Virus record (IMG/VR): IMGVR_UViG_3300042564_000781
Location: 56,668 to 120,667 of that record
Reading direction: 5' to 3' (one strand)
Length of the DNA: 64,000 nucleotides
Origin: a virus
The position numbers and the translations under genes were made by a program. Shown in pieces: positions 1-64,000 of this stretch. Within the stretch, counting starts at the first letter, position 1; each line of letters starts with the position of its first letter. The notes beneath the pieces were generated by a model. It was not told where the DNA came from. It worked only from the letters and a program-made list of their open reading frames with translations, and did not search any database.

Positions 1-1
1 T

Positions 2-3000
2 TTTATAGTAGAAGAAACATACGGACCAGCAGTACAATCAATTACAACAACACCTCTCGACCTTATACAAACTAAAAGAGATATTAGATCTCTAGTCGAT
101 GCAATCACATATGATCTAGCAAGAGGCGGCAACAGTCAGACTGTTGCATTTACTCTTTCATTTTTTGACGAACAGTACAGCTATAAATTTATTACGCCCA
201 GAGTTTCCTCTTCAATTACTGTTCTTATAACAGCCTTTAATCGAGTGTTTACACTAATCTCTGATATTTTAAATAATATAATAGTTGATCCAACGTTTCA
301 AACAATTTATCCGCAGATAACAGGCACTGTTGCCGGACTATCCCAAGCCCTAACGTCAGTACAATCATTTCAAAACATAGTTATTACTGCTCTAATTAAT
401 GAAAATATCAACAGTATACCTGCTCGAAATCAAGGTCTTACTGCAACTTTAATGGTTAAGACCGGAGCCTACCATGAAGAATTACCAATTGTAATTCCCG
501 CTAATACAGCACTTAATGGAGATGAACTCAGGGGTGTAATAGTTTACCCGAAGACAATTATTAATACTATTGCAACTAGATCATTTTCCGCAACAAATTT
601 ATTTAGAGTAAATACAACAGAAGGAATGATTAACAATACCGCAGTTCAGTTTGTATCAGTTAATCCAGTGTCCGGATTTAATACTGTATTCGGCGGAGTT
701 GTTGCCGGAACAACTTATTATGTAATTGGCAGCTCCATCACAAGCACTCAATTTTCAGTAAGTGCAATTCCAGGCGGCCCTCCAGTTACGCTATCAAATG
801 CTACTAGTCAAATGAAAGTATTTGGCGGCGATGCATTAAAGGACATGTTCCGTGTTCAAAATGGTTCAGGTATTAGAAACATGACATTATCTGGGCTGCT
901 AGGCACACTTACAGCACCAAATTCATTTACTACACGTCGTCCGACTGGTGGAAGTTTTGTAAGTTTAGATCCCGGAACCGGCATAGCCGATACCACAGCT
1001 CATATTTACAGAAGAAGTCCATATATTCAAAATGTAACGACTTTTGGTACAGGATGTGTTGGTTTAAAAATCGACGGCAGCTTGCACGCCCTTGGCAACA
1101 AGTCTATAGTGTGTAACGACTTTACACAAATTGTAAGTGACGGAGTTGGTATATACTGCACTGGACCCGGCGCACTTTGCGAAGCAGTGTCAGTATTTTC
1201 ATATTATGCATATGCTGGATACTTATCCGAAGCAGGCGGCCGTATACGTGCTACTAACGGCAACAGCTCATATGGTAACTTTGGAGTTATTGCTGAAGGA
1301 TTTGATACTACTGAAATCCCATCAGTTGGCACGGTATTTAATAGATACTACGAAGCCAGTGCAACTCCTATTAGTGCATTGGGCGCAACTGCTAACATTT
1401 TGAAGCTTCAATACAGTCATGCTGGGCAGGAATATATAACATCAACAACTAACTTGCTACAATATAGTAATTCATTTACTAACTGGACAAGTGACGGTAA
1501 TATTACCCTAATCCAGTCAATACTATCCCCGTTTGCTAATCAATCAGATGCATGGATTGCAACCGGTAATACCTCTGGAACTAACAGTAGCTATTTTTCA
1601 AAATCAATTACTATTGCACCATCGGGAGAAATATATACTAACATTGCTGGTATTAATATTACCGGCGGTGGCTTAGGAGCAACATTTGATATTATAGTAA
1701 CTAGTACGCAATATACAGTGACTATTAACAATGGAGGTACTGGATATGTTGCAACAAATCAGATTCGTATACTTGGCTCTCAACTAGGCGGAATTTCCGG
1801 AGTTAATGATCTAATTATTACAGTTACTGAACTATCAGGAACTACTATTACGACAATTACCTCAATTGGAGTAGTACAGATTGGTAGTGTACAACCATAT
1901 ACTGCAAGCATTTTCTGCAAACAGGGCACATCAACTACGTTTGATCTTGTAGCTACCTTTAGTGGTTATTCTGCAGCATCGAGTAGTATCAGTTACAACT
2001 TTAACACAAATACTATAACTCCGGGTAGTGCAACAGGCGGCATGACTCCTGTTGTATTTTCTGCAACGCCTATATCAACTAATCCTGGATGGGTTAGATT
2101 ATCATTTAGATTCTATGATGTATCCGGATTAAACAATACTCTTAAATTGACAATCTACCCAAGATCGCAACTAGGTAATAGCAGCTATACACTAATATAC
2201 GGAGCACAGTTAGAATTAGGCACCCGCACCGGGTTTTATCAAGAAACAACTACTGGAAGATATACAGCGTATGCAAATTATGACGTTGTAGGAGCAGGAT
2301 CCGGAGTTGATTTAGTTGCAGACGAAATTAGAGACCGTGGCATATATCAAACTCGTATATTAGAAGTTAACGGAGTTACCGGCGGAGTTGGACATAGACT
2401 ATCTACTAATAATGCACAAGCAGGCACTGACTCAACAATTACTATTGCTGGTTCAGATATTGCCGGCCCTAAGGACTATCTTGGAATGCGAGTATTTGTT
2501 AATAGCGGCTTAGGAGCAGGCCAATATGGAGCAATTTCAGCGTTTGACGCAGAATTAAAAATTGCATCAGTATTAAAAGAATCTTTTACTCAATTAGAAA
2601 TAACAACAAGTTCAAGTATTGGTAATATTTTTACGTTAGCACCAAGTGCTGATGTGTATTCATTATATAATAATCAACCAGTACAATTTGTTCCTACTAC
2701 CTACGACACTATTGTAACATTGGTAGGACAAAGTTCAGTAGAGGCAACTAGTACAATAGGAGGTCAAACTAATACTATGTATGTGACCAGCACAGCGCAG
2801 CTGACTGTTAACATGCCGGTAACATTTTCAGGAATAACCTATGGTGGCGTAACTTCAAATTTCACATATTATATAATTGCAATCCTTAACGAAAATGAAA
2901 TTCAATTAGGCTTAACAGTAGGCGGCATAGCTATCTTCTTAAATAATGATGACGGCAGCATGTCATTAAACTATCCGTCAAATACTGGGTATTTAGGTGC

Positions 3001-6000
3001 GCCGACTACTAATATGGATATAAATTTGCCAATATATTTTACAGGCGCAGTATTGTCAGAGATCGAAGCTAGTACTGATTATTTCATTAATGATGTCATT
3101 GACATTAATAATTTTACTATATCAGACACGTTAGTAACTCCTACTGCTACAAGCACCACAGCTATTAGTAATACCGTTACTGTAGATACAAGTGATACGT
3201 TAGTTCCGTTAAATCCTATTAAATTTGCAGGAACTGCATTCGGCTCAATCTTACCAAGCACTAAGTATTATATAAACCACATTGTTGACTCTACAAACAT
3301 TACTATTTCTCTCGGTACATTAACTACTACTGCAACTGCTACTCAAAATGAAGGAGAGTTAATAACAGTTGGAGATACTACTGGATTTGCTATTGGAAAT
3401 GCAATTAAATTTACAGGAACTACGTTCGGCGGTATTGTTAACGATCGAATATATTATATTTCGTACATTAATAACGCTACATCACTAATCGTTAGTTCAT
3501 CGTCGTCGGCATTATCTATTACTGCAACTAATACATCAACTAGCATCAACATTAGTGGAACCGTCTACAATAATGTTTTAACATTGATATCATCGAGTAA
3601 TTTAACACCAATGTATCCTGTAACATTTTCAGGGACTACATTTGGAAGTATCACAGCAGGTACTACGTATTTTATAAGTAGGATTTATGACTCAACTCGT
3701 ATATCAATTACTAATTCGATTATTTCAGTAACTGCAATTGAAACATCAGCAACCTCTAACTTAATACATGTCGAGTCTACTGCCGGATTTGTTGCAGGCA
3801 ACCCAATAATATTTGGAGGAGTATCATTTGGTGGTATAGTTTCAGGGCAATTATACTATATTTCTGCAGTTAACTCACCCACAGACTTTACAATTAGTAC
3901 AACGCCAACTGGATCAGCAGTGGTATTAACGGCCGGCACCGGAAGTATTACAGCAAGAACTCCTGCAGTAAATACTACAGTAACTACAGCAACTGGTTCG
4001 ATGATTGGAACTACTAGGGCTAGTGCTAGTCCAGTATTATTAACTTCTGCAATTGGGCTGTGTATTGTTAGGACAACCAGCTCAACAATCACTTTATCAA
4101 CTGCTACGGGCCTATTAACCGGTACATCAACTACCGTAAAGAAACAATTCACTAGTGATGCAGGCTCTATGGTAGGTACTTTTAGTGTACCTATACTTGG
4201 TGGTATTACTCAAGGAATCACCTACTACGTCCGTACTATTACACCGGGTGTATCAAATACATTTACAATAACAGCTACAAGTGGCGGCGGGACTAATGTA
4301 ACACTAACAGATACAGTAGGTTCTATGAAGATAGGGCAGATAGGCTGGGATCATATAAATCCAGGAACACCATTAGTAGCATCGTTTGACTCCACATCTG
4401 TGTACAGTATTGAGCCACGAATTATATATTCTAAACCCAATTTTACATCAACTAGCTCATTAGCTACTACACAAGCAGTTGGGGTTTCTTATGTTGATAT
4501 AGGATACGGCGGCGGTAAATTTACCGGACTTGCTAATGCTGATTCGACATTAACAGTTAGTGAAGATGGAGTACTATGGACACCACAATCATTACCATCT
4601 TCTGCAACATGGTCTAGTATTGCTTACGGAAGCAGTTATTGGGTGATTATATCATCCGGGGGTAGTGGTATTTCTGGCTCTAAAGTATTATACTCAAATA
4701 GCAATTTAGCAACATGGAAAACATCCTACTTGCCAAGTATTGGAAATTGGAGTAAAGTAGCGTACGGAAACGGAAAATTTGTTGCTATCACAAGCAATTC
4801 TGCAAGTTCGTCGTACTCATTAAATTTTGGCGCTACTTGGGTAGCAGGCACAGGATTACCTAATACTACATGGTCAGGACTAACATATGGCGCTGGCACA
4901 TTTGTTGCAGTAGCAACAGGCGGAACTCAGGCTGCAAGAAGTACTGATGGAATTACATGGGCATCTAGCACATTACCTAATTCAACTGCATGGTCGGGCG
5001 TTGCGTATGGAAACGGAAGATTCGTTGCAGTGTCATCAACTTTATCTAAAGCAGCATATAGCCTAGATGGGATTACATGGAGTCAATCATTATACAGTGT
5101 GCTCGGAACTAATATTGCCTATGGAAACGGAGTATTTATTTTAGCAGGAGATGACCCATTTTGTTATACAAGCGAAGATGGAATTGTATGGACCAAAACA
5201 GCAGTCGTTCCGGGTGTTGGACGAATGGTGTATGGATTATATGGTGTAAACGGAAGATTTGCATCAGTTAGTGGCCAGGATACGGCAATGGTAATTACTG
5301 CAGGCAGTCAGACTAAAGCAAGAGCCAGTGTTGCTGGTGGAAAAATTATAGAGATTAACGAATGGGATCCAGGTTCAAATTATATAAATTCCCCAACAGT
5401 AACCATAGTCGATGCTAATGCTACAGTTTTAACAGCAACGTCGCCACTACTTGGCTCTGGTGTATTAGGAAATCCTACATTTATTAATCGAGGCACAGGA
5501 TATAATACTAATACTACTACTATTACAATTACAGGAGATGGGTATGCTGAACGTTTTCAAACTGGTCTAGGAATCATTATTAGCAATTTGATAGTATTGC
5601 CAGTAGCCGGTGATAATCTTGCAATCGCTGGGAACGACACAATCTATAAAGTAACGTCTGCAACACTATTAGATGGATCAATTACTCCAAACATTATTGC
5701 TGAAGTATTTGTGTCACCTGAAATAACAGTTGGCTTATCACCTAATCAGGGAGTGCCTGTATCAATCAGGACAAAATACAGTCAAGTACGATTAACTAAT
5801 CATGACTACTTGAACATTGGATACGGAAACTTTGAAGAATCAAATTATCCATTGCTACCAGCAAGCACAGTATTGTCGCAAGAGAATGAGGCAGTTGATG
5901 CTAACTATGGCCGTGTGTTTTATTCTTCAACAGACCAAGACGGTAACTTCCGAGTTGGTAAACTATTTGCGGTTGAGCAGGCTACTGGTATTATTACGCT

Positions 6001-6421
6001 AAGTGCTAGTCAATTTGGACTAAGCGGACTAAATGAACTTAAAATTGGTGGCGTTGCAGTCGGCGGCAACAGTGTTATTATTACACAGTTTAGTACAGAC
6101 TCTACGTTTGTTGCAAATTCTAATAGCATTGTGCCAACACAAAAAGCAATTAAGGCATACTTAGGTGCAAAATTAACACAGGGTGGATCTAATACATTTA
6201 CCGGGCAATTAATTGCTGGTACTGTGTTAGTCGGCGGACCTGATAAGATTGCCAGTACTATTGTTGAAGGTAACGATGGATGGCATATAAACATGCCAAA
6301 TACAGTCGATGTAACGGGTGTAAATGACGGGAACGGCGGCGGCGCTGGCGGCTGGGATGGCGACGGAATGGCAATGGCATTCTTTCAAATGTCCTTTGCC
6401 CCAGGAAGTGCTGATCAATAA
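2..6421 (+). CDS. Giant tail-fibre-like virion protein A (5' end cut by window)
   Basis: The frame is open from base 2, so the gene starts upstream of the window and at least 2139 residues are visible; the GTG at 245 is internal. The first residues carry a KRDIRSLVDAITYDL motif that recurs eight times in the next gene. Around nt 835-1320 a block ends in the 14-residue GGRIRATNGNSSYG, identical in the next gene. Many short beta-rich units contain GTTYY or TTYYI. Around nt 4480-5290 come propeller-like repeats of the form AYGNGxFVAV...S.DGxTW. The C-terminal ~200 residues (from nt 5773: KYSQVRL, STDQDGNF, ITQFSTD, PTQKAIK) match the end of the next protein. This looks like a secreted-surface, receptor-binding or fibre-shaft protein, a paralogue of its neighbour. 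The fibre role is inferred from repeats and context; the exact T4 counterpart is unknown. Confidence 0.75.
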   Translation, partial: FIVEETYGPAVQSITTTPLDLIQTKRDIRSLVDAITYDLARGGNSQTVAFTLSFFDEQYSYKFITPRVSSSITVLITAFNRVFTLISDILNNIIVDPTFQTIYPQITGTVAGLSQALTSVQSFQNIVITALINENINSIPARNQGLTATLMVKTGAYHEELPIVIPANTALNGDELRGVIVYPKTIINTIATRSFSATNLFRVNTTEGMINNTAVQFVSVNPVSGFNTVFGGVVAGTTYYVIGSSITSTQFSVSAIPGGPPVTLSNATSQMKVFGGDALKDMFRVQNGSGIRNMTLSGLLGTLTAPNSFTTRRPTGGSFVSLDPGTGIADTTAHIYRRSPYIQNVTTFGTGCVGLKIDGSLHALGNKSIVCNDFTQIVSDGVGIYCTGPGALCEAVSVFSYYAYAGYLSEAGGRIRATNGNSSYGNFGVIAEGFDTTEIPSVGTVFNRYYEASATPISALGATANILKLQYSHAGQEYITSTTNLLQYSNSFTNWTSDGNITLIQSILSPFANQSDAWIATGNTSGTNSSYFSKSITIAPSGEIYTNIAGINITGGGLGATFDIIVTSTQYTVTINNGGTGYVATNQIRILGSQLGGISGVNDLIITVTELSGTTITTITSIGVVQIGSVQPYTASIFCKQGTSTTFDLVATFSGYSAASSSISYNFNTNTITPGSATGGMTPVVFSATPISTNPGWVRLSFRFYDVSGLNNTLKLTIYPRSQLGNSSYTLIYGAQLELGTRTGFYQETTTGRYTAYANYDVVGAGSGVDLVADEIRDRGIYQTRILEVNGVTGGVGHRLSTNNAQAGTDSTITIAGSDIAGPKDYLGMRVFVNSGLGAGQYGAISAFDAELKIASVLKESFTQLEITTSSSIGNIFTLAPSADVYSLYNNQPVQFVPTTYDTIVTLVGQSSVEATSTIGGQTNTMYVTSTAQLTVNMPVTFSGITYGGVTSNFTYYIIAILNENEIQLGLTVGGIAIFLNNDDGSMSLNYPSNTGYLGAPTTNMDINLPIYFTGAVLSEIEASTDYFINDVIDINNFTISDTLVTPTATSTTAISNTVTVDTSDTLVPLNPIKFAGTAFGSILPSTKYYINHIVDSTNITISLGTLTTTATATQNEGELITVGDTTGFAIGNAIKFTGTTFGGIVNDRIYYISYINNATSLIVSSSSSALSITATNTSTSINISGTVYNNVLTLISSSNLTPMYPVTFSGTTFGSITAGTTYFISRIYDSTRISITNSIISVTAIETSATSNLIHVESTAGFVAGNPIIFGGVSFGGIVSGQLYYISAVNSPTDFTISTTPTGSAVVLTAGTGSITARTPAVNTTVTTATGSMIGTTRASASPVLLTSAIGLCIVRTTSSTITLSTATGLLTGTSTTVKKQFTSDAGSMVGTFSVPILGGITQGITYYVRTITPGVSNTFTITATSGGGTNVTLTDTVGSMKIGQIGWDHINPGTPLVASFDSTSVYSIEPRIIYSKPNFTSTSSLATTQAVGVSYVDIGYGGGKFTGLANADSTLTVSEDGVLWTPQSLPSSATWSSIAYGSSYWVIISSGGSGISGSKVLYSNSNLATWKTSYLPSIGNWSKVAYGNGKFVAITSNSASSSYSLNFGATWVAGTGLPNTTWSGLTYGAGTFVAVATGGTQAARSTDGITWASSTLPNSTAWSGVAYGNGRFVAVSSTLSKAAYSLDGITWSQSLYSVLGTNIAYGNGVFILAGDDPFCYTSEDGIVWTKTAVVPGVGRMVYGLYGVNGRFASVSGQDTAMVITAGSQTKARASVAGGKIIEINEWDPGSNYINSPTVTIVDANATVLTATSPLLGSGVLGNPTFINRGTGYNTNTTTITITGDGYAERFQTGLGIIISNLIVLPVAGDNLAIAGNDTIYKVTSATLLDGSITPNIIAEVFVSPEITVGLSPNQGVPVSIRTKYSQVRLTNHDYLNIGYGNFEESNYPLLPASTVLSQENEAVDANYGRVFYSSTDQDGNFRVGKLFAVEQATGIITLSASQFGLSGLNELKIGGVAVGGNSVIITQFSTDSTFVANSNSIVPTQKAIKAYLGAKLTQGGSNTFTGQLIAGTVLVGGPDKIASTIVEGNDGWHINMPNTVDVTGVNDGNGGGAGGWDGDGMAMAFFQMSFAPGSADQ

Positions 6422-6440
6422 AATTGAAATATTAAACTAA

Positions 6441-6448
6441 GATAAATA
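6441..6448 (+). promoter_or_regulatory. T4-like late promoter (GATAAATA)
   Basis: GATAAATA differs by one base from the T4 late consensus TATAAATA. It lies 22 bases before the start of the 3602-residue fibre gene. The predicted transcript begins near 6454 and contains an AAAGGAC ribosome binding site before ATG 6471. Confidence 0.6.
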
Positions 6449-6470
6449 TAATGTAAAAGGACGAAAGCAA

Positions 6471-9400
6471 ATGGCTGAATTTAAACTAGGTAGAATTAGA
6501 TTTGTATGGAAAGGTCAGTGGACCGTTGGAACTCCATATCTAATAGATGACGTGGTAAGCAACGGCGGAAAGAGTTATATTTGTGTTGTAAATCACACTG
6601 CTTCTAGTCTTTTCGATACTGATTTGGACTATCCAGGAGTACCAAGATGGGAAATTGTCGCCGACGGAACACAATGGAATGGCAACTGGGAACCAGAGAC
6701 ATATTACAATCCGGGTGCAGTTGTCAAATACGGTGCATTAGTTTATATTTGTAAAACTGGTCACACATCGGCTACATATGTAGCACCTACTTATTTGGGA
6801 CTAGAAGACGATCAAGTAAACTGGGAATTGTTTGCTACTTCATTTAGCTGGGAAGGCACTTGGACAACTGCTACTCGATATAGACTTAATGATTTTGTAG
6901 TTTACGGCGGCACTACCTATGTATGTAATACTCCGCATATTTCTGCTGCAATCTCAGCAAGCATAACGGCAACTAATTTTACAGTCCTTGCCGGAACTGC
7001 TACCCTAACATTTGCATCAAAAGTAGTTGCACCATATGCTGTAGGAGCAACAATTACCTTAGCAGGCTTTAGTCCAGCAGCTACTACTTCTCCAGCAAAT
7101 AATATTAATACAACCTTTACTGTATTAACCTGCACTACAACCCAATTAACATTTGCGCTAACAGGTACATATACTAATTCGGTATTAGGTACTGTATCCG
7201 GAACAAGCCAGTTGGGATTAGAACTTGACGCAGCAAAATGGGATACGTTTAATCAAGGAATTACCTATCTAGGAGATTGGAATTCTGCAAGCCTTCCAGG
7301 CGGAGCCAATGTTAGATATAAGCAAAACGATATTGTAAAATGGGGAGCAGATCTATGGATCTGTATAACCCCACATACGTCAACCGGAGCAACAATAGAC
7401 ACTAGTAAGTTTAGTGTGTTTGTTAATGGATTCCAATTTGAAAATAGTTGGAATAATTCAACAGTATATCAAATAGGAGATACAATAACGTACGGCGGCT
7501 ATTCGTATATTGCTAAAACAAATCATACCAACAAACAACCAACTAGTAATCCTAGTGACTGGGCTGTATTTACTACGGGTATTAATTTTGTAGGTGAATA
7601 TGATGAAACTACTAATTATCGAGTTGGCGATCTTATTCGTAACGGTGCATACACATATATTGCTAGACTTGATAGTTTAGCGCAAACCCCTGTATCAGCA
7701 ACTACTTACTGGGCAAGATTGAATAGTGGATTACGCTGGACTAACACACCTGAAACTTATCTAGCAGTTGATTCAGTTGCTGTGTTACCCGGAGTAGGTA
7801 GCGGTGCTAAATTTGATGTTACTCGCACTGGCACTGTGTATAATGTTACGCTAACTTCAGGACAGGCTGGAATAAATTATGCGGCTCTTGATCGAATTAA
7901 AATTCTTGGCAGCAACCTCGGCGGCATTAGTCCAGCCAATGATATTACAATTACTGTTGTAACAGTTTCAACTAGCGCAGTTGCAACATTTACAGCATCT
8001 GGTCGATCAGTAACCTGGACAGTTGACACAGATTACTTATTAGGCGACACTGCATCATTTGGTGCGAATAGTTATATCTGCATTGATGCACATACTTCAA
8101 GTTCACTAAACAGACCAGATGCTGACGCACAGGGAGACTATTGGAATCTGTTAACAGCTGGTTCAGAATATAATATTCTTACAACCACAGGTGATCTAGT
8201 ATACTACGGCGACAACGGCCCTGAAAGACTGCCGGTTGGAACAAACGGCCAAGTGTTACGAAGCCAAGACGGCGTTCCAGTCTGGGCCAACTACGGATTA
8301 ATTAATAACTTAGTGTTTGTAGGACCATTGGGCCGAGATGTTGCTTACCCTGATGCTGGCTCAACGATTGACCAACCTTGGAAAAGTGTAAGGTATGCAG
8401 CTAAACAAGTTGAAGAAGGATACTTAAATCCGCAAGCTAAGATGCTGTTAGTTAAAAACAAACAGTTTATGATGAAAGAAATTACCAACTGGGTAAATTA
8501 TACTTATACTGTTAGAATTTCAGCCGCTGATTCCTTAGACGACATATTCACCTGTATCACTACTGTTAATCTAGTAGTAAATATGCCTATTAGTTTTACT
8601 GGAACAATTGGAGGAGTTACAGCAGGTGTAACTTATTATGTTAAAACTATTGTTAACGGTACAACATTTACAATTTCAGACTTGTCTGGAGGTACATTAC
8701 GTCAGTTAACTACCGGCTCGGGCACAATGACTGGATCATTGGTGTATGACTATGCGTTCTGCGAACGAGATACTGGATTAATTGTTGACGCATTAATTCA
8801 TGATATTACACACGGAGGCACCGGCAAAATTACTGCTGCCGCAAAAGCATACTATACTGCCGCAGGTAACGCTTACATTAATAACAATTTTGGTGCACAA
8901 ACTACACAAACCGTTGCAGCATACACTTATCTAAGTACCCTAGTAGAAAAAATCCTTGGCAATATTGCTTGGAGAAATTACCAAGCAATGAATGGAATTA
9001 CATCAGGTGTAATTCAAATAGTTGATACTTCATTTACTGCCGAAGCAGGCACTTCTATCACAGCAGCTGAATTACTGTCAATTATTACAAACGGCATTCT
9101 TGCAGGGTCAGTAACCGCTATACCTGTTGCAATTTATCCTAATACTACTATTTCAGTTAAAACTGGAACGTTCACAGAAGTGCTACCAATTGTGATTTCT
9201 CCATATACTGCGGTAGTAGGAGATGAATTACGTAGTTCAGTTATTCAACCAGCTACTGCAAATCCATTGTTAGCTACTGATAAAGCAAAAACTACATCAG
9301 CATTGAATCGTATTGCCTCAGTAGCCGGCGATATTGTGCAAAACATCGTAGTAACTCCTACAGTAGGAAATACTGAAACACAATATTATGTCGGCGGATA

Positions 9401-12400
9401 TGCGGGTAGTGGAACAACATCAACTGCTGTTGGAGCAAAAACTACTGTTATATCAACAATTTTATCAGGCGGCCTTGGCTCAGTTCCATCAACTGTAATT
9501 TCAGATCCTGCCGGATATGATGCTGGATATTTAAATGCACGTAGATTAGTTGTAGCTAACAAGGCATTCTTACAAGCAGAAATTAGTGCATGGATTAATG
9601 TACAAATAGCAGGTAATATTGCTCCGTTTGTTGGATTCACTTATGGTGGCACTGATCAAACAAACTGTGAACGAGATGTAGGGTATATTGTCGATGCTCT
9701 ACGATACGATTTAACCTATGGCGGGAACTTGGAAACTATTGTAGCTGCTCGAGCATACTATTCTTATGGATCATATGTTGGTGACTCTGCTTCAAAGCTT
9801 CGTGCGTTAGCAGTACAAAATCGTATTAAGAGTATCATTGATAATATTGCCGTCGGAGATAATTCAGGCTGGACTAAGTCTGTAGGCAATGCACTTAACC
9901 AGGATGATTCGTTACCACACGGATCTGTACCAGCGGGCGCATTTGCACAAGCACGTATCCAAGAAATATACAATACAATTGACACAGGGGTAACTCCAGA
10001 TACAATTGAACCTCCGACTAGTTGGGTTAGCAATGATCTTGTTCTAGCTAAAATAGCAATTACAAATTTAAAGGCTGGCATACAAGCTGGAGCAATTGAG
10101 TACATTAGTACAAAGTATCCAACATTAACATACAACACAGTCACTTGTTCTCGAGATGTTGGCTATATGGTTGATGCTGTAGCATACGATGTAATGTTTG
10201 GTAGTAATTTTAGATCTATTACGGCTGGTAGAAGTTACTATAGAGCAACAGCATCTGCACAGTATGTAATTGCAAACCAACTAGCAGCGACATTAGATAC
10301 TATAACATATATTGACACAGCGATTAGACAAATAACAACCGGTCAATCTGGCTCAGTTGGTAGCACATTAGCTGTTTCGAGAGTAGAGACTAGTGCCAAT
10401 ACTATGTATGATATTATTGCTAGCGGGTTAGGATCTATACCAACACTAGTATTACCAACACCAACTGGCGGCACCGGCAATGCATATGACAGCAATTATT
10501 TAAATGCCCGACAACAAATTGTAGAAAACTACGCATTCATCAAAGCTGAAATTGCTCAATATCTAAATGTTAACTATAATGCTGTTTGGGTAGCACTTGG
10601 TGCAACTGGCCAGGCAGGATGTGCTCGAGATATTGGCTACATCTTAGACGGAGTACGCTATGATATTACCTACGGTGGTAACTTACAATCACTAATTGTA
10701 GGTAGTGCATACTATTCAAATTACGTTTTAGCTATTGGGTCTGGTGAGCTTACTGCAACAGTTGCGGCCTACACTAGAATTAAAACAATCGTTGGACAAA
10801 TTGCACAACGTCAAACAGTAACACCTACTGTGGGTTATAGTGGTCCTTCACAATATTTAGGCGGTACCGGTGACCTAGTAGGTACCGCTGCAACCTTTGC
10901 TCAAGATCGGGTACAAGACGTTATTGATTGGGTTAGCAACGGTTACGCTAATGCAACTATTACGCCAAGTATTGCTTGGGCTAGTTCTGCACTACAAACA
11001 GCATTTGCAGAAGTTCAAGCAAAGAGATCTGAGATACAAGCTGATACGCTATGGTGGGTCTACAAGAATTATCAAAACTTAAACTTTAATGCTGATTTAT
11101 GTTCTAGAGACGCGGGCTATATTGTTGATGCGCTAAGTTATGACTTAGTATTTGGCAGTAACTTTGCTGCAATCACAGCAGGAAGAAGTTATCAACGTGC
11201 AACACCGTCGGCCCAAGTGGTAGCAACAGTACAGCGGCAAGCTGAATTAGGTTCAGTTAATTTTATCAAATATAAAGTTAAGCATATTGCAGCCTCGGGC
11301 GCAGTAGCACAGATTAATGCAATTGTTTCTGATGTGACTGGATTTATTAATGGCGGAGCAATTCCTCGAGTACAATGGACTAATCCATCAACGATTACCA
11401 GTGCATATGCTGCTGCGACCGTATTGTTAAGAGACAATGCACCATTTATTCAAGCAGAAATCACAGCATGGATCAATGTACAAATTGCGGCCAACGCTTC
11501 TGGATTTGTTGGATTACAATTCAGCAGATCAGCTTGCGAAAGAGATGTAGGTTTAATTATTGAAGCACTAGTATACGATTTAACCTATGGTTACGGTGTT
11601 GGTAATATTGGTAAAATTGCTACACTGATTGCAGGTAAAGCATATTACTCTGCACTAACAAGCGTATTACAAATAGATTCAGGCGACTCAACAGCTACAA
11701 TTGCAGCTTATAACAGATTAAAGGCTGTTGCACAGAGTGTAGTTCAAGACACCGCAGTAACTCCAAGTGCAGGTAATTCTGTATCTCAAGTAAGAGCAGT
11801 TACCGGCCAGACAGTTGGGTCAGTTGCTACTGCTACATCTGTAGGCACATTGGTTGATGTTATCACCAATATAATTACCAACGGTCTTACAACCGGTGTT
11901 CCTCAGATAACTATTTCTGCGGTTGCTGGCGGCACAACATTTACTAGCGGAACACATAACCTTGCAGTAGGAGATGTTGTTATACCACAATCTACTCCAA
12001 CTACAGGTAACGGTGGATTTGGCCTAGTTAGCGGAACAAGATACTATGTTGCATCTACACCGTTAGGCACAACATTTACATTGGCTGCATATCAAGGCGG
12101 TGCCGCAATTACTACCTTTACTAACGGTACAGGATTAACTATCGCTGCTGAGATTAACAACTTACCAAGTACAAGTTGGGTATCTGCATCTTTAGTTACT
12201 TTACGTAATGCATTACAATCAAATAAAGCAACTATTAAAAATCAGATTACACAATATATTGCTACTAACTATACTACGTTAGTATACAATTCTTCAACAT
12301 GTGAAAGAGACGTTGGCTTGATTGTTGACTACATTGCCTACGATATGATGTTTGACAGTAACTATCTAACAATAACCTCAGCAAGAAGCTATTTTAGAGC

Positions 12401-15400
12401 CCAGGCCTCGCTAGTAGTTGGAGCACAAAAAACAGCAACTGTTGCATCTTATAGATATCTAAAAACTTTATTACTAACAGTTGTAGCTAATGATGCTACA
12501 GCAACTCGAAAAATTAAAGTGCTGATGGATATCATTATCAACACAATGTTAAATGGTATAGGTTCTACATCAGAAGTAACTGGTACCATAACTTATAAAA
12601 ATAATATTGGATTGTATAACGCAGCAGAGTCTCTAAGATTGAATAAAGAATTCTTAGCAAGCGAAGCTACGTCATGGATTAGTGCAAACTTTGGCGGAAC
12701 TGTGACAACAACTACTGCAACTACTAACCTGTTTACTACTAGCTCAGCGCACAATCTAATAGTAAGCGACCCTATTAGATTCACTGGGTCTATTATTACA
12801 AGTAGCGGAGTAACGCAGAATACTACATATTATGTATTAACAACACCTTCTGCTACTACGTTTACACTAAGTACATCACAAACTCTTCCTATTCCAGTTG
12901 ACGTAACTGCTAACGGAAGCGGCTCAATGACTGTAAATTATGCGTTTGATGTAACTTCTTGTAAGAGAGACATGAAAGAATACATCGATGGTATCATCTA
13001 TGATTTAAGTTATACTGGTAACTATCGTTCATTACGTGCTGCAGAATTGTATAACAACGCAGTAAGCGGATCGACACTCGCTAATATGTTCTATGTTAGC
13101 AACGGTACAGGTTTAAGAAACTGTACATTAACCGGATTAAACGGAACACTAACAGAAGAAAATGAATACGGAACTAAACGACCAACTGCAGGCGCATATG
13201 TTGCATTAAATCCAGGATTTGGCCCAAATGATAGCAATGTATGGGTTCAAACAAGATCACACTATTCACAAAACGTTACTATGTTTGGTACCGGATGTAG
13301 TGGTGCTAAGATTGACGGCGCAATACATGCCGGTGGCAATCGAAGCATGGTTAAAAACGACTTTACAACAATTCTAAGCGACGGATTGGGCGTATGGGTT
13401 ACGGGTGCTAATTCATTAACTGAATTAGTTTCAGTGTTTAACTACTACGGATATGCAGGGTACTTAGCAGAGCTAGGCGGTCGTATCCGTGCTACTAATG
13501 GTAACAGCTCATATGGTACGTACGGTACCATAGCTGAAGGAACTGACACTTACGAACAACCAATTTTTGCAGTCGTTGACAATAGACAACAAGATGCAGT
13601 TATAAGCAATGTTGTAGTAAATGGTGTTTTAGGGACAATTCTTCGTGTAGAGTACTCTAATGCCGGCGTTAATCATACTAATGCAGATATTGGAATTAGT
13701 GGCGATGGCATTAATGTAGTAACAATCACTAACGAATTCCGTGATGGTGGTGTATTCAATACTAGAATTTTTGATCCTAATGATGGTAGTGCTACAGCAG
13801 ACTATCCAGGGTATGGCGGATCAAACTATGTAAATGCTATTAATGCTGCACAGGGTGGTTCTCTAGGTGAGTTAACTATTGCTAACTCTGATGTTGCATT
13901 AGCAACCGCATATCCTACTATGAGAATTATGATAACTGCTGGTACAGGTGTTGGTCAATATGCTAATATCTTAGATTACAACAACGGTACCAAACTAGTA
14001 AAAATTTATAAAGATAGTTTTGCTACGTTAACTGTTACTGGCACTGCTGTTACCAACAATCTTTTAACGGTTGCAAGTACTGCTACATTATTTGCAGGAA
14101 TGTCAATTTACTTAGGCACAACAGTTAACGGACTAACTGATAACACTTTGTATTACGTCAGAACTGCTAACTTCTCTAGTACGCAATTCTCTGTAAGTTT
14201 AACAGGCGCTGCAGGAACCGCAGTAACTATTACTACAACTACTGCTAGCGGATTAACTATTCCGTTGTACGCCGCAGGATGGGATCATGCTGTTCCAGGA
14301 ACAACAGTTTCTAATGCAATTGACTTAACTTCTAGTTATATTATCGAACCGCGTATTAGCTATACTGCTCCTGGATATACTGCAACTACAAGAACAGTAC
14401 CTGCTAATACATACATTGGCTCAACATTTGGTAATAATAAATTTGTTGCAATTGGCAACACTGGCACTGCTACAGCCTATAGCCTAGATGGAAAAACATG
14501 GGCATCGGGCGGAGTATTGCCAGTCAGTGCCAACTGGGGAGATGTTATCTTTGGTGGCGGATCTGGTGTAGTAGCTTCGATCACAGTAGGTGGTTTAGGC
14601 GGTGTCGGAGCAATCTTAACACCTATTATGGGAACTGCTAACAGCATTGGACTGCCGGGCGCTGACCAAGTAGTCGGAGTCACTATTGTCGACGGTGGCC
14701 GAAACTATACAACTGCTCCAACAATTGTGTTTACTCCAACAAATGGCGGCCTGGGGGCAGTTGCAGTGTGTACTGTGTTAAATGGAAAAATTGATGCAAT
14801 CTATATTGATAACGTAGGTTATCCAGGCACTAGTAACGGTTCAGGTTATAATTCTCCTCCTATTGTAACTGCAGATTCTAGTAAAATTACTAAGATGATA
14901 ACAAGCCAGTGGGGAAGAAACTATACAACTCCGCCAACTGTTACAGTAAGCGCACCAGTCAGTGCTACTGCATGGTCTAGTGGTGATGCCGCAACCAGCG
15001 GCAATTACTATTCTCATGCTAACGTAGTTGGTTTAGTAACAACAACTAACTACTACCAAGCAGGTGCCACAGGCACGTTTGGCTCAGTAGCACCTACATT
15101 CCAAACAGGAACTGGCGCAAGCGGAACATACGGTGTTGCATTAACTTATGTAGGAACCTTAGCAACTGGAACTGCTGTTTTGACTAATTCTGGCGTAAGC
15201 AGCATAACTATAACAGAACCGGGGCAGGGTTATACAAGTACACCTACAATTTCTGTAGTAGATACTTCTGCTAAGTTTGTTGCAATTTCAGGCAGCGGAT
15301 CAGTTGATGCTGCATATTTGCTAGCTAGCTCAGCTAACACCGCATCATGGACAGCAGGCAATAATTTACCTACATCTACTATGACAGGAATTGCATATGG

Positions 15401-17279
15401 AGTTCTTAACGGAGTTAGCACATATGTAGTAGTAGGCGGAACCGGATCTAGTTCAGCAGCTTCTAGTGTAACTGGAATATCTTGGACTACACGTTCATTG
15501 CCAACATTAGGATCTGGTAACTACTCAGCAGTGGCTTTTGGTAACGGACAGTTTGTAGCAATATCAACAGGTTCTACCCTAGCAACCGCAACAAGCACAA
15601 ACGGCACTACATGGGTAGCCGGAGGTAACTTGCCATCAGGATTTACTACTGGTACAAGCATTACCTACGGTAATGGACGTTTTGTAGCAATTTGTTCAGC
15701 ATCTGGAACAGCAACTGCCTACAGTATTGACAACGGTACTACATGGAGAAGCTACGGTGTTGGATTACCATCTACACAGACATGGTCCAAAATTAAATAT
15801 GGTCAAGGACAATTTATAGCAATTGCTACAGGTAGTACAGTATGTGCTACAAGCCCAGACGGTATCAACTGGACACTACGTACTATGCCAGGTAGCTCGT
15901 CTACTTGGTCAACACTATCATTTGGTAATATAAACTCTAGACCGTTATGGATTGCTATGAGTTCAACTAGTGGACAAAATGCAGCTTCTATTAATACCGG
16001 AGCACAAGCACTAGGACGTATAGCTGTAGCATCGGGCACAATGACTGAGGTTAGAATGGTTGAACCGGGCAGTGCATATCCTCAGGGAACTGTAACAGCA
16101 ACTACTGATATTACTAACTTGATTACTGCAGATACTACAGAAAACTTGATTGATAGTCAACCAATTGTATTTTCAAATTGTAACGGCAGTGGCATTGTAA
16201 CTGAAAAATTATATTATGTAATTGGATCAACTGTAACTAGCACACAATTTAAGGTTAGTCTAGTGGCAGGAAGTAGCACAGCAGTGGTATTAACCTCAGC
16301 TACTGGGTTAACTGGTACTTATAAAGCTGGACCGATTATAACACAGTTTGATCCTAACAAGGTTATAACAGCATCACTAAACCCACGCACTGGCAACGGT
16401 GTACTGGCTAACCCAAGTTTTTACAATAGAGGAAACACGTTTACCACAGCAACTGGTACATCTGCAGGTGACGGTAATGCTGATCTATATCAGCCTAGTA
16501 CATTTATTGCCGTTAGAAACTTACACAGAGTACCAGCAGCTGGGTCAAATGTGGTATTTGGTTCTTTACCAAGTACCTGGTATAAATTAGTTGCAGCAAC
16601 AAATGTTCTAGGCAATGCTGGAGAGTATACTGCTACATTCCAAATTAGCCCAGGAATTAGTGTATTAGAAGCGCCAATTGATGCAGATTTAATAACTACT
16701 ACTATTAAGTATAGTCAAGTTCGTTTAACTGGACATGACTTCTTGTATATTGGTACTGGAAATCAAGCACAGACTAACTATCCGTTTGTTGACCCTACTA
16801 CTGCTAGTATTGCGGCGCAAACTAATAGTTCAGGTGGAGGGCGTGTGTTCTTTACAAGTACTGACCAAGACGGAAACTTTAACGTTGGTAACTTGTTTGG
16901 AGTTCAACAGTCAACCGGTACTGCTACATTGAACGCCGATGCGTTTAACTTATCGGGATTACAATCCTTACAGTTAGGCGCATTGAATATTGGTGTTGGA
17001 TCAGCAATTATTACACAGTTTAGTACAGATCCGTATTTTACTGCAAACAGTGATAATATTGTACCTACACAGCGAGCAATTAAATCTTATATTACAGCCC
17101 AGATTGGTGGCGGACAGAGCTCATTAAATGTAAATACCCTAACAGCAGGTGTTGTGTATATTGCTAATGATTCTATTTCAACAACCAGTGGCGGTCAGTT
17201 AAATATAAAAGCAAAAATGAATTTTACAGGTGGAATTGACGGTGCTCCAGTAGCATTGGGATTCTTTTTACAACGATAA
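6471..17279 (+). CDS. Giant tail-fibre-like virion protein B, 3602 residues
   Basis: Start ATG 6471 follows a late promoter and an AAAGGAC site. The N-terminal ~560 residues hold at least seven carbohydrate-binding-module-like units (W.GxW...Y..xDxVxYGGxxYxCxxxHT), similar in pattern to CBM5/12 chitin-binding modules. From nt ~8755 to ~13060 there are eight repeats of a CxRDxGxIVDAxxYDLxxG unit, some about 160 residues apart. A block at nt ~13080-13560 matches protein A. Nt ~14400-16020 carries propeller-like units (GNGxFVAI...S.DGxTW). The C-terminal module from residue ~3413 matches protein A. It probably forms a long host-binding fibre or baseplate appendage; sugar binding is inferred from the N-terminal units. 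Assignment to a specific T4 fibre gene is not possible from sequence alone. Confidence 0.75.
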   Translation: MAEFKLGRIRFVWKGQWTVGTPYLIDDVVSNGGKSYICVVNHTASSLFDTDLDYPGVPRWEIVADGTQWNGNWEPETYYNPGAVVKYGALVYICKTGHTSATYVAPTYLGLEDDQVNWELFATSFSWEGTWTTATRYRLNDFVVYGGTTYVCNTPHISAAISASITATNFTVLAGTATLTFASKVVAPYAVGATITLAGFSPAATTSPANNINTTFTVLTCTTTQLTFALTGTYTNSVLGTVSGTSQLGLELDAAKWDTFNQGITYLGDWNSASLPGGANVRYKQNDIVKWGADLWICITPHTSTGATIDTSKFSVFVNGFQFENSWNNSTVYQIGDTITYGGYSYIAKTNHTNKQPTSNPSDWAVFTTGINFVGEYDETTNYRVGDLIRNGAYTYIARLDSLAQTPVSATTYWARLNSGLRWTNTPETYLAVDSVAVLPGVGSGAKFDVTRTGTVYNVTLTSGQAGINYAALDRIKILGSNLGGISPANDITITVVTVSTSAVATFTASGRSVTWTVDTDYLLGDTASFGANSYICIDAHTSSSLNRPDADAQGDYWNLLTAGSEYNILTTTGDLVYYGDNGPERLPVGTNGQVLRSQDGVPVWANYGLINNLVFVGPLGRDVAYPDAGSTIDQPWKSVRYAAKQVEEGYLNPQAKMLLVKNKQFMMKEITNWVNYTYTVRISAADSLDDIFTCITTVNLVVNMPISFTGTIGGVTAGVTYYVKTIVNGTTFTISDLSGGTLRQLTTGSGTMTGSLVYDYAFCERDTGLIVDALIHDITHGGTGKITAAAKAYYTAAGNAYINNNFGAQTTQTVAAYTYLSTLVEKILGNIAWRNYQAMNGITSGVIQIVDTSFTAEAGTSITAAELLSIITNGILAGSVTAIPVAIYPNTTISVKTGTFTEVLPIVISPYTAVVGDELRSSVIQPATANPLLATDKAKTTSALNRIASVAGDIVQNIVVTPTVGNTETQYYVGGYAGSGTTSTAVGAKTTVISTILSGGLGSVPSTVISDPAGYDAGYLNARRLVVANKAFLQAEISAWINVQIAGNIAPFVGFTYGGTDQTNCERDVGYIVDALRYDLTYGGNLETIVAARAYYSYGSYVGDSASKLRALAVQNRIKSIIDNIAVGDNSGWTKSVGNALNQDDSLPHGSVPAGAFAQARIQEIYNTIDTGVTPDTIEPPTSWVSNDLVLAKIAITNLKAGIQAGAIEYISTKYPTLTYNTVTCSRDVGYMVDAVAYDVMFGSNFRSITAGRSYYRATASAQYVIANQLAATLDTITYIDTAIRQITTGQSGSVGSTLAVSRVETSANTMYDIIASGLGSIPTLVLPTPTGGTGNAYDSNYLNARQQIVENYAFIKAEIAQYLNVNYNAVWVALGATGQAGCARDIGYILDGVRYDITYGGNLQSLIVGSAYYSNYVLAIGSGELTATVAAYTRIKTIVGQIAQRQTVTPTVGYSGPSQYLGGTGDLVGTAATFAQDRVQDVIDWVSNGYANATITPSIAWASSALQTAFAEVQAKRSEIQADTLWWVYKNYQNLNFNADLCSRDAGYIVDALSYDLVFGSNFAAITAGRSYQRATPSAQVVATVQRQAELGSVNFIKYKVKHIAASGAVAQINAIVSDVTGFINGGAIPRVQWTNPSTITSAYAAATVLLRDNAPFIQAEITAWINVQIAANASGFVGLQFSRSACERDVGLIIEALVYDLTYGYGVGNIGKIATLIAGKAYYSALTSVLQIDSGDSTATIAAYNRLKAVAQSVVQDTAVTPSAGNSVSQVRAVTGQTVGSVATATSVGTLVDVITNIITNGLTTGVPQITISAVAGGTTFTSGTHNLAVGDVVIPQSTPTTGNGGFGLVSGTRYYVASTPLGTTFTLAAYQGGAAITTFTNGTGLTIAAEINNLPSTSWVSASLVTLRNALQSNKATIKNQITQYIATNYTTLVYNSSTCERDVGLIVDYIAYDMMFDSNYLTITSARSYFRAQASLVVGAQKTATVASYRYLKTLLLTVVANDATATRKIKVLMDIIINTMLNGIGSTSEVTGTITYKNNIGLYNAAESLRLNKEFLASEATSWISANFGGTVTTTTATTNLFTTSSAHNLIVSDPIRFTGSIITSSGVTQNTTYYVLTTPSATTFTLSTSQTLPIPVDVTANGSGSMTVNYAFDVTSCKRDMKEYIDGIIYDLSYTGNYRSLRAAELYNNAVSGSTLANMFYVSNGTGLRNCTLTGLNGTLTEENEYGTKRPTAGAYVALNPGFGPNDSNVWVQTRSHYSQNVTMFGTGCSGAKIDGAIHAGGNRSMVKNDFTTILSDGLGVWVTGANSLTELVSVFNYYGYAGYLAELGGRIRATNGNSSYGTYGTIAEGTDTYEQPIFAVVDNRQQDAVISNVVVNGVLGTILRVEYSNAGVNHTNADIGISGDGINVVTITNEFRDGGVFNTRIFDPNDGSATADYPGYGGSNYVNAINAAQGGSLGELTIANSDVALATAYPTMRIMITAGTGVGQYANILDYNNGTKLVKIYKDSFATLTVTGTAVTNNLLTVASTATLFAGMSIYLGTTVNGLTDNTLYYVRTANFSSTQFSVSLTGAAGTAVTITTTTASGLTIPLYAAGWDHAVPGTTVSNAIDLTSSYIIEPRISYTAPGYTATTRTVPANTYIGSTFGNNKFVAIGNTGTATAYSLDGKTWASGGVLPVSANWGDVIFGGGSGVVASITVGGLGGVGAILTPIMGTANSIGLPGADQVVGVTIVDGGRNYTTAPTIVFTPTNGGLGAVAVCTVLNGKIDAIYIDNVGYPGTSNGSGYNSPPIVTADSSKITKMITSQWGRNYTTPPTVTVSAPVSATAWSSGDAATSGNYYSHANVVGLVTTTNYYQAGATGTFGSVAPTFQTGTGASGTYGVALTYVGTLATGTAVLTNSGVSSITITEPGQGYTSTPTISVVDTSAKFVAISGSGSVDAAYLLASSANTASWTAGNNLPTSTMTGIAYGVLNGVSTYVVVGGTGSSSAASSVTGISWTTRSLPTLGSGNYSAVAFGNGQFVAISTGSTLATATSTNGTTWVAGGNLPSGFTTGTSITYGNGRFVAICSASGTATAYSIDNGTTWRSYGVGLPSTQTWSKIKYGQGQFIAIATGSTVCATSPDGINWTLRTMPGSSSTWSTLSFGNINSRPLWIAMSSTSGQNAASINTGAQALGRIAVASGTMTEVRMVEPGSAYPQGTVTATTDITNLITADTTENLIDSQPIVFSNCNGSGIVTEKLYYVIGSTVTSTQFKVSLVAGSSTAVVLTSATGLTGTYKAGPIITQFDPNKVITASLNPRTGNGVLANPSFYNRGNTFTTATGTSAGDGNADLYQPSTFIAVRNLHRVPAAGSNVVFGSLPSTWYKLVAATNVLGNAGEYTATFQISPGISVLEAPIDADLITTTIKYSQVRLTGHDFLYIGTGNQAQTNYPFVDPTTASIAAQTNSSGGGRVFFTSTDQDGNFNVGNLFGVQQSTGTATLNADAFNLSGLQSLQLGALNIGVGSAIITQFSTDPYFTANSDNIVPTQRAIKSYITAQIGGGQSSLNVNTLTAGVVYIANDSISTTSGGQLNIKAKMNFTGGIDGAPVALGFFLQR
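9662..11580 (+). repeat. Two-unit tandem duplication inside the giant fibre gene
   Basis: Four CxRDxG units start near 9665, 10143, 10618 and 11098. Units 1 and 3 share a TYGGNL core followed by AYYS; units 2 and 4 share FGSNF followed by ITAGRSY and RAT.SAQ. Like units are 953 and 955 bases apart, which indicates duplication of a two-unit block of about 955 bases. The end coordinate is approximate. Confidence 0.7.
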
Positions 17280-17296
17280 TTTTGGAGAAATAAAAA

Positions 17297-17629
17297 ATGG
17301 CAACAGGAAGATTAGGTAATATTGCGGTAGGTGTGGCAACTAACGCAACGGCATACACCGTGCCGGCGGGATTCTACACAGTTTGTAATGTGACGTTAGT
17401 GAATCGAAACGCAACAGCAGTTAGGATTCGAGTAGCAATGACAACTTCGGGTGGCGCTACGCCAACACCAAACCCACAAGAATGGTTAGAATATGATACT
17501 ATTGTTGTGCCAGGCGGTGTGTTCGAGCGAACTGGTCTGGTATTAAATTACGGACTAAATATAGTGGTATATTCAGATGCTGCAAATGTTGGGTGTACAG
17601 TATATGGCATCGAAACTTCAACAGTATAA
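17297..17629 (+). CDS. Small virion structural protein, 110 residues
   Basis: Begins MATGRLGNIAVG, preceded by a TTGGAGA ribosome binding site, 17 bases after the giant fibre gene. The pattern of a small beta-sandwich is visible: YTVPAGFYTVCNVTLVNRNA, then EWLEYDTIVVPGGVFERTGLVL and a YGIETS end. Small proteins of this pattern accompany fibre genes in T4-like marine phages; that statement is from memory of the family. A fibre-decorating or fibre-joining role is inferred from position between fibre genes. No enzymatic motif is seen. Confidence 0.65.
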   Translation: MATGRLGNIAVGVATNATAYTVPAGFYTVCNVTLVNRNATAVRIRVAMTTSGGATPTPNPQEWLEYDTIVVPGGVFERTGLVLNYGLNIVVYSDAANVGCTVYGIETSTV

Positions 17630-17642
17630 TAGGTGAGATAAT

Positions 17643-19715
17643 ATGGCACGTTTTAACACTACACAATCGACAATTTCAGTAACGGAGGCTACTACACTAA
17701 CCTACGTACTTGATAAGTCTACAATTTTATTATCCGGCACAGCAGGTTACACCTTAACATTATCGACCCCAGTACCATTTCCGGGCACAATTCAAAGTAT
17801 ATACAACTCCACAGGTGGCAATGTAACTATTCAAACATCAGCTGGAAATATAATTGGTAATGGATTTACGGCTGCTACTACTCAAATTATTCCAAATAAT
17901 ACCACTTATACTCTAACATCAAATGGCACAGATTATATTATTACTAATAATCAAGGTGGTCCAATTTCGGTTACAGCTGGTACATTTAGTGGTGCATTAA
18001 CTGCAAACAGTACAGTATCGTTAAGTCCGGCAAACGCAAACGTAACAGCTAGTCCAACAGGATCTGGTACTGTTACTATTGCTCCAGCAACTGCTGGTAC
18101 AATCAATAATGTAGCAATTGGCGGCACTACTAGAGGCGCCGGTAATTTTACTACACTAGATGCTAATGCAGCAGTGGGATTAAGCCCATCAAATGCTACT
18201 GTAACAATCAGTCCAACTGGTACTGGTACAGTAGCAATGAGTCCTGCTACTACCGGTAACATTAATAACACAAACATTGGTGGTACTACTCGGGCCGCAG
18301 GCGCATTTACCACACTAGGTTCAAATGCACAAGTGACCATGACTGGTGGCACAACCAGTACTACTACTGGCACTGGTCAAGTAGTTGTAACAGGCGGTGT
18401 AGGTGTCAGTGAAAATTTAAACGTTGGCGGTACAATTACATCAGCATCCAGCGGCATACAAAATACCCCAATTGGTGGTACTACTCGAGCAGCAGGAGCA
18501 TTTACTACATTAGCAGCTAACTCAACAATTACAATGTCGGGTGCAGCTACTTTTTCTAGTACTATCATTGTACCTGAACCATCAAGTTCAACTCACGCAG
18601 CATCTAAAAACTATGTTGATACTAAAATTTCTTGGTCAACACCTTCAACAATTTATCTTACTAAAACGACTGGTTCAATGTCCTATGCTTTTGCAGCGGG
18701 CAACATTGCTGGAGATTCAGTTTCATATAGTTTAATATCTGGTTCAGTACCAGCAGGCATGAGCCTAGCATCAAATGGTCTTCTTAGTGGGACTCCGTCT
18801 GCAACATCAAATACTACTTACACGTTTACTTTACGAGCAACTGGCGGATCGCCTACGCAAAACGTTGATAGGGCATTTACCTTTTATCTTATAATACCGC
18901 CTCCAGTAGGCCAAATTTTGTATGAAGGATCTCAAAGCGGTACCAATGGCGGTGTAACAGCATATACATGGGTTGCACCTGCTGGTGTTTCCACAGTGAG
19001 TGTGGCTGTAATTGGCGCAGGCGGTGGCGGCTATTATGGGTGGGCTGTGTGCGGCGGATCAGGCGGCGGCATGGCATGGGGAGCAGGAATACCTGTCACC
19101 CCAGGGTCCAGTTACACAGTTCAAGTTGGAGACGGTGGCTGCTGGAGCGGCAACGGTGGCGGATATTCATGTTTTCCAAACTTTATGGGCGGCGGCGGTC
19201 GTTGCGGATGTTGCCAAGGATGTTGCGCCTATGGCGGTTCGTACACTGCTGCCTGCGGTAGTAGTGGTATGGTAGCGTATCCAGATACAGCCGGAGGTGG
19301 CGGTGGCGCTGGCGGTTATGGCCCAACTAACTGTAATGCAGCCACTTCTGGATATCGAGGATGCTACGGCGGTGGTGGCAGCGCAACCAGCCACCACTCA
19401 TCAACTCACGGCACAGGAGGCGGTGGCGGCACAGGCATCCTTGGCCAAGGTACAGACGGTGCATGTGGCAATCCCGGCACAGGCCATGGTACATCAGGCG
19501 GTGCCGGCCAAGGTGGATCCGGCGGAACTTGTGGCAAATACGGAGAACCATATTCAAACGGTCAGGGTAACGGATTTGCCTGCGGTGGCAACTATGGTGG
19601 CGGCGGAGGCGGAGGCGGAACCGGCCAAGGCGGCGGCTGGGGCGGCAAAGGTGCAGTCCGTATCATTTGGGGACCGGGCCGATCATATCCAAGCACTGGT
19701 ACAGCTAATCAATAA
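17643..19715 (+). CDS. Gly/Cys-rich tail fibre or adhesin, 690 residues
   Basis: Three parts are visible. Residues ~1-320 are Thr/Ser/Ala-rich beta repeats of the form IGGTTRAAGAFTTL, typical of phage fibre shafts, ending in a HAASKNYVDTKISW motif that commonly ends such shafts. Residues ~335-420 form an Ig-like putative cadherin-type domain (YSLISGSVPAGMSL...GLLSGTP). Residues ~440-690 are a glycine-rich region with about 14 cysteines, including RCGCCQGCC, ending GKGAVRIIWGPGRSYPS, an ending common among Gly-rich phage fibre tips. Poly-Gly lattices are known in gp38-type adhesins of T-even relatives; equivalence here is inference. Start ATG 17643 has a GGTGAG site. Very likely the host-recognition tip or a distal fibre. 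Confidence 0.75.
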   Translation: MARFNTTQSTISVTEATTLTYVLDKSTILLSGTAGYTLTLSTPVPFPGTIQSIYNSTGGNVTIQTSAGNIIGNGFTAATTQIIPNNTTYTLTSNGTDYIITNNQGGPISVTAGTFSGALTANSTVSLSPANANVTASPTGSGTVTIAPATAGTINNVAIGGTTRGAGNFTTLDANAAVGLSPSNATVTISPTGTGTVAMSPATTGNINNTNIGGTTRAAGAFTTLGSNAQVTMTGGTTSTTTGTGQVVVTGGVGVSENLNVGGTITSASSGIQNTPIGGTTRAAGAFTTLAANSTITMSGAATFSSTIIVPEPSSSTHAASKNYVDTKISWSTPSTIYLTKTTGSMSYAFAAGNIAGDSVSYSLISGSVPAGMSLASNGLLSGTPSATSNTTYTFTLRATGGSPTQNVDRAFTFYLIIPPPVGQILYEGSQSGTNGGVTAYTWVAPAGVSTVSVAVIGAGGGGYYGWAVCGGSGGGMAWGAGIPVTPGSSYTVQVGDGGCWSGNGGGYSCFPNFMGGGGRCGCCQGCCAYGGSYTAACGSSGMVAYPDTAGGGGGAGGYGPTNCNAATSGYRGCYGGGGSATSHHSSTHGTGGGGGTGILGQGTDGACGNPGTGHGTSGGAGQGGSGGTCGKYGEPYSNGQGNGFACGGNYGGGGGGGGTGQGGGWGGKGAVRIIWGPGRSYPSTGTANQ

Positions 19716-19738
19716 TAGAATAACGAGGATAATTACTA

Positions 19739-20293
19739 ATGAAAATATATGTAAAGATTGATGAGAATGGAGATCCTGCATCATACCCAATAACCCAAGA
19801 AAATTTAAATCATGTCTTTGGAATGGGTACCGACTGGGATGACGAATTTGCCTTGACGCAAGGGTTTTCTGTAGTTAATAATTCTGAAATGCCCGCACTT
19901 GAAACATACACCGAAGTTACAAAAGGTGAAATTGTTAAAAACGCCCAAGGTAAAATTGAGCAGATGTGGTCTGTTACGGAAATTTCACGAGAAGAAAAAA
20001 TAAGAAGATGGATTCTAGGCCCACGAGAATATTACTTAATATCTTGCGACTGGACTCAACTCCCTGATGCTCCAATTAGTGATGAAGAAAGGGCACAATG
20101 GACAATTTATCGAGCAGCTCTCAGGAACATTACCGATACTACTGATATTGATATCTTAAAAGATAGAATTGATGTACCCTGGCCAGAGCCGCCGACAAAA
20201 CCGTCAAAAGATACCAAGTATGCAATAGCTCCACCACCGCTACCAAGATTGGATCCACTTGCACTAATAATACCACCAGTAGAACCGGTATAA
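19739..20293 (+). CDS. Tail fibre assembly chaperone-like protein
   Basis: A 184-residue protein with a GAGG site before ATG 19739. The second half has the pattern of the phage tail-assembly chaperone family: RRWILGPREYYLISCDWTQLPD, then W..YR.ALRNI, then a VPWPEPP motif. That family is usually encoded just downstream of the fibre it folds, as here after the Gly/Cys-rich fibre. The N-terminal half resembles the small variable domain seen in such chaperones (MKIYVKIDENGDPASYPI). The proline-rich C-terminus (PPPLPRLDPL) is unusual. The role is probably trimerisation or folding of the upstream fibre, in the cytoplasm before attachment. Confidence 0.75.
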   Translation: MKIYVKIDENGDPASYPITQENLNHVFGMGTDWDDEFALTQGFSVVNNSEMPALETYTEVTKGEIVKNAQGKIEQMWSVTEISREEKIRRWILGPREYYLISCDWTQLPDAPISDEERAQWTIYRAALRNITDTTDIDILKDRIDVPWPEPPTKPSKDTKYAIAPPPLPRLDPLALIIPPVEPV

Positions 20294-20301
20294 TTATTAA
20301 T

Positions 20302-20330
20302 AAAAAACGGACTGTATAGTCCGTTTTTTT
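20302..20330. terminator. Bidirectional rho-independent terminator
   Basis: Perfect hairpin AAAAAACGGACT-GTAT-AGTCCGTTTTTT with T-runs on both strands. It lies between the convergent fibre chaperone (plus) and halogenase (minus) genes, so it can stop both operons. Confidence 0.9.
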
Positions 20331-20334
20331 ATGA

Positions 20335-21504
20335 TCAAGAAAAATATTTGTACCCTAAATTTTTATCCCAGTTAATCCAGTGTCTAATGTACCATCTTGC
20401 AACAGACCTTTCTTGAATAATTTTTCCATTAGAAATACATGATTTTATATCTTTAACAGTCTCAGCCCATCGTTGATCAGTTTGCAATTTATTAGTAGTA
20501 GTAGCAACCGTAGTTTTCCAAAATTCACTATCAAAAGTTGAGCCACCGTGATATGCAAAATTAATAAAATTTTCAATATCCTGTGCAGCTTCAGTTAGTC
20601 TATAGTTAACATCATCTATTGAACATTGCCCATAAATGTAATCAGTTAAGTTTCTCATAACTGTACTGTAAAAATAGCCGGATAGCGCCTCCATCGGTTC
20701 AAAGAACAATGCGGCATTACCATTTTTAATTATGCGTCCATTAAAAAAACTTTTTGCATAGTAGCTGTTAAATTTAAACTCTTTTAGATTTAAATCTGTA
20801 GTATTAAAGATTTTTTCAATATCCGCTACTGCATCTTCTCTTGAAGTAATTTTATCGTTATACAAGTAACCCCAACCTTGTCTAGTAGTTAACGGAATAC
20901 CAAACATCCAACCGTTGGCATGTGCTTGATGAATTGTAGTTCCCCATGTGCCTGGTTCATTTATGACGTTTACTAAGCAGTGATTAACAGGATCATTAAT
21001 GACATTGTAATCTGTTAGGTCTTTTGGAGTTCCTCTACAGTCGATTACAAAATCAAAATGGTGGCTGACATTGTCAACAGTAACAGTTGCTAGATTAACA
21101 GTACTAGTAAGATCAGTAACTGATCCTTCTATTGTTTTAAATCTATCGCCCCATATTTTTTTAAATCGACCAAAACAAAAATTTTTTAATTTACCATTGT
21201 TAAAATGCATAGCATATTGCGGTGGATGCATTAGGGAAGTAAAGTCTGTATCTCTCCAATTCTTCCAAGTAACTCCTAATTTTAGTGTAGCATCTAGCTT
21301 GTCTGCATCTTCTAGTAGTGTAAAGCCAGCGCCTTCGAACAGCACTGTAGGAAATCCTGGATCCATCGATTCACCTATTTCTAGAATTTTTACATTCGGA
21401 TCGTATATTGCAGTAACAGTGTCATCCTCATTACCTAGCCAACGAAGTGCATGACTCAATGAGGTTATACCAGCAGTACCTACACCTATAACAGCTATTT
21501 TCAT
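20335..21504 (-). CDS. Flavin-dependent tryptophan halogenase-like protein, 389 residues
   Basis: Family features of flavin-dependent halogenases: N-terminal FAD-binding GVGTAG (residues 7-12), EIGES (42-46), a lysine in TLKLGVTWKNW (about K75) where PrnA has its catalytic lysine, NGWMFGIPL at the WxWxIP position, and EPMEAL at the place of the EPLES motif. It is shorter than typical family members (about 500 residues) and the second tryptophan of WxWxIP is replaced, so activity may differ or be lost. It overlaps the upstream oxygenase gene by four bases and is co-transcribed with it from the divergent promoter region near 22.25 kb. In standard family chemistry FADH2, O2 and halide give HOCl or HOBr that modifies an aromatic substrate. 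The substrate here is unknown. Confidence 0.75.
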   Translation of the reverse strand: MKIAVIGVGTAGITSLSHALRWLGNEDDTVTAIYDPNVKILEIGESMDPGFPTVLFEGAGFTLLEDADKLDATLKLGVTWKNWRDTDFTSLMHPPQYAMHFNNGKLKNFCFGRFKKIWGDRFKTIEGSVTDLTSTVNLATVTVDNVSHHFDFVIDCRGTPKDLTDYNVINDPVNHCLVNVINEPGTWGTTIHQAHANGWMFGIPLTTRQGWGYLYNDKITSREDAVADIEKIFNTTDLNLKEFKFNSYYAKSFFNGRIIKNGNAALFFEPMEALSGYFYSTVMRNLTDYIYGQCSIDDVNYRLTEAAQDIENFINFAYHGGSTFDSEFWKTTVATTTNKLQTDQRWAETVKDIKSCISNGKIIQERSVARWYIRHWINWDKNLGYKYFS

Positions 21505-22229
21505 AATTCTTTTCCAGTTGGGTTATCAAAGATTACATAATTATGCCACTCGGGGTGATCATTATGCTCAAACAAATTAACAAATTCTGACAGAGAAATA
21601 TCGAAAGCAAGGGTAATTCGTTCGGAGTTAGTTGTACTATGATGCGGAGTAGTGTAGTGCGGAATATTATGTTGAAATAGTGTAATTTTTCCTATCCGAT
21701 TATAACTAACATATATTTCTGGATCGTTAATTTGATTTATTGGATTTATATAAACTGTACTAGTATCTTCACATTGCACTGTCACGTGCCCGCCTAAATA
21801 TGACCATTCATCGGTTGAGTGGATATGCGGACACATTTCTTCACTTTCTCGCATTACATTGGCCCAGCATTGTATCATAACATTTGATCTAGGCACATTA
21901 TATGCTTGAAGAAATTCTAAATATTTCTCATGTATTTGAACTTTTAATTTTTCTATCTCTGGTTCTGTCCATGAAAACACATTAAATGACTTCCAGCGCG
22001 AGGTTAAACTATCATTACCTAATCCGGTATACGCAGCAGTTGTTGGCGGAGTTGTGTTAATAATTATCTTTTCTTTTTCTAAGATTATATTTGCAATTTT
22101 TTTAAAATCTATACCCTCAATAAAGTTTTCAGCAAATATATAATGGTAAATTGGGGCAAACGGACTCTTAGGAGGTTTGCTTTTAAATTCTGAGAATTTC
22201 CAATTACTATCTCGTACAGTACCATTCAT
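21501..22229 (-). CDS. 2-oxoglutarate/Fe(II) oxygenase-like protein
   Basis: A 242-residue protein with a cupin-type arrangement: H135-I-H137 in CPHIHSTDEWSYLGGHVTV as the possible first metal ligands, a distal histidine in FQHNIPHYTTPH (about H191) and an arginine in SERITLAFD (R204) that could bind 2-oxoglutarate. The HxH rather than HxD pattern is shared with the TIGR02466-like oxygenases further along the island. The start ATG has AAGG upstream and a GATAAGTA late-like promoter ending about 24 bases before it. The downstream halogenase overlaps it by four bases, indicating translational coupling. Hydroxylation of a protein, sugar or small molecule is possible; the substrate cannot be read from the sequence. 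Confidence 0.65.
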   Translation of the reverse strand: MNGTVRDSNWKFSEFKSKPPKSPFAPIYHYIFAENFIEGIDFKKIANIILEKEKIIINTTPPTTAAYTGLGNDSLTSRWKSFNVFSWTEPEIEKLKVQIHEKYLEFLQAYNVPRSNVMIQCWANVMRESEEMCPHIHSTDEWSYLGGHVTVQCEDTSTVYINPINQINDPEIYVSYNRIGKITLFQHNIPHYTTPHHSTTNSERITLAFDISLSEFVNLFEHNDHPEWHNYVIFDNPTGKEL

Positions 22230-22249
22230 AATAACGTAGCCTTGTTGTA

Positions 22250-22301
22250 CAGTTACTTATCAGGAATTCTCACTCCTTGTTAACATCGTGATAAGTAACT
22301 G
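22250..22301. promoter_or_regulatory. Divergent late-like promoters within a 13-bp perfect inverted repeat
   Basis: CAGTTACTTATCA (22250-22262) and TGATAAGTAACTG (22289-22301) are exact inverted copies, separated by 26 bases, in the gap between divergent operons. Each arm contains GATAAGTA reading outward, a one-base variant of the GATAAATA late motif; the same variant precedes gp16 and the GNAT-like gene. Predicted starts near 22303 (plus) and 22248 (minus) give short leaders carrying AGAGG and AAGG ribosome binding sites. It could also be an operator. Confidence 0.6.
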
Positions 22302-22316
22302 CATAGAGGAATACAA

Positions 22317-23906
22317 ATGCCTAAAAAAATCGAAAATATTGTAGTAGTTGGCGGCGGCAGCGCAGGTTGGATGACTGCTGCCACCTTAATTAACTTTTTT
22401 CCAAATAAGAAAATAACAGTAATAGAAAGTCCAGATGTTCCAATTGTAGGTGTTGGTGAAAGCACACTAGGCGGTATTAGGCATTGGATGCATGCCTTAG
22501 GAATAGACGAACAAGATTTTATGAAGTATACTAACGCTTCTTATAAAATGAGCATTAAATTTACCGATTTTTATAATAAGGATGCAGGGTCATTTCACTA
22601 CCCGTTTGGTACTCCTGTGGGAGATGACGTAGGAGGCGGTGTAAAAGATTGGCAGGCTAAAAAGGTATTTTATCCTGAAACCCCAGTTGAAGATTATTGC
22701 AGAACGTATTTTTCAACAATGCCAATCATAGAAAATAATAAATTTACTAATGATCCCACCGGCTTTGATAATTATAGACCTGACACAGATGTAGCATATC
22801 ATTTTGAATCAGTTCTATTTGGTAAATGGTTATGTGATCATTATTGTATTCCCCGCGGCGTAATCCGTATTCAAGATACTGTTTCCAACATTAAAACTTC
22901 AGACTCTGGCATAGAAAAATTAATTATGGAGAATGGTGACGAAATAGTTGCTGATTTGTTTGTTGACTGCACTGGATGGAAAAGTATGCTATTAGGCGAA
23001 GCACTAGCGGAACCTTTTATTTCTTATGCAGATATGTTACCTAACAATCGTGCATGGGCTGTGCAAGTTCCCTACGTAGAAATTGAAAAAGAATTAGAAC
23101 CCTACACAAATTGTACGGCTATCAATAACGGATGGTGTTGGAATATTCCGTTATGGAGTAGACTTGGTACCGGGTATGTTTACAGTGATAAATTTGTTAG
23201 CCCTGAAGATGCTAAGGAAGAATTTAAACAGTATCTAATGAGCGACAAAATGACTGTGCCACGAACTAAAGAGCAGGTAGAAGCGTTAACTTATAAAGAT
23301 ATTACTATGCGTATTGGAATCCACGAACGCACTTGGGTTAAAAATGTAGTTGCAATTGGATTAAGTGCAGGGTTTATTGAACCTCTTGAAAGTAACGGAT
23401 TATTTACTGTACATGAATTCCTATTTAAAGTAGTTGCAACATTGGATCGAGAAGGATACGTAACACAATGGGATCGAGATGTATATAATTCTGCAACCTT
23501 GGAATTATATAACAATTTTGCAGAATTTGTAGCAATGCATTATGCATTAAGTATTAGAGATGATACAGAATATTGGAGAACAATTTCCAATAAAACATTT
23601 AGTCCAAAGATGACAAAACTAATACCAACTCTTGGAAAAGGGTTCCATGATCTAGCAAATAGAAAAATGTTTTATTTCAATCATGGAGATTTTGGCGGAA
23701 TACATTGTGTAGCAACTGGTATGCATTTTTTTGTTATGAGTAAACTTAATACTATTTTTGCATCACATGTTTTTAGAACTGATGTTAAATCACAAGTAGA
23801 TACCTTTGTTTCTAGACGACGCAATCTTCAGACAAAATGGCAAGATGTTGCAAAAAATCTGCCTTCGTTATTTCAATATTTAAAAACAAACATACATAAT
23901 GAGTGA
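22317..23906 (+). CDS. Flavin-dependent tryptophan halogenase-like protein, 529 residues
   Basis: The most canonical of the three halogenase-like proteins. It has GGGSAGW (residues 12-18) for FAD, GVGEST (45-50), lysine 77 in SYKMSIKF matching the PrnA catalytic lysine position, an intact WxWxIP motif (WCWNIP, residues 273-278) and GFIEPLESNG (from ~352) with the glutamate next to the active site. Length fits the family (about 500-540). The start follows AGAGG and the GATAAGTA promoter, and the 3' end overlaps the next oxygenase gene by eight bases. Related halogenases occur in cyanophages (VirX1 is a characterised example). Expected reaction: halogenation of an indole, phenol or other aromatic substrate using reduced flavin from the host. 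The substrate is unknown. Confidence 0.85.
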   Translation: MPKKIENIVVVGGGSAGWMTAATLINFFPNKKITVIESPDVPIVGVGESTLGGIRHWMHALGIDEQDFMKYTNASYKMSIKFTDFYNKDAGSFHYPFGTPVGDDVGGGVKDWQAKKVFYPETPVEDYCRTYFSTMPIIENNKFTNDPTGFDNYRPDTDVAYHFESVLFGKWLCDHYCIPRGVIRIQDTVSNIKTSDSGIEKLIMENGDEIVADLFVDCTGWKSMLLGEALAEPFISYADMLPNNRAWAVQVPYVEIEKELEPYTNCTAINNGWCWNIPLWSRLGTGYVYSDKFVSPEDAKEEFKQYLMSDKMTVPRTKEQVEALTYKDITMRIGIHERTWVKNVVAIGLSAGFIEPLESNGLFTVHEFLFKVVATLDREGYVTQWDRDVYNSATLELYNNFAEFVAMHYALSIRDDTEYWRTISNKTFSPKMTKLIPTLGKGFHDLANRKMFYFNHGDFGGIHCVATGMHFFVMSKLNTIFASHVFRTDVKSQVDTFVSRRRNLQTKWQDVAKNLPSLFQYLKTNIHNE

Positions 23907-24507
23907 AATAATTCCGTTATTTTCAGTTCCTGTATATACAACAACTCTTGATATTCCGGAGCAGAAATTTCAGCACGTTCTTAATTATTGTAAAGAATTA
24001 AAATTTTATCAAAACGCCGGCCACAATTTTGCAAGCCACAATCGAGACATTTTGTCTGAACCAATGTTTGCAGAAATTAGGGAGTTGATACAAACCGAAA
24101 TTAATCATTATACTAAAAATATAATGATGTGGGATTCTAACGAATTTTATATTACACAGTCGTGGGTTAATGTTAACCCAAAAGATACCGAACATCATAT
24201 ACATTACCACTATAATAGCATTATTAGTGGCACATTTTATTTACAAACTAGCGATAATGACAATATTGTTTTTCATAGAAGATCTGAAGTGGCCCTATTA
24301 AATATGGAGAGAAGTTCTTTCAACATATGGAATAGTGACTTTTGGAAAGTGCAGGTAAAAAATAACTCAATTGTGTTATTTCCGTCGCCGCTCTATCATA
24401 GTGTTGATAAGAATGAAACTGAATACGAACGAGTAAGTATTGCGTTTAATGTATTTGCTCGCGGTGAATTTGGAACTGAAAAAGGTTTGACCTATTTAAA
24501 ACTATAA
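23899..24507 (+). CDS. TIGR02466-like putative 2OG-Fe(II) oxygenase
   Basis: A 202-residue protein with the layout of the TIGR02466 family. It begins with FSVPVY, then SWVNVNPKDTEHHIHYHYNSIISGTFYL gives H102-x-H104 as metal ligands and the SG.FYL strand, then VLFPSPLYHSV with H167 and ERVSIAFNVF with R178. The start codon lies inside the upstream halogenase 3' end (eight-base overlap), so the two are probably made together. It is a paralogue of the 202-residue protein at 25457. A hydroxylase role is known for the fold, but the target is unknown. A plausible inference is that it acts on the same substrate as the halogenase. Confidence 0.75.
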   Translation: MSEIIPLFSVPVYTTTLDIPEQKFQHVLNYCKELKFYQNAGHNFASHNRDILSEPMFAEIRELIQTEINHYTKNIMMWDSNEFYITQSWVNVNPKDTEHHIHYHYNSIISGTFYLQTSDNDNIVFHRRSEVALLNMERSSFNIWNSDFWKVQVKNNSIVLFPSPLYHSVDKNETEYERVSIAFNVFARGEFGTEKGLTYLKL

Positions 24508-24511
24508 TTAT

Positions 24512-25453
24512 ATGAAACGATCAACAGTATTTTTAATTAATGGAGGTGCAGGAAGGGTATTATGTTCAATTCCTGCATTAGAGTTATACGAACAAGAAAA
24601 TCCTAACGATGATTTTGTTATAATTGTCGAACACGGGATAAATTTTTTTAAAGGACATCCAACACTATACAAGCGATGTTTTGAGTTTCATCATAAAAAT
24701 TTATTTCATGATAAAATTAAAGATCGAGTCTATAAATTCCCAGAACCTTATCAAGTATGGGAATACTATAATAATTTAGCCACAATTTCGCAAGCATTTG
24801 ATATTGCTATAAACAACAAGGGAGTAAGGAAGTTGTTACCACCTACTATTGTATTATCTAATAGTGAACTAACTGGGTCTATAGAAACAATTAATCTTAT
24901 TAAAAAAGACAAAGGAAATAAAAAAACAATAGTATTTCAGCCATTTGGTAGAGGCACAAATCTGCACAATACTGGCATAGGTGTAGATACTTTTGGAAAA
25001 TCATTTTTCATAGGAGATGTAGCAACAATTATTAGATCGTTGCAACAACAGTATATAGTTGTGTTGATGTGTGAGCACGACATTAACTTTAAAGAAGCAG
25101 GTTACGAAAATGTAGATACAGCCCAGATTACAGGGTTATCATTGCGTCAGTGGTTTGCCATTATTAATGCATCGGATTATTTTTTAGGATGCGATAGTGT
25201 GGGACAACATGCGGCATTTGGTCTAAATAAAAAAGCAACAGTTATACTAGGCAGCACATTTAAAGAAAATGTATCATATCCTGATTACGGCGGGTTTGAT
25301 ATTTTAGATTTTGGAGAAGGTAAAAAAACTTACTCTCCTATAAGATTGTGCAATGATGAAGTTGCAGATTTAACTAACGAATCGATTATGAAATTAACTA
25401 CTGATCAACTTAACCAAGTTGTACAATCTGTTAAAACAAATATAGAGGAATAA
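24512..25453 (+). CDS. GT9-like (heptosyltransferase-fold) glycosyltransferase
   Basis: A 313-residue protein with a GT-B-like two-domain pattern. The N-terminus (VFLINGGAGRVLCSIPALELYE) resembles the glycosyltransferase-9 start. The C-terminal half has IVFQPFGRG, then an ASDYFLGCDSVGQHAAFGL segment and ATVILGSTFKENVSYPDYGGF, which match the nucleotide-sugar-binding region of GT9 enzymes (D..xGH.AA......v.l.G.T). It begins five bases after the preceding oxygenase gene, with no strong ribosome site. Within an island of modifying enzymes it may glycosylate a phage protein or a cell-surface glycan. Donor and acceptor are unknown and the family call rests on motif memory. Confidence 0.6.
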   Translation: MKRSTVFLINGGAGRVLCSIPALELYEQENPNDDFVIIVEHGINFFKGHPTLYKRCFEFHHKNLFHDKIKDRVYKFPEPYQVWEYYNNLATISQAFDIAINNKGVRKLLPPTIVLSNSELTGSIETINLIKKDKGNKKTIVFQPFGRGTNLHNTGIGVDTFGKSFFIGDVATIIRSLQQQYIVVLMCEHDINFKEAGYENVDTAQITGLSLRQWFAIINASDYFLGCDSVGQHAAFGLNKKATVILGSTFKENVSYPDYGGFDILDFGEGKKTYSPIRLCNDEVADLTNESIMKLTTDQLNQVVQSVKTNIEE

Positions 25454-25456
25454 CAT

Positions 25457-26065
25457 ATGGACTATGAAATATTTCCACTCTTTCCGTCAGTAATATATAA
25501 AAAAAATCTTGCATTTGAACTTACACAGCCAGAATTAAATGCTATTTACTCAACCGATATGCATTTACAGGCATTGGGTAATAATACATCATTTGATAGT
25601 AGATTATTAGATAATCCAGTATTTTCTAGGTTGAAGAAAGTTTGTTTAGATCATGCTCAAATATATTACACCGAAGTTATGAAATACGATTATAAATTGC
25701 ATATGACAAACTCTTGGTTAAATGTAACGCAAGAAAATCAATCTCACAATGCACATAATCATAATAACAGCATAGTGTCCGGAGTATTGTACATAAAAAC
25801 TAAAGATAGTACTCCGTCAATTACATTTTGTAGATTAACTCCGCCATTACTACTAAATGTAAACGCAAGCGAATACAATTTTTTTAATTCATTAGAATGG
25901 GAATTACCTGTTGAAGATAATTGTATTGTTATTTTTCCATCACAATGTTTTCACTATGTGAAAAAAAATGTAACTTTGAATGAACGAATTTCTATTGCAT
26001 TTAATACATTTGTTAAAGGCAATATTAGAGCTGAATGGTCTGGCGCAGATTTAGAGTTAGGATAA
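25457..26065 (+). CDS. TIGR02466-like putative 2OG-Fe(II) oxygenase (paralogue)
   Basis: Same length (202 residues) and layout as the protein at 23899: FPLFPSVIY at the N-terminus, SWLNV, then H100-x-H102 in NAHNHNNSIVSGVLYI, H166 in IFPSQCFHYV and R177 in ERISIAFNTFVKG. The two copies flank the glycosyltransferase gene and have diverged strongly, pointing to an old duplication rather than a recent one. A GAGGAAT ribosome site precedes ATG 25457. It is three bases from the glycosyltransferase and three from the carbamoyltransferase, so all are one transcript. Substrate unknown. Confidence 0.75.
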   Translation: MDYEIFPLFPSVIYKKNLAFELTQPELNAIYSTDMHLQALGNNTSFDSRLLDNPVFSRLKKVCLDHAQIYYTEVMKYDYKLHMTNSWLNVTQENQSHNAHNHNNSIVSGVLYIKTKDSTPSITFCRLTPPLLLNVNASEYNFFNSLEWELPVEDNCIVIFPSQCFHYVKKNVTLNERISIAFNTFVKGNIRAEWSGADLELG

Positions 26066-26068
26066 AAT

Positions 26069-27892
26069 ATGAATAAACAACCAGTATGGATTGCAGGATT
26101 TGCCAGAGGACATAACGCCGGGGTGTGTTTGTTAAAAGATGGTGAAATTGTATTTTCTGTAGAAGAAGAAAGGCTTACTAGATGCAAATACGACGGAGGT
26201 CCGTTTGCTAGTATACTTAAAATTTTAGAGTACACTGATAAACTTGATTATATGGTGTTTTCTCACACTACTCCCTTAGACACCGCAGGTAATATAGAAT
26301 TTACTGGGGATAATATATATGTTGGGTTTGCTAGAAAACTAGGATTAATTAGCAGGGCACATAATTTTGGTAAACATCCTCAAGTTATTGACATGTGTAA
26401 TATACATCATAAATTACATGCTGCATGTGCATTTTATCGATCTGGATGGGAGTCTGCCACTGCATTAGTAGTAGACGGCGCTGGAACATTTTTCCCTACA
26501 GTTATTGATAATATAGATATTACCACTTGGGAAACAGAATCAATTTTTAGTTGTAAGTATCCTGCAGAAATTAAAACGCACTACAAACACCATGCTACTA
26601 AATTTAACATTATTCCAAAATTAGAACCTGCAATGGACAGTGAGTGGATTAGCGAGCCCGGAAATACATACGAGGCATTGTTTTCAGACAGGGCAGGTAT
26701 TGTAAAAGTGTACGAGGCTGCATCGCTGTATTGCGGATTTCAAGAAATTGAAGCTGGAAAAACTATGGGGTTATTTCCATACGGACAGCCATCTACTGAA
26801 ATTCCTGCACTATTTATTGATGAAGGCCCTAGGTCATTATCTAATAGAAATTTAGTTATACCAACTTATCCGGCCGGAGCAAAAATTAATAAACTTGCAG
26901 CCCCTTATTTAGACAACATAGCTGTTGCAGACGAAGATGTTAGTTTACTTCAAAATAGACGAGATGTGGCATATGCTACACAAATTCAAACTCAAGCTGA
27001 AGTTGTTAAGCTAATTAAGAAAGCAGTTAGTATGACAGGTAATAAGCGTGTAGTAATCAGTGGCGGCTACGGCTTAAACTGTGTTGCTAACTATCACTAT
27101 CTTGATGCACTAAAAGATGATGGTATCGAAATTTATGTAGAGCCAATTAGCAATGATGCTGGCACTGCAATGGGTGCTGCTATGTTTTTATGGCGCCATG
27201 TAAGCCAAGATACGACTATTAGAAAATTTGAAACTTTATACTTAGGACCTAAACATAATTATACTGTTGATTATGTTATAGACACAGCACATGCTAGTGA
27301 TGTAGAAATTATTGATGCGTATTATAGTGATGTAGTTAATCTATTAATTAACAAAAATATTGTAACAATTTATCAAGGGCAATCTGAAAACGGCCCACGT
27401 GCGCTAGGTAATCGAAGTGTGCTATTTGATCCGCGATTTGTTGACGGTAAAGACTATGTTAATGAAGTTAAACATAGAGAATACTTCCGTCCTTTTGCTG
27501 GCAGTATTTTACATGAATACGCACACGAGTGGTTTGATCTAAGAGGTATGGATAGCAGCCCACATATGATGTATGCAGTAAATTGTCGACCTGGCATTGC
27601 AGAAAAGATACCTAGTATTATTCATGTTGACGGTAGTTGCCGCATACAAACTGTTACAGAACAACAAAATTTTCATTACTATAATTTAATTAAAGAATTC
27701 TATAATCAAACTGGATGTCCTATTATATTTAATACTAGTTTTAACTTAGGAGGAGAGCCATTAGTTGAAACACTAGAAGATGCTATTTGGACATTACAAA
27801 ATTCTGATATTGAATATTTGTTTCTGCCAGAATTTAATAAATTAATTACAGTAAAAATAAATCACAGGAAAGAGAATAACTATGTCAGATAA
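26069..27892 (+). CDS. NodU/CmcH-type O-carbamoyltransferase, full length
   Basis: A 607-residue protein with both domains of the family. The N-terminal Kae1-like half has WIAGFARGHNAGVCLLKDGEIVFSVEEERLTR, the metal-binding IHHKLHAACAFY histidines and ALVVDGAGTFFP. The middle has VVISGGYGLNCVANY and ISNDAGTAMGAA. The C-terminal YrdC-like half has GQSENGPRALGNRSVLFDPR and YFRPFAGSIL, then a PIIFNTSFNLGGEP ending typical of NodU and CmcH. Such enzymes transfer carbamoyl from carbamoyl phosphate through carbamoyl-AMP to a hydroxyl group on a sugar or antibiotic. Here the acceptor could be a hydroxyl made by the neighbouring oxygenases or a sugar added by the GT9-like protein; that is inference. 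Ribosome site AGGA before ATG 26069. Confidence 0.85.
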   Translation: MNKQPVWIAGFARGHNAGVCLLKDGEIVFSVEEERLTRCKYDGGPFASILKILEYTDKLDYMVFSHTTPLDTAGNIEFTGDNIYVGFARKLGLISRAHNFGKHPQVIDMCNIHHKLHAACAFYRSGWESATALVVDGAGTFFPTVIDNIDITTWETESIFSCKYPAEIKTHYKHHATKFNIIPKLEPAMDSEWISEPGNTYEALFSDRAGIVKVYEAASLYCGFQEIEAGKTMGLFPYGQPSTEIPALFIDEGPRSLSNRNLVIPTYPAGAKINKLAAPYLDNIAVADEDVSLLQNRRDVAYATQIQTQAEVVKLIKKAVSMTGNKRVVISGGYGLNCVANYHYLDALKDDGIEIYVEPISNDAGTAMGAAMFLWRHVSQDTTIRKFETLYLGPKHNYTVDYVIDTAHASDVEIIDAYYSDVVNLLINKNIVTIYQGQSENGPRALGNRSVLFDPRFVDGKDYVNEVKHREYFRPFAGSILHEYAHEWFDLRGMDSSPHMMYAVNCRPGIAEKIPSIIHVDGSCRIQTVTEQQNFHYYNLIKEFYNQTGCPIIFNTSFNLGGEPLVETLEDAIWTLQNSDIEYLFLPEFNKLITVKINHRKENNYVR

Positions 27893-28544
27893 TATGTCTA
27901 AGGTAAGATATAACGAACTTCCAAATATTGGTGTGTTGTCGGATCAAGTTCCGACTGATATGCTAGCCATGTTAAATTTAGAAATACAAGAACTAATCAC
28001 AAGTGATTTTAAATCACAGCAACAATTCAACCATAAGTTGCTCGGCCATATGAAACATGAATACGATCTATCTAATTGTATTTCTAGAATTGAACCTTAT
28101 ATTTTAAATTTAGTTAATATGTATGATCAACAATGGAATTTGCTTGAACATTACGACGACTCTGGCAGTAGCATAGTTAAGTATCTAAAATTAACAGATT
28201 TATGGGTAAACATTCAAAAAAAACACGAATTTAATCCTCCCCATGAGCATACGGGCATTGCAAGTTTTGTTATATGGATCAATATTCCATATGACTTAGC
28301 AGCTGAAGAAGCATATTTTCCTATAGTTAGCGGCGGCCCCAACGCTAATAGAACATCTAAATTTACATTTCATTATTCAAATTTAATGGGGCAACACCGA
28401 CATTTTATGATTGAAGTAGATAAGAATCACGAAGGGACAATTATATTATTCCCGTCAAAATTAAATCACAGTGTAAATCCTTTTTACACAAGTGACGGTT
28501 ACAGGATATCCGTGGCCGGAAATGTTAGGTCGGTGCTACCATGA
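27882..28544 (+). CDS. Putative 2OG-Fe(II) oxygenase
   Basis: A 220-residue protein overlapping the carbamoyltransferase end by 11 bases. The catalytic pattern is HxH: H121-E-H123 in NPPHEHTGIASFVIWI, a distal H196 in TIILFPSKLNHSVNPF and R208 in GYRISVAGNV. It resembles the TIGR02466 group but has an extra segment between the strands (residues ~135-180). An AGGAAAGAG ribosome site precedes ATG 27882; a second ATG at 27894 could serve as an alternative start. Expressed with the island. Substrate unknown. Confidence 0.7.
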   Translation: MSDNMSKVRYNELPNIGVLSDQVPTDMLAMLNLEIQELITSDFKSQQQFNHKLLGHMKHEYDLSNCISRIEPYILNLVNMYDQQWNLLEHYDDSGSSIVKYLKLTDLWVNIQKKHEFNPPHEHTGIASFVIWINIPYDLAAEEAYFPIVSGGPNANRTSKFTFHYSNLMGQHRHFMIEVDKNHEGTIILFPSKLNHSVNPFYTSDGYRISVAGNVRSVLP

Positions 28545-29167
28545 AAATAATAGACAACGCACTTTCCCTGTCAGTTCTTAATTTATTAGAAAATAAAATT
28601 TTAGAATATGACTTTCCTTGGCACTATAGTCCAATTACGTATCCTTTTGGAAAACTTACTAGTACCAATCCTCACCCTTTTAATTTTACAAATTATCCAA
28701 TTATTGACGGACAAACTCAGAATGACATCGGAGTATTACTACAACCTATACTGTTTGACTGTATAGATAAAATAGGGCAACCTGCAGATCAAATATTTAG
28801 AGTGCGAGTAGTACTACAGCCGCGTACTTGCGGCCAATATACTAACGATCCGCATATTGATCTACCATTTCCTCATCGAGTGGGAATATTATATCTAACT
28901 GATTCAAATTCTCCTACAGTAATATATAACGAAAAATACGATTTTAATTTAGACAAATCAAAATATGAAGATTTTGCTTCAGCAAGTTTTGAATATTTTA
29001 AAGAAAATTATCTAGGAAAGGAAACGGTATTACAAACTGTAACTCCTCAACGAAATAGATTGTTAGGGTTTGATGGCGGACACTATCATGCGAGCGCGAC
29101 TCCCAACGATGTAGATCGTCGCGTAATAATAAATATTGCCTACGGAATGGCAAAGGATGCCCAATAA
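28541..29167 (+). CDS. Prolyl-hydroxylase-like 2OG-Fe(II) oxygenase
   Basis: A 208-residue protein with the classical facial triad: H105-I-D107 in NDPHIDLPFPHRVGILYLTD, a distal histidine in GGHYHASATP (H183) and the 2OG-binding arginine at R193 or R194 in DRRVIINIAYG. This HxD type differs from the HxH oxygenases before it. It starts four bases inside the previous gene and ends one base before the third halogenase gene. Proteins with this fold hydroxylate proline, other side chains or small molecules; here the target is unknown. Confidence 0.75.
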   Translation: MKIIDNALSLSVLNLLENKILEYDFPWHYSPITYPFGKLTSTNPHPFNFTNYPIIDGQTQNDIGVLLQPILFDCIDKIGQPADQIFRVRVVLQPRTCGQYTNDPHIDLPFPHRVGILYLTDSNSPTVIYNEKYDFNLDKSKYEDFASASFEYFKENYLGKETVLQTVTPQRNRLLGFDGGHYHASATPNDVDRRVIINIAYGMAKDAQ

Positions 29168-30649
29168 ATGACTTATAAAATTACAGTAGTAGGCGGAGGC
29201 ACCGCCGGTGTTATGGCAGCAACATATTTCAAGTCTTATTGGGGCGACCTAGTTGATGTTACTATGATATATGATCATAAGAAACCCGGAATAGGTGTTG
29301 GCGAAAGTCTGACTCCTATTTTTGACAACTATTTAAAAACAGTTGGCATAACCACCGTTGAGCTGATACAGAACTGCAATGCAACTATTAAACTAGGTTT
29401 AAAATTTAAAAACTGGACGCACGAAGGCAGCGAGTGGCATCATAGCTTTCCAATTAATCAAGCAATTAATGCTACTGATCCTACAATTGCAGACTTTAAT
29501 GCAGTAGATGCGTATGATATATTGCACGACCAATATGAAAATTCATACAACTATGATAGTTTTTACTATGATAATAATTTAATATTCGGGGTAGATAATT
29601 TGTCTTATAGACATGCCATGCACATAGATGCTAATCTTGTTGGAAGATATATTGAATCAAAATTCAAAGATAAAATTAATATTGTTGACGGCATTGTGCA
29701 ACAAGTTAATGTTGAACATAGAGAAATTACAAATTTAGTATTAGCATCGGGCGATACTATTACTAGTGATTTGTTCATAGATGCATCTGGTTTAGAGTAT
29801 GCACTAATTAAACATTTAAATCCAGAATGGATTGACGTAACTGATCAGCTACCAACTAACCGTACAATCCCTAACCCATTGTTTAAAGATTTTGATTATA
29901 TTCCCCCTTATACTACGGCTGACGCAACAAAGAACGGATGGATACTAGATGTTCCATTATCTAATAGACGAGGTACTGGATATGTATATTCGTCAGAATT
30001 TACATCCGACGAAGAGGCTAAAAAAGACTTTAACCAATGGCTATTAAAAACACACGGTACTGAATTAGCAAGTGATCGAGTTATTAAGTTTAATAACGGA
30101 TACTGGAAGGAACAATGGATCGGTAACTGTATTGCTATTGGATTAGCAAGCGGATTTGTAGAACCTCTTGAAGCAACTAGTTTGCATAATACATACAGTC
30201 AATTAGATACTATAACTAGTACGCATTCATTAATTAAATGTCAAATTGATTCCGATGCTTATAATATATTTTCAACACGTATGTATGAAAACAGTGTTGA
30301 GTATATTAGGTTTTTTTATCATACAAAAAGAACCGACTCTGAATTTTGGAAATATTTAACTAACAATACACCAAAATGGTTACAAGATTTAGATACTAAG
30401 TTATTAAATGCATTTCCGGGGCCCCGAGATTTCCCTAAGATAGGAATGTTTGGTTCTAGCAGCTATACATCTATTGGGTACGGCCACGGAAGATTTACGA
30501 AACAAGGAATTGAAAGATATCTAACGTCTAAACACATGATGCAACATGCTAAACATGCATCGGAACAAATAAAGAAAATTAAATTAGATTTAAGAAAACA
30601 CGCAGTTAATCACAAACAATGGATTGATTACATTAAATCAAGTCAATGA
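29168..30649 (+). CDS. Flavin-dependent tryptophan halogenase-like protein, 493 residues
   Basis: It has GGGTAG (residues 9-14), GVGESLTP (from 43), a lysine in TIKLGLKFKNW (K75) at the catalytic position, DASGL, NGWILDVPLSNRRGTGYVYS where WxWxIP should be, and GFVEPLEATS. The FAD and glutamate motifs are intact, but WILDVP has lost the second tryptophan, which in true halogenases helps prevent the monooxygenase reaction. It may therefore be a halogenase of altered specificity or a flavin monooxygenase. An AAAGGA site lies before ATG 29168. Its end overlaps the convergent Nudix gene by 17 bases, so no terminator separates them. Confidence 0.8.
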   Translation: MTYKITVVGGGTAGVMAATYFKSYWGDLVDVTMIYDHKKPGIGVGESLTPIFDNYLKTVGITTVELIQNCNATIKLGLKFKNWTHEGSEWHHSFPINQAINATDPTIADFNAVDAYDILHDQYENSYNYDSFYYDNNLIFGVDNLSYRHAMHIDANLVGRYIESKFKDKINIVDGIVQQVNVEHREITNLVLASGDTITSDLFIDASGLEYALIKHLNPEWIDVTDQLPTNRTIPNPLFKDFDYIPPYTTADATKNGWILDVPLSNRRGTGYVYSSEFTSDEEAKKDFNQWLLKTHGTELASDRVIKFNNGYWKEQWIGNCIAIGLASGFVEPLEATSLHNTYSQLDTITSTHSLIKCQIDSDAYNIFSTRMYENSVEYIRFFYHTKRTDSEFWKYLTNNTPKWLQDLDTKLLNAFPGPRDFPKIGMFGSSSYTSIGYGHGRFTKQGIERYLTSKHMMQHAKHASEQIKKIKLDLRKHAVNHKQWIDYIKSSQ

Positions 30650-31082
30650 TATCAGTAACTGTTTGTATCTTGCTTTGAATAATTCGATTTCGCAAACTAA
30701 GATCTAGTCCTTTATGCACAGGTTTAGGTAAACTTTCTAAATTAAACCATCCCCATGCAACGTGCTCGTCGCTGAGTTTGGGGATAAATTCTTCATCTAC
30801 AATACAGAAGTATGTGTGAAAATTAAACATACTATCATTGCTAACAAATCGTTCAAGTGGAATAGTCTTTTTAATATCAGGCATTGCACCTAATTCTTCT
30901 TCAATTTCTCGTTGTAGACCCTGCCACGCAGATTCGTTAGAATGATTAGTACCCCCGACTAACCCCCAACGTCCTGCATGTTTACCTTCAGACTTTTGCA
31001 GCAATAAAAATCTTTTTGTTGTTCGTGCGCAAATTAACGCACCGGAACAATCAATTAGTTCGTTTATAATTCTAACCTCCAA
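30633..31082 (-). CDS. Nudix hydrolase
   Basis: A 149-residue protein with a perfect Nudix box at residues ~44-66: GX5EX7REUXEEXGU read as G-TNHSN-E, seven residues, then REIEEELGA. Nudix enzymes cleave nucleoside diphosphate-linked compounds (X-ppN), binding Mg2+ through the box glutamates. The frame has no ATG; it opens with TTG at 31082 inside the 3' end of gp15 (19-base overlap), so translation is probably coupled to gp15 and the exact start is uncertain. It converges with the third halogenase. Possible roles are nucleotide-pool cleaning or ADP-ribose or capped-RNA hydrolysis; the sequence does not decide among them. Confidence 0.85.
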   Translation of the reverse strand: MEVRIINELIDCSGALICARTTKRFLLLQKSEGKHAGRWGLVGGTNHSNESAWQGLQREIEEELGAMPDIKKTIPLERFVSNDSMFNFHTYFCIVDEEFIPKLSDEHVAWGWFNLESLPKPVHKGLDLSLRNRIIQSKIQTVTDIIDLI

Positions 31083-32644
31083 CTTCCGCGTCTGTAGTCA
31101 CCGTCAAAACTTTTCACCCAATTAACGCCATTCCATTTGTATTGTACTAGTGTATAGATGTTTGTTTGATAAATCAAGTTTTCTGAGTTTTCGCCTGCTG
31201 AAAATACTACCCACCATTTATTGCCATCCCATTCAATAATATCGTTTGCTTCTGCAATAAAGTCAGTGCCGTCATCATTTTTCCAAGCATCTGGACCGTC
31301 TTCATTTAGATTTAATACATAGGTAACTGTGCTACCTACAGGTATAAATGCAGCAAGAATAATAACATAATTACCATCTCTTTCTATAGGCGTAATCAAA
31401 CCTACTTCAACTCCGTTGACGAACACATGACAATCATTTACTTTATCAAACTCAACTGATGTACTAATTCTTTGTATTTTTAATCCAGTAACAAACGTAT
31501 CACGGACACCGCCACCAATATTGTCAATAATTAAGTATCTAGTACCAAGTACTAAATTGCTTGGACCTGTAGTTGTAGGGTCAATTACTGCGTCAAAACT
31601 ACCCCATTGACCCGATAATCTAGTAGGGCCAGCAACCATGTCATTAGTGGGAAATGTGCCGTCATCCCAGTTAACTATCATTTCAGATTCATCTAACGGA
31701 TTTATACTTAGGTAGCCAACAACTTCACTGCCGTCAGGTTGCAACAAATAAATCTTTGCTAGTCCAGCAGTATATTTTCCAGGATGCTGTTGTAGTATCA
31801 CCTGCCAATTTAACCATACTCCGGGTTGCGTACTACTGACTAATTTAATTTTGCCTTCTGATACAACAATGTCAAAGTTACCCAGTGTAGTCTTTGCACT
31901 TGCAATAGAGTTTGCTGGATATGATTGCCCTGCATCAACATACACACCTAATCCGTCAATGTATGAATCGCTCATTCCAGAACTATCAAATGTGCTTGAA
32001 ATAATATTAGTAACAACGCCTAACTTCTTAACTTTTGCAGGAGGAGTAATCCATATAGGAGTAGTAAGTGTTAGTGTAGCAACATCAATCTGCGTAGCAG
32101 TACCCATCGGAACTGTGCGACTACTAAAACTAACATCACCAAGGTCAACAACGGTTAATGATGTCCAGTCAACAAAGTTATCAGTTGTTTGTATTTCTAA
32201 ACTCGGATTAAACAATACTAGGATTTGTTCAAGAATTTGTAATTTTTGTTCTGTACTAGTTGACCAGATGTCTGCTTTAACTGATAACTTAAATGGAGTT
32301 GGCATTAGTCGTTCAACAGTATAGTTTTGTCCTTGGGTGCTAGTATAGTTTCCATTTTCGTCAATGTCGCGTTCACGAATATGCATCTTACTAACCAGTG
32401 TTGCATCTCCTAAACGAGTATTGTCAAGATCAAGATCAGTAATGTATATTGCAATCCTCGGAGCACTTTGTAAAGTATTTTCTGAGTTTTGATTAACAAT
32501 AGTCGCTGCTTGACGGTCCTGGTCGCCATACATAACCGGCACACGCACTAGTGTACCATCTCCGTATCTAACAACAAAATTGCTTAGTAGTCTAACTATC
32601 TGTAATAAGTATCGGCGTATCTGGCCGTCATAAAAATATTGCAT
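31064..32644 (-). CDS. gp15: gp15-like tail terminator / sheath stabilisation protein
   Basis: The N-terminal ~220 residues follow the T4 gp15 pattern: QYFYDGQIRRYLLQIVRLLSNFVV, then a LVRVPVMYGDQDR segment, PRIAIYITDLDLDNTRL, RLMPTPFKLSVKADIWS and ILEQILVLFNPSLEI, ending near a TPIWITPPAKV strand. T4 gp15 caps the tail and binds the sheath. The protein is 526 residues against about 270 in T4; residues ~225-526 are an added region (with PGVWLNWQVILQQHPGKY and DIIEWDGNKWWVVF) that may be a surface domain. Its ATG shares a base with the gp14 stop codon (TAATG). Order gp14-gp15-Nudix on the minus strand. Confidence 0.75.
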   Translation of the reverse strand: MQYFYDGQIRRYLLQIVRLLSNFVVRYGDGTLVRVPVMYGDQDRQAATIVNQNSENTLQSAPRIAIYITDLDLDNTRLGDATLVSKMHIRERDIDENGNYTSTQGQNYTVERLMPTPFKLSVKADIWSTSTEQKLQILEQILVLFNPSLEIQTTDNFVDWTSLTVVDLGDVSFSSRTVPMGTATQIDVATLTLTTPIWITPPAKVKKLGVVTNIISSTFDSSGMSDSYIDGLGVYVDAGQSYPANSIASAKTTLGNFDIVVSEGKIKLVSSTQPGVWLNWQVILQQHPGKYTAGLAKIYLLQPDGSEVVGYLSINPLDESEMIVNWDDGTFPTNDMVAGPTRLSGQWGSFDAVIDPTTTGPSNLVLGTRYLIIDNIGGGVRDTFVTGLKIQRISTSVEFDKVNDCHVFVNGVEVGLITPIERDGNYVIILAAFIPVGSTVTYVLNLNEDGPDAWKNDDGTDFIAEANDIIEWDGNKWWVVFSAGENSENLIYQTNIYTLVQYKWNGVNWVKSFDGDYRRGSWRLEL

Positions 32645-33945
32645 TATAAATCTGCCTTAGGTTTAAGTGCTTTACTCAATGCTTGACGTTCTGCAACATT
32701 CTCACCAGCGATGTTATCAGTTGCTGTATTATTAATAAACCCAGTTCTGAAAGTTTGTTTAGTATCGGTATTTGACAAGGTAGTACGAATCGCATCTTCA
32801 CGTTTAACCCAACGTGATCCGTCATATCTAAATAATCTATTGGGTAAAAAGTCAGTTCTTAAGAAGAAGTCGCCGTCAATAGCACCTGCAGGAAAGGCAA
32901 TTCCGTGCCCAAAATCAACACCATTAGGGGGAATGCCATCACCTAACAAGTATCCGCTATAGCCAGTACGATTTGGTCTAGCCCCGATTCTACTTGCATC
33001 CATCTGCATACTAGAAGCATCTGGCGGAGTTGTTGCATCGTCTACTGTGATAAGTGCAGGGTTACCAAACTCGTCAGCAGATAGTGAATAAAATTGTTGG
33101 GTTTCATAACCACTCTTAGGAGCATTGGCTTCTGCTTGGTCAAGAATAGCATCATTGATCTCAAGACTTTTTGTCTGTGTACTTAAAATGCTTTGTATAG
33201 TGGCGCCAGAGTATACACTAAAGTAACTGGCATTTGGCGGAGCTCTGCCTGTAGTAGCTGCGGTAACTTGATACAGTGTGCCTTGATAGCGAATAATTTC
33301 TCCAACTGCATATGTTGTTGTTGGACTATAATCTCCTGTAAAGTTAGCATCTTTATCTGTAGGAGTTTTAAGAATGTCTGAGTACTGTTGTTGATCAGCA
33401 ATCTTGCCTAATTTTAATCTGTATAGGTGTGGGTACCATGTGCGACTAAATCCTTCGGCGGCACGTCCAACTTCACTAACAACAAAGAATCTCGGAAGGG
33501 CTTGGTCAGCATCATTAAGTGCAAACTCATCGCGTAAGTGCGGCAGTTCTACCACATCACCTGCTAGCGGTTTACGTCCCACTAACTTGATAAAATCATT
33601 AATATGCACAGTCATAAAAACTGTGTCATTGTCAATGAACAAACCAAACTGACTTAGGTTAAAGTCAATGTCAGATACGTTATAAACGCCACGTACTGTA
33701 TAAATTGAGCTGTCATACTTTCTATCACGATTTTCAAGGAACAATAAATCTTGTATATTTGTTTCTTTTACAGCATCGTACATAGGCATATCCGCAGTAC
33801 TTTCACCTGTTAGGGGATTTTTAGGTCCTAAGTATTTGTGCAGATATATGTCAGTACCGCCTACCTGAAACATCTCAGATATACTGCGATCGTGAAATTT
33901 GTAATCATTGCCTTTCTCGGGCTTGTAAAGGGATAAACGTGGCAT
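32644..33945 (-). CDS. gp14: gp14-like neck protein
   Basis: A 433-residue protein starting MPRLSLYKPEKGNDYKFHDR, which matches the pattern of marine T4-like gp14 (YxPEK..DYxFH.R.I.EMF.VGGTD...HKYLGP). It continues with TNIQDLLFLENRDRKYD and VFMTVHINDF. The longer upstream frame to 33999 is not used, since a CTAAATA late motif ends seven bases before ATG 33945. T4 gp14 is a neck protein joining head and tail. The C-terminal half (residues ~215-430) goes beyond T4 gp14 and includes a YSPTTTYAVGEIIRYQGTLYQV unit like those in the giant fibre protein. Divergent from gp13. Confidence 0.7.
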   Translation of the reverse strand: MPRLSLYKPEKGNDYKFHDRSISEMFQVGGTDIYLHKYLGPKNPLTGESTADMPMYDAVKETNIQDLLFLENRDRKYDSSIYTVRGVYNVSDIDFNLSQFGLFIDNDTVFMTVHINDFIKLVGRKPLAGDVVELPHLRDEFALNDADQALPRFFVVSEVGRAAEGFSRTWYPHLYRLKLGKIADQQQYSDILKTPTDKDANFTGDYSPTTTYAVGEIIRYQGTLYQVTAATTGRAPPNASYFSVYSGATIQSILSTQTKSLEINDAILDQAEANAPKSGYETQQFYSLSADEFGNPALITVDDATTPPDASSMQMDASRIGARPNRTGYSGYLLGDGIPPNGVDFGHGIAFPAGAIDGDFFLRTDFLPNRLFRYDGSRWVKREDAIRTTLSNTDTKQTFRTGFINNTATDNIAGENVAERQALSKALKPKADL

Positions 33946-33952
33946 AGTACAA

Positions 33953-33968
33953 TATTTAGCGATAAATA
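33953..33968. promoter_or_regulatory. Back-to-back divergent late promoters
   Basis: On the minus strand GCTAAATA (33960-33953) points to gp14, and directly abutting it on the plus strand GATAAATA (33961-33968) points to gp13. The plus transcript should begin near 33974 and carry GGGAGA before ATG 33984. The minus transcript should begin within about two bases of ATG 33945. Confidence 0.7.
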
Positions 33969-33983
33969 AGATGGGAGATACAA

Positions 33984-34745
33984 ATGTCAGACAATCCACA
34001 ACAGGTTAAACAGCAAGTTTTTGATTATTGCCGCGCCATGCTAGGTGACGGTATGATTGACGTTGAGCTTGATCCAATTCATTATGAAACAGCATTAGAT
34101 CGTGCGCTAACACGATTCCGCCAACGTAGTCCAAATGCAGTAGAAGAAAGCTACAGTTTCTTAACACTTGAGAAAGATAAAAATGATTACATACTGCCTG
34201 CAGAAATTATTAATGTTCAGTCTGTTTTTAGAAGAACATTGGGATCAAGAACTGGAGGTGGAACTGGAACAAACTTTGAGCCTTTCAATCTTGCGTACAC
34301 TAACACGTATCTGTTAAACAGCACCATGCTGGGTGGTATTGCTACCTACTTTATGTTTGCTAGTTATCAAGAAATGATTGGTAAAATGTTCGGAGCATAC
34401 ATTGAATTCCAATGGATTCCTACAAGCCGCACACTAAGAATACTACAACGTCCATTTAGTGAAGGCGAAGTAATAGGTCTACGCACACAGAATTTTAGAC
34501 CAGATTATCTTATCATTGACGACATTTATGCTAAACAATGGATACGTGACTATTCACTAGCTAACTGTAAAATGATGTTAGGTGAGGCACGCTCTAAATT
34601 TGCATCTATCGCTGGACCACAAGGTGGCGGTGCGCTAAATGGTAATGACTTAAAGTCGGCTGGTAAAGAAGAACTAGCCGCATTAGACAAAGAATTAGAA
34701 ACCTTAATCAGTGGTGGCACTGGTTATGCTTTTATTATAGGTTAA
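33984..34745 (+). CDS. gp13: gp13-like neck protein
   Basis: A 253-residue protein. The N-terminal half follows the gp13 pattern (QVFDYCRAMLGDGMIDVELDPIHYETALDRALTRFRQRS), then PAEIINVQSVFRR, an EFQWIPTSRTLRILQRP segment and a long helical stretch DIYAKQWIRDYSLANCKMMLGEARSKF. T4 gp13 joins gp14 in the neck that closes the filled head and binds the tail. Length is close to the T4 protein (309). A late promoter and a GGGAGA ribosome site precede it. It is followed directly by small proteins that may be packaged in the head. Confidence 0.75.
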   Translation: MSDNPQQVKQQVFDYCRAMLGDGMIDVELDPIHYETALDRALTRFRQRSPNAVEESYSFLTLEKDKNDYILPAEIINVQSVFRRTLGSRTGGGTGTNFEPFNLAYTNTYLLNSTMLGGIATYFMFASYQEMIGKMFGAYIEFQWIPTSRTLRILQRPFSEGEVIGLRTQNFRPDYLIIDDIYAKQWIRDYSLANCKMMLGEARSKFASIAGPQGGGALNGNDLKSAGKEELAALDKELETLISGGTGYAFIIG

Positions 34746-34747
34746 TT

Positions 34748-35044
34748 ATGAAAGTATACGAAATTATTTCAGAGTCAGCTGCGTGGAGACGCAAAGAAGG
34801 CAAGAGTAAAAAGGGTGGACTTAATGCCAAAGGTGTAGCCAGCTATCGTCGTGAGAACCCAGGTAGCAAACTACAGACAGCAGTTACTACTAAACCTAGT
34901 AAATTAAAAGCAGGCAGCAAAGCAGCCAAACGTCGTAAATCATTCTGTGCTAGAATGGGAGGTGTTGACGGTCCAATGAAAAAGCCCAACGGCAAACCAA
35001 CTCGTAAAGCACTGGCACTAAGAAAATGGAATTGTGAAGAATGA
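34748..35044 (+). CDS. Small basic phage protein with capsid-targeting-like N-terminus
   Basis: A 98-residue, strongly basic protein two bases after gp13. It begins MKVYEIISESA, which resembles the capsid-targeting peptide of T4 internal proteins (MKTYQEFI.EA) and contains I-S-E, fitting the (L/I)xE prohead protease site. The rest has SKLQTAVTTKPSKLKAGS and KRRKSFCARMGG, a motif I recall from a conserved phage family of unknown function. A DNA-binding internal head protein is an inference from charge and N-terminus. It overlaps the next gene by four bases. Confidence 0.65.
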   Translation: MKVYEIISESAAWRRKEGKSKKGGLNAKGVASYRRENPGSKLQTAVTTKPSKLKAGSKAAKRRKSFCARMGGVDGPMKKPNGKPTRKALALRKWNCEE

Positions 35045-35418
35045 AAGTCTACGACATTATTACAGAAGTAGCTCAACCTAAGCCAACTAAACGTCAAAGT
35101 CAGTCTAGTAAAGGTATGAATATCTACGGCGATAAAGAAAAGGCTGACAGCACCTATGTGTCATTTAAATTAGGGCAAGCAATGGCCTGCACCGACGGCA
35201 AAACTAAGCCAGACATCGATGCCAAAAGTTGGTTTGGTAAAAAGAAAACAGTACATCCATATACCAAAGAAGAGCAAGATATGTTTGTTCAAGCTGCTAA
35301 AGCAGTGGGCGCAGACTACACTGATTTAAATCACGGTGACATGCAAAGCAGAGAATTGGACAGCACTAATAAAACTAGTCCAGTTGCTAAGATTAAAACG
35401 AACAAATACGGCGTATAA
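35041..35418 (+). CDS. Phage protein with capsid-targeting-like N-terminus, 125 residues
   Basis: Begins MKVYDIITEVAQP, nearly the same N-terminal peptide as the preceding protein, with I-T-E as a possible prohead protease cleavage site. The remaining ~110 residues are hydrophilic and lysine-rich, with no enzyme motif I recognise (CTDGKTKPDIDAKSWFGKKK, YTKEEQDMFVQAAKAVGADY). Start overlaps the upstream stop by four bases (ATGA). Its stop is immediately followed by a sigma70-like promoter for the next gene, so it ends the gp13 operon. Possibly a head internal protein; function unknown. Confidence 0.6.
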   Translation: MKVYDIITEVAQPKPTKRQSQSSKGMNIYGDKEKADSTYVSFKLGQAMACTDGKTKPDIDAKSWFGKKKTVHPYTKEEQDMFVQAAKAVGADYTDLNHGDMQSRELDSTNKTSPVAKIKTNKYGV

Positions 35419-35423
35419 ATCTC

Positions 35424-35452
35424 TTGACCATGTAATCTATTTGTTATATAAT
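35424..35452 (+). promoter_or_regulatory. Sigma70-like early promoter placed for a leaderless mRNA
   Basis: TTGACC (35424-35429), a 17-base spacer, then TATAAT (35447-35452). Only five bases separate TATAAT from ATG 35458, so transcription should begin at or next to the start codon, and there is no ribosome binding site. Confidence 0.8.
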
Positions 35453-35457
35453 AGATT

Positions 35458-35973
35458 ATGAGACAAATAATTGATAATTTTTTGCCAACTGATGAATTCA
35501 AAGCATTTCAATCAGAGATAATAAGTGATTTTTTCCCGTGGCATCTAGACACGGTATTGAACTACGATATTCCTAAATTAGTTGACGTTTTAGACAACTG
35601 GCAACTAGTACATTCGTTTTATCATCCACGGCATTACTCACCTTCATTTAGATTGATAGAACCAATTATAGCTAGACTTCAACCGGATCTCCGTGTACTG
35701 TTAAAAGCAAAAGTAAATTTAAATCCACGAGCCGAAAAAATTAAAATACATGGGTATCACTGTGACGTACCGTGGTCTGACGTGACTGCGATATCAAAAA
35801 CTGCTGTGTTATATATTAACAGCAACAATGGCTTTACTATATTCGAAAAAGACGGTGAAAAAATTAATAGTGTGGCTAATCGAATGGTAATATTCTCAGC
35901 AGATGATCGACACAGCGGTACTACCTGTACTGATCAACAATTTCGTGTTGTATTAAATTTAAATTTTATTTAA
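35458..35973 (+). CDS. 2OG-Fe(II) oxygenase-like protein (early)
   Basis: A 171-residue compact oxygenase. The facial triad is readable: H101-C-D103 in HGYHCDVPWSD, H152 in SADDRHSGTTC and R163 in QFRVVLNLNFI. TAVLYINSNNGFTIFEKDG gives the central strands. It has its own consensus sigma70-like promoter, so unlike the island oxygenases it is probably made early. It is followed after eight bases by dNMP kinase. Small oxygenases of this kind are common in marine T4-like phages. The substrate is unknown; nucleic-acid, protein or metabolite targets are all possible. Confidence 0.75.
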   Translation: MRQIIDNFLPTDEFKAFQSEIISDFFPWHLDTVLNYDIPKLVDVLDNWQLVHSFYHPRHYSPSFRLIEPIIARLQPDLRVLLKAKVNLNPRAEKIKIHGYHCDVPWSDVTAISKTAVLYINSNNGFTIFEKDGEKINSVANRMVIFSADDRHSGTTCTDQQFRVVLNLNFI

Positions 35974-35981
35974 GGACTTTT

Positions 35982-36677
35982 ATGATTATAGGTGTATGCG
36001 GATTTATCGGGTCTGGCAAAGATACGGTTGCTGACTATCTTACAAATTTTCATGGCTTCCGACGAGAATCATTTGCCAACAGTTTAAAAGATGCGGTAGC
36101 CCATGTGTTTGGTTGGGATCGAACCATGTTAGAAGGCCGCACTAAATCTGCACGTGAATGGCGCGAACAAGTAGATCCGTGGTGGAGTGAACGTTTAAAT
36201 ATGCCTAATCTTACTCCGCGTTGGGTATTGCAGTATTGGGGTACAGAAGTGTGCCGCAAAAGTTTCCATGACGATATATGGATTGCTTCGCTAGAAAATA
36301 AACTACGTAATAGTACCGACGATATTGTTATTAGCGATTGCCGCTTTCCTAACGAAATTAAATCAATTAAAGATGCAGGTGGTATTGTAGTACGTGTTCA
36401 TCGAGGTCCAGAGCCAGAATGGTATCAAGATGCAATAAACGTAAACGAAGGCCGTGGCAATATGAGTTGGTTATTAAGCACCGACAAACTTAAAAGATTA
36501 GGCATTCATGCTAGCGAAACTGCCTGGGTTGGAACTAAGTTTGACCTAGTACTTGATAACAATGCTACTATTGATGACTTGTTTGCACAGGTTAAAAGTC
36601 TGGTTTTAGAGAACCCTGCTTCCACTGAAACCCTTCCTTGTGAAGAGTCCTCTGACAGTTTGCACACACTGTCTTGA
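35982..36677 (+). CDS. gp1: Deoxynucleoside monophosphate kinase (gp1-like)
   Basis: A 231-residue P-loop kinase: Walker A at residues ~6-14 (GFIGSGKDT), then DYL..FHGF.R.SFA.SLKDAV, a DRTMLEGRTK segment, the WVLQYWGTEV motif and DIVISDCRFPNE. These fit T4 gene 1 dNMP kinase (241 residues), which converts dNMPs to dNDPs for phage DNA synthesis. AAGGA ribosome site before ATG 35982. The last ~28 codons overlap the convergent HNH gene by 86 bases, and the C-terminal tail (ENPAST...LHTLS) does not look like kinase sequence, so the 3' end was probably replaced when the HNH gene arrived. Confidence 0.85.
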   Translation: MIIGVCGFIGSGKDTVADYLTNFHGFRRESFANSLKDAVAHVFGWDRTMLEGRTKSAREWREQVDPWWSERLNMPNLTPRWVLQYWGTEVCRKSFHDDIWIASLENKLRNSTDDIVISDCRFPNEIKSIKDAGGIVVRVHRGPEPEWYQDAINVNEGRGNMSWLLSTDKLKRLGIHASETAWVGTKFDLVLDNNATIDDLFAQVKSLVLENPASTETLPCEESSDSLHTLS

Positions 36678-36933
36678 GATTAGCAGGGCGGGAGTTGTTT
36701 AGATTTCCGTCCACATGGAATACGTTAAACTGTTCTCGGTGTTTGCTTTTATATCCACACTTATCACAGTCTGACTTCATTCGATAACCGTCCCTATACC
36801 ACTTAGGTTCTCCACTGCGTATTCCGCCGTGATGCAGACATGCTTCGCATCGTTTACGATAATATATACGTCCGTTCTTAACATAGTTAACGGCAGCGGG
36901 TCTTAAACCGCAAATACACAGAGGTCTTGTCAT
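36592..36933 (-). CDS. HNH-type homing endonuclease-like protein
   Basis: A 113-residue protein with Zn-binding Cys pairs (CICG, CEAC, CDKCGY, CANC) and the HNH-like segment VFHVDGNLNNSRPANLKTVCANC. Start chosen at ATG 36933, since the ATG at 36939 lies within the promoter motif TATAAATA and would not be in the mRNA. Exactly five bases separate the promoter from ATG 36933. It is a free-standing gene on the minus strand, overlapping the convergent dNMP kinase 3' end by 86 bases. Free-standing HNH genes in T4-like phages often act as homing endonucleases that cut related phage genomes near their own site. Confidence 0.75.
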   Translation of the reverse strand: MTRPLCICGLRPAAVNYVKNGRIYYRKRCEACLHHGGIRSGEPKWYRDGYRMKSDCDKCGYKSKHREQFNVFHVDGNLNNSRPANLKTVCANCQRTLHKEGFQWKQGSLKPDF

Positions 36934-36938
36934 ACACA

Positions 36939-36946
36939 TATTTATA
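36939..36946 (-). promoter_or_regulatory. Late promoter TATAAATA for the HNH gene
   Basis: Perfect T4 late consensus on the minus strand, followed by five bases (TGTGT) and the HNH start codon. The transcript is predicted to be leaderless. Confidence 0.75.
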
Positions 36947-37003
36947 CCGGACCTTTTTGCCCCCTTTTCTTAGGTGTATTAGCAGCTATTTTTAACCAAA
37001 TGC

Positions 37004-37011
37004 TATAAATA
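37004..37011 (+). promoter_or_regulatory. Late promoter TATAAATA for tail sheath
   Basis: Perfect late consensus. Predicted start near 37017 gives a leader of about 27 bases with a TTAGGAGA ribosome site before ATG 37044, as expected for a highly expressed structural gene. Confidence 0.85.
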
Positions 37012-37043
37012 CATGTAGAACAAGAACCTTAGGAGATTCCAAA

Positions 37044-40000
37044 ATGGCATTAAGTTCACCAGGCGTACAAGTCAGCGTAATTGACGAATCATTTTATACA
37101 CCAGCAGAACCTGGCACAGTCCCATTGATTGTGGTAGCGACAGCTGAGAACAAACAAAACGGCGGAGGCACCGGCATCGCCCCGGGAACACAAGTTGCCA
37201 ACGACGGAACAGTGTATTTGCTAACAAGTCAGAAAGACCTAGCAGATACTTTTGGAGACCCAGTTTTCAAGACTGACTCTAATAACAATCCTATCCATGC
37301 AGGCGAGCAAAACGAATACGGTTTGCAAGCAGCCTACAGTTTACTAGGTGTTAGCAATCGTGCATTTGTAGTGCGAGCAAATGTTGATCTTGATCAACTA
37401 AATGCCAGCGCAGATGCACCGTCAGCTAATCCAGCAAACGGTACATATTGGTTAGATACACAAAATACAGCATTTGGTATTTTTGAATGGAACGATGCCG
37501 CAGCAACTGCTGGCGGTCAGATGTTTGTTGCAAAAACACCGATTGTTATTACTGATCAAAATCAAATTAGTGGATACGGCACTGCGGGACAATTACCAAA
37601 AACGTCAGTTGGTGCAATTGGTAACTATGCAATAGATGCAACAGCTACTCCGGTCTCTGCATTCTACAAAAACACAGCAGGCGATTGGGTCAAAGTTGGT
37701 AGCAACGACTGGCAAGAAAGCATACCTACAGTAACAGGTGACGCTTTTGTATCAGCTACAAATACTGAAACATTCCTTATCAATACTAACAGCATTGCAA
37801 TTAGCGCAGGCGGTGCAAGCGGTATTGATGGCGTAATTGAAGACATCAACAATGCAGCCATTGCTGGTATCAGTGCAGTTAAATCAACAACTGGTAATAG
37901 AATTCAAATTTATTCAACAGGTGTAGCAGTGACGATTGCAGCCGGTACAGCAACATTAGCTAATCTTGGACTAACTGCTGGAGTGTATCAAGCACCTAAG
38001 TTAGCAATTGACAAGCATACAGCAGTTCCGCAGTGGAAACATGCATCTAATGCGGCAAACGTTGCAGCAACAGGTTCTGTATGGATCAAGACAACTGAGC
38101 CGAACGCAGGCGCACGTTGGAGAGTCAAACGTTTCAACGCAGGTACAGCATTATGGGAAGCAGCTGAAGCTCCAATCTACGGAACGGCAGCATCAGCATT
38201 GAAGGGATTAGACACAGCTGGCGGCGGTTTAAACCTAGCCGTTGGTACATTGTTTACTAAATCCAATTCAACTGACATCAGTACTTCAGAAGCTGATTTT
38301 GTAGTATACCGTCGTAAAGCAGGCGGTGCAACTACAATTACTTCAGCAGTTATTACTAGCACCACTTTTGACGCTACTCCTGACTATACATTTACCCTAC
38401 GGGAAAGTATTGTAGGTCAAGAAGCAATTTCAGCTGCATCTGCCACTATAACAGTTAACTGTGCTGGTGCAGCAGGCGATGCAGATGTATTTGCCGCAGC
38501 AATTAACACTGCCGGCCTAGTAAATGTTCAAGCATCAGTTGATGCAAGCAACCGAGTGGTAATTACTCACACTAAAGGTGGCGACATTCAAATTGATCAA
38601 ACTGCTGGTACTATTTTTGCCGATGCTGGATTCACAACTAATTTTTATGCGTCTCCAACAGAGTCAACTACACACGATTATGTAGCCAGTAACTGGGAAC
38701 CACTAAGTTATACAGCAGGTGCAGATGCTCCTATGGCATTGGCAGCAGACGGCGCACTATGGTATAGTTCAGTAATTGATGAAATTGATATCATGGTTCA
38801 CAATGGTACAACATGGGTTGGCTACGCTAGTGTTACTGGCACAGATCCAGCAGGTCCGTTAGTTAGTGCAACTGCACCAGAAACACAAAGCGATGACTCA
38901 ACATTAGTTACTGGCGATCTATGGATTGACACTAGCGACATTGAAAACTTCCCAACAATTTACAAATACAACGCAGACTTAGCAGTAGGTCAACGTTGGG
39001 TATTAGTTGATAAGACTGATCAATCAACAGAAGATGGCATCTTATTTGCAGATGCTCGCGCAGGCGCCAACGGTGGCTCAGCTACTGCATATCCTGACTC
39101 AACTATTATTGAATTGCTAGATAGCGCCTTCTTAGACTTTGATGCTCCAGATCCTGCACTATATCCACGTGGTATGTTGTTATGGAACCTACGCCGTAGT
39201 GGATTCAACGTTAAGAAATTTGTACGTAACTACGTTGACCTAGCTGGCGACAACGGTCGTCAAGGTGGCGCATCAATGGCTGCTTACTACCCACATCGTT
39301 GGGTAACTGAAAGTGCTAACCAAGCTGACGGTTCTGGTACATTTGGTCGCAAGGCACAGCGTGCAGTAGTTGTACAAGCTCTACAAGCCACAGTTAACAG
39401 CAACCAAGACATCCGTGACGAAGAAAGCCGTGTGTTCAACTTGATTGCTTGCCCAGGATATCCTGAACTAATTGGTGAGTTAATCACATTAAACTATGAT
39501 CGTGGTTTAACAGCGTTTGTAGTTGGTGATACACCTGCTCGTTTAACAGCTGATGCAACTAGCTTATTAGCATGGGGCAACAACTTAAATGGCGCATTAG
39601 AAGATAATGATATTGGTGCTGCTAGCTTTGACGAATACATGGGTATGTTCTATCCATGGGGCTTTTCAAGTGACAACTTTGGTAACAATGTTGCTATTCC
39701 TCCAAGCCACATGATCTTAAGAACTATTGCTCTAAACGATCAAGTTGCTTATCCATGGTTTGCACCTGCTGGTGTACGTCGTGGCGGTATTACTAACGCA
39801 ACAGCAGTTGGTTATATTACAGGCGAAGGCGAATTTAAATCAGTTGCACTAAACACTGGACAACGTGATACATTGTATGAATCAAAGATCAATCCTATTA
39901 CATTCTTAACAGGTACTGGCTTGGTTAACTATGGTCAAAAGACACGTGCTCGCGCAGCAAGTAGCTTGGATCGTATTAACGTAGCTCGTCTAGTTGTATA

Positions 40001-40289
40001 CCTACGTAGACAACTAAGTGCATTAGCTAAGCCTTATATCTTTGAGCCAAACGACAAAGTAACAAGAGATCAAATCAAGAATGCAGTTGATGGATTAATG
40101 CTTGAACTAGTTGGACAACGTGCTTTATTTGATTATGTAGTAGTATGTGACGAATCTAATAACACACCTTCAAGAATTGACCGTAATGAGTTATGGATTG
40201 ATATTGCTATTGAGCCAGTTAAGGCCATTGAATTTATCTACATTCCATTACGTTTGAAGAACACTGGCGAAATCGCCGCATTAGGTTAA
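37044..40289 (+). CDS. gp18: Contractile tail sheath protein (gp18-like), 1081 residues
   Basis: The N-terminus MALSSPGVQVSVIDESFYTPAEPGTVPLIVVATAENKQ is typical of T4-like gp18. The conserved C-terminal sheath core is also present: RGMLLWNLRRSGFNVKKFVRNYVD, YPHRWVTES, a YPWFAPAGVRRGGI segment, ALNTGQRDTLYESKINPI, RARAASSLDRINVARLVVYLRRQL and VKAIEFIYIPLRLKNTGE. The protein is far longer than T4 gp18 (659 residues). The excess lies in residues ~130-650, an Ala/Thr-rich region that probably forms outward-facing protrusions on the sheath. Perfect late promoter and strong ribosome site. Followed by the tube gene in the order known from T4. Confidence 0.9.
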   Translation: MALSSPGVQVSVIDESFYTPAEPGTVPLIVVATAENKQNGGGTGIAPGTQVANDGTVYLLTSQKDLADTFGDPVFKTDSNNNPIHAGEQNEYGLQAAYSLLGVSNRAFVVRANVDLDQLNASADAPSANPANGTYWLDTQNTAFGIFEWNDAAATAGGQMFVAKTPIVITDQNQISGYGTAGQLPKTSVGAIGNYAIDATATPVSAFYKNTAGDWVKVGSNDWQESIPTVTGDAFVSATNTETFLINTNSIAISAGGASGIDGVIEDINNAAIAGISAVKSTTGNRIQIYSTGVAVTIAAGTATLANLGLTAGVYQAPKLAIDKHTAVPQWKHASNAANVAATGSVWIKTTEPNAGARWRVKRFNAGTALWEAAEAPIYGTAASALKGLDTAGGGLNLAVGTLFTKSNSTDISTSEADFVVYRRKAGGATTITSAVITSTTFDATPDYTFTLRESIVGQEAISAASATITVNCAGAAGDADVFAAAINTAGLVNVQASVDASNRVVITHTKGGDIQIDQTAGTIFADAGFTTNFYASPTESTTHDYVASNWEPLSYTAGADAPMALAADGALWYSSVIDEIDIMVHNGTTWVGYASVTGTDPAGPLVSATAPETQSDDSTLVTGDLWIDTSDIENFPTIYKYNADLAVGQRWVLVDKTDQSTEDGILFADARAGANGGSATAYPDSTIIELLDSAFLDFDAPDPALYPRGMLLWNLRRSGFNVKKFVRNYVDLAGDNGRQGGASMAAYYPHRWVTESANQADGSGTFGRKAQRAVVVQALQATVNSNQDIRDEESRVFNLIACPGYPELIGELITLNYDRGLTAFVVGDTPARLTADATSLLAWGNNLNGALEDNDIGAASFDEYMGMFYPWGFSSDNFGNNVAIPPSHMILRTIALNDQVAYPWFAPAGVRRGGITNATAVGYITGEGEFKSVALNTGQRDTLYESKINPITFLTGTGLVNYGQKTRARAASSLDRINVARLVVYLRRQLSALAKPYIFEPNDKVTRDQIKNAVDGLMLELVGQRALFDYVVVCDESNNTPSRIDRNELWIDIAIEPVKAIEFIYIPLRLKNTGEIAALG

Positions 40290-40292
40290 TCC

Positions 40293-40300
40293 TATAAATA
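40293..40300 (+). promoter_or_regulatory. Late promoter TATAAATA for tail tube
   Basis: Perfect late consensus four bases after the sheath stop codon. Predicted start near 40306, with AGGAGC as the ribosome site before ATG 40319. Separates tube expression from sheath expression. Confidence 0.85.
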
Positions 40301-40318
40301 CTATACAGGAGCTATAAT

Positions 40319-40942
40319 ATGGCAATCGCAACACTAAACAAATTTTCAGTACCCCTAGCTGGTTCTCCACAGAACCAGGGTATGTTGATGCCAAAGTTAA
40401 AGTATCGCTTCCGCGTTACTTTGCAAAACTTTGGTGTTGGCGGCAATACTACTGAAATCACTAAAATGGTAGTGGACTTTACTCGTCCAACTATCACATT
40501 TGATGATATCACCCTAGACACATATAACAGCAAGATCTTCATGGCTGGCAAGCATACATGGAGTGATGCTACTCTAAACGTCCGTGATGACGCTAACGGC
40601 GGCGTAACTAAGTTAGTAGGCGAACAGCTACAGAAACAATTCGACTTCTTTGAAATGTCATCTGCAGCCAGTGCTAACGACTATAAGTTCGTTACAGTTT
40701 GTGAAATTTTAGACGGTGGCAACGGTGCATTTACACCTAATGTTCTTGAAACATGGGAACTATATGGCTGCTACTTGAAGGCTGCTAACTATAACAACGT
40801 AGCATACAATGCTAACGAAGCTGCTACTATTGCACTAACAATTAAGTTTGATAATGCACAACAAACAGCTCAAGGTACAGGCGTTGGCACTAACGTGGGC
40901 TTCTTAGGCGCACGTCCAGGCGGTTTAGCTACAGGCGCTTAA
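40319..40942 (+). CDS. gp19: Tail tube protein (gp19-like)
   Basis: A 207-residue protein with gp19 features: MPKLKYRFRVTLQNFG near the start, ITKMVVDFTRPTITFDDITLDTYNSKIFMAGKHTW (the tube-interface hairpin region), a LVGEQLQKQFDFF helix, and ETWELYGCYLKAANYNNVAYNANEAATIALTIKFDNA. Length is close to T4 gp19 (163) with a small Gly-rich C-terminal extension. It polymerises into the inner tube through which DNA passes. Its own late promoter, strong ribosome site and a UUCG-loop terminator make it a single-gene unit, fitting the very high copy number needed. Confidence 0.9.
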   Translation: MAIATLNKFSVPLAGSPQNQGMLMPKLKYRFRVTLQNFGVGGNTTEITKMVVDFTRPTITFDDITLDTYNSKIFMAGKHTWSDATLNVRDDANGGVTKLVGEQLQKQFDFFEMSSAASANDYKFVTVCEILDGGNGAFTPNVLETWELYGCYLKAANYNNVAYNANEAATIALTIKFDNAQQTAQGTGVGTNVGFLGARPGGLATGA

Positions 40943-40955
40943 TTTATTTAATAAG

Positions 40956-40987
40956 CACAAAAAGCAACTTCGGTTGCTTTTTTTGTG
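40956..40987 (+). terminator. Rho-independent terminator with UUCG tetraloop
   Basis: CACAAAAAGCAAC-TTCG-GTTGCTTTTTTTGTG: a long stem capped by the stable UUCG loop with a T-run, 14 bases after the tube stop codon. Confidence 0.93.
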
Positions 40988-41017
40988 ACTTGATTATCTA
41001 CCCAGTTAATTTAATTG

Positions 41018-41025
41018 GCTAAATA
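41018..41025 (+). promoter_or_regulatory. Late promoter GCTAAATA, leaderless placement
   Basis: CTAAATA is a known late-motif form of marine T4-like phages. Five bases (TTAGT) separate it from ATG 41031, and no ribosome site is present. Confidence 0.7.
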
Positions 41026-41030
41026 TTAGT

Positions 41031-42113
41031 ATGGCAGACAAATCATTTGGTCAGTTCATTACTGACATAAGTAACCCCAAAGGCAATGTTGCAGACTTCC
41101 GTCATGCATCACGATTGTTTGTTGATGATAGTTTTAGACTGGCACCTAAAAGCAAGTTTAACTATCATGTATCTTTTAGTATTGATACAAGAGCATTAAA
41201 AAGTTTAAATTTTGATTATCGTCATAGAAACGAAATTAACATGTTGGTTAAGAAATGTGACCTACCTAAATTTACTATTGCCACAGAAACATTAAATCAA
41301 TACAACAGAAAAAAGATTGTACAGAACAAAGTTGATTACACTCCTATTAATATTTCATTTCATGATGATAGATTAGGAGTTACACGTCAGCTATGGGAAA
41401 ATTATTTTGCGTATTATTACGCAGACTCTACAGTAGCAAAGCAAGCAGGCTCATACAACAGAACAGCAATGGCAGGTTCGTCTTTTATTAAAACACCTTA
41501 CGGGTTTGACAATAATAGCAGTATACCATTTTTTCAAAAGATTACAATTTATCAAATGGCTAACAAGCAATATGCCAGCTATACATTAGTCAATCCAGTT
41601 ATTACAGCATGGAATCATGACACCTTAGATTATGGATCAAGCATACCTGCTGAACAATCTATGACTGTGGCATACGAAGCAGTAACATACGGTACTGGAT
41701 ATGTGCGTCAAGGCGATCCTCCAGGCTTTGCTGAAGATCATTATGATACATTGCCAAGTCCGTTAAAGTTAGCAGGTGGCTCCAGTAATAATTTATTTGG
41801 CCCAGCAGGTGTGTTAGCCGGCGCCGAGTCAGTATTTGGTGCAGTATCGAGCATGTTGGCAGATCCGAGTAATATTACTATTAACGATATATTACGAACT
41901 GGTACACAGGCTATTAACACGTACAACAGTGCAAGAAATCTTAACGCCGCCGGTGTAAGGAATGAATTAAGCACCGCTGGATACAATGCAGCCGTTACTG
42001 GTGCTAGAACTATTGTAAACCAACCAATTAGCGGATTAACTAATTTTTCATTCCCAGTTAACAATGGTGGTGCTGTAAATACTGTAGCAACACCGAGAAA
42101 TCTAGGACCATAA
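41031..42113 (+). CDS. Tube-fold baseplate protein (gp54/gp48-like candidate)
   Basis: A 360-residue protein with a tube-like core at residues ~35-225: NYHVSFSIDTRALKSL, LVKKCDLPKFTIATETLNQYNRKKIVQNKVDYTPINISFHDD, then TIYQMANKQYASYTLVNPVITAWNHDTLDYGSS and SMTVAYEAVTYGTGYV. This is the arrangement of T4-like tail tube and tube-initiator proteins (gp19, gp54, gp48). The C-terminal ~110 residues are Ala/Asn/Gly-rich, as in gp54. Downstream of the tube terminator with its own late promoter. It is probably the tube initiator at the baseplate; which of gp48 or gp54 it represents is not certain. Confidence 0.6.
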   Translation: MADKSFGQFITDISNPKGNVADFRHASRLFVDDSFRLAPKSKFNYHVSFSIDTRALKSLNFDYRHRNEINMLVKKCDLPKFTIATETLNQYNRKKIVQNKVDYTPINISFHDDRLGVTRQLWENYFAYYYADSTVAKQAGSYNRTAMAGSSFIKTPYGFDNNSSIPFFQKITIYQMANKQYASYTLVNPVITAWNHDTLDYGSSIPAEQSMTVAYEAVTYGTGYVRQGDPPGFAEDHYDTLPSPLKLAGGSSNNLFGPAGVLAGAESVFGAVSSMLADPSNITINDILRTGTQAINTYNSARNLNAAGVRNELSTAGYNAAVTGARTIVNQPISGLTNFSFPVNNGGAVNTVATPRNLGP

Positions 42114-42490
42114 TGAGTACTACATTAAATTTACCTAAAGTAACCACCAGTAATGACAGTGCCGATCAAGTTAAAAATTTCTTTGATCGATATTTTCAGC
42201 ATCAAGTTACTTTTCCTAGCAATCAAATTGATGCAGTATTAGGATACTTTTTAAAACGTGGCTTTCAAGAAGAAGCTGCAAAAAGTACAAGTATTGTTTT
42301 ACTAAATCAAGCTCGTATTGACAACATTCCAGTATTTCAATTGTTAGATACCTTAAAGGGACTGACTGATGTCCAGCTAAGCCAAGTGGTTACTGAAGTA
42401 CTAAACATATACCGAGAAAAATCTTCGGCGCTGGGTTTCAAAATTATACAAATAGAAGAAACTATAGAAAGTCGAAATATTAAACCGTAA
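42113..42490 (+). CDS. Conserved late phage protein, 125 residues
   Basis: Overlaps the previous stop by one base (TAATG) and the next start by one base, so it sits in a tightly coupled late operon. Helical, with the segments FPSNQIDAVLGYFLKRGFQEEAA and NIPVFQLLDTLKGLTDVQLSQVV, which I recall as a conserved pattern in marine T4-like phages near baseplate genes. No catalytic motif, signal peptide or membrane segment is seen. A structural or assembly role is inferred from the operon (tube-like protein before it, gp4 after it). Confidence 0.65.
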   Translation: MSTTLNLPKVTTSNDSADQVKNFFDRYFQHQVTFPSNQIDAVLGYFLKRGFQEEAAKSTSIVLLNQARIDNIPVFQLLDTLKGLTDVQLSQVVTEVLNIYREKSSALGFKIIQIEETIESRNIKP

Positions 42491-42927
42491 TGAGTCGCTT
42501 TGCTCAAGGTAAATTTACACTAACCAACCCAGACAAGTATGTAGGAAATAAACTTCCAACATATCGTAGCTCTTGGGAATGGCACTTTATGCGATTCTGT
42601 GACCAAGATCCTCGCATAATGAAATGGGCCAGTGAAGCCATTAAAATCCCCTACAAAGATCCCTTTACCGGCAAAGGTACAGTGTATGTTCCTGACTTCT
42701 TTATACAATACGCAGATGCCAAGGGTAAAATGCAAGTTGAACTGATTGAAGTAAAGCCGCAAAATCAAACAGTATTTGAGAAAGTGGGAAAGAATCGACA
42801 TAACCAATTACAGTATGCTAAGAATCAAGTCAAGTGGCGAGCAGCATACGCCTGGTGTGCTAAACAAGGTATAAAATTTAGAGTATTAAATGAACAAGAC
42901 TTATTTCACAATGGCAAAGTGAGATAA
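42490..42927 (+). CDS. gp4: gp4-like head completion nuclease
   Basis: A 145-residue protein matching the T4 gp4 pattern: GKFTLTNPDKYVGN, YRSSWEWHFMRFCDQDPRIMKWASE, IPYKDPFTGKGTVYVPDFFI and VELIEVKPQNQT, then a C-terminal WRAAYAWCAKQGIKFRVLNE. The D..(22 residues)..ExK core is the catalytic arrangement of TnsA-like or restriction-type nucleases. T4 gp4 is required to finish filled heads before tail joining. The gene end overlaps the GATAAGTA motif of the next gene. Confidence 0.85.
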   Translation: MSRFAQGKFTLTNPDKYVGNKLPTYRSSWEWHFMRFCDQDPRIMKWASEAIKIPYKDPFTGKGTVYVPDFFIQYADAKGKMQVELIEVKPQNQTVFEKVGKNRHNQLQYAKNQVKWRAAYAWCAKQGIKFRVLNEQDLFHNGKVR

Positions 42928-42930
42928 GTA
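42923..42930 (+). promoter_or_regulatory. Late-like promoter GATAAGTA before terminase small subunit
   Basis: GATAAGTA differs by two bases from TATAAATA and is the same variant found at 22290 and 63409. It overlaps the gp4 stop codon. Five bases separate it from ATG 42936, the same placement as other leaderless late genes here. Confidence 0.5.
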
Positions 42931-42935
42931 TTATT

Positions 42936-43415
42936 ATGAAAAAACTTGAAGAAATCCTAAATTTGCCTGAAAGCAAAAAGACTATCAAAAAAGCTGAAAA
43001 GGAAAAGGCAGCAGAAGTTGCACAACCTTTTCTTCGCGACATGTCAGAATTTGACAAAATAGCGGCTGCACTACCTGCAGTTAAAGGTCTTGGCGATGCT
43101 AGTGACAGTGAGTTTGATGCGCTCGCACAACGAGCAACTGATGCCTATGACGACCTAATGGACCTAGGCATGAACGTAGAAGCACGATACAGTGGACGTA
43201 TTTTTGAAGTAGCAGGCGGCATGTTAAAAAATGCTATTGATGCCAAAGCTGCCAAAATTGATAAGAAACTTAAGATGATTGAACTACAGCTTAAGAAACA
43301 AAAACTTGATCAAGATGCCGGGCATGACGACAACGGAATAGATGTTACTGGTACAGGTGTAATTGTATCAGACCGCAATAGTTTGATCGAAAAACTAAAA
43401 AATATGAATAAATAA
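42936..43415 (+). CDS. gp16: Terminase small subunit (gp16-like)
   Basis: A 159-residue, largely helical protein. Residues ~65-125 (DALAQRATDAYDDLMDLGMNVEARYSGRIFEVAGGMLKNAIDAKAAKIDKKLKMIELQLKKQ) form the long coiled-coil pair typical of T4-like gp16, and the C-terminal GTGVIVSDRNSLIEKLK resembles the conserved gp16 tail. T4 gp16 (164 residues) forms rings that bind DNA and stimulate gp17. It lies between gp4 and gp17 in the same direction. No ribosome site; a GATAAGTA motif sits five bases upstream of the start. Confidence 0.75.
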   Translation: MKKLEEILNLPESKKTIKKAEKEKAAEVAQPFLRDMSEFDKIAAALPAVKGLGDASDSEFDALAQRATDAYDDLMDLGMNVEARYSGRIFEVAGGMLKNAIDAKAAKIDKKLKMIELQLKKQKLDQDAGHDDNGIDVTGTGVIVSDRNSLIEKLKNMNK

Positions 43416-43432
43416 TACATCGGGACTAGACT

Positions 43433-44032
43433 ATGAAATCGTTTACAGAATACTTAATGGAAAGCAAAGAAGAGAAGAAATACTCTTTTAAAATTAAAAT
43501 CGCCGGAGATCTTCCAGAGAACTGTGAAGATGTTATGGAAACTGCTTTACAAAAATACCAAGTAGCTAAGTTTGTTAAAACTAAGACTACACCTATACAG
43601 GCTAAACTACGTGACTTTCCTACTATGGAAAACTCACAAGTTAGCATCTTTGATATTGAACTAGAATACCCAACTACCAGCGCAGTACTTACAAGTTACA
43701 TGTTAGAGCAAACTGGTCTAACTGCTGAACGCATCAAAGTGCGTAGCCCTGCAGAAGACGCGGAAGCAGAATTAAATGCAGAACATATTGACGAAGATGA
43801 TGCTAAAGCATTATTGACTCAAGAATACAAAAAAGAAAATAATCAAAATATTGTAGGTGACAAAGGCATTAGCAACTTCCTAAAAGATCTAGCTAAGGTT
43901 AGAAAAGAACATGTACAGTACAAAGGTGTGAATGATGCTATCCTAGCAAAGAAAGCCCCTAAAGAAAAATCACAAGAACAAGCTAAACCTGTTGCTGGCA
44001 AAAGTCCAATTGGTTCTGCTAAAGGAAAATAA
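43433..44032 (+). CDS. Late phage protein with capsid-targeting-like N-terminus, 199 residues
   Basis: Begins MKSFTEYLMESKEEKK; the FTEYLME part resembles T4 capsid-targeting peptides, with L-M-E followed by S as a possible prohead protease cut. Residues ~17-105 form an alpha/beta domain (YSFKIKIAGDLPENCEDVMETALQKY, VSIFDIELEYPTTSAVL) and the C-terminus is charged and low-complexity (KKAPKEKSQEQAKPV). An AATAAATA motif at 43407-43414 could be a weak late promoter. Located between gp16 and gp17. Virion or prohead role inferred; function unknown. Confidence 0.65.
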   Translation: MKSFTEYLMESKEEKKYSFKIKIAGDLPENCEDVMETALQKYQVAKFVKTKTTPIQAKLRDFPTMENSQVSIFDIELEYPTTSAVLTSYMLEQTGLTAERIKVRSPAEDAEAELNAEHIDEDDAKALLTQEYKKENNQNIVGDKGISNFLKDLAKVRKEHVQYKGVNDAILAKKAPKEKSQEQAKPVAGKSPIGSAKGK

Positions 44033-44034
44033 TT

Positions 44035-44640
44035 ATGAACTTTAACGAACTATTCCAAAAAATGAGAGAGCTCGACGCTCCTGTTGCAGAAGAATTAAAA
44101 GGCGGCCAAAAGAATCTTGATGTTGACAAAGATGGCGACATCGAAGCTGATGATCTAAAAGATCTACGTGATAAGAAAGTTGATGAAGAACTTGTCGGAG
44201 AGTGCGGAGACATGCCCAATGGTATGATGGGTATGAGAAATCCTGCACAACAAGATTCTATCAGTGCAAACATCAGTATGAATGCCAGTGGCACTGGTGG
44301 TATACGTGACCTTATGTCAATCTTACGTAACATTGAAAATGGTGATAGTACACCTGGCAGTGATGAACACGACATGGCCATTGCAATTGGCGGAATGGAC
44401 AAACCAGAACCATTACTTGGTATGGACGAGGCAGAAGCTGGCGGATTTGATCAAGCTAGTACAACTCCTGATCCACAGATAGCTCCGGCAAGTGCAGCCT
44501 TTCCACAAGGCAATGACATACACAGCAAAGGTGGTAATGAAAGACCTAAAGTAAATGGTGGCGGAAATCCTTATGCCTTAGCCGCGGAAAGTTTAATTCC
44601 AAGACTTAGTTCTTTGTATCAAGAAGTTAAAAGTCGTTAA
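44035..44640 (+). CDS. Late phage protein with EF-hand/dockerin-like loop, 201 residues
   Basis: The start has AAAGGA eight bases upstream and follows the preceding stop by two bases. Residues ~34-50 read LDVDKDGDIEADDLKDLR, a DxDxDGxIxxxDL calcium-loop pattern of EF-hand or dockerin type. The rest is Gly/Met/Ala-rich and probably disordered, with a conserved-looking C-terminal helix (ESLIPRLSSLYQEVKSR). It ends the gp16 operon before a strong terminator. Calcium binding is inferred from the loop only; other function unknown. Confidence 0.65.
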   Translation: MNFNELFQKMRELDAPVAEELKGGQKNLDVDKDGDIEADDLKDLRDKKVDEELVGECGDMPNGMMGMRNPAQQDSISANISMNASGTGGIRDLMSILRNIENGDSTPGSDEHDMAIAIGGMDKPEPLLGMDEAEAGGFDQASTTPDPQIAPASAAFPQGNDIHSKGGNERPKVNGGGNPYALAAESLIPRLSSLYQEVKSR

Positions 44641-44657
44641 TCAGCTATAAGCTACTC

Positions 44658-44683
44658 AAAGAGGCCCTGGTGGCCTCTTTTTT
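44658..44683 (+). terminator. Rho-independent terminator
   Basis: Stem AAAGAGGCC / GGCCTCTTT with loop CTGGT and T6. It separates the gp16 operon from the gp17 promoter just downstream. Confidence 0.9.
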
Positions 44684-44685
44684 AT

Positions 44686-44693
44686 TGTAAATA
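44686..44693 (+). promoter_or_regulatory. Late-like promoter TGTAAATA, leaderless placement
   Basis: TGTAAATA is one base from TATAAATA. Five bases (ACATT) separate it from the gp17 start ATG 44699, with no ribosome site. Directly follows the terminator. Confidence 0.6.
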
Positions 44694-44698
44694 ACATT

Positions 44699-46291
44699 AT
44701 GGCAACTAAATCACTAGACGGCGTCCTTACCAAAAAGGCGCATACTCGAGAAACCTTCACTGAGCGACACATTGAAGATTTAATCGCATGTTCTGACCCC
44801 ACTACAGGATATCATTATTTCTGTAAGAACTATTTTTACATACAGCATCCGGTTAAAGGTAAAATGTTGTTTGCACCATTTGATTTCCAAACTAGACTGT
44901 TAGATGCATATCATAATCATCGATTTAATGTAAACATGTTGCCTCGTCAGATGGGTAAGACTACCTGTGCCGCTGGCTATTTACTATGGTTTGCCATGTT
45001 TCATCCAGACCAAACTATTCTTATTTCAGCGCATAAATTTACTGGCTCACAGGAAATTATGCAGCGTATTCGATACGCATATGAACTATGTCCTGATCAT
45101 ATTCGTTCAGGAGTGGTAAACTATAACAAGGGCTCTATTGAGTTTGATAATGGATCACGTATTGTCTCTACAACTACTACTGGCAACACAGGTCGTGGTA
45201 TGTCTATTTCCCTACTATACTGTGACGAGTTTGCTTTCGTACCTCCAAATATCGCCGATGAGTTTTGGACTTCAATTTCCCCGACACTAGCAACTGGTGG
45301 TCGAGCAATTCTAACATCAACACCTAACAGTGATGAAGATACATTTGCTATTATATGGAAAGAAGCCAATAAGAAGTTTGATGAGTTTGGCAATGAACAA
45401 CTAACAGGTATCAATGGTTTCTTCCCCTTTACCTGTGCGTGGAGTGAACATCCGGACCGTGATGATGTATGGGCAACAACTGAACGTGGGCGTATTGGAG
45501 AAGAACGATTCCGTCGTGAATACAACTGTGAATTCTTAGTCTATGATGAAACACTAATCAACAGTATTCACCTTGCCGGAATGGAAGGCAAGCAACCTAT
45601 AATGAACATGGGGCAAACTCGCTGGTACAAAGAACTCAGTAAAGATAACATTTATGCTATTAGTCTTGATCCTAGTCTAGGTACAGGTGGCAACTCGGCA
45701 GCTATACAAATATTTGAATTACCTTCGTTTACGCAAGTAGGCGAATGGCATCATAATTTAACTCCTATACAAGGACAAATTCGAATTCTAAAAGAAATAC
45801 TAACCTATATACAAGAGTGCATAGGCAGTGACAACAGCGGAAATATATACTGGTCTGTTGAAAATAATAACATAGGTGAAGCAGGACTAGTTTGTATTCG
45901 AGACATTGGGGAAGATCAATTTCCAGGACTATTTGTAAGCGAGCCAATTAGAAAAGGCCATGTGCGTAAATTCCGTAAGGGATTTAATACTACACACAAG
46001 ACTAAAATATCAGCGGCTGCTAGATTAAAACACCTAATCGAATCTAACAAAATGAAGATTAGCAGTAAACCCCTAATATCAGAGCTTAAGGCATTCATTG
46101 TTACAGGTGTTAGCTTCAAAGCAAAAAGCGGAGAAGAGGACGATCTAGTCAGTGCATTATTACTGATAGTCCGTATGAGTCAAGTGCTTGCAGACTGGGA
46201 TTCAAGGGTATTTGATAGTTTTAGTAGTAATGATGACGCAGGTAATGAAGACTACGAACTGCCAATGCCTATCTTTGTTTCAACTAATTAA
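44699..46291 (+). CDS. gp17: Terminase large subunit (gp17-like)
   Basis: A 530-residue packaging motor. ATPase domain: PRQMGKTT at residues ~82-89 (Walker A in the T4 gp17 form), LLYCDEFAF with catalytic D176-E177, and ILTSTPNS as the coupling motif. C-terminal RNase-H-like nuclease: ISLDPSLGTGGN (Asp), WSVENNNIGEA (Glu) and EEDDLVSALLL (Asp). Length is slightly under T4 gp17 (610). The start codon is five bases after a TGTAAATA motif. It cuts concatemers and pumps DNA into the prohead with gp16 and the portal (not in this window). Confidence 0.95.
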   Translation: MATKSLDGVLTKKAHTRETFTERHIEDLIACSDPTTGYHYFCKNYFYIQHPVKGKMLFAPFDFQTRLLDAYHNHRFNVNMLPRQMGKTTCAAGYLLWFAMFHPDQTILISAHKFTGSQEIMQRIRYAYELCPDHIRSGVVNYNKGSIEFDNGSRIVSTTTTGNTGRGMSISLLYCDEFAFVPPNIADEFWTSISPTLATGGRAILTSTPNSDEDTFAIIWKEANKKFDEFGNEQLTGINGFFPFTCAWSEHPDRDDVWATTERGRIGEERFRREYNCEFLVYDETLINSIHLAGMEGKQPIMNMGQTRWYKELSKDNIYAISLDPSLGTGGNSAAIQIFELPSFTQVGEWHHNLTPIQGQIRILKEILTYIQECIGSDNSGNIYWSVENNNIGEAGLVCIRDIGEDQFPGLFVSEPIRKGHVRKFRKGFNTTHKTKISAAARLKHLIESNKMKISSKPLISELKAFIVTGVSFKAKSGEEDDLVSALLLIVRMSQVLADWDSRVFDSFSSNDDAGNEDYELPMPIFVSTN

Positions 46292-46292
46292 A

Positions 46293-46300
46293 GATAAATA
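46293..46300 (+). promoter_or_regulatory. Late promoter GATAAATA, leaderless placement
   Basis: GATAAATA directly follows the gp17 stop codon; five bases (TCAAT) separate it from ATG 46306 and there is no ribosome site. Confidence 0.7.
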
Positions 46301-46305
46301 TCAAT

Positions 46306-48480
46306 ATGGACAAGAATCTCGAACCAATCGCTAAAGAACTATTTGGAAAAATTCGCACACAATTTCCAAAAATTAAACTTGGTGATGCAAATAGTGACGT
46401 AACTGATCGCCCTAACGACGCTCGTTTTTTCGAATTTGATTTTGTAAAAAACGGAAAGAATTTAGGATCTATCAGCATCAGCATTGCCGATGCTGAAAGT
46501 GAGGCGGCTGAAGACGACCTAGCTGACAATGACGGAATGGTTGTTATGTACAGTAATGACATAACTGACGATCAACCCGATAGTGTAAAAAGACAATGGT
46601 TTAATTTTTTAAGGGAACTTAGAGAATTTGCCAAACAAAAGATGATGCATTTTTCTATACGTGACATCACAAAAAAGAATTTAGATAAACGAGATTATCA
46701 ACATTTAGCCAAGAATAACGGAGACGGCAGTATGACTGAAAGTAAACTATGGGGCACATCTAAGACTAGTTATCAACAGATGGGCGAAGCTAAACTAATT
46801 GTTAGACACACCCAACCTGTAAACTATGCCCATGCAGCTGGTCGTACACTACACATTGAAAGCATCCATGTTGAGAACAGTCAGGGTGAACGTTTTAAAT
46901 ATCCAGTGAAGCATTTGAATGGTGCTCGCGCCCTAGCTACTCATGTAGCACACGGTGGTACACCATATGATGGTATTGGTCAGCACATTACTGGTCTAAG
47001 TGAAGAACTAAACAAACTACGCATGTTCAAAGGCTATGTTGATCGCAACTCTATGGTTAGCGAAGCAATGGGCACGATACAAACTAAGGTATACGAGCGT
47101 ATTGATCAAGTTAAGAAAGAAATCCGTAGCTTACAAAATCAAAGCTATTACGAATCATTTGCAGAATCGTTTGTGGTTAATGAAGCACAAGAGATTCCAG
47201 AAGATGTAGTTAATGATTGGATTGATCGTTTAACTATTCGCAGTTTTAATGAAGAACTAAAAAATGTATTCCCATACATTTACAAACTAGTAGGCGAAGA
47301 AGTTGATGTTATCAAAGAACTAACAGCAGATGATTTACTTGATGAAGTTTTTGACGGCGATAAAGAAACTGGTACTACACACAAAGGCGGTAAGGTTACT
47401 AAGACTGCTCACGGTGTTAAGCATGAAAAGACTGATTACGATGACGGTGAAAAAGTTGCGTTTAGACACAAAGACGAAAAGAGTCGTTATAAAAAGTATG
47501 CCAACTTAGATCAAGAAGATCAATTCGAAGCATTCTTAAATAATCTAGTCAGTGAAGAAAGTGATTTGTTTAACACTGACGAAGAAAGTCAAAGTGCATC
47601 AATACAAACATTAAATCAACTAATTGCACAAGAATTCCCAGCAGGTGTAGATGGTACCAATGCTATTCAAAGTTTGCAAGGTGTAATTGACGATCAAGAA
47701 TTTGTCGATGCAATTAAACAACTAGGTAAGGTAAATCCAGAAATGGACATTAGAGAATTCCTAAAGAGTTACCTAGAGAAGCACGACGAAGAAAACGGTA
47801 CAGACATTGCCAGTAAGATTAATTTTGATTCTACTACTCCTGCACCCACTGAGCCTGCTCCGGCAGCACCTCCAGCCGAACCTGTTGCGTCAGCGCCTGC
47901 TCCAGTAGCGACCCCAGTTGATCCAGCAGCAGTACCTGCGGCACCTGCACCAGTAGCTGAAGAAAAAGAAGATCCTCCTTTTGATGGTCCTTACAAAAAG
48001 CCAGGCGACAACAAAGATCAGTTTGGTAATGTTGTTAAGAATCCTGCTCGCCACGCTGCTAAGAAAGGTATGGCCGCCGCTATCGCTAAAGCCAAGAAAG
48101 CTGGTGCCACTGCTGAGACTATGGTTAACTTTGGTTCAGGTGAAATGAGCCTAGGTGAAGCTATTGCTAAGGCTGGAATGGATGTTGAAGAATTCTTTGA
48201 AGGCGCTGGTAAACAAAACGAAGTAATTGAATTTGTTAAATCAATGTATGATGAGACAACTGGTAATTTTCCAAAGGGAGAAACTGGTGTATTATTAGCA
48301 GTTGAAAAACAATTTGGTGAAGATGCAGCCAAGATGGCACACAGTGTAATCAGTGAGCTATCACAAGTATACGAATCAAAACGTATGCGCCAACTTGCTG
48401 GCATTACTGAGCATGGACTACAAAAGCCACAAGCTGATGTTTCTGAAATGTTCAAACGCTTCAATTCTATGTTTAGATAA
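46306..48480 (+). CDS. Large late protein of unknown function, 724 residues
   Basis: I do not recognise a family. Residues ~1-105 form an acidic alpha/beta region (FFEFDFVKNGKNLGSISISIADAESEA). Residues ~155-300 are rich in H, N and G (KLIVRHTQPVNYAHAAGRTLHIESIHVENSQGERFKYPVKHLNGARALATHVAHGG). Residues ~505-555 are a Pro/Ala linker (APTEPAPAAPPAEP) and the C-terminal ~150 residues are helical, with PFDGPYKKP and an ESKRMRQLAGITEHG motif that also recurs in phage virion proteins. A late promoter and its place after gp17 point to a virion or prohead role. The modular domain-linker-domain layout is the main solid observation. Confidence 0.75.
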   Translation: MDKNLEPIAKELFGKIRTQFPKIKLGDANSDVTDRPNDARFFEFDFVKNGKNLGSISISIADAESEAAEDDLADNDGMVVMYSNDITDDQPDSVKRQWFNFLRELREFAKQKMMHFSIRDITKKNLDKRDYQHLAKNNGDGSMTESKLWGTSKTSYQQMGEAKLIVRHTQPVNYAHAAGRTLHIESIHVENSQGERFKYPVKHLNGARALATHVAHGGTPYDGIGQHITGLSEELNKLRMFKGYVDRNSMVSEAMGTIQTKVYERIDQVKKEIRSLQNQSYYESFAESFVVNEAQEIPEDVVNDWIDRLTIRSFNEELKNVFPYIYKLVGEEVDVIKELTADDLLDEVFDGDKETGTTHKGGKVTKTAHGVKHEKTDYDDGEKVAFRHKDEKSRYKKYANLDQEDQFEAFLNNLVSEESDLFNTDEESQSASIQTLNQLIAQEFPAGVDGTNAIQSLQGVIDDQEFVDAIKQLGKVNPEMDIREFLKSYLEKHDEENGTDIASKINFDSTTPAPTEPAPAAPPAEPVASAPAPVATPVDPAAVPAAPAPVAEEKEDPPFDGPYKKPGDNKDQFGNVVKNPARHAAKKGMAAAIAKAKKAGATAETMVNFGSGEMSLGEAIAKAGMDVEEFFEGAGKQNEVIEFVKSMYDETTGNFPKGETGVLLAVEKQFGEDAAKMAHSVISELSQVYESKRMRQLAGITEHGLQKPQADVSEMFKRFNSMFR

Positions 48481-48504
48481 TTGGCAAAAATAAATCACAT
48501 TTAA

Positions 48505-48583
48505 GCAAGATATCTCTTGCAATGATAAATAAAAGTGCGTATAATAACATATATGCACTTTTTACTTTACAATGGTGTAAAGT
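48505..48583 (+). promoter_or_regulatory. gp32 control region: dual promoter and stem-loops
   Basis: A sigma70-like promoter TTGCAA (48517-48522), 17-base spacer, TATAAT (48540-48545) has a late motif GATAAATA (48524-48531) inside its spacer, so both early and late polymerases could use the site. Three stem-loops surround it: GCAAGA/TCTTGC (48505-48520), AAAAGTGC/GCACTTTT (48531-48562, followed by T, possibly terminating the previous gene), and ACTTTAC/GTAAAGT (48564-48583), which lies in the predicted gp32 leader and could serve autoregulation. Confidence 0.6.
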
Positions 48584-48642
48584 AGATATAGGCAAAACTA
48601 GCAGAAATGCAAAACAACTTAGGCTAACAATAGGAGATAATC

Positions 48643-49653
48643 ATGGCATCATTAGCTGAAATCAGAGCAAAGCTCAAAGAGCAAGAAGGTAATTCAAAGG
48701 GTGGCGGTGAACGTACCGGTGGAGATAATTCCATTTACCCTTTCTGGAACTTAAAAGAAGGTTCCGAATCAACAGTCCGTTTTTTACCTGACGGAAATCC
48801 CGACAATACATTTTTCTGGGTCGAACGTGCAATGATCAAATTGCCATTCGCCGGCGTTAAAGGTTCTACTGACTCCAAGTCTGTAACCGTCAATGTCCCC
48901 TGCATGGAAATGTATGGCGAAGCTTGTCCAATCTTGAGCGAAGTACGTGGTTGGTTTAAAGATCCAGCATTGGAAGATATGGGTCGTAAGTATTGGAAGA
49001 AACGTAGCTACATCTTCCAAGGATACGTTGTTGAAGACGGTCTTAAAGAAGAAAATCGTCCGGAAAATGCAAATCGTCGATTTATTATCGGACCACAGAT
49101 CTTCCAATTGATCAAGGGTGCATTGCTTGATCCAGAAATGGATGACATGCCAACTGATCCAGTCAACGGTGTTGACTTCAAGTTGATCAAAACTTCAAAA
49201 GGTGGTTATGCTGACTACTCTACTAGCAAGTGGAGCCGCCGTACTCGTCCATTGGATAGTACAGAAACTGCTAACTTGGAAACACATGGCTTGTTCAATC
49301 TTAAAGATTACTTGCCTAAGAAGCCAACTGACGTTGAAGTCAAAGTTATGAAAGAAATGTTTGAAGCAAGTGTTGATGGCGAGCCGTTTGATATGGATCG
49401 CTGGGGACAGTACTTTAAGCCAGCAGGTATGGGCCAGGCAACTGGTGATCCTAACTCTGCGCCTAAGGCAACTCCTGTTGCTCGTCCTGCACCAGTAGCA
49501 GCACCTGCCGCAGAAGATGCAGCACCTTGGGAAGAAGAAGTTGCTACAGCTGAGAAATCATTCTCAGCACCTAAGCAAGAATCAGCACCAGCTGCCAGTG
49601 GCGGTCGTGCAGAAGACATTCTTGCTATGATTCGCAATCGTAACAAGCAGTAA
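48643..49653 (+). CDS. gp32: Single-stranded DNA binding protein (gp32-like)
   Basis: A 336-residue protein. N-terminal ~20 residues are basic/helical (SLAEIRAKLKEQEG), fitting the cooperativity domain. The core has YPFWNLKEGSESTVRFLPDGNPDNTFFWVER, VPCMEMYGEACPI (C87 and C95; fewer Zn ligands than T4) and YIFQGYVVED, then FRLIKGALLD-like helices. A Pro/Ala linker (residues ~270-300) precedes a short C-terminal RAEDILAMIRNRNKQ instead of T4's long acidic tail. Start ATG follows ATAGGAGA. The leader has early and late promoter elements and stem-loops. It coats ssDNA in replication, recombination and repair. Confidence 0.88.
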   Translation: MASLAEIRAKLKEQEGNSKGGGERTGGDNSIYPFWNLKEGSESTVRFLPDGNPDNTFFWVERAMIKLPFAGVKGSTDSKSVTVNVPCMEMYGEACPILSEVRGWFKDPALEDMGRKYWKKRSYIFQGYVVEDGLKEENRPENANRRFIIGPQIFQLIKGALLDPEMDDMPTDPVNGVDFKLIKTSKGGYADYSTSKWSRRTRPLDSTETANLETHGLFNLKDYLPKKPTDVEVKVMKEMFEASVDGEPFDMDRWGQYFKPAGMGQATGDPNSAPKATPVARPAPVAAPAAEDAAPWEEEVATAEKSFSAPKQESAPAASGGRAEDILAMIRNRNKQ

Positions 49654-49663
49654 GCGTTAGAGT

Positions 49664-49689
49664 AAGTACAGGGTTTGCGCCCTGTACTT
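49664..49689 (+). promoter_or_regulatory. Stable stem-loop between gp32 and the next gene
   Basis: Ten-base perfect stem AAGTACAGGG / CCCTGTACTT with loop TTTGCG, but no T-run follows. It may stabilise the gp32 mRNA 3' end, act as an attenuator or be an RNase processing site rather than a full terminator. Confidence 0.6.
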
Positions 49690-49713
49690 CTCGCCACTAT
49701 TAGGAGAATAACT

Positions 49714-49905
49714 ATGGCTAAACTAAACAAACTCGCAAAAGTAAATGAAAATATCAGTCTTAATCGTTATGACAACGGCTTCATGATAGAAGTTAGTGGT
49801 CGCGATAAGAAAGAAGAATGGAAGACCGCTAAGGTCATGTGCAATACAGAAGAAGAACTTATTGCAGTGATCAAAGAGTGGGTCGCAATGGACTTGGATA
49901 ATTAA
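49714..49905 (+). CDS. Conserved small phage protein, 63 residues
   Basis: Start ATG 49714 is chosen because TTAGGAG lies just upstream; the longer frame begins inside the stem-loop. The sequence has LNRYDNGFMIEVSGRDKKEEWKTAKVMC and a short acidic helix at the end. This pattern (NxYDNGxMVEVSGRDxxxxWKTAK) is one I recall from other T4-like marine phages next to uvsX. Three bases before uvsX, hence co-expressed. No enzymatic motif; function unknown, a recombination or gp32 accessory role is only suggested by position. Confidence 0.75.
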   Translation: MAKLNKLAKVNENISLNRYDNGFMIEVSGRDKKEEWKTAKVMCNTEEELIAVIKEWVAMDLDN

Positions 49906-49907
49906 TC

Positions 49908-50987
49908 ATGGCAACAAAAGCATTTGACTTATCTAAATTCCGCAAAACCCTAACCAAGAGCATCGATGGCTTAGGTGTTGGCTTTAATGATCCTACAGAT
50001 TGGATCTCAACAGGCAACTATGCTCTAAACTATTTGATTAGTTCAGATTTTAACAAAGGTGTGCCACTTGGTAAAGTGACAGTCCTTGCAGGTGAATCAG
50101 GAGCAGGTAAGAGTTATATCTGTTCTGGCAATCTTATCAAAGCCGCTCAACAACAAGGCATTTATGTAGTGTTAGTTGACAGTGAAAATGCTCTTGATGA
50201 GAAATGGCTTCATGCACTTGGCGTAGATACAAGTGAACAAAAATTGTTAAAACTCAATATGGCCATGATTGACGACGTGGCAAAGACCATTAGTGAATTC
50301 ATGAAAGAGTACAAAACAATGGATGAAGCAACTCGTCCTAAAGTATTGTTTGTCATTGACTCATTAGGTATGTTGTTAACTCCAACAGACGTTAATCAGT
50401 TTGAAGCAGGCGAAATGAAAGGTGACATGGGCCGTAAGCCTAAGGCACTTACTTCATTAGTTCGTAATTGTGTAAACATGTTTGGCAGCTACAATGTTGG
50501 ATTGGTTTGTACAAATCACACCTACGCAAGTCAAGACATGTTTGATCCAGATGACAAAATTTCAGGTGGACAAGGTTTCATTTATGCAAGTAGTATTGTT
50601 ATTGCCATGCGTAAACTGAAATTGAAAACTGATGCCGATGGCAACAAGACTACCACAGTAAATGGTATCCGTGCCGCTTGTAAGATCATGAAAACACGCT
50701 ATGCAAAGCCATTTGAATCAGTACAAGTTGAGATTCCTTATGCAACAGGCATGAGTCCATACAGTGGTCTTACTGATCTGTGTGAGGCAAAAGGTTTGCT
50801 TACAAAAGATGGCAACAGACTTAAATACGTTTCTACAGATGGTACAGAGATTAAATTGTATCGTAAGGAATGGGAACGTAATGAAGATGGATGTCTTGAT
50901 AAAGTCATGCTTGAATTTAATAATGTTCGCCCAGTTCCTACAGTACAACTTGCTATTGATGAAGAAACTGGAGAAATTATAGAATGA
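49908..50987 (+). CDS. uvsX: UvsX RecA-like recombinase
   Basis: A 359-residue RecA-fold protein. Walker A GESGAGKS at residues ~62-69, VVLVDSENALDE with the strand-exchange region, Walker B VLFVIDSLGML (D151), and the L2-like TNHTYASQDMFDPDDKISGGQGFIYASS segment. Length is close to T4 UvsX (391). Catalyses strand invasion for recombination-dependent replication, loaded by UvsY onto gp32-coated ssDNA; all three genes lie together here. The end overlaps the next small gene by four bases. Confidence 0.93.
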   Translation: MATKAFDLSKFRKTLTKSIDGLGVGFNDPTDWISTGNYALNYLISSDFNKGVPLGKVTVLAGESGAGKSYICSGNLIKAAQQQGIYVVLVDSENALDEKWLHALGVDTSEQKLLKLNMAMIDDVAKTISEFMKEYKTMDEATRPKVLFVIDSLGMLLTPTDVNQFEAGEMKGDMGRKPKALTSLVRNCVNMFGSYNVGLVCTNHTYASQDMFDPDDKISGGQGFIYASSIVIAMRKLKLKTDADGNKTTTVNGIRAACKIMKTRYAKPFESVQVEIPYATGMSPYSGLTDLCEAKGLLTKDGNRLKYVSTDGTEIKLYRKEWERNEDGCLDKVMLEFNNVRPVPTVQLAIDEETGEIIE

Positions 50988-51232
50988 ACGAAAATCATAT
51001 TGGTGATATTTGGATGTTGTTTAAAGAGTACGTTGACAAAAAAGTACTTGACGTATTAGCAGAACGATATGTTGATTTGTTAGCAGATCACGGTGTCAGC
51101 GATAAGGTTATGGCTGGCGCCTCTGGTGTTGACGATGACCTTGATAATGCTATTGACTTTTATCTAGATGAAACAAGTGACGAGGAAGAACTCGACGACG
51201 AAGATTTAGATTCTTATGAAGATGATGAATAA
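50984..51232 (+). CDS. Small acidic protein between uvsX and uvsY, 82 residues
   Basis: Overlaps uvsX by four bases (ATGA). N-terminal ~50 residues are helical and conserved in pattern (HIGDIWMLFKEYVDKKVLDVLAERYVDLLADHGVSD); the last ~30 are almost all Asp and Glu (DETSDEEELDDEDLDSYEDDE). I recall similar genes at this site in cyanophages. The acidic tail could mimic DNA and bind UvsX, UvsY or gp32; that is inference. It is tightly packed with uvsY three bases downstream. Confidence 0.75.
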   Translation: MNENHIGDIWMLFKEYVDKKVLDVLAERYVDLLADHGVSDKVMAGASGVDDDLDNAIDFYLDETSDEEELDDEDLDSYEDDE

Positions 51233-51235
51233 TCT

Positions 51236-51691
51236 ATGACTTGGTATACAAAAGTTTCAAAAGATATTTCGTATATTCCCGATGCTGTAGCACACTATGA
51301 ACTTGAATTACAGGCAGCAAAGACAGATGCTCGCATAGCGGGGAACATTGAAAAGGCCGCTGCCAGGATGCCAGGCATTGTGGAAGAACGATTTGGTCAG
51401 CTACAAGAAATTGAAGCAATTTTGGAATATTTGAATATTGAACTTAGACGACTTAAGAGTCAACACTTCCGTAAATATTTAGAAAACTATCAAAGGGCTC
51501 TGTCATCAAGAGATTGTGAAAAATTTGTTGAAGGCGAGTCTGATGTGGTTGACTTTGAAAAAATTATCAATGAGTTTGCCCTGCTGAGAAACAAGTGGCT
51601 AGGCATTACTAAAGCATTAGATCAAAAACAATGGCAATTAACCAACATTGTTAAACTTAGAGTAGCTGGCATGGAAGATGCCACGTTATAA
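51236..51691 (+). CDS. uvsY: UvsY recombination mediator
   Basis: A 151-residue helical protein, matching T4 UvsY in length (137) and position just after uvsX. The conserved pattern is Y.PDAVAHYELELQAAKTDARIAG (N-terminal helix binding ssDNA) and IEAILEYLNIELRRLKSQHFRKYLENY. UvsY helps displace gp32 and load UvsX. It ends ten bases before a consensus promoter for the next gene. Confidence 0.85.
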   Translation: MTWYTKVSKDISYIPDAVAHYELELQAAKTDARIAGNIEKAAARMPGIVEERFGQLQEIEAILEYLNIELRRLKSQHFRKYLENYQRALSSRDCEKFVEGESDVVDFEKIINEFALLRNKWLGITKALDQKQWQLTNIVKLRVAGMEDATL

Positions 51692-51700
51692 TCATAAAAC

Positions 51701-51729
51701 TTGACTTTTAACTTATACTCTAGTATAAT
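51701..51729 (+). promoter_or_regulatory. Sigma70-like early promoter placed for a leaderless mRNA
   Basis: TTGACT (51701-51706), a 17-base spacer, then TATAAT (51724-51729). Six bases separate TATAAT from ATG 51736 and no ribosome binding site exists. Confidence 0.8.
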
Positions 51730-51735
51730 CTAACT

Positions 51736-52911
51736 ATGATAACAGTAGACACATTGCTCATAGAGCTGTCCCGTCAAGGCATTGAAACCTTAAGTTCTCA
51801 GATTGCCAACAGAGATAAAAAAGTTTTAATCAGTCTTGCTAGGCAAATTACATCGGGTCAATTTTTGACTGAAAATCAGTCAAAATTACTGATAAAAATT
51901 CTCAAAGAAAACGATCAACATATTTTTGATCCAACGTCTACCACTCGCACTGTTGTTGATAATCCCACATGGACACACCCCTTTAGAGTGATTGAACAGG
52001 TTAGAAAAATTTTCTTATCCAAAGACCACGATGGCCGAATCATAGTGGAATTTACCCATAATAAACGTCTACGACAGCAAATCACTGACCTCAATAAAAT
52101 CATCGAAGGTCAGATGCTGTCGATTAATAACAGGCAGTATAGTGTACCACTAACTGAAAAAAATCTCTACCAGATAGTCGCAGTGTTCAAATCACATGGG
52201 TTCGAAGTAGATCCAATTATTATGAAATTTTACCAAGAAATTTCAGAAATTCGCTCAAGAAAGTCAACCCAGTTTGATGTGTTTAATTTAACTAATGAAA
52301 AATTAATTACCGCGGTGCATAATGAAATTGGTCAGATATCAGACGACAATTTGATTATGTTAAACGATCGAAGCTTGAAATTTCAATTCACAATTTTTCC
52401 AAAAAATCCAGAAATTTCACTGAAAAATTCACTGGCTAACAGGCCGTCACCTCGAGTATGGATTGATAGTAACACTACCCCACTTGATGAGTTAGTTACG
52501 GCACTATACAAATTAAATCGATTACCTGTACTATTTGTGTTCAACGGTCATGACTCTAAAGAGTGTTTACAAAACCTCAAAAAATTGGAAAAATCACTGA
52601 AAAATAGTGACCTTGATAAGATCGGGATTTATTTTAGATTTGATAGTGGCAGTGATAATAACAAAGAATTTAATTCTTTAATTTCACAATTAGATTACAA
52701 CTCTAAATTAAATCAACAGACACAGGTAGCAGGTATTGCAAATAATAAATTACCAAAATTCATGCTAAAAAATGGTTGGTATCCATCAAGTGTAGTATCA
52801 TTCTCAAATAATTTTAAAAGCAATAAAACCAGTGTCTATTGCAATTCAGTTGATTTGATAGTATACTACAATGATAAACGTCCCTTAGGAGGGGTAGATG
52901 CCATCGTGTAA
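51736..52911 (+). CDS. Unknown early protein between uvsY and uvsW, 391 residues
   Basis: I do not recognise a family. Residues ~1-60 are helical (LIELSRQGIETLSSQIANRDKKVLISLARQI, then LTENQSKLLIKILKEN). Residues ~95-230 hold mixed segments (IIVEFTHNKRLRQQITDLNK). Residues ~255-330 contain PRVWIDSNTTPLDELVTALYKLNRLPVLFVFNGHDSKECLQNL, which resembles a Rossmann-like domain. It has its own consensus promoter and overlaps uvsW by 14 bases, so uvsW expression is coupled to it. A DNA-repair or replication accessory role is inferred from the neighbours. Confidence 0.75.
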   Translation: MITVDTLLIELSRQGIETLSSQIANRDKKVLISLARQITSGQFLTENQSKLLIKILKENDQHIFDPTSTTRTVVDNPTWTHPFRVIEQVRKIFLSKDHDGRIIVEFTHNKRLRQQITDLNKIIEGQMLSINNRQYSVPLTEKNLYQIVAVFKSHGFEVDPIIMKFYQEISEIRSRKSTQFDVFNLTNEKLITAVHNEIGQISDDNLIMLNDRSLKFQFTIFPKNPEISLKNSLANRPSPRVWIDSNTTPLDELVTALYKLNRLPVLFVFNGHDSKECLQNLKKLEKSLKNSDLDKIGIYFRFDSGSDNNKEFNSLISQLDYNSKLNQQTQVAGIANNKLPKFMLKNGWYPSSVVSFSNNFKSNKTSVYCNSVDLIVYYNDKRPLGGVDAIV

Positions 52912-54358
52912 ATTGATCATTCAAGATGAGGTAAATCTTAAGGTAGAAGGACTTCCTGTTGAAATTCGACGTAAGTTAGCAAATACATTTAAGTATGAGG
53001 ACCCTACTGCTCGTTATCGTCCAGCATATAAGTTAGGTAGGTGGGATGGAGCAATTACATTATTTGGATTAGGTGGTAACGGCTACCTAAGCCAGCTGCC
53101 AAAGATCTTAGAAGTACTGGAAAAAAGCGGCGTTGAGATAACAGAAATTATCGACAATCGTGCAGCCATTAATTTGCAGTTTCCTAAAGTAGAAGCAGAC
53201 TTTTGGGGAGATCAATGCTGGCCTGTTGGACACAGATTTGCAGGTCAGCCAATTAGACTGCGTGAAGATCAAGTTGAAGTAGTAAATAAATTTCTTGAAA
53301 ATCCTCAGTGTTTACAGGAAATTGCCACTGGCTTTGGCAAGACAATAACCACAGCAACATTAGCAAAGATTTGTGAACCTTACGGTCGAACATTTACTAT
53401 TGTACCTAATAAAAGTCTTGTTGAACAAACAGAAGAAGATTTTATCAACTGCGGCCTTGATGTAGGTGTGTACTATGGTGATCGCAAAGATCTCTATAAA
53501 ACTCACACTATTGCCACTTGGCAGAGTCTTAATATACTCGACAAGAAAAGTAAAAATCACGAGCAAGACATATTAACACTTGCAGAATTTCTTGACGGTG
53601 TTACTACAATTATGGTAGACGAGGTACACATGGCTAAAGCTACTGTGTTGAGAAATTTGCTGACACAGAACTTTAACAATGCTCCTATTCGTTGGGGTTT
53701 AACTGGCACTGTACCTAAAGAAGATTTTGAAGCACAGCAAATTTTTGTAAGTCTTGGACCCTGTGTACACGAAGTTCACGCACATGAATTACAAGCACAA
53801 GGTGTTTTAAGTGACTGCCATGTAAACATAACACAACTTATTGACTTACCTGAATTTAAGTCATATGCAGAAGAATACAAGTATCTTGTCACTGATGAAG
53901 ACAGGATGATTTTTATATCAAAACTAGTAAATGGCATTAGTAATAGTGGTAATACCCTTGTACTGGTAAATCGAATAGAGACAGGTAAATTCATTGTTAA
54001 CGAAATTCCAGATAGTGTCTTTATTTCAGGTGAAGTAAAAACTAAAGATAGAAAGAGTGAATACGATGAAATTAAAACTGTTGATAACAAGATTATTGTG
54101 GCGACTTACGGTGTGGCCGCTGTGGGTATTAATATCCCCCGTATTTTTAATCTGGTTATGGTGGAGTCCGGAAAGAGCTTTACAAGGGTTATACAAAGCA
54201 TTGGGCGAGGCATTAGACGTGCAGACGACAAAGACTTTGTCCAAATCTGGGACGTTACAAGTACCTGCAAATACGCCAAGCGCCATCTCACGCAACGTAA
54301 GAAGTTTTACAAGGACGCTAAGTACCCGTTCACGATCGAGAAAATAGACTGGAAATAA
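52898..54358 (+). CDS. uvsW: UvsW-like superfamily 2 helicase
   Basis: A 486-residue protein. The N-terminal ~110 residues match the UvsW DNA-binding domain (FKYEDPTARYRPAYKLGRWDGAITLF). Helicase motifs: LREDQVEVVNKF (Q-like), ATGFGKT (143-149, motif I), VDEVHMAKA (241-, motif II), GLTGTVPKE (motif III) and QSIGRGIRRADDK (motif VI). Length is near T4 UvsW (587). UvsW unwinds R-loops and branched DNA and helps switch from origin to recombination-dependent replication. Start has AGGAGG upstream and lies within the preceding gene. Confidence 0.92.
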   Translation: MPSCKLIIQDEVNLKVEGLPVEIRRKLANTFKYEDPTARYRPAYKLGRWDGAITLFGLGGNGYLSQLPKILEVLEKSGVEITEIIDNRAAINLQFPKVEADFWGDQCWPVGHRFAGQPIRLREDQVEVVNKFLENPQCLQEIATGFGKTITTATLAKICEPYGRTFTIVPNKSLVEQTEEDFINCGLDVGVYYGDRKDLYKTHTIATWQSLNILDKKSKNHEQDILTLAEFLDGVTTIMVDEVHMAKATVLRNLLTQNFNNAPIRWGLTGTVPKEDFEAQQIFVSLGPCVHEVHAHELQAQGVLSDCHVNITQLIDLPEFKSYAEEYKYLVTDEDRMIFISKLVNGISNSGNTLVLVNRIETGKFIVNEIPDSVFISGEVKTKDRKSEYDEIKTVDNKIIVATYGVAAVGINIPRIFNLVMVESGKSFTRVIQSIGRGIRRADDKDFVQIWDVTSTCKYAKRHLTQRKKFYKDAKYPFTIEKIDWK

Positions 54359-54368
54359 TAACAAAAAT

Positions 54369-54875
54369 ATGCAAATACTAACCTTAGACAATCAAGCATT
54401 TGACTTGAATAATTTACCTGATGAGGTAGATGACAGCATGAGATTTGCTGTATTAGATAACAGTGATGCACAAAGTCCTGACTTTTTCTTTCAGCCATTA
54501 ATTTTCTTAGAAAGTTTTAATAGTCCAGCAATGGTACTTAAAATTGGTAACGATGAAGTTACTATGCCCATTGATTGGTCGATTGCAGTCGGCGATAGTT
54601 CTACTGCGAGTGATATTGAAATACTGCCACTTACTAGCTTAAACGATCGCGGATTTGAAGCATTCTGTTTTAACCCATTAAGTAGTTTTAGATTAGAATT
54701 TAAGAAGATCGAAATTGTAAATTTTTATAATGATGTTAAATGGTATTTTCCAAAAATGAAAAATAATCAATTGCTTGCAGTACCGTTAAATAATGAACCA
54801 AAGACGTTATGTGCATATTTTGTTAAAGAAATATCACGTCAAAGTGAAATAATTTTATTAGATAGACTATTGTAA
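54369..54875 (+). CDS. Conserved phage protein, 168 residues
   Basis: A 168-residue protein with a pattern I recall from T4-like cyanophages after uvsW: FFFQPLIFLESFNSPAMVLKIG, then MPIDWSIAVGDSSTASDIEILPLTSLNDRGFEAFCFNPLSSF, VKWYFPKMKNNQLLAVPL and LCAYFVKEISRQSEIILLD. Beta-rich, no catalytic or metal motif seen. Two bases before the next gene, so in the same operon as uvsW and the clamp-loader subunit. Function unknown. Confidence 0.7.
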   Translation: MQILTLDNQAFDLNNLPDEVDDSMRFAVLDNSDAQSPDFFFQPLIFLESFNSPAMVLKIGNDEVTMPIDWSIAVGDSSTASDIEILPLTSLNDRGFEAFCFNPLSSFRLEFKKIEIVNFYNDVKWYFPKMKNNQLLAVPLNNEPKTLCAYFVKEISRQSEIILLDRLL

Positions 54876-54876
54876 T

Positions 54877-55146
54877 ATGGGAAAACTTACACCAGGTGCA
54901 ACGTACATTTACGAACGCAACGCTGGCGAAGTATATGCCAGAGAAGTTGGGGCTGACCCAAGTACACGAAAATTAATTGGATACAATTGGGATCCTGTCA
55001 GCGGCAAGCGGAGCACACACGACCATATAATAGAAGACAAAATGTGGGGTGAAATTCGTCGAATGGCTCCTACCAATCCCGCTTTACAAAAGGCACTGGA
55101 CCGTGCTATAATGATATATAGACTAAGCAAGGACAAACCATTATGA
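54877..55146 (+). CDS. Conserved small phage protein, 89 residues
   Basis: Contains KLTPGATYIYERNAGEVYAREVGADPSTRKLIGYN and a C-terminal helix (NPALQKALDRAIMIYRLSKD). Short proteins with the TPGAxYIYERxxGxxYAREx pattern are familiar from T4-like marine phages. Overlaps the next gene by four bases. No motif gives a function; its position between uvsW and gp62 suggests a replication-linked role. Confidence 0.7.
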   Translation: MGKLTPGATYIYERNAGEVYAREVGADPSTRKLIGYNWDPVSGKRSTHDHIIEDKMWGEIRRMAPTNPALQKALDRAIMIYRLSKDKPL

Positions 55147-55448
55147 GTACAGACGCAGATAAATTTAATCATAGCAAACGTCTTCAACGGAACGAAAACG
55201 CTGTAAAGAAACAAGTAAAAATTGCTAAAGCACACGGTCTAACTGATAAAGATAAAGCAGTTAAGGAACCGCACCGCTTAGAAAAACACCATGCTATGGA
55301 CTGCGGTAATCCCGGATGTATGCTATGTGGTAATCCTCGTAAGCTATGGCACGAATTAACTGCACAAGAAAAACGCATGTTCCAAGAAACAGAAATTCGT
55401 CGTATGCGCCATAGTAATGGTACAATTCCAGAGGATGATAATGAGTGA
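55143..55448 (+). CDS. Conserved small phage protein with a Cys cluster, 101 residues
   Basis: Very charged N-terminal half (KFNHSKRLQRNENAVKKQVKIAKAHG), then HHAMDCGNPGCMLCGNPRKLWHELT, where three cysteines and nearby histidines could bind a metal. The C-terminus is RMFQETEIRRMRHSNG. The stop codon lies eight bases inside the following clamp-loader gene. Similar CGNPGCxLCxNPRK proteins occur in T4-like phages and some bacteria, from memory. Function unknown; a nucleic-acid-binding role is possible. Confidence 0.7.
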   Translation: MSTDADKFNHSKRLQRNENAVKKQVKIAKAHGLTDKDKAVKEPHRLEKHHAMDCGNPGCMLCGNPRKLWHELTAQEKRMFQETEIRRMRHSNGTIPEDDNE

Positions 55449-55911
55449 AAAGGTTGAACTAAAAGATAAACTTGCAGCCGTTGATATGAACTACAAAGGC
55501 CTGTGGGACGAGTTAGATGCTGAACAACAGAAGGCACTTAAGAGTGAGTTGTTTATTTTAAATCGATACATTAGCAATGCCCAAGGCAATCGAGAAATTC
55601 AGGAACATTTTATTTTAACTGTTAATGAATACTTTAACAAGCACTGGAATATTCTACAGAAGCATCCAAAATTGTTATGGCAATTGCTTTGTATGTGCGG
55701 GCATGAAAGTCAAAAGATATTTTTTCATCAATGGATTGGCTTTAAGAAAAAACAAGGCAATAACAAACTATCTAAGTTTTTATTAGAAATATACCCAAAC
55801 AAAAAACAAGATGAAATTGAAATGATGAGTCAATTAATGACTACTGCTGACGCTAAAAAATTAGCACAAACACATGGTTTTGATGATAAACAAATTGCTA
55901 AAATGTTTTAA
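55441..55911 (+). CDS. gp62: Clamp-loader small subunit (gp62-like)
   Basis: A 156-residue protein. Start set at ATG 55441, which follows CCAGAGGATGATA and overlaps the previous stop, rather than the ATG at 55417. The pattern fits gp62 of marine T4-like phages: LAAVDMNYKGLWDELDAEQQKALKSELFILNRYISNAQGNREIQEHFI, WNILQKHPKLLWQLLC, then IGFKKKQGNNKLSKFLLEIYPNKKQDEIEMM and DAKKLAQTHGFDDKQIAKMF. T4 gp62 with gp44 loads the gp45 sliding clamp. It differs greatly from T4 gp62 itself; identification is by resemblance to marine relatives. Confidence 0.7.
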   Translation: MSEKVELKDKLAAVDMNYKGLWDELDAEQQKALKSELFILNRYISNAQGNREIQEHFILTVNEYFNKHWNILQKHPKLLWQLLCMCGHESQKIFFHQWIGFKKKQGNNKLSKFLLEIYPNKKQDEIEMMSQLMTTADAKKLAQTHGFDDKQIAKMF

Positions 55912-55913
55912 CT

Positions 55914-56609
55914 ATGTTAGAATTAAGTGTGAATAAACCTTACGCCTGTCAGTTTTGCAAATCAAAATTTATGCAAGAAAGAACTCTTGCAGTACACATG
56001 TGCGAGCAGAAAAGACGTTACTTGGCCAAGGATGAAAAACATGTTTTTATAGGATATCAAACCTATAATAAATTTTATAGAATTACGCAACAACTAGGTG
56101 TTGACAAAACCTATGACGACTTTGCACGTAGCCCATATTATAATGCTATGGTAAAGTTTGGAAGTTTTGTTAATAACACAAAGCCCCTATACCCTGACAA
56201 ATTTATCGACTATGTAGTACGCAGTGGTGTTAAATTAGATCACTGGTGTAGAGATGAATTATATGAGAAATATGTTATTAACTTAATTCATACTGAATCT
56301 GTCGAGACCGCATTAGAGAGAAGTGTTGCACACATGCAATCCTGGGCCACTGATAATAATGCCCTGTGGAATCATTACTTTAAGTATGTTAGTACTAATC
56401 GAGCTGTATTTGATGTCAAGGATGGTAAAGTGAGCCCGTGGCTAATTCTTAACTGTGCTAGTGGCAAAGCTATGCTGGGCAATTTCCGTGATGATCAGTT
56501 GAGTGCCATTGGCAATGTTATTGATCCGCAGGTATGGGTTAAGAAGTTTAAAACTCAAAAGTTTGACATGGAACTTGTGAGAACTATTGTTAAAGAATCG
56601 AGCCTATAA
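55914..56609 (+). CDS. Zinc-finger phage protein, 231 residues
   Basis: The N-terminus YACQFCKSKFMQERTLAVHMCEQKRRYLAKDEKHVFIGYQTYNKFY is a C2HC or C2H2-like zinc finger (C12, C15, H28, C30) followed by a basic stretch. The remainder is helical and aromatic (YVVRSGVKLDHWCRDELYEKYVINLIHTESVETALERSVAHMQSWA), ending VSPWLILNCASGKAMLGNF and DPQVWVKKFKTQK. Similar genes follow gp62 in marine T4-like phages, from memory. It overlaps the DnaE-like gene start by one base, so the pair is probably co-translated and may work together. DNA binding is inferred from the zinc finger. Confidence 0.75.
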   Translation: MLELSVNKPYACQFCKSKFMQERTLAVHMCEQKRRYLAKDEKHVFIGYQTYNKFYRITQQLGVDKTYDDFARSPYYNAMVKFGSFVNNTKPLYPDKFIDYVVRSGVKLDHWCRDELYEKYVINLIHTESVETALERSVAHMQSWATDNNALWNHYFKYVSTNRAVFDVKDGKVSPWLILNCASGKAMLGNFRDDQLSAIGNVIDPQVWVKKFKTQKFDMELVRTIVKESSL

Positions 56610-57190
56610 TGCCAGATATTGATATTGACTTTGCTGACAGAGATCACGCCCTTAAATTTATCAAACATATACCTGCGGCTATTAAGGATACAACTGGTAC
56701 TTTTAAAAAGCACAATACTGGCGTATATTGTACACCTATCCCGTACAATCCTGTAAATAACTTATCCAACGTAGACTACAAAGAAGCAGAAGAAAGAGGC
56801 TATTTTAAACTAGACTTTCTAAATGTTAGTATCTATAAAGATGTACGGGATGAAGAGCATCTCAAAACTTTAATGGAGACTGAACCACTATGGGACCTTT
56901 TAGCGCAGGACGATTTCAGCAGTTTACTATTTCACGTCAACGGACACGGAAGCATTTTGAGACAGATGAAGCCGACGAGTATACTCCAACTAGCGGCCGT
57001 TTTGGCTATGATAAGACCCGCAAAGAGGCATTTGATTGGAGAGACCTGGACGACGGTGATGGAGACGATTTGGACAAAGCCCGAGGATGGTGAGTACTAC
57101 TTTAAGAAAGCTCATGCGGTAGCATACGCAATGGCAGTGGTAGTACAGATGAATTTAATCTGTGAAAGTATCAGTTACGGATATACATGA
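56609..57190 (+). CDS. Miniature DNA polymerase III alpha-like (DnaE palm) protein, 193 residues
   Basis: A small protein carrying DnaE landmarks in order: PDIDIDFADR at residues 2-11 (E. coli PDFDVDF, catalytic D401 and D403), KHNTGVYCTP at 34-43 (KHAGGVVIAP), YFKLDFLNVS at 65-74 (VKFDFLGLR, catalytic D555), a LLFHVNGHGSILRQMKPTSILQLAAVLAMIRPAKRHLI block at 106-143 (AVFQLESRGMKDLIKRLQP...ALVALFRPGPL) and YYFKKAHAVAYAMAVV at 163-178 (FNKSHSAAYALV). It lacks PHP, most fingers, and the beta-binding and OB domains of ~1160-residue DnaE. It overlaps the zinc-finger gene by one base and the oxygenase by four. It may be an accessory polymerase-like factor or a relic; the phage replicase gp43 is not in the window. 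Confidence 0.8.
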   Translation: MPDIDIDFADRDHALKFIKHIPAAIKDTTGTFKKHNTGVYCTPIPYNPVNNLSNVDYKEAEERGYFKLDFLNVSIYKDVRDEEHLKTLMETEPLWDLLAQDDFSSLLFHVNGHGSILRQMKPTSILQLAAVLAMIRPAKRHLIGETWTTVMETIWTKPEDGEYYFKKAHAVAYAMAVVVQMNLICESISYGYT

Positions 57191-57804
57191 CTATAGAATA
57201 TTTTGAAACTCCAGTGCCCCATATAATTGTTAGAAACATATTTAATACTAATGATTTAGAAAATGTTTGGAAAGAATTAGCATTCTTAACACATCCAGAC
57301 AAACTGTTATCACCAACAATTACACAATCGGCAATATCACCTAACGGCAATACGGTTAAAAACAACCACGGAGTTTTCTTACATGATATATACCAAACTC
57401 CTAATATTTCAGATATCTATCGATCAATGACTAATGTGTTTACTAGACAATTCTGTGAAGAAGTAGCTTCTAAACATATGATATTTAAATGGTTTACTGA
57501 GCTTACTGATGAATCTTTTTTGTTAAGTTATTATGATGATAATGATAATTACCTTCCACATAAAGATGTGTCTATATATACAGTACTAGTTAACCTATAT
57601 AAAGACCCTAAAGCATTTGTCGGTGGAGATTTGTTGTTGGGTGAAGATGGCTATACAATTCCGTTAGAAAATAATAGGATGATTATTTTTCCAAGTTGGG
57701 CAGTACATGGAGTTACCCCTGTTAAATTTTTAAATACAACAGAAAAATTCTCAGGATGGGGAAGATATACTATTAGTAATTTTCGAATGTACTTACGACA
57801 ATAA
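57187..57804 (+). CDS. 2OG-Fe(II) oxygenase (prolyl-hydroxylase-like)
   Basis: A 205-residue protein with the full triad: H125-K-D127 in NYLPHKDVSIYTVLVNLY, H174 in IFPSWAVHGVTPV and the 2OG arginine in WGRYTISNF (R193). FVGGDLLLGEDGYTIPLENNRMIIFPS gives the central sheet. It starts four bases inside the DnaE-like gene, so it is expressed with the replication block. The best-preserved HxD oxygenase in the window with the one at 28541. Substrate unknown. It converges on the minus-strand gene at 57818 with a 13-base gap. Confidence 0.8.
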   Translation: MTIEYFETPVPHIIVRNIFNTNDLENVWKELAFLTHPDKLLSPTITQSAISPNGNTVKNNHGVFLHDIYQTPNISDIYRSMTNVFTRQFCEEVASKHMIFKWFTELTDESFLLSYYDDNDNYLPHKDVSIYTVLVNLYKDPKAFVGGDLLLGEDGYTIPLENNRMIIFPSWAVHGVTPVKFLNTTEKFSGWGRYTISNFRMYLRQ

Positions 57805-57817
57805 GGTACAGATTTAG

Positions 57818-58198
57818 TTAATTCTTAGGTATAGGTCGAACCAATTGTACACTTTTACGTTTGACTCTTTTTAACGTTAAGTTCATTAAATTAACAACTG
57901 GTCCTAATAGTATTCGAACATCCTTACTATTAAATGTCTTTATTGCATACTTAAACGGCGAAATTTCTGTGCGCAGAAAGATATTGATAGGTATCTGTCT
58001 ATTTGATTCCCACCACCAAGTCTCTCCAATATCTAAAAATATCGTCTTTTCTTCGGGTGTTTTAATAATAGATAAGTCGTAGAAGCTAGTTACGAACTGA
58101 TCTTGATTTATAATAATACCTACGAATTCGGCCTCGCCGTAGTGTAATACGCTTATAAACGGTAAGTGTTCTTGTATGTTATCTCTTAATTTAACCAT
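57818..58198 (-). CDS. Conserved phage protein, 126 residues
   Basis: Contains HLPFISVLHYGEAEFVGIIINQDQFVTSFYDL, LDIGETWWWESNRQIPINIFLR and PFKYAIKTFNSKDVRILLGPVVNLMNLTLKRVKRKSVQLVR. I recall this TWWWESNR/TFNSKDV pattern as a conserved hypothetical of marine T4-like phages. The start codon directly abuts the TATAAATA late motif of the divergent gene. Possibly a translational or polymerase-binding regulator, but no motif supports a function. Lone minus-strand gene in this part of the genome. Confidence 0.75.
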   Translation of the reverse strand: MVKLRDNIQEHLPFISVLHYGEAEFVGIIINQDQFVTSFYDLSIIKTPEEKTIFLDIGETWWWESNRQIPINIFLRTEISPFKYAIKTFNSKDVRILLGPVVNLMNLTLKRVKRKSVQLVRPIPKN

Positions 58199-58205
58199 AT
58201 AAATA
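58198..58205 (+). promoter_or_regulatory. Late promoter TATAAATA
   Basis: Perfect late consensus. Predicted start near 58211 excludes the upstream GTG at 58209 and supports ATG 58227 as the start of the next gene, with GAGG in the short leader. Confidence 0.8.
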
Positions 58206-58226
58206 GTAGTGAGGCCTTTAAACCAA

Positions 58227-59030
58227 ATGCAAAAAATTTCAAGTTATTTATATTCAAACAGAATCCAAGCAGTTGTCAATCTGGCTGCATCACCTTTGGA
58301 GTGGAGAATCGTGTATCAACGTAAATTTAAAATCTATCAAGGCCTAGACAATGTACTAGAACTTGATGTAAAAAATGCCGAACAAAAACGTATCGACATT
58401 ACTACTTATGCATTGAAGTTCGTCATTATGGATCAACTTAATCAAGAAGTATATGCAGGTAATGTTAACACTGCAACAGGTAAAAAAGGCATTGGATTGA
58501 TGGTTATCCCGGCGCTGGCCTTAGATACTATTACCCCTCAATTCCTAAAATACACAGTATACATCCTTAATCAAGATACTACTAAAACTCCTGTATACGG
58601 TGATACTCAGTTTGGTGTTACGGGAACTATGGATTTGTTAGGCGGCGCAATGCCAACCGGTCTGCCTGTTAAAATCATAAAAACTTTTATATATGAAATT
58701 GATGTAAATGACCCTACTTGGCAAACTCGAAATTATTACAGCGAATCAATCGAAATCAATCCAGTAAATGACGGCGTTGGATCTGGAGAAGTTGAGTTAA
58801 CGTTTTCTTTTAGTTCATTGGCTGCGCCTATTACTGTACAAACTACCACTGGCGATATAGTAAGTACTGCTACTAATTGGACTAGTGTAGAAACATTTAA
58901 TGTAACCACAGCAACCACTACTGTAACAAAAACATACACTATTGACCCTGATACAAATTGGCTGAGAATCTCCTACACGGCCCAGGCAAATACTACCGGA
59001 ACAATTGACAAAGTAACAGCAATACTGTAA
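58227..59030 (+). CDS. Late virion structural protein candidate, 267 residues
   Basis: Starts MQKISSYLYSNRIQ after a perfect late promoter, so it belongs to the late class within an otherwise early replication region. Residues ~20-130 are beta-rich (WRIVYQRKFKIYQGLDNVLELDVKNAEQKRIDI, YALKFVIMDQLNQEVYAG), resembling domains of phage tail or baseplate proteins. Residues ~185-267 are Thr-rich beta strands. I recall similar QRKFKIYQGLDN proteins in other marine myoviruses. A tail or fibre-linked virion role is inferred from its late promoter and composition. The 3' end carries the -35 box of the primase promoter. Confidence 0.65.
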   Translation: MQKISSYLYSNRIQAVVNLAASPLEWRIVYQRKFKIYQGLDNVLELDVKNAEQKRIDITTYALKFVIMDQLNQEVYAGNVNTATGKKGIGLMVIPALALDTITPQFLKYTVYILNQDTTKTPVYGDTQFGVTGTMDLLGGAMPTGLPVKIIKTFIYEIDVNDPTWQTRNYYSESIEINPVNDGVGSGEVELTFSFSSLAAPITVQTTTGDIVSTATNWTSVETFNVTTATTTVTKTYTIDPDTNWLRISYTAQANTTGTIDKVTAIL

Positions 59031-59033
59031 AAT
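59005..59033 (+). promoter_or_regulatory. Sigma70-like early promoter placed for leaderless primase mRNA
   Basis: TTGACA (59005-59010, full consensus), a 17-base spacer, then TAAAAT (59028-59033). Six bases separate it from ATG 59040. It overlaps the end of the preceding coding region and no ribosome site is present. Confidence 0.75.
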
Positions 59034-59039
59034 GTAACT

Positions 59040-60029
59040 ATGAGTTTAATCATAGATACAGTACAGTCATACCTCCCTGCAAAACGTAAAGTAACCCCGA
59101 GTGGTTGGGTCAGCTTCAATGCGGTATGCTGTCACCATAACGGGACATCAGCTGACAATAGACAGCGTGGCGGCATTATGGTTAATGAAGGTGTTAGCTA
59201 TCATTGCTTTAACTGTGGATTCAAAGCCAGTTGGCAACCAGGTCGCAAAGTATCGGTTAAATTAAAACGTCTTATGCAATGGCTAGGTGTTGCAGACGAT
59301 ACCATTACCAAATGTAGTCTAGAGGCTATGCGCATCGAAGAAGACAGTTCATACAAAGGTGAGCAAGGTCTTATACCCACATTTATTGACAAAGCCTTGC
59401 CTATTGGCACTAAGCCTTTAACAGAATGGATTAAACATCCCTCAGACGAGCTAGTACCAGTATTGGAATACCTAGCCAGCCGCAACCTATACGTAGATGA
59501 TTATCCTTGGCATTGGACTGATGAAGATGGATTTAGCAATAGACTAATTATTCCTTTTTATCACGAACATAGGCTAGTTGGATATACTGCCCGTAAGATT
59601 ACAACTGGTAAACCCAAGTACATAAGTGAACAACAGCCCGGATATGTGTTTAATTTAGACAGACAACATTACGAACGTAAATATGTCATAGTAACAGAAG
59701 GCCCTATTGATGCTATCTGTATAGACGGTGTTGCTGTAATGAGTGCTGAGATCGGCGTAAGCCAACATGCACTAATTAGTCAACTACAGCGTGAAGTTAT
59801 AGTGGTAGCAGATAGAGATGACGCTGGTTATAGGATGGTTGAACAGGCACTAGAATATGGATGGAGTGTAGCTTTTCCTGAATGGACCGAAGGCGTTAAA
59901 GACGTAAATGACGCAGTTATCAAATACGGAAAATTATATACACTATACAGTATCATAAGCTCAAAAGAATCTAACAATTTAAAAATACAGTTACAAGCAC
60001 GTAAATGGTTTAAGAAGGAAGAAGAATGA
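59040..60029 (+). CDS. gp61: DNA primase (gp61-like)
   Basis: A 329-residue primase. Zinc-binding module: CCHHNG at residues ~30-35 and YHCFNCGFKASW (C56, C59). TOPRIM domain: VIVTEGPIDAICIDG (E220 and the GPIDA loop) and EVIVVADRDDAGYRMVEQA (D258, D260). PKYISEQQPGYVFNL precedes the TOPRIM. Length matches T4 gp61 (342). Makes short RNA primers with helicase gp41 encoded downstream. An early promoter with leaderless placement drives it. Stop overlaps the next small gene by four bases. Confidence 0.92.
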   Translation: MSLIIDTVQSYLPAKRKVTPSGWVSFNAVCCHHNGTSADNRQRGGIMVNEGVSYHCFNCGFKASWQPGRKVSVKLKRLMQWLGVADDTITKCSLEAMRIEEDSSYKGEQGLIPTFIDKALPIGTKPLTEWIKHPSDELVPVLEYLASRNLYVDDYPWHWTDEDGFSNRLIIPFYHEHRLVGYTARKITTGKPKYISEQQPGYVFNLDRQHYERKYVIVTEGPIDAICIDGVAVMSAEIGVSQHALISQLQREVIVVADRDDAGYRMVEQALEYGWSVAFPEWTEGVKDVNDAVIKYGKLYTLYSIISSKESNNLKIQLQARKWFKKEEE

Positions 60030-60136
60030 AATTTATTAATTGGCTACTAACGCCCTACAGACGCTGGCAGGAACGCAAAGCATTTAATAAGCGTCTTGAA
60101 GAACTGCGTAAACGCGATCCATTTATTTACAAATGA
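60026..60136 (+). CDS. Conserved 36-residue protein between primase and carbamoyltransferase-like gene
   Basis: A very short gene, ATG 60026 to TGA 60136, overlapping the primase stop and the next start by four bases each (ATGA at both ends), which strongly supports translation. The product MKFINWLLTPYRRWQERKAF (first 20 residues) continues to a RKRDPFIYK end. It is basic, with an amphipathic N-terminal helix and a KRLEELRKR segment. I recall proteins ending DPFIYK at this site in other T4-like marine phages. Function unknown; a helicase- or primase-binding peptide is possible. Confidence 0.75.
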   Translation: MKFINWLLTPYRRWQERKAFNKRLEELRKRDPFIYK

Positions 60137-61077
60137 TACAGTGGGGAATAAACGCTCTCAATCACGGCAGTAGTCTAGCGGTGTTTAAGGATAGCGAACT
60201 ACTATCATGGGTTACGTGTAAAGATAACGAAATAGACACATTACTTATTACTGATGCACTACATCGAGGTGCTCCGGATCGTATTTTTTGGTATGAACGT
60301 CCTTGGCTTAAAAAAGCAAGACAAGTATATGCTGGGCAATATGCGACAGCATTAGACATGTCGGTGTTACCTAAACGATATTTGAATAAAATAAGAGTTC
60401 ACTATGCCCCAGTTACTTACACGCCGCACCATGCAAGTCATGCTGCCGCTGGGTACTACTCTAGTCCGTTTAATCACTGTGCCATTGTTGTACTAGATGC
60501 AATAGGTGAATTTGAATCGGCTACCATATGGGAAGCCAAGTACGGTGAAATGAAGAAAGTATGGAGCAGAAGTTATCCACATAGTTTAGGCTTGTTCTAT
60601 TCAGCATTTACAAAATTAATTGGACTTACTCCAATTAAAGATGAATACCTATTACAGAAGATGGCAGCACAGGGCGACAAACAACGGTATTTTAAAGAAG
60701 TTAATAACTATGTCAGCAACACAGTTAATCTAAAATACAACCTACATCGAGGTGTATTAAACTGGCCTTACCCGATTGAAACACTGCAAGATCAATGTGA
60801 CATTGCGGCCGCAGTACAAGATGCATTTGAAGGTCAAATTGGTATGGTTATGCTAGAAGCTAGAAAATTAATCAACACCGATTGCCTAGTTTATATGGGC
60901 GGCTGTGCTATGAATTCGGATGCTAACAAACGGTTTGTAGAACCCGCATTTAAGTATCGCTGGTCATTGCCAAATCCGGGTGATCCGAGTAGTAGCATAG
61001 GGGCAGTTGCTTATCACAATAAACAACGGATATACCGCAACTGGTCACCAGTCAAACACATTGCAATTAACGTATAA
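60133..61077 (+). CDS. Carbamoyltransferase-like N-terminal domain protein, 314 residues
   Basis: Matches the Kae1-like N-terminal half of NodU/CmcH enzymes: WGINALNHGSSLAVFKDSELLSWV, TPHHASHAAAGYYSSPF with the metal-binding histidines, AIVVLDAIGEFESATIW, CDIAAAVQDAFEGQIGMVMLEARKL, VYMGGCAMNSDANKRF and PGDPSSSIGAVAY. The YrdC-like C-terminal half (present in the 607-residue protein at 26069) is absent, and the frame ends naturally, so it is a compact variant rather than a frameshift. Without the domain that makes carbamoyl-AMP, it may use another partner. It lies between primase and helicase genes. Function uncertain. Confidence 0.7.
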   Translation: MIQWGINALNHGSSLAVFKDSELLSWVTCKDNEIDTLLITDALHRGAPDRIFWYERPWLKKARQVYAGQYATALDMSVLPKRYLNKIRVHYAPVTYTPHHASHAAAGYYSSPFNHCAIVVLDAIGEFESATIWEAKYGEMKKVWSRSYPHSLGLFYSAFTKLIGLTPIKDEYLLQKMAAQGDKQRYFKEVNNYVSNTVNLKYNLHRGVLNWPYPIETLQDQCDIAAAVQDAFEGQIGMVMLEARKLINTDCLVYMGGCAMNSDANKRFVEPAFKYRWSLPNPGDPSSSIGAVAYHNKQRIYRNWSPVKHIAINV

Positions 61078-61089
61078 AGAGAGTATAAT
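61061..61089 (+). promoter_or_regulatory. Sigma70-like early promoter placed for a leaderless mRNA
   Basis: TTGCAA (61061-61066), a 17-base spacer, then TATAAT (61084-61089). Five bases separate it from ATG 61095. The -35 lies within the preceding coding region. Confidence 0.7.
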
Positions 61090-61094
61090 AGATA

Positions 61095-61874
61095 ATGTCT
61101 AAAACTTTATGGATATTTGGGGACAGTTATGCTGATACAAGTCTATTTGATCACGATCGGGTATGGATTAATCAGTTAGCCAAAAAACTTAATTATAAAT
61201 TAAAAAATATAAGTATGTTAGGTTGTAGTCAAGATTTCCCTTGCCAGATGCTAGCAGATCATGCCAGCGACATCTCCCAAGACGACCAAGTTATAATTGT
61301 GTCAACTAGTCCTGGCAGATTTTGGTTTTTTGAAGATCTACCAGAGATAACAAACCCTAATGTCATTTTTACCAATACGAAAAACACAGAAAAACTTATT
61401 GGAAAAGATAGAGCTAGGGTTGCAGAAATGTATTTTAAATACCTACAACGACCTCAGCTAGATATTTTACATTCTACATTAAGATTAGGATGGCTAAATC
61501 ATATGGCTGTAACGCACGGCTGGAAACCTCCTTTAATAATTTTTGGATTTTTTCAATTTACATTAAGTTGTAGCAAGTATCCTAATTTAATTCTCAGTAA
61601 CGGTAATCTTACAGATAATATAAGTGAACCTGAAGTAGAACCAAATGGACATCTTTTCAAAGGATCAGATCCAAGGTATAATCATTTGTGCCTTAGAAAT
61701 CACGATGTTTTAAGCAACAAAATATATAATACGTTAGTAGACAACCAGAGTCTAGATCTTACTCAAGGTTTTCATACAAAACTAATATCAAAAAAATCAT
61801 TGCACGACAATGAATGGGCAAATGAAGAATTGTGTGTACCAGCATACTTAAAGTTTAAAAATGGATACAAGTAA
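61095..61874 (+). CDS. SGNH/GDSL hydrolase-like protein
   Basis: A 259-residue protein with block I FGDSYADTS (Ser11 as nucleophile), an NISMLGCSQDFPCQML segment fitting block II, VIIVSTSPGRFWF near the block III position, and DPRYNHLCLRNHDVLSNKI with the D..H pair of block V. SGNH enzymes cleave esters (acetyl or acyl groups) from lipids, sugars or peptidoglycan. It has a leaderless early promoter. No signal peptide is seen, so it probably acts in the cytoplasm. Substrate unknown; deacylation of a modified sugar is an inference. Confidence 0.65.
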   Translation: MSKTLWIFGDSYADTSLFDHDRVWINQLAKKLNYKLKNISMLGCSQDFPCQMLADHASDISQDDQVIIVSTSPGRFWFFEDLPEITNPNVIFTNTKNTEKLIGKDRARVAEMYFKYLQRPQLDILHSTLRLGWLNHMAVTHGWKPPLIIFGFFQFTLSCSKYPNLILSNGNLTDNISEPEVEPNGHLFKGSDPRYNHLCLRNHDVLSNKIYNTLVDNQSLDLTQGFHTKLISKKSLHDNEWANEELCVPAYLKFKNGYK

Positions 61875-61877
61875 TAA

Positions 61878-63377
61878 ATGAACGATTATAATAACGATAA
61901 AGCAAGACAAAACGTAGACTACGGGTACGATATACAACGTCTTTATTTAGAAATGATGCTATCTGATGCAGAAACATTTGTACGCTGCCAAAGCATCTTT
62001 GATCACGAACTATTTGATCGCAAGCTACAAGCAAGTGCCAAGTTCTTAAATGACTATGTAGTAGATCATAATGTACTGCCCACATATGACATTGTTAATG
62101 CGGCCACTGGATCAACCTTTAAAGAAACTACAGATCTTAAAGATGCACACTATGATTGGCTACTCAGTGACTTTGAAACATTTATTCGACACAAAGGTCT
62201 TGAGAGAGCTATTCTAGCCTCAGCTGACTTGTTGGAAAAAGGTGAGTACGGTCCTGTAGAAGAACTAGTTAAGAAGGCAGTGCAAGTTGGCTTAACCAAA
62301 GATCTAGGCACTGACTACTTTGCAGATCCACGTGGTCGCTTGATGAAGATCAAAAGCAACAACGGGCAGTTAAAGACTGGCTGGGACACTGTGGACAAAC
62401 GATTGTTTGGGGGGTTTAACCGAGGAGAGCTGAATATCTTTGCAGGCGGTTCGGGTGCGGGCAAGAGTCTATTCCTAGCAAACTTAGGAGTCAACTGGGC
62501 ACTACAGGGATTTAATGTAGTGTATCTAACTCTAGAATTAAGTGAAGAACTAGTATCAATGCGTGTGGATAGTATGATAACTGATATACCTAGCAGAGAC
62601 ATTTTTAAGAATATTGATGATGTTGAGATGAAGGTTAAGGTAATTGGCAAGAAGAGCGGCACATATCAAGTCAAGTACATGCCATCGGGTAAAACATCTA
62701 ATGATGTGCGTAGTTACTTGAAAGAGTATGAGATTAAACTAGGACGTAAAGTAGACATCTTGTTAGTAGACTACTTGGACTTGCTGATGCCAATCTCCAA
62801 GAAGATTTCAGCGGAGAACCTGTTTATTAAGGACAAGTACGTAAGTGAAGAATTGCGTAACCTAGCAGTGGAGAAGCAGTGTGTCTTGGTAACGGCTGCA
62901 CAGTTGAATCGTGGTGCTGTGGAAGAAGTTGAGTTTGATCACAGTCACATTTCGGGTGGATTAAGTAAGATACAGACTGCGGACAACGTGTTTGGTATCT
63001 TTACATCAAGGGCCATGCGTGAACGTGGCAAGTATCAAATCCAGCTGATGAAAACTCGTAGTAGTTCGGGTGTGGGCATGAAGATTGATTTGGACTTTAA
63101 CATTGATACTCTACGTATTACAGATCCAGGAGAAGAAGGGCAGGGCGAGTATGGTAATGATTCAGGCGGTGCTCCAGTGAGCAAGGGCAATCAAATCCTT
63201 AACAGTCTCCAGAGATCTAGTACTACAGGTGGAACTAGCACAGAAGGTTGGGCACGTGGACAACCCCGAGAAGGACATGATCCACTAGCGGGCATTGCCA
63301 TTAAGAAGAATACCGCACAGGTAGAGTCAAGTAAACTTAGACAACTGCTGAATCAACTACCTTCGGACGACATTTAA
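61878..63377 (+). CDS. gp41: Replicative DNA helicase (gp41/DnaB-like)
   Basis: A 499-residue helicase. An N-terminal helical domain (residues ~15-140, QRLYLEMMLSDAETFVRCQSIFDHELFDRKLQ) is followed by the RecA-like core: Walker A FAGGSGAGKSLF at ~188-199, VVYLTLELSEELVSMRVDSM, Walker B VDILLVDYLDLLMP (~292-304), ITAAQLNRGA-like VTAAQLNRGAVEE and SGGLSKIQTADNVFGI. A Gly/Ser-rich linker and a C-terminal helix end it. Unwinds the fork and activates primase gp61. Close to T4 gp41 in length (475). Three bases after the SGNH gene. Confidence 0.93.
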   Translation: MNDYNNDKARQNVDYGYDIQRLYLEMMLSDAETFVRCQSIFDHELFDRKLQASAKFLNDYVVDHNVLPTYDIVNAATGSTFKETTDLKDAHYDWLLSDFETFIRHKGLERAILASADLLEKGEYGPVEELVKKAVQVGLTKDLGTDYFADPRGRLMKIKSNNGQLKTGWDTVDKRLFGGFNRGELNIFAGGSGAGKSLFLANLGVNWALQGFNVVYLTLELSEELVSMRVDSMITDIPSRDIFKNIDDVEMKVKVIGKKSGTYQVKYMPSGKTSNDVRSYLKEYEIKLGRKVDILLVDYLDLLMPISKKISAENLFIKDKYVSEELRNLAVEKQCVLVTAAQLNRGAVEEVEFDHSHISGGLSKIQTADNVFGIFTSRAMRERGKYQIQLMKTRSSSGVGMKIDLDFNIDTLRITDPGEEGQGEYGNDSGGAPVSKGNQILNSLQRSSTTGGTSTEGWARGQPREGHDPLAGIAIKKNTAQVESSKLRQLLNQLPSDDI

Positions 63378-63408
63378 TCTTACTGTAACATGATTTTTAT
63401 CAATAAAA

Positions 63409-63416
63409 GATAAGTA
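63409..63416 (+). promoter_or_regulatory. Late-like motif GATAAGTA
   Basis: Same variant as at 22290 and 42923. A start near 63422 would give a 27-base leader with AAGGT before ATG 63449. Weak as a single site; supported by recurrence of the variant. Confidence 0.4.
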
Positions 63417-63448
63417 CGTGTATATAAAACTCAACAAGGTAGCGAATC

Positions 63449-63874
63449 ATGTTAAAAGTAATCCAAGATCTCCACGATCCACTTATCGACTTGGTCAAGG
63501 ATGACCCTGTACGTCCGGCCATTCCCACTGCTAGTCGCATACATGATCACGCTGAAATACTAGTATTGATGGAAGATGACAAGCCAGCCGCAGTGGTATG
63601 TGTGGCCTACTTAGATGCTGTGCCCACTACGGAAACTGAACTGGGAAAAACTGGGGACAATGTGGCTGCATTCTATACCATATGGTCATACCAAACGGGT
63701 GCGGGACGCAGAATGATTCGAGCTGCTCGCATACACATAGCACAGAACCGCCCCACTATCAAGACCTATGTGACCTTGAGCCCCAAGACTGAAATGGCTC
63801 GTAGATTCCACATGAGTAACGGTGCTAGCATGTTAGCTGATAACGAGACCACAGTGAACTACCTCTACGAATAA
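63449..63874 (+). CDS. GNAT-like phage protein, 141 residues
   Basis: Conserved in pattern in T4-like marine phages near gp41: IQDLHDPLIDLVKDDPVRPAIPTASRI, ILVLMEDDKPAAVVCVAYLDAVPTTETEL, VAAFYTIWSYQTGAGRRMIRAARIHI and TYVTLSPKTEMARRFHMSNGASML. The VAAFYTIWSYQTGAGRRMI segment resembles the acetyl-CoA pyrophosphate loop (Q/RxxGxG/A) and MARRFHMSNGA the C-terminal GNAT segment. It would acetylate a protein or small molecule in the cytoplasm if active. The loop Q-T-G-A-G-R fits the family. Target unknown. Confidence 0.65.
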   Translation: MLKVIQDLHDPLIDLVKDDPVRPAIPTASRIHDHAEILVLMEDDKPAAVVCVAYLDAVPTTETELGKTGDNVAAFYTIWSYQTGAGRRMIRAARIHIAQNRPTIKTYVTLSPKTEMARRFHMSNGASMLADNETTVNYLYE

Positions 63875-63891
63875 CGGCCACCAGAGTCGTA

Positions 63892-63926
63892 GCCGCGAAG
63901 CGGCGCAGCGCCAAAACAGATTTTTA
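63892..63926 (+). terminator. Possible terminator hairpin after the GNAT-like gene
   Basis: GCCGC-GAA-GCGGC hairpin (63892-63904) followed by further GC and then a TTTTT at 63921-63925. It is the most GC-rich spot in the region. The distance from stem to T-run is long, so termination is uncertain. The 74 bases after it hold no gene I can support. Confidence 0.4.
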
Positions 63927-64000
63927 AATCAATTATGTTAGCAGTTAATCTCTGTACCGTTGGGTATTTTAGTCATAGTTAGCTCCTGTTAGTATGCATA

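Follow-up and report, generated by a model that had tools for sequence, protein, structure and literature searches.

Gene neighbourhood of a small DnaE-like gene

The window analysed here is a 64,000-nucleotide stretch of viral DNA, corresponding to positions 56,668 to 120,667 of the IMG/VR record IMGVR_UViG_3300042564_000781. On its plus strand, at 56609..57190, lies a gene for a protein of 193 residues, which by its family (phrog_11778), motifs and structure model we identify as the C-terminal part of a minimal DNA polymerase III alpha split in two, and which is called the C-half below. The same cluster contains genes for a UvsX-like recombinase (49908..50987, phrog_97) and a UvsY-like recombination mediator (51236..51691, phrog_231), followed by a DNA helicase at the position held by UvsW in relatives (52898..54358, phrog_16), small open reading frames (ORFs), a CCHC zinc-finger protein (55914..56609, phrog_11058) and the C-half; the named genes are all on the plus strand. 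Downstream come a 2OG-Fe(II) oxygenase (57187-57804, plus strand, Pfam E 1.5e-7), a small convergent protein of unknown function on the minus strand (57818..58198, phrog_11637), and, again on the plus strand, a DNA primase (59040..60029, phrog_47) and a DnaB-like replicative helicase (61878..63377, phrog_19). The 314-residue product of the plus-strand ORF between primase and helicase (60133-61077) presumably resembles carbamoyltransferases of the NodU/CmcH type.

The zinc-finger gene overlaps the C-half gene by a single base, as the earlier note had observed, its TAA stop codon occupying 56607-56609 and the ATG of the C-half 56609-56611. This neighbour is not peculiar to the window, being present at 160 of 165 C-half loci with enough flanking sequence. 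Its finger follows the pattern C-x2-C-x12-H-x-C, and C12, C15, H28 and C30 are invariant in 20 aligned members. The antisense phrog_11637 protein was found on the opposite strand at 147/149 loci with enough flank, the primase at 76/78 and the UvsW-type helicase at 64/78; these locus counts come from two scans with contigs in common, isolates included. Annotated relatives repeat much of the gene order of the window, XacN1 differing downstream, and in PBECO4 and RaK2 a polymerase exonuclease subunit is also encoded within this cluster. Of 150 loci with enough flank, only two had an oxygenase match directly after the C-half. The ORF beside the zinc-finger gene (55417..55911) had been named as the clamp-loader subunit gp62. 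Its best match is phrog_11758, a family of unknown function, and it gave no match to phrog_225 at E <= 1, the family that T4 gp62 itself matches in a control search. The gp62 label is therefore not supported, although a very divergent gp62 is conceivable.

DnaE motifs in the C-half

The earlier note had described DnaE motifs in the E. coli order within the 193 residues, and all of them were located in the gene. PDIDIDF (residues 2-8), KHNTGV (34-39), KLDFL (67-71), LLFHVNG (106-112), MIRPAK (134-139) and KKAHAVAYA (166-174) correspond in a sequence comparison to residues 400-406, 510-515, 553-557, 607-613, 637-642 and 757-765 of E. coli DnaE, respectively. The key residues are D3, D5 and D69, together with K67, H35/G38, R136 and K167/H169/Y173. 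The same comparison equates D3, D5 and D69 with D401, D403 and D555 of E. coli DnaE, which we take to be its catalytic residues.

Among PHROGs families, the best match was phrog_11778, annotated 'DNA polymerase' (E 2.5e-66), and the second was phrog_405, the family of full-length phage DnaE (E 1e-9). A single-sequence Pfam search found the finger domain at E 0.088, short of the Pfam cut-off. Against the PDB, phmmer reached Pol III alpha at E 0.014, and a C-half profile did so at a weak E of 0.0045. Taken alone, the single-sequence matches are weak; on the PHROGs matches, the resemblance to DnaE is well above chance.

The protein is much reduced. Its start is equivalent to DnaE residue 400, and no Pfam match to a PHP domain was found in it. 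From the beginning of motif 1 to that of motif 2 there are 32 residues, compared with 110 in E. coli DnaE, where we assume that the intervening stretch forms the thumb region. The entire C-half aligns upstream of residue 781-809 of the 1160 residues of E. coli DnaE; the clamp-binding, OB and tau-binding regions presumably lie C-terminal to the aligned stretch. The triphosphate-binding motif GRGS is found nowhere in its 193 residues.

Conservation and selection

The C-half matched 63 records of isolated phages, all at less than 60% identity to the window protein; the matches listed include RaK2, PBECO4, 121Q, GAP32, CBB, Atu_ph07, PA5oct, Paride and Phosso. The versions in Sinorhizobium and Agrobacterium phages are about 53% identical to the window protein. 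In three records (JN882285, KU574722 and MT708547) the label 'putative membrane protein' stands under the C-half match. Uncultivated viral contigs contributed at least 557 confirmed stretches related to the C-half.

An alignment of 14 divergent C-halves revealed invariant residues that include D3, D5, D7, H35, G38, K58, K67, D69, P122, R136, K139, H169 and Y173. Among contig relatives, all 157 C-half ORFs keep the three catalytic Asp positions and the motifs DxDxD, KxDxL, IRPxK and KxHxxxY; these ORFs come from two scans with contigs in common and represent 123 distinct DNA sequences, three ORFs running off contig ends having been left out. The dN/dS ratio had a median of 0.12 and a range of 0.06-0.21 (218 pairs with pS between 0.1 and 0.6), which indicates that the C-half is under purifying selection.

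An alternative reading frame within the C-half

An open-frame test pointed to a candidate overprinted ORF in the +2 frame of the C-half gene (56890-57093, plus strand). Over 134 sequences the median open length of this frame was 68 codons, compared with 34 in synonymous shuffles, and 76 of the 134 gave p <= 0.05; of 500 shuffles, 6 reached the open run of the window itself. The Leu94 codon retains a +2 ATG in 66/70 sequences (CTA, TTA, ATA or GTA before TGG), to be compared with a share of 54% for CTA and TTA among all Leu codons. None of ten isolates reached p <= 0.05, and in 70 sequences the overlap showed no elevated synonymous identity (excess 0.07 within it, 0.14 before and 0.10 after it). 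On these sequence statistics we lean against a gene in the +2 frame, while one confined to the clade of the window is still conceivable.

A second locus in relatives encodes the N-terminal half

Twenty records holding the C-half were searched with the Pfam model DNA_pol3_alpha (PF07733, 260 positions). Sixteen of them contained a second locus, which matched only about positions 11-125 of the model. It encodes a protein of about 170 residues (161-183 in 12 aligned examples) that belongs to phrog_11127 and is called the N-half here. The four records in which it was not found, including that of the window, are 120-150 kb long. Two more PF07733 matches, in GAP32 and CBB, were rejected as weak, under the cut-off and interrupted by stops. 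In JN882285 and KU574722 the N-half is labelled DNA polymerase III alpha.

An N-half profile matched residues 207-393 of E. coli DnaE (E 4e-6). The 12 aligned examples share an invariant G-x-GRGS, and their C-termini lie only a few residues from an E-F-L/F motif, whose equivalent in DnaE is FLN 391-393, just upstream of PDFDVDF 400-406. GxGRGS was present in 80/80 contig N-halves, at least one of which carries a short additional tail (L178). Stop-to-stop frames span 189-238 residues for the C-half and 162-188 for the N-half, and no natural fusion of the two was found among the 157 C-half and 80 N-half ORFs. The split point is essentially the same in the sequences examined. Other phage DnaE proteins may be split elsewhere, as suggested by the places at which one N-half (L100:1501-2004, minus strand) is matched by two families annotated 'DNA polymerase': near the end of phrog_13169 (463 residues) and near the start of phrog_11165 (782 residues).

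Four of five annotated records examined have a gene annotated as clamp loader gp44 a few genes away from the N-half gene; in the fifth, Phosso, an 'AAA-ATPase' holds the place of gp44 nearby. In five uncultivated records the distance to a gp44 homologue is less than 2 kb.

Structure models of the two halves

The model of the C-half, built with 94 sequences, had a mean pLDDT of 91.2, and that of the N-half, for the protein of the uncultivated record G002 with 72 sequences, had a mean of 92.1. In a Foldseek search of the PDB with the C-half model, ranks 1-12 were all Pol III alpha chains, the best at E 7e-4 with a query TM of 0.61 and only three at E <= 0.001. Alignment with VIA-align gave the highest Z score, 9.8, for 4iqj_C over 187 residues. 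PolC (3f2c) was about as good as the DnaE chains (Z 9.4). E. coli DnaE chains gave Z 7.1-8.8 from residue 400-401 to 781-809, with 181 positions aligned to 2hnh 400-809 at Z 8.8. The next unrelated chain reached Z 3.3. Predicted strands at residues 4-8 and 67-72 hold D5 and D7, and D69, respectively.

For the N-half model, Pol III alpha again occupied the first Foldseek ranks, at a best E of only 0.02. VIA-align gave Z 11.9 for 5lew and Z 10.2 for E. coli DnaE (2hnh 276-393, 94 aligned); the Z values of 10-12 are below the level of about 13 that the aligner sets for mostly helical models, and unrelated chains scored 2.4 at most. The first 60 or so residues of the N-half lie outside the polymerase matches.

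In these comparisons only C-family polymerases stood out, a result that leaves room for other families, and the C-half is predicted to have the palm and fingers fold of the C family. Since the N-half model corresponds to residues 276-393 and the C-half model starts at residue 400, the two models match neighbouring stretches of a single DnaE chain without overlap. The earlier note had read the C-half as a stripped palm fragment of DnaE. It was right as to genuine DnaE homology and a stripped palm, with part of the fingers and the catalytic Asp residues kept. It was incomplete in treating the protein as standing alone, since in relatives GRGS sits on a second protein. The identity of the C-half as a DnaE-type half is secure; the function discussed below is inferred.

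Co-occurrence of the halves and the record of the window

Both halves were present in all 18 searched records of at least 180 kb, namely 13 isolates and the uncultivated records G001, G002, G003, G007 and G008; the last two, both longer than 200 kb, are further records in which the N-half was found. Among isolates, each half matched 63 records, and 59 were common to the 60 listed per half. The unshared records among those listed are PP728206 (109.5 kb) and OP752703; three matches per half lie outside those listed, so that a missing half is shown for neither of these two records. Fifteen shorter uncultivated records (61-111 kb) carry one half only, as expected because the halves are well over 100 kb apart in five large uncultivated records.

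A B-family polymerase was detected in 16/20 searched records that hold the C-half, in keeping with the expectation of the earlier note that this type of phage has a B-family replicase. In the window's own 120.7-kb record, searches found no full-domain C-, B- or A-family polymerase. Neither PF07733, a search positive in 16 sister records, nor the N-half profile detected an N-half there, and homologue searches likewise found no gp43 or gp44. Because the N-half, gp43 and gp44 are all missing, this record is most likely a fragment.

A model for a two-gene minimal polymerase

We propose, with a probability of about 0.8, that the C-half forms the C-terminal part of a minimal DNA polymerase III alpha that two genes encode and whose halves pair into a thumb-less, distributive, short-patch polymerase. 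From the C-half would come the palm's three metal-binding Asp residues and shortened fingers that bind the template and the incoming nucleotide. The N-half of about 170 residues, encoded near gp44 in relatives, would complete the palm and bring the triphosphate-binding GRGS motif. The two proteins would bind each other, form one active site and synthesise DNA. Distributive synthesis is proposed because the PHP domain, the thumb and the C-terminal, clamp-binding regions are lost, and with the thumb region gone processive synthesis is unlikely. Such an enzyme may work alongside the B-family replicase in recombination-dependent replication, on short patches (gap filling, repair or restart), as the neighbourhood of uvsX, uvsY, uvsW, primase and helicase suggests. 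We also considered a three-part enzyme. In it the upstream CCHC zinc-finger protein, as a further subunit, would restore the grip on DNA that went with the thumb and the C-terminal regions, and would link the mini-polymerase to recombination intermediates made by UvsX/UvsY/UvsW; this extension is speculative and unlikely.

The halves might instead assemble into a catalytically silent pair that assists the B-family replisome or the clamp loader in a structural or regulatory role. The lack of thumb, PHP and clamp-binding regions, the frequent company of a B-family polymerase and the closeness of the N-half gene to gp44 would all suit such a role. A silent protein, however, would not need the metal-binding Asp residues, GRGS and fingers motifs that are kept across very divergent relatives. 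An active enzyme is the more likely of the two because the motifs that bear the chemistry are retained in both halves, and we regard a silent accessory as unlikely.

The earlier note had raised other functions, in which the C-half would act, without the N-half, as a nucleotidyl transferase or a polymerase decoy. In favour of this idea, the N-half is undetectable in the window's record, and the model of the C-half is confident on its own (pLDDT 91). Its chances are nevertheless very slim, because the palm part with the nucleotide-binding GRGS, missing from the C-half, sits in relatives on a separate protein encoded elsewhere, and this N-half accompanies the C-half in every large record searched and in 59/60 isolate records listed. 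With 193 residues against 1160 in E. coli DnaE, the protein could also be what is left of a full DnaE that was acquired from a host and is decaying. That origin is scarcely credible for a protein with a median dN/dS of 0.12, an essentially constant split point and so many confirmed relatives. A two-gene minimal polymerase is our preferred reading.

Comparison with known systems

The two-gene arrangement, which large T4-like phages encode, was already published in 2021, and the window is a further member. Iyer et al. (PMC7824862) attribute a split minimal Pol III alpha to jumbo phages of 'group 2.2', consider it likely that an enzyme is reconstituted, possibly serving one strand or repair, and regard the split form as a model of an ancestral replicase. 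Their system shares with ours a C-terminal protein that binds Mg and template, a distant and separate N-terminal NTP-binding protein, a B-family polymerase in the same phages and the lack of other Pol III domains. Nothing essential differs; the window adds an uncultivated lineage, with the N-half not found in its record. In the literature searched, which left aside preprints and most subscription papers, we found no biochemical or other experimental test of a split Pol III alpha, and the words 'DNA polymerase' are absent from the accessible text of a 2026 jumbo-phage review (PMC13282480).

Individual phage genomes have yielded parts of the same picture. Pectobacterium phage CBB (PMC5259590) has a truncated 'Pol III alpha' of 172 residues, CBB_328, beside a DnaQ-like epsilon subunit, and by the size and place given there CBB_328 is the N-half. 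The description of Atu_ph07 (PMC6102473) names gp316, a truncated 'Pol III alpha' beside a DnaQ-like epsilon subunit, which is the N-half in the annotated record examined. In the passages available, both accounts name the N-half and not the C-half. For Sinorhizobium phage AP-J-162, two Pol III subunits, gp197 and gp206, are reported to resemble Atu_ph07 proteins (PMC11242549); these could represent both halves, or else alpha and epsilon.

With the arrangement already published, the significance for this window is modest. More generally, a C-family polymerase divided within its active site into two small proteins would give experimenters a way to ask what the catalytic core requires. A coliphage member, Sharanji (OR545507), is listed with E. 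coli K12 MG1655 as host, so that the arrangement is directly testable. The B-family replicase of T4, gp43, belongs to a polymerase family other than that of the C-half, and the co-occurrence of the C-half with B-family polymerases raises the question of why one phage keeps two unrelated enzymes. Compared with the bacterial DnaE of E. coli (1160 residues), the C-half shares the palm Asp residues and the KH..G, KxDxL, RP and KxHxxxY motifs, in the same order and the same predicted fold. Unlike it, the phage system has two chains rather than one, lacks PHP and the C-terminal regions and has shortened fingers, and we know of no DnaE as small as these two halves of about 170-190 residues.
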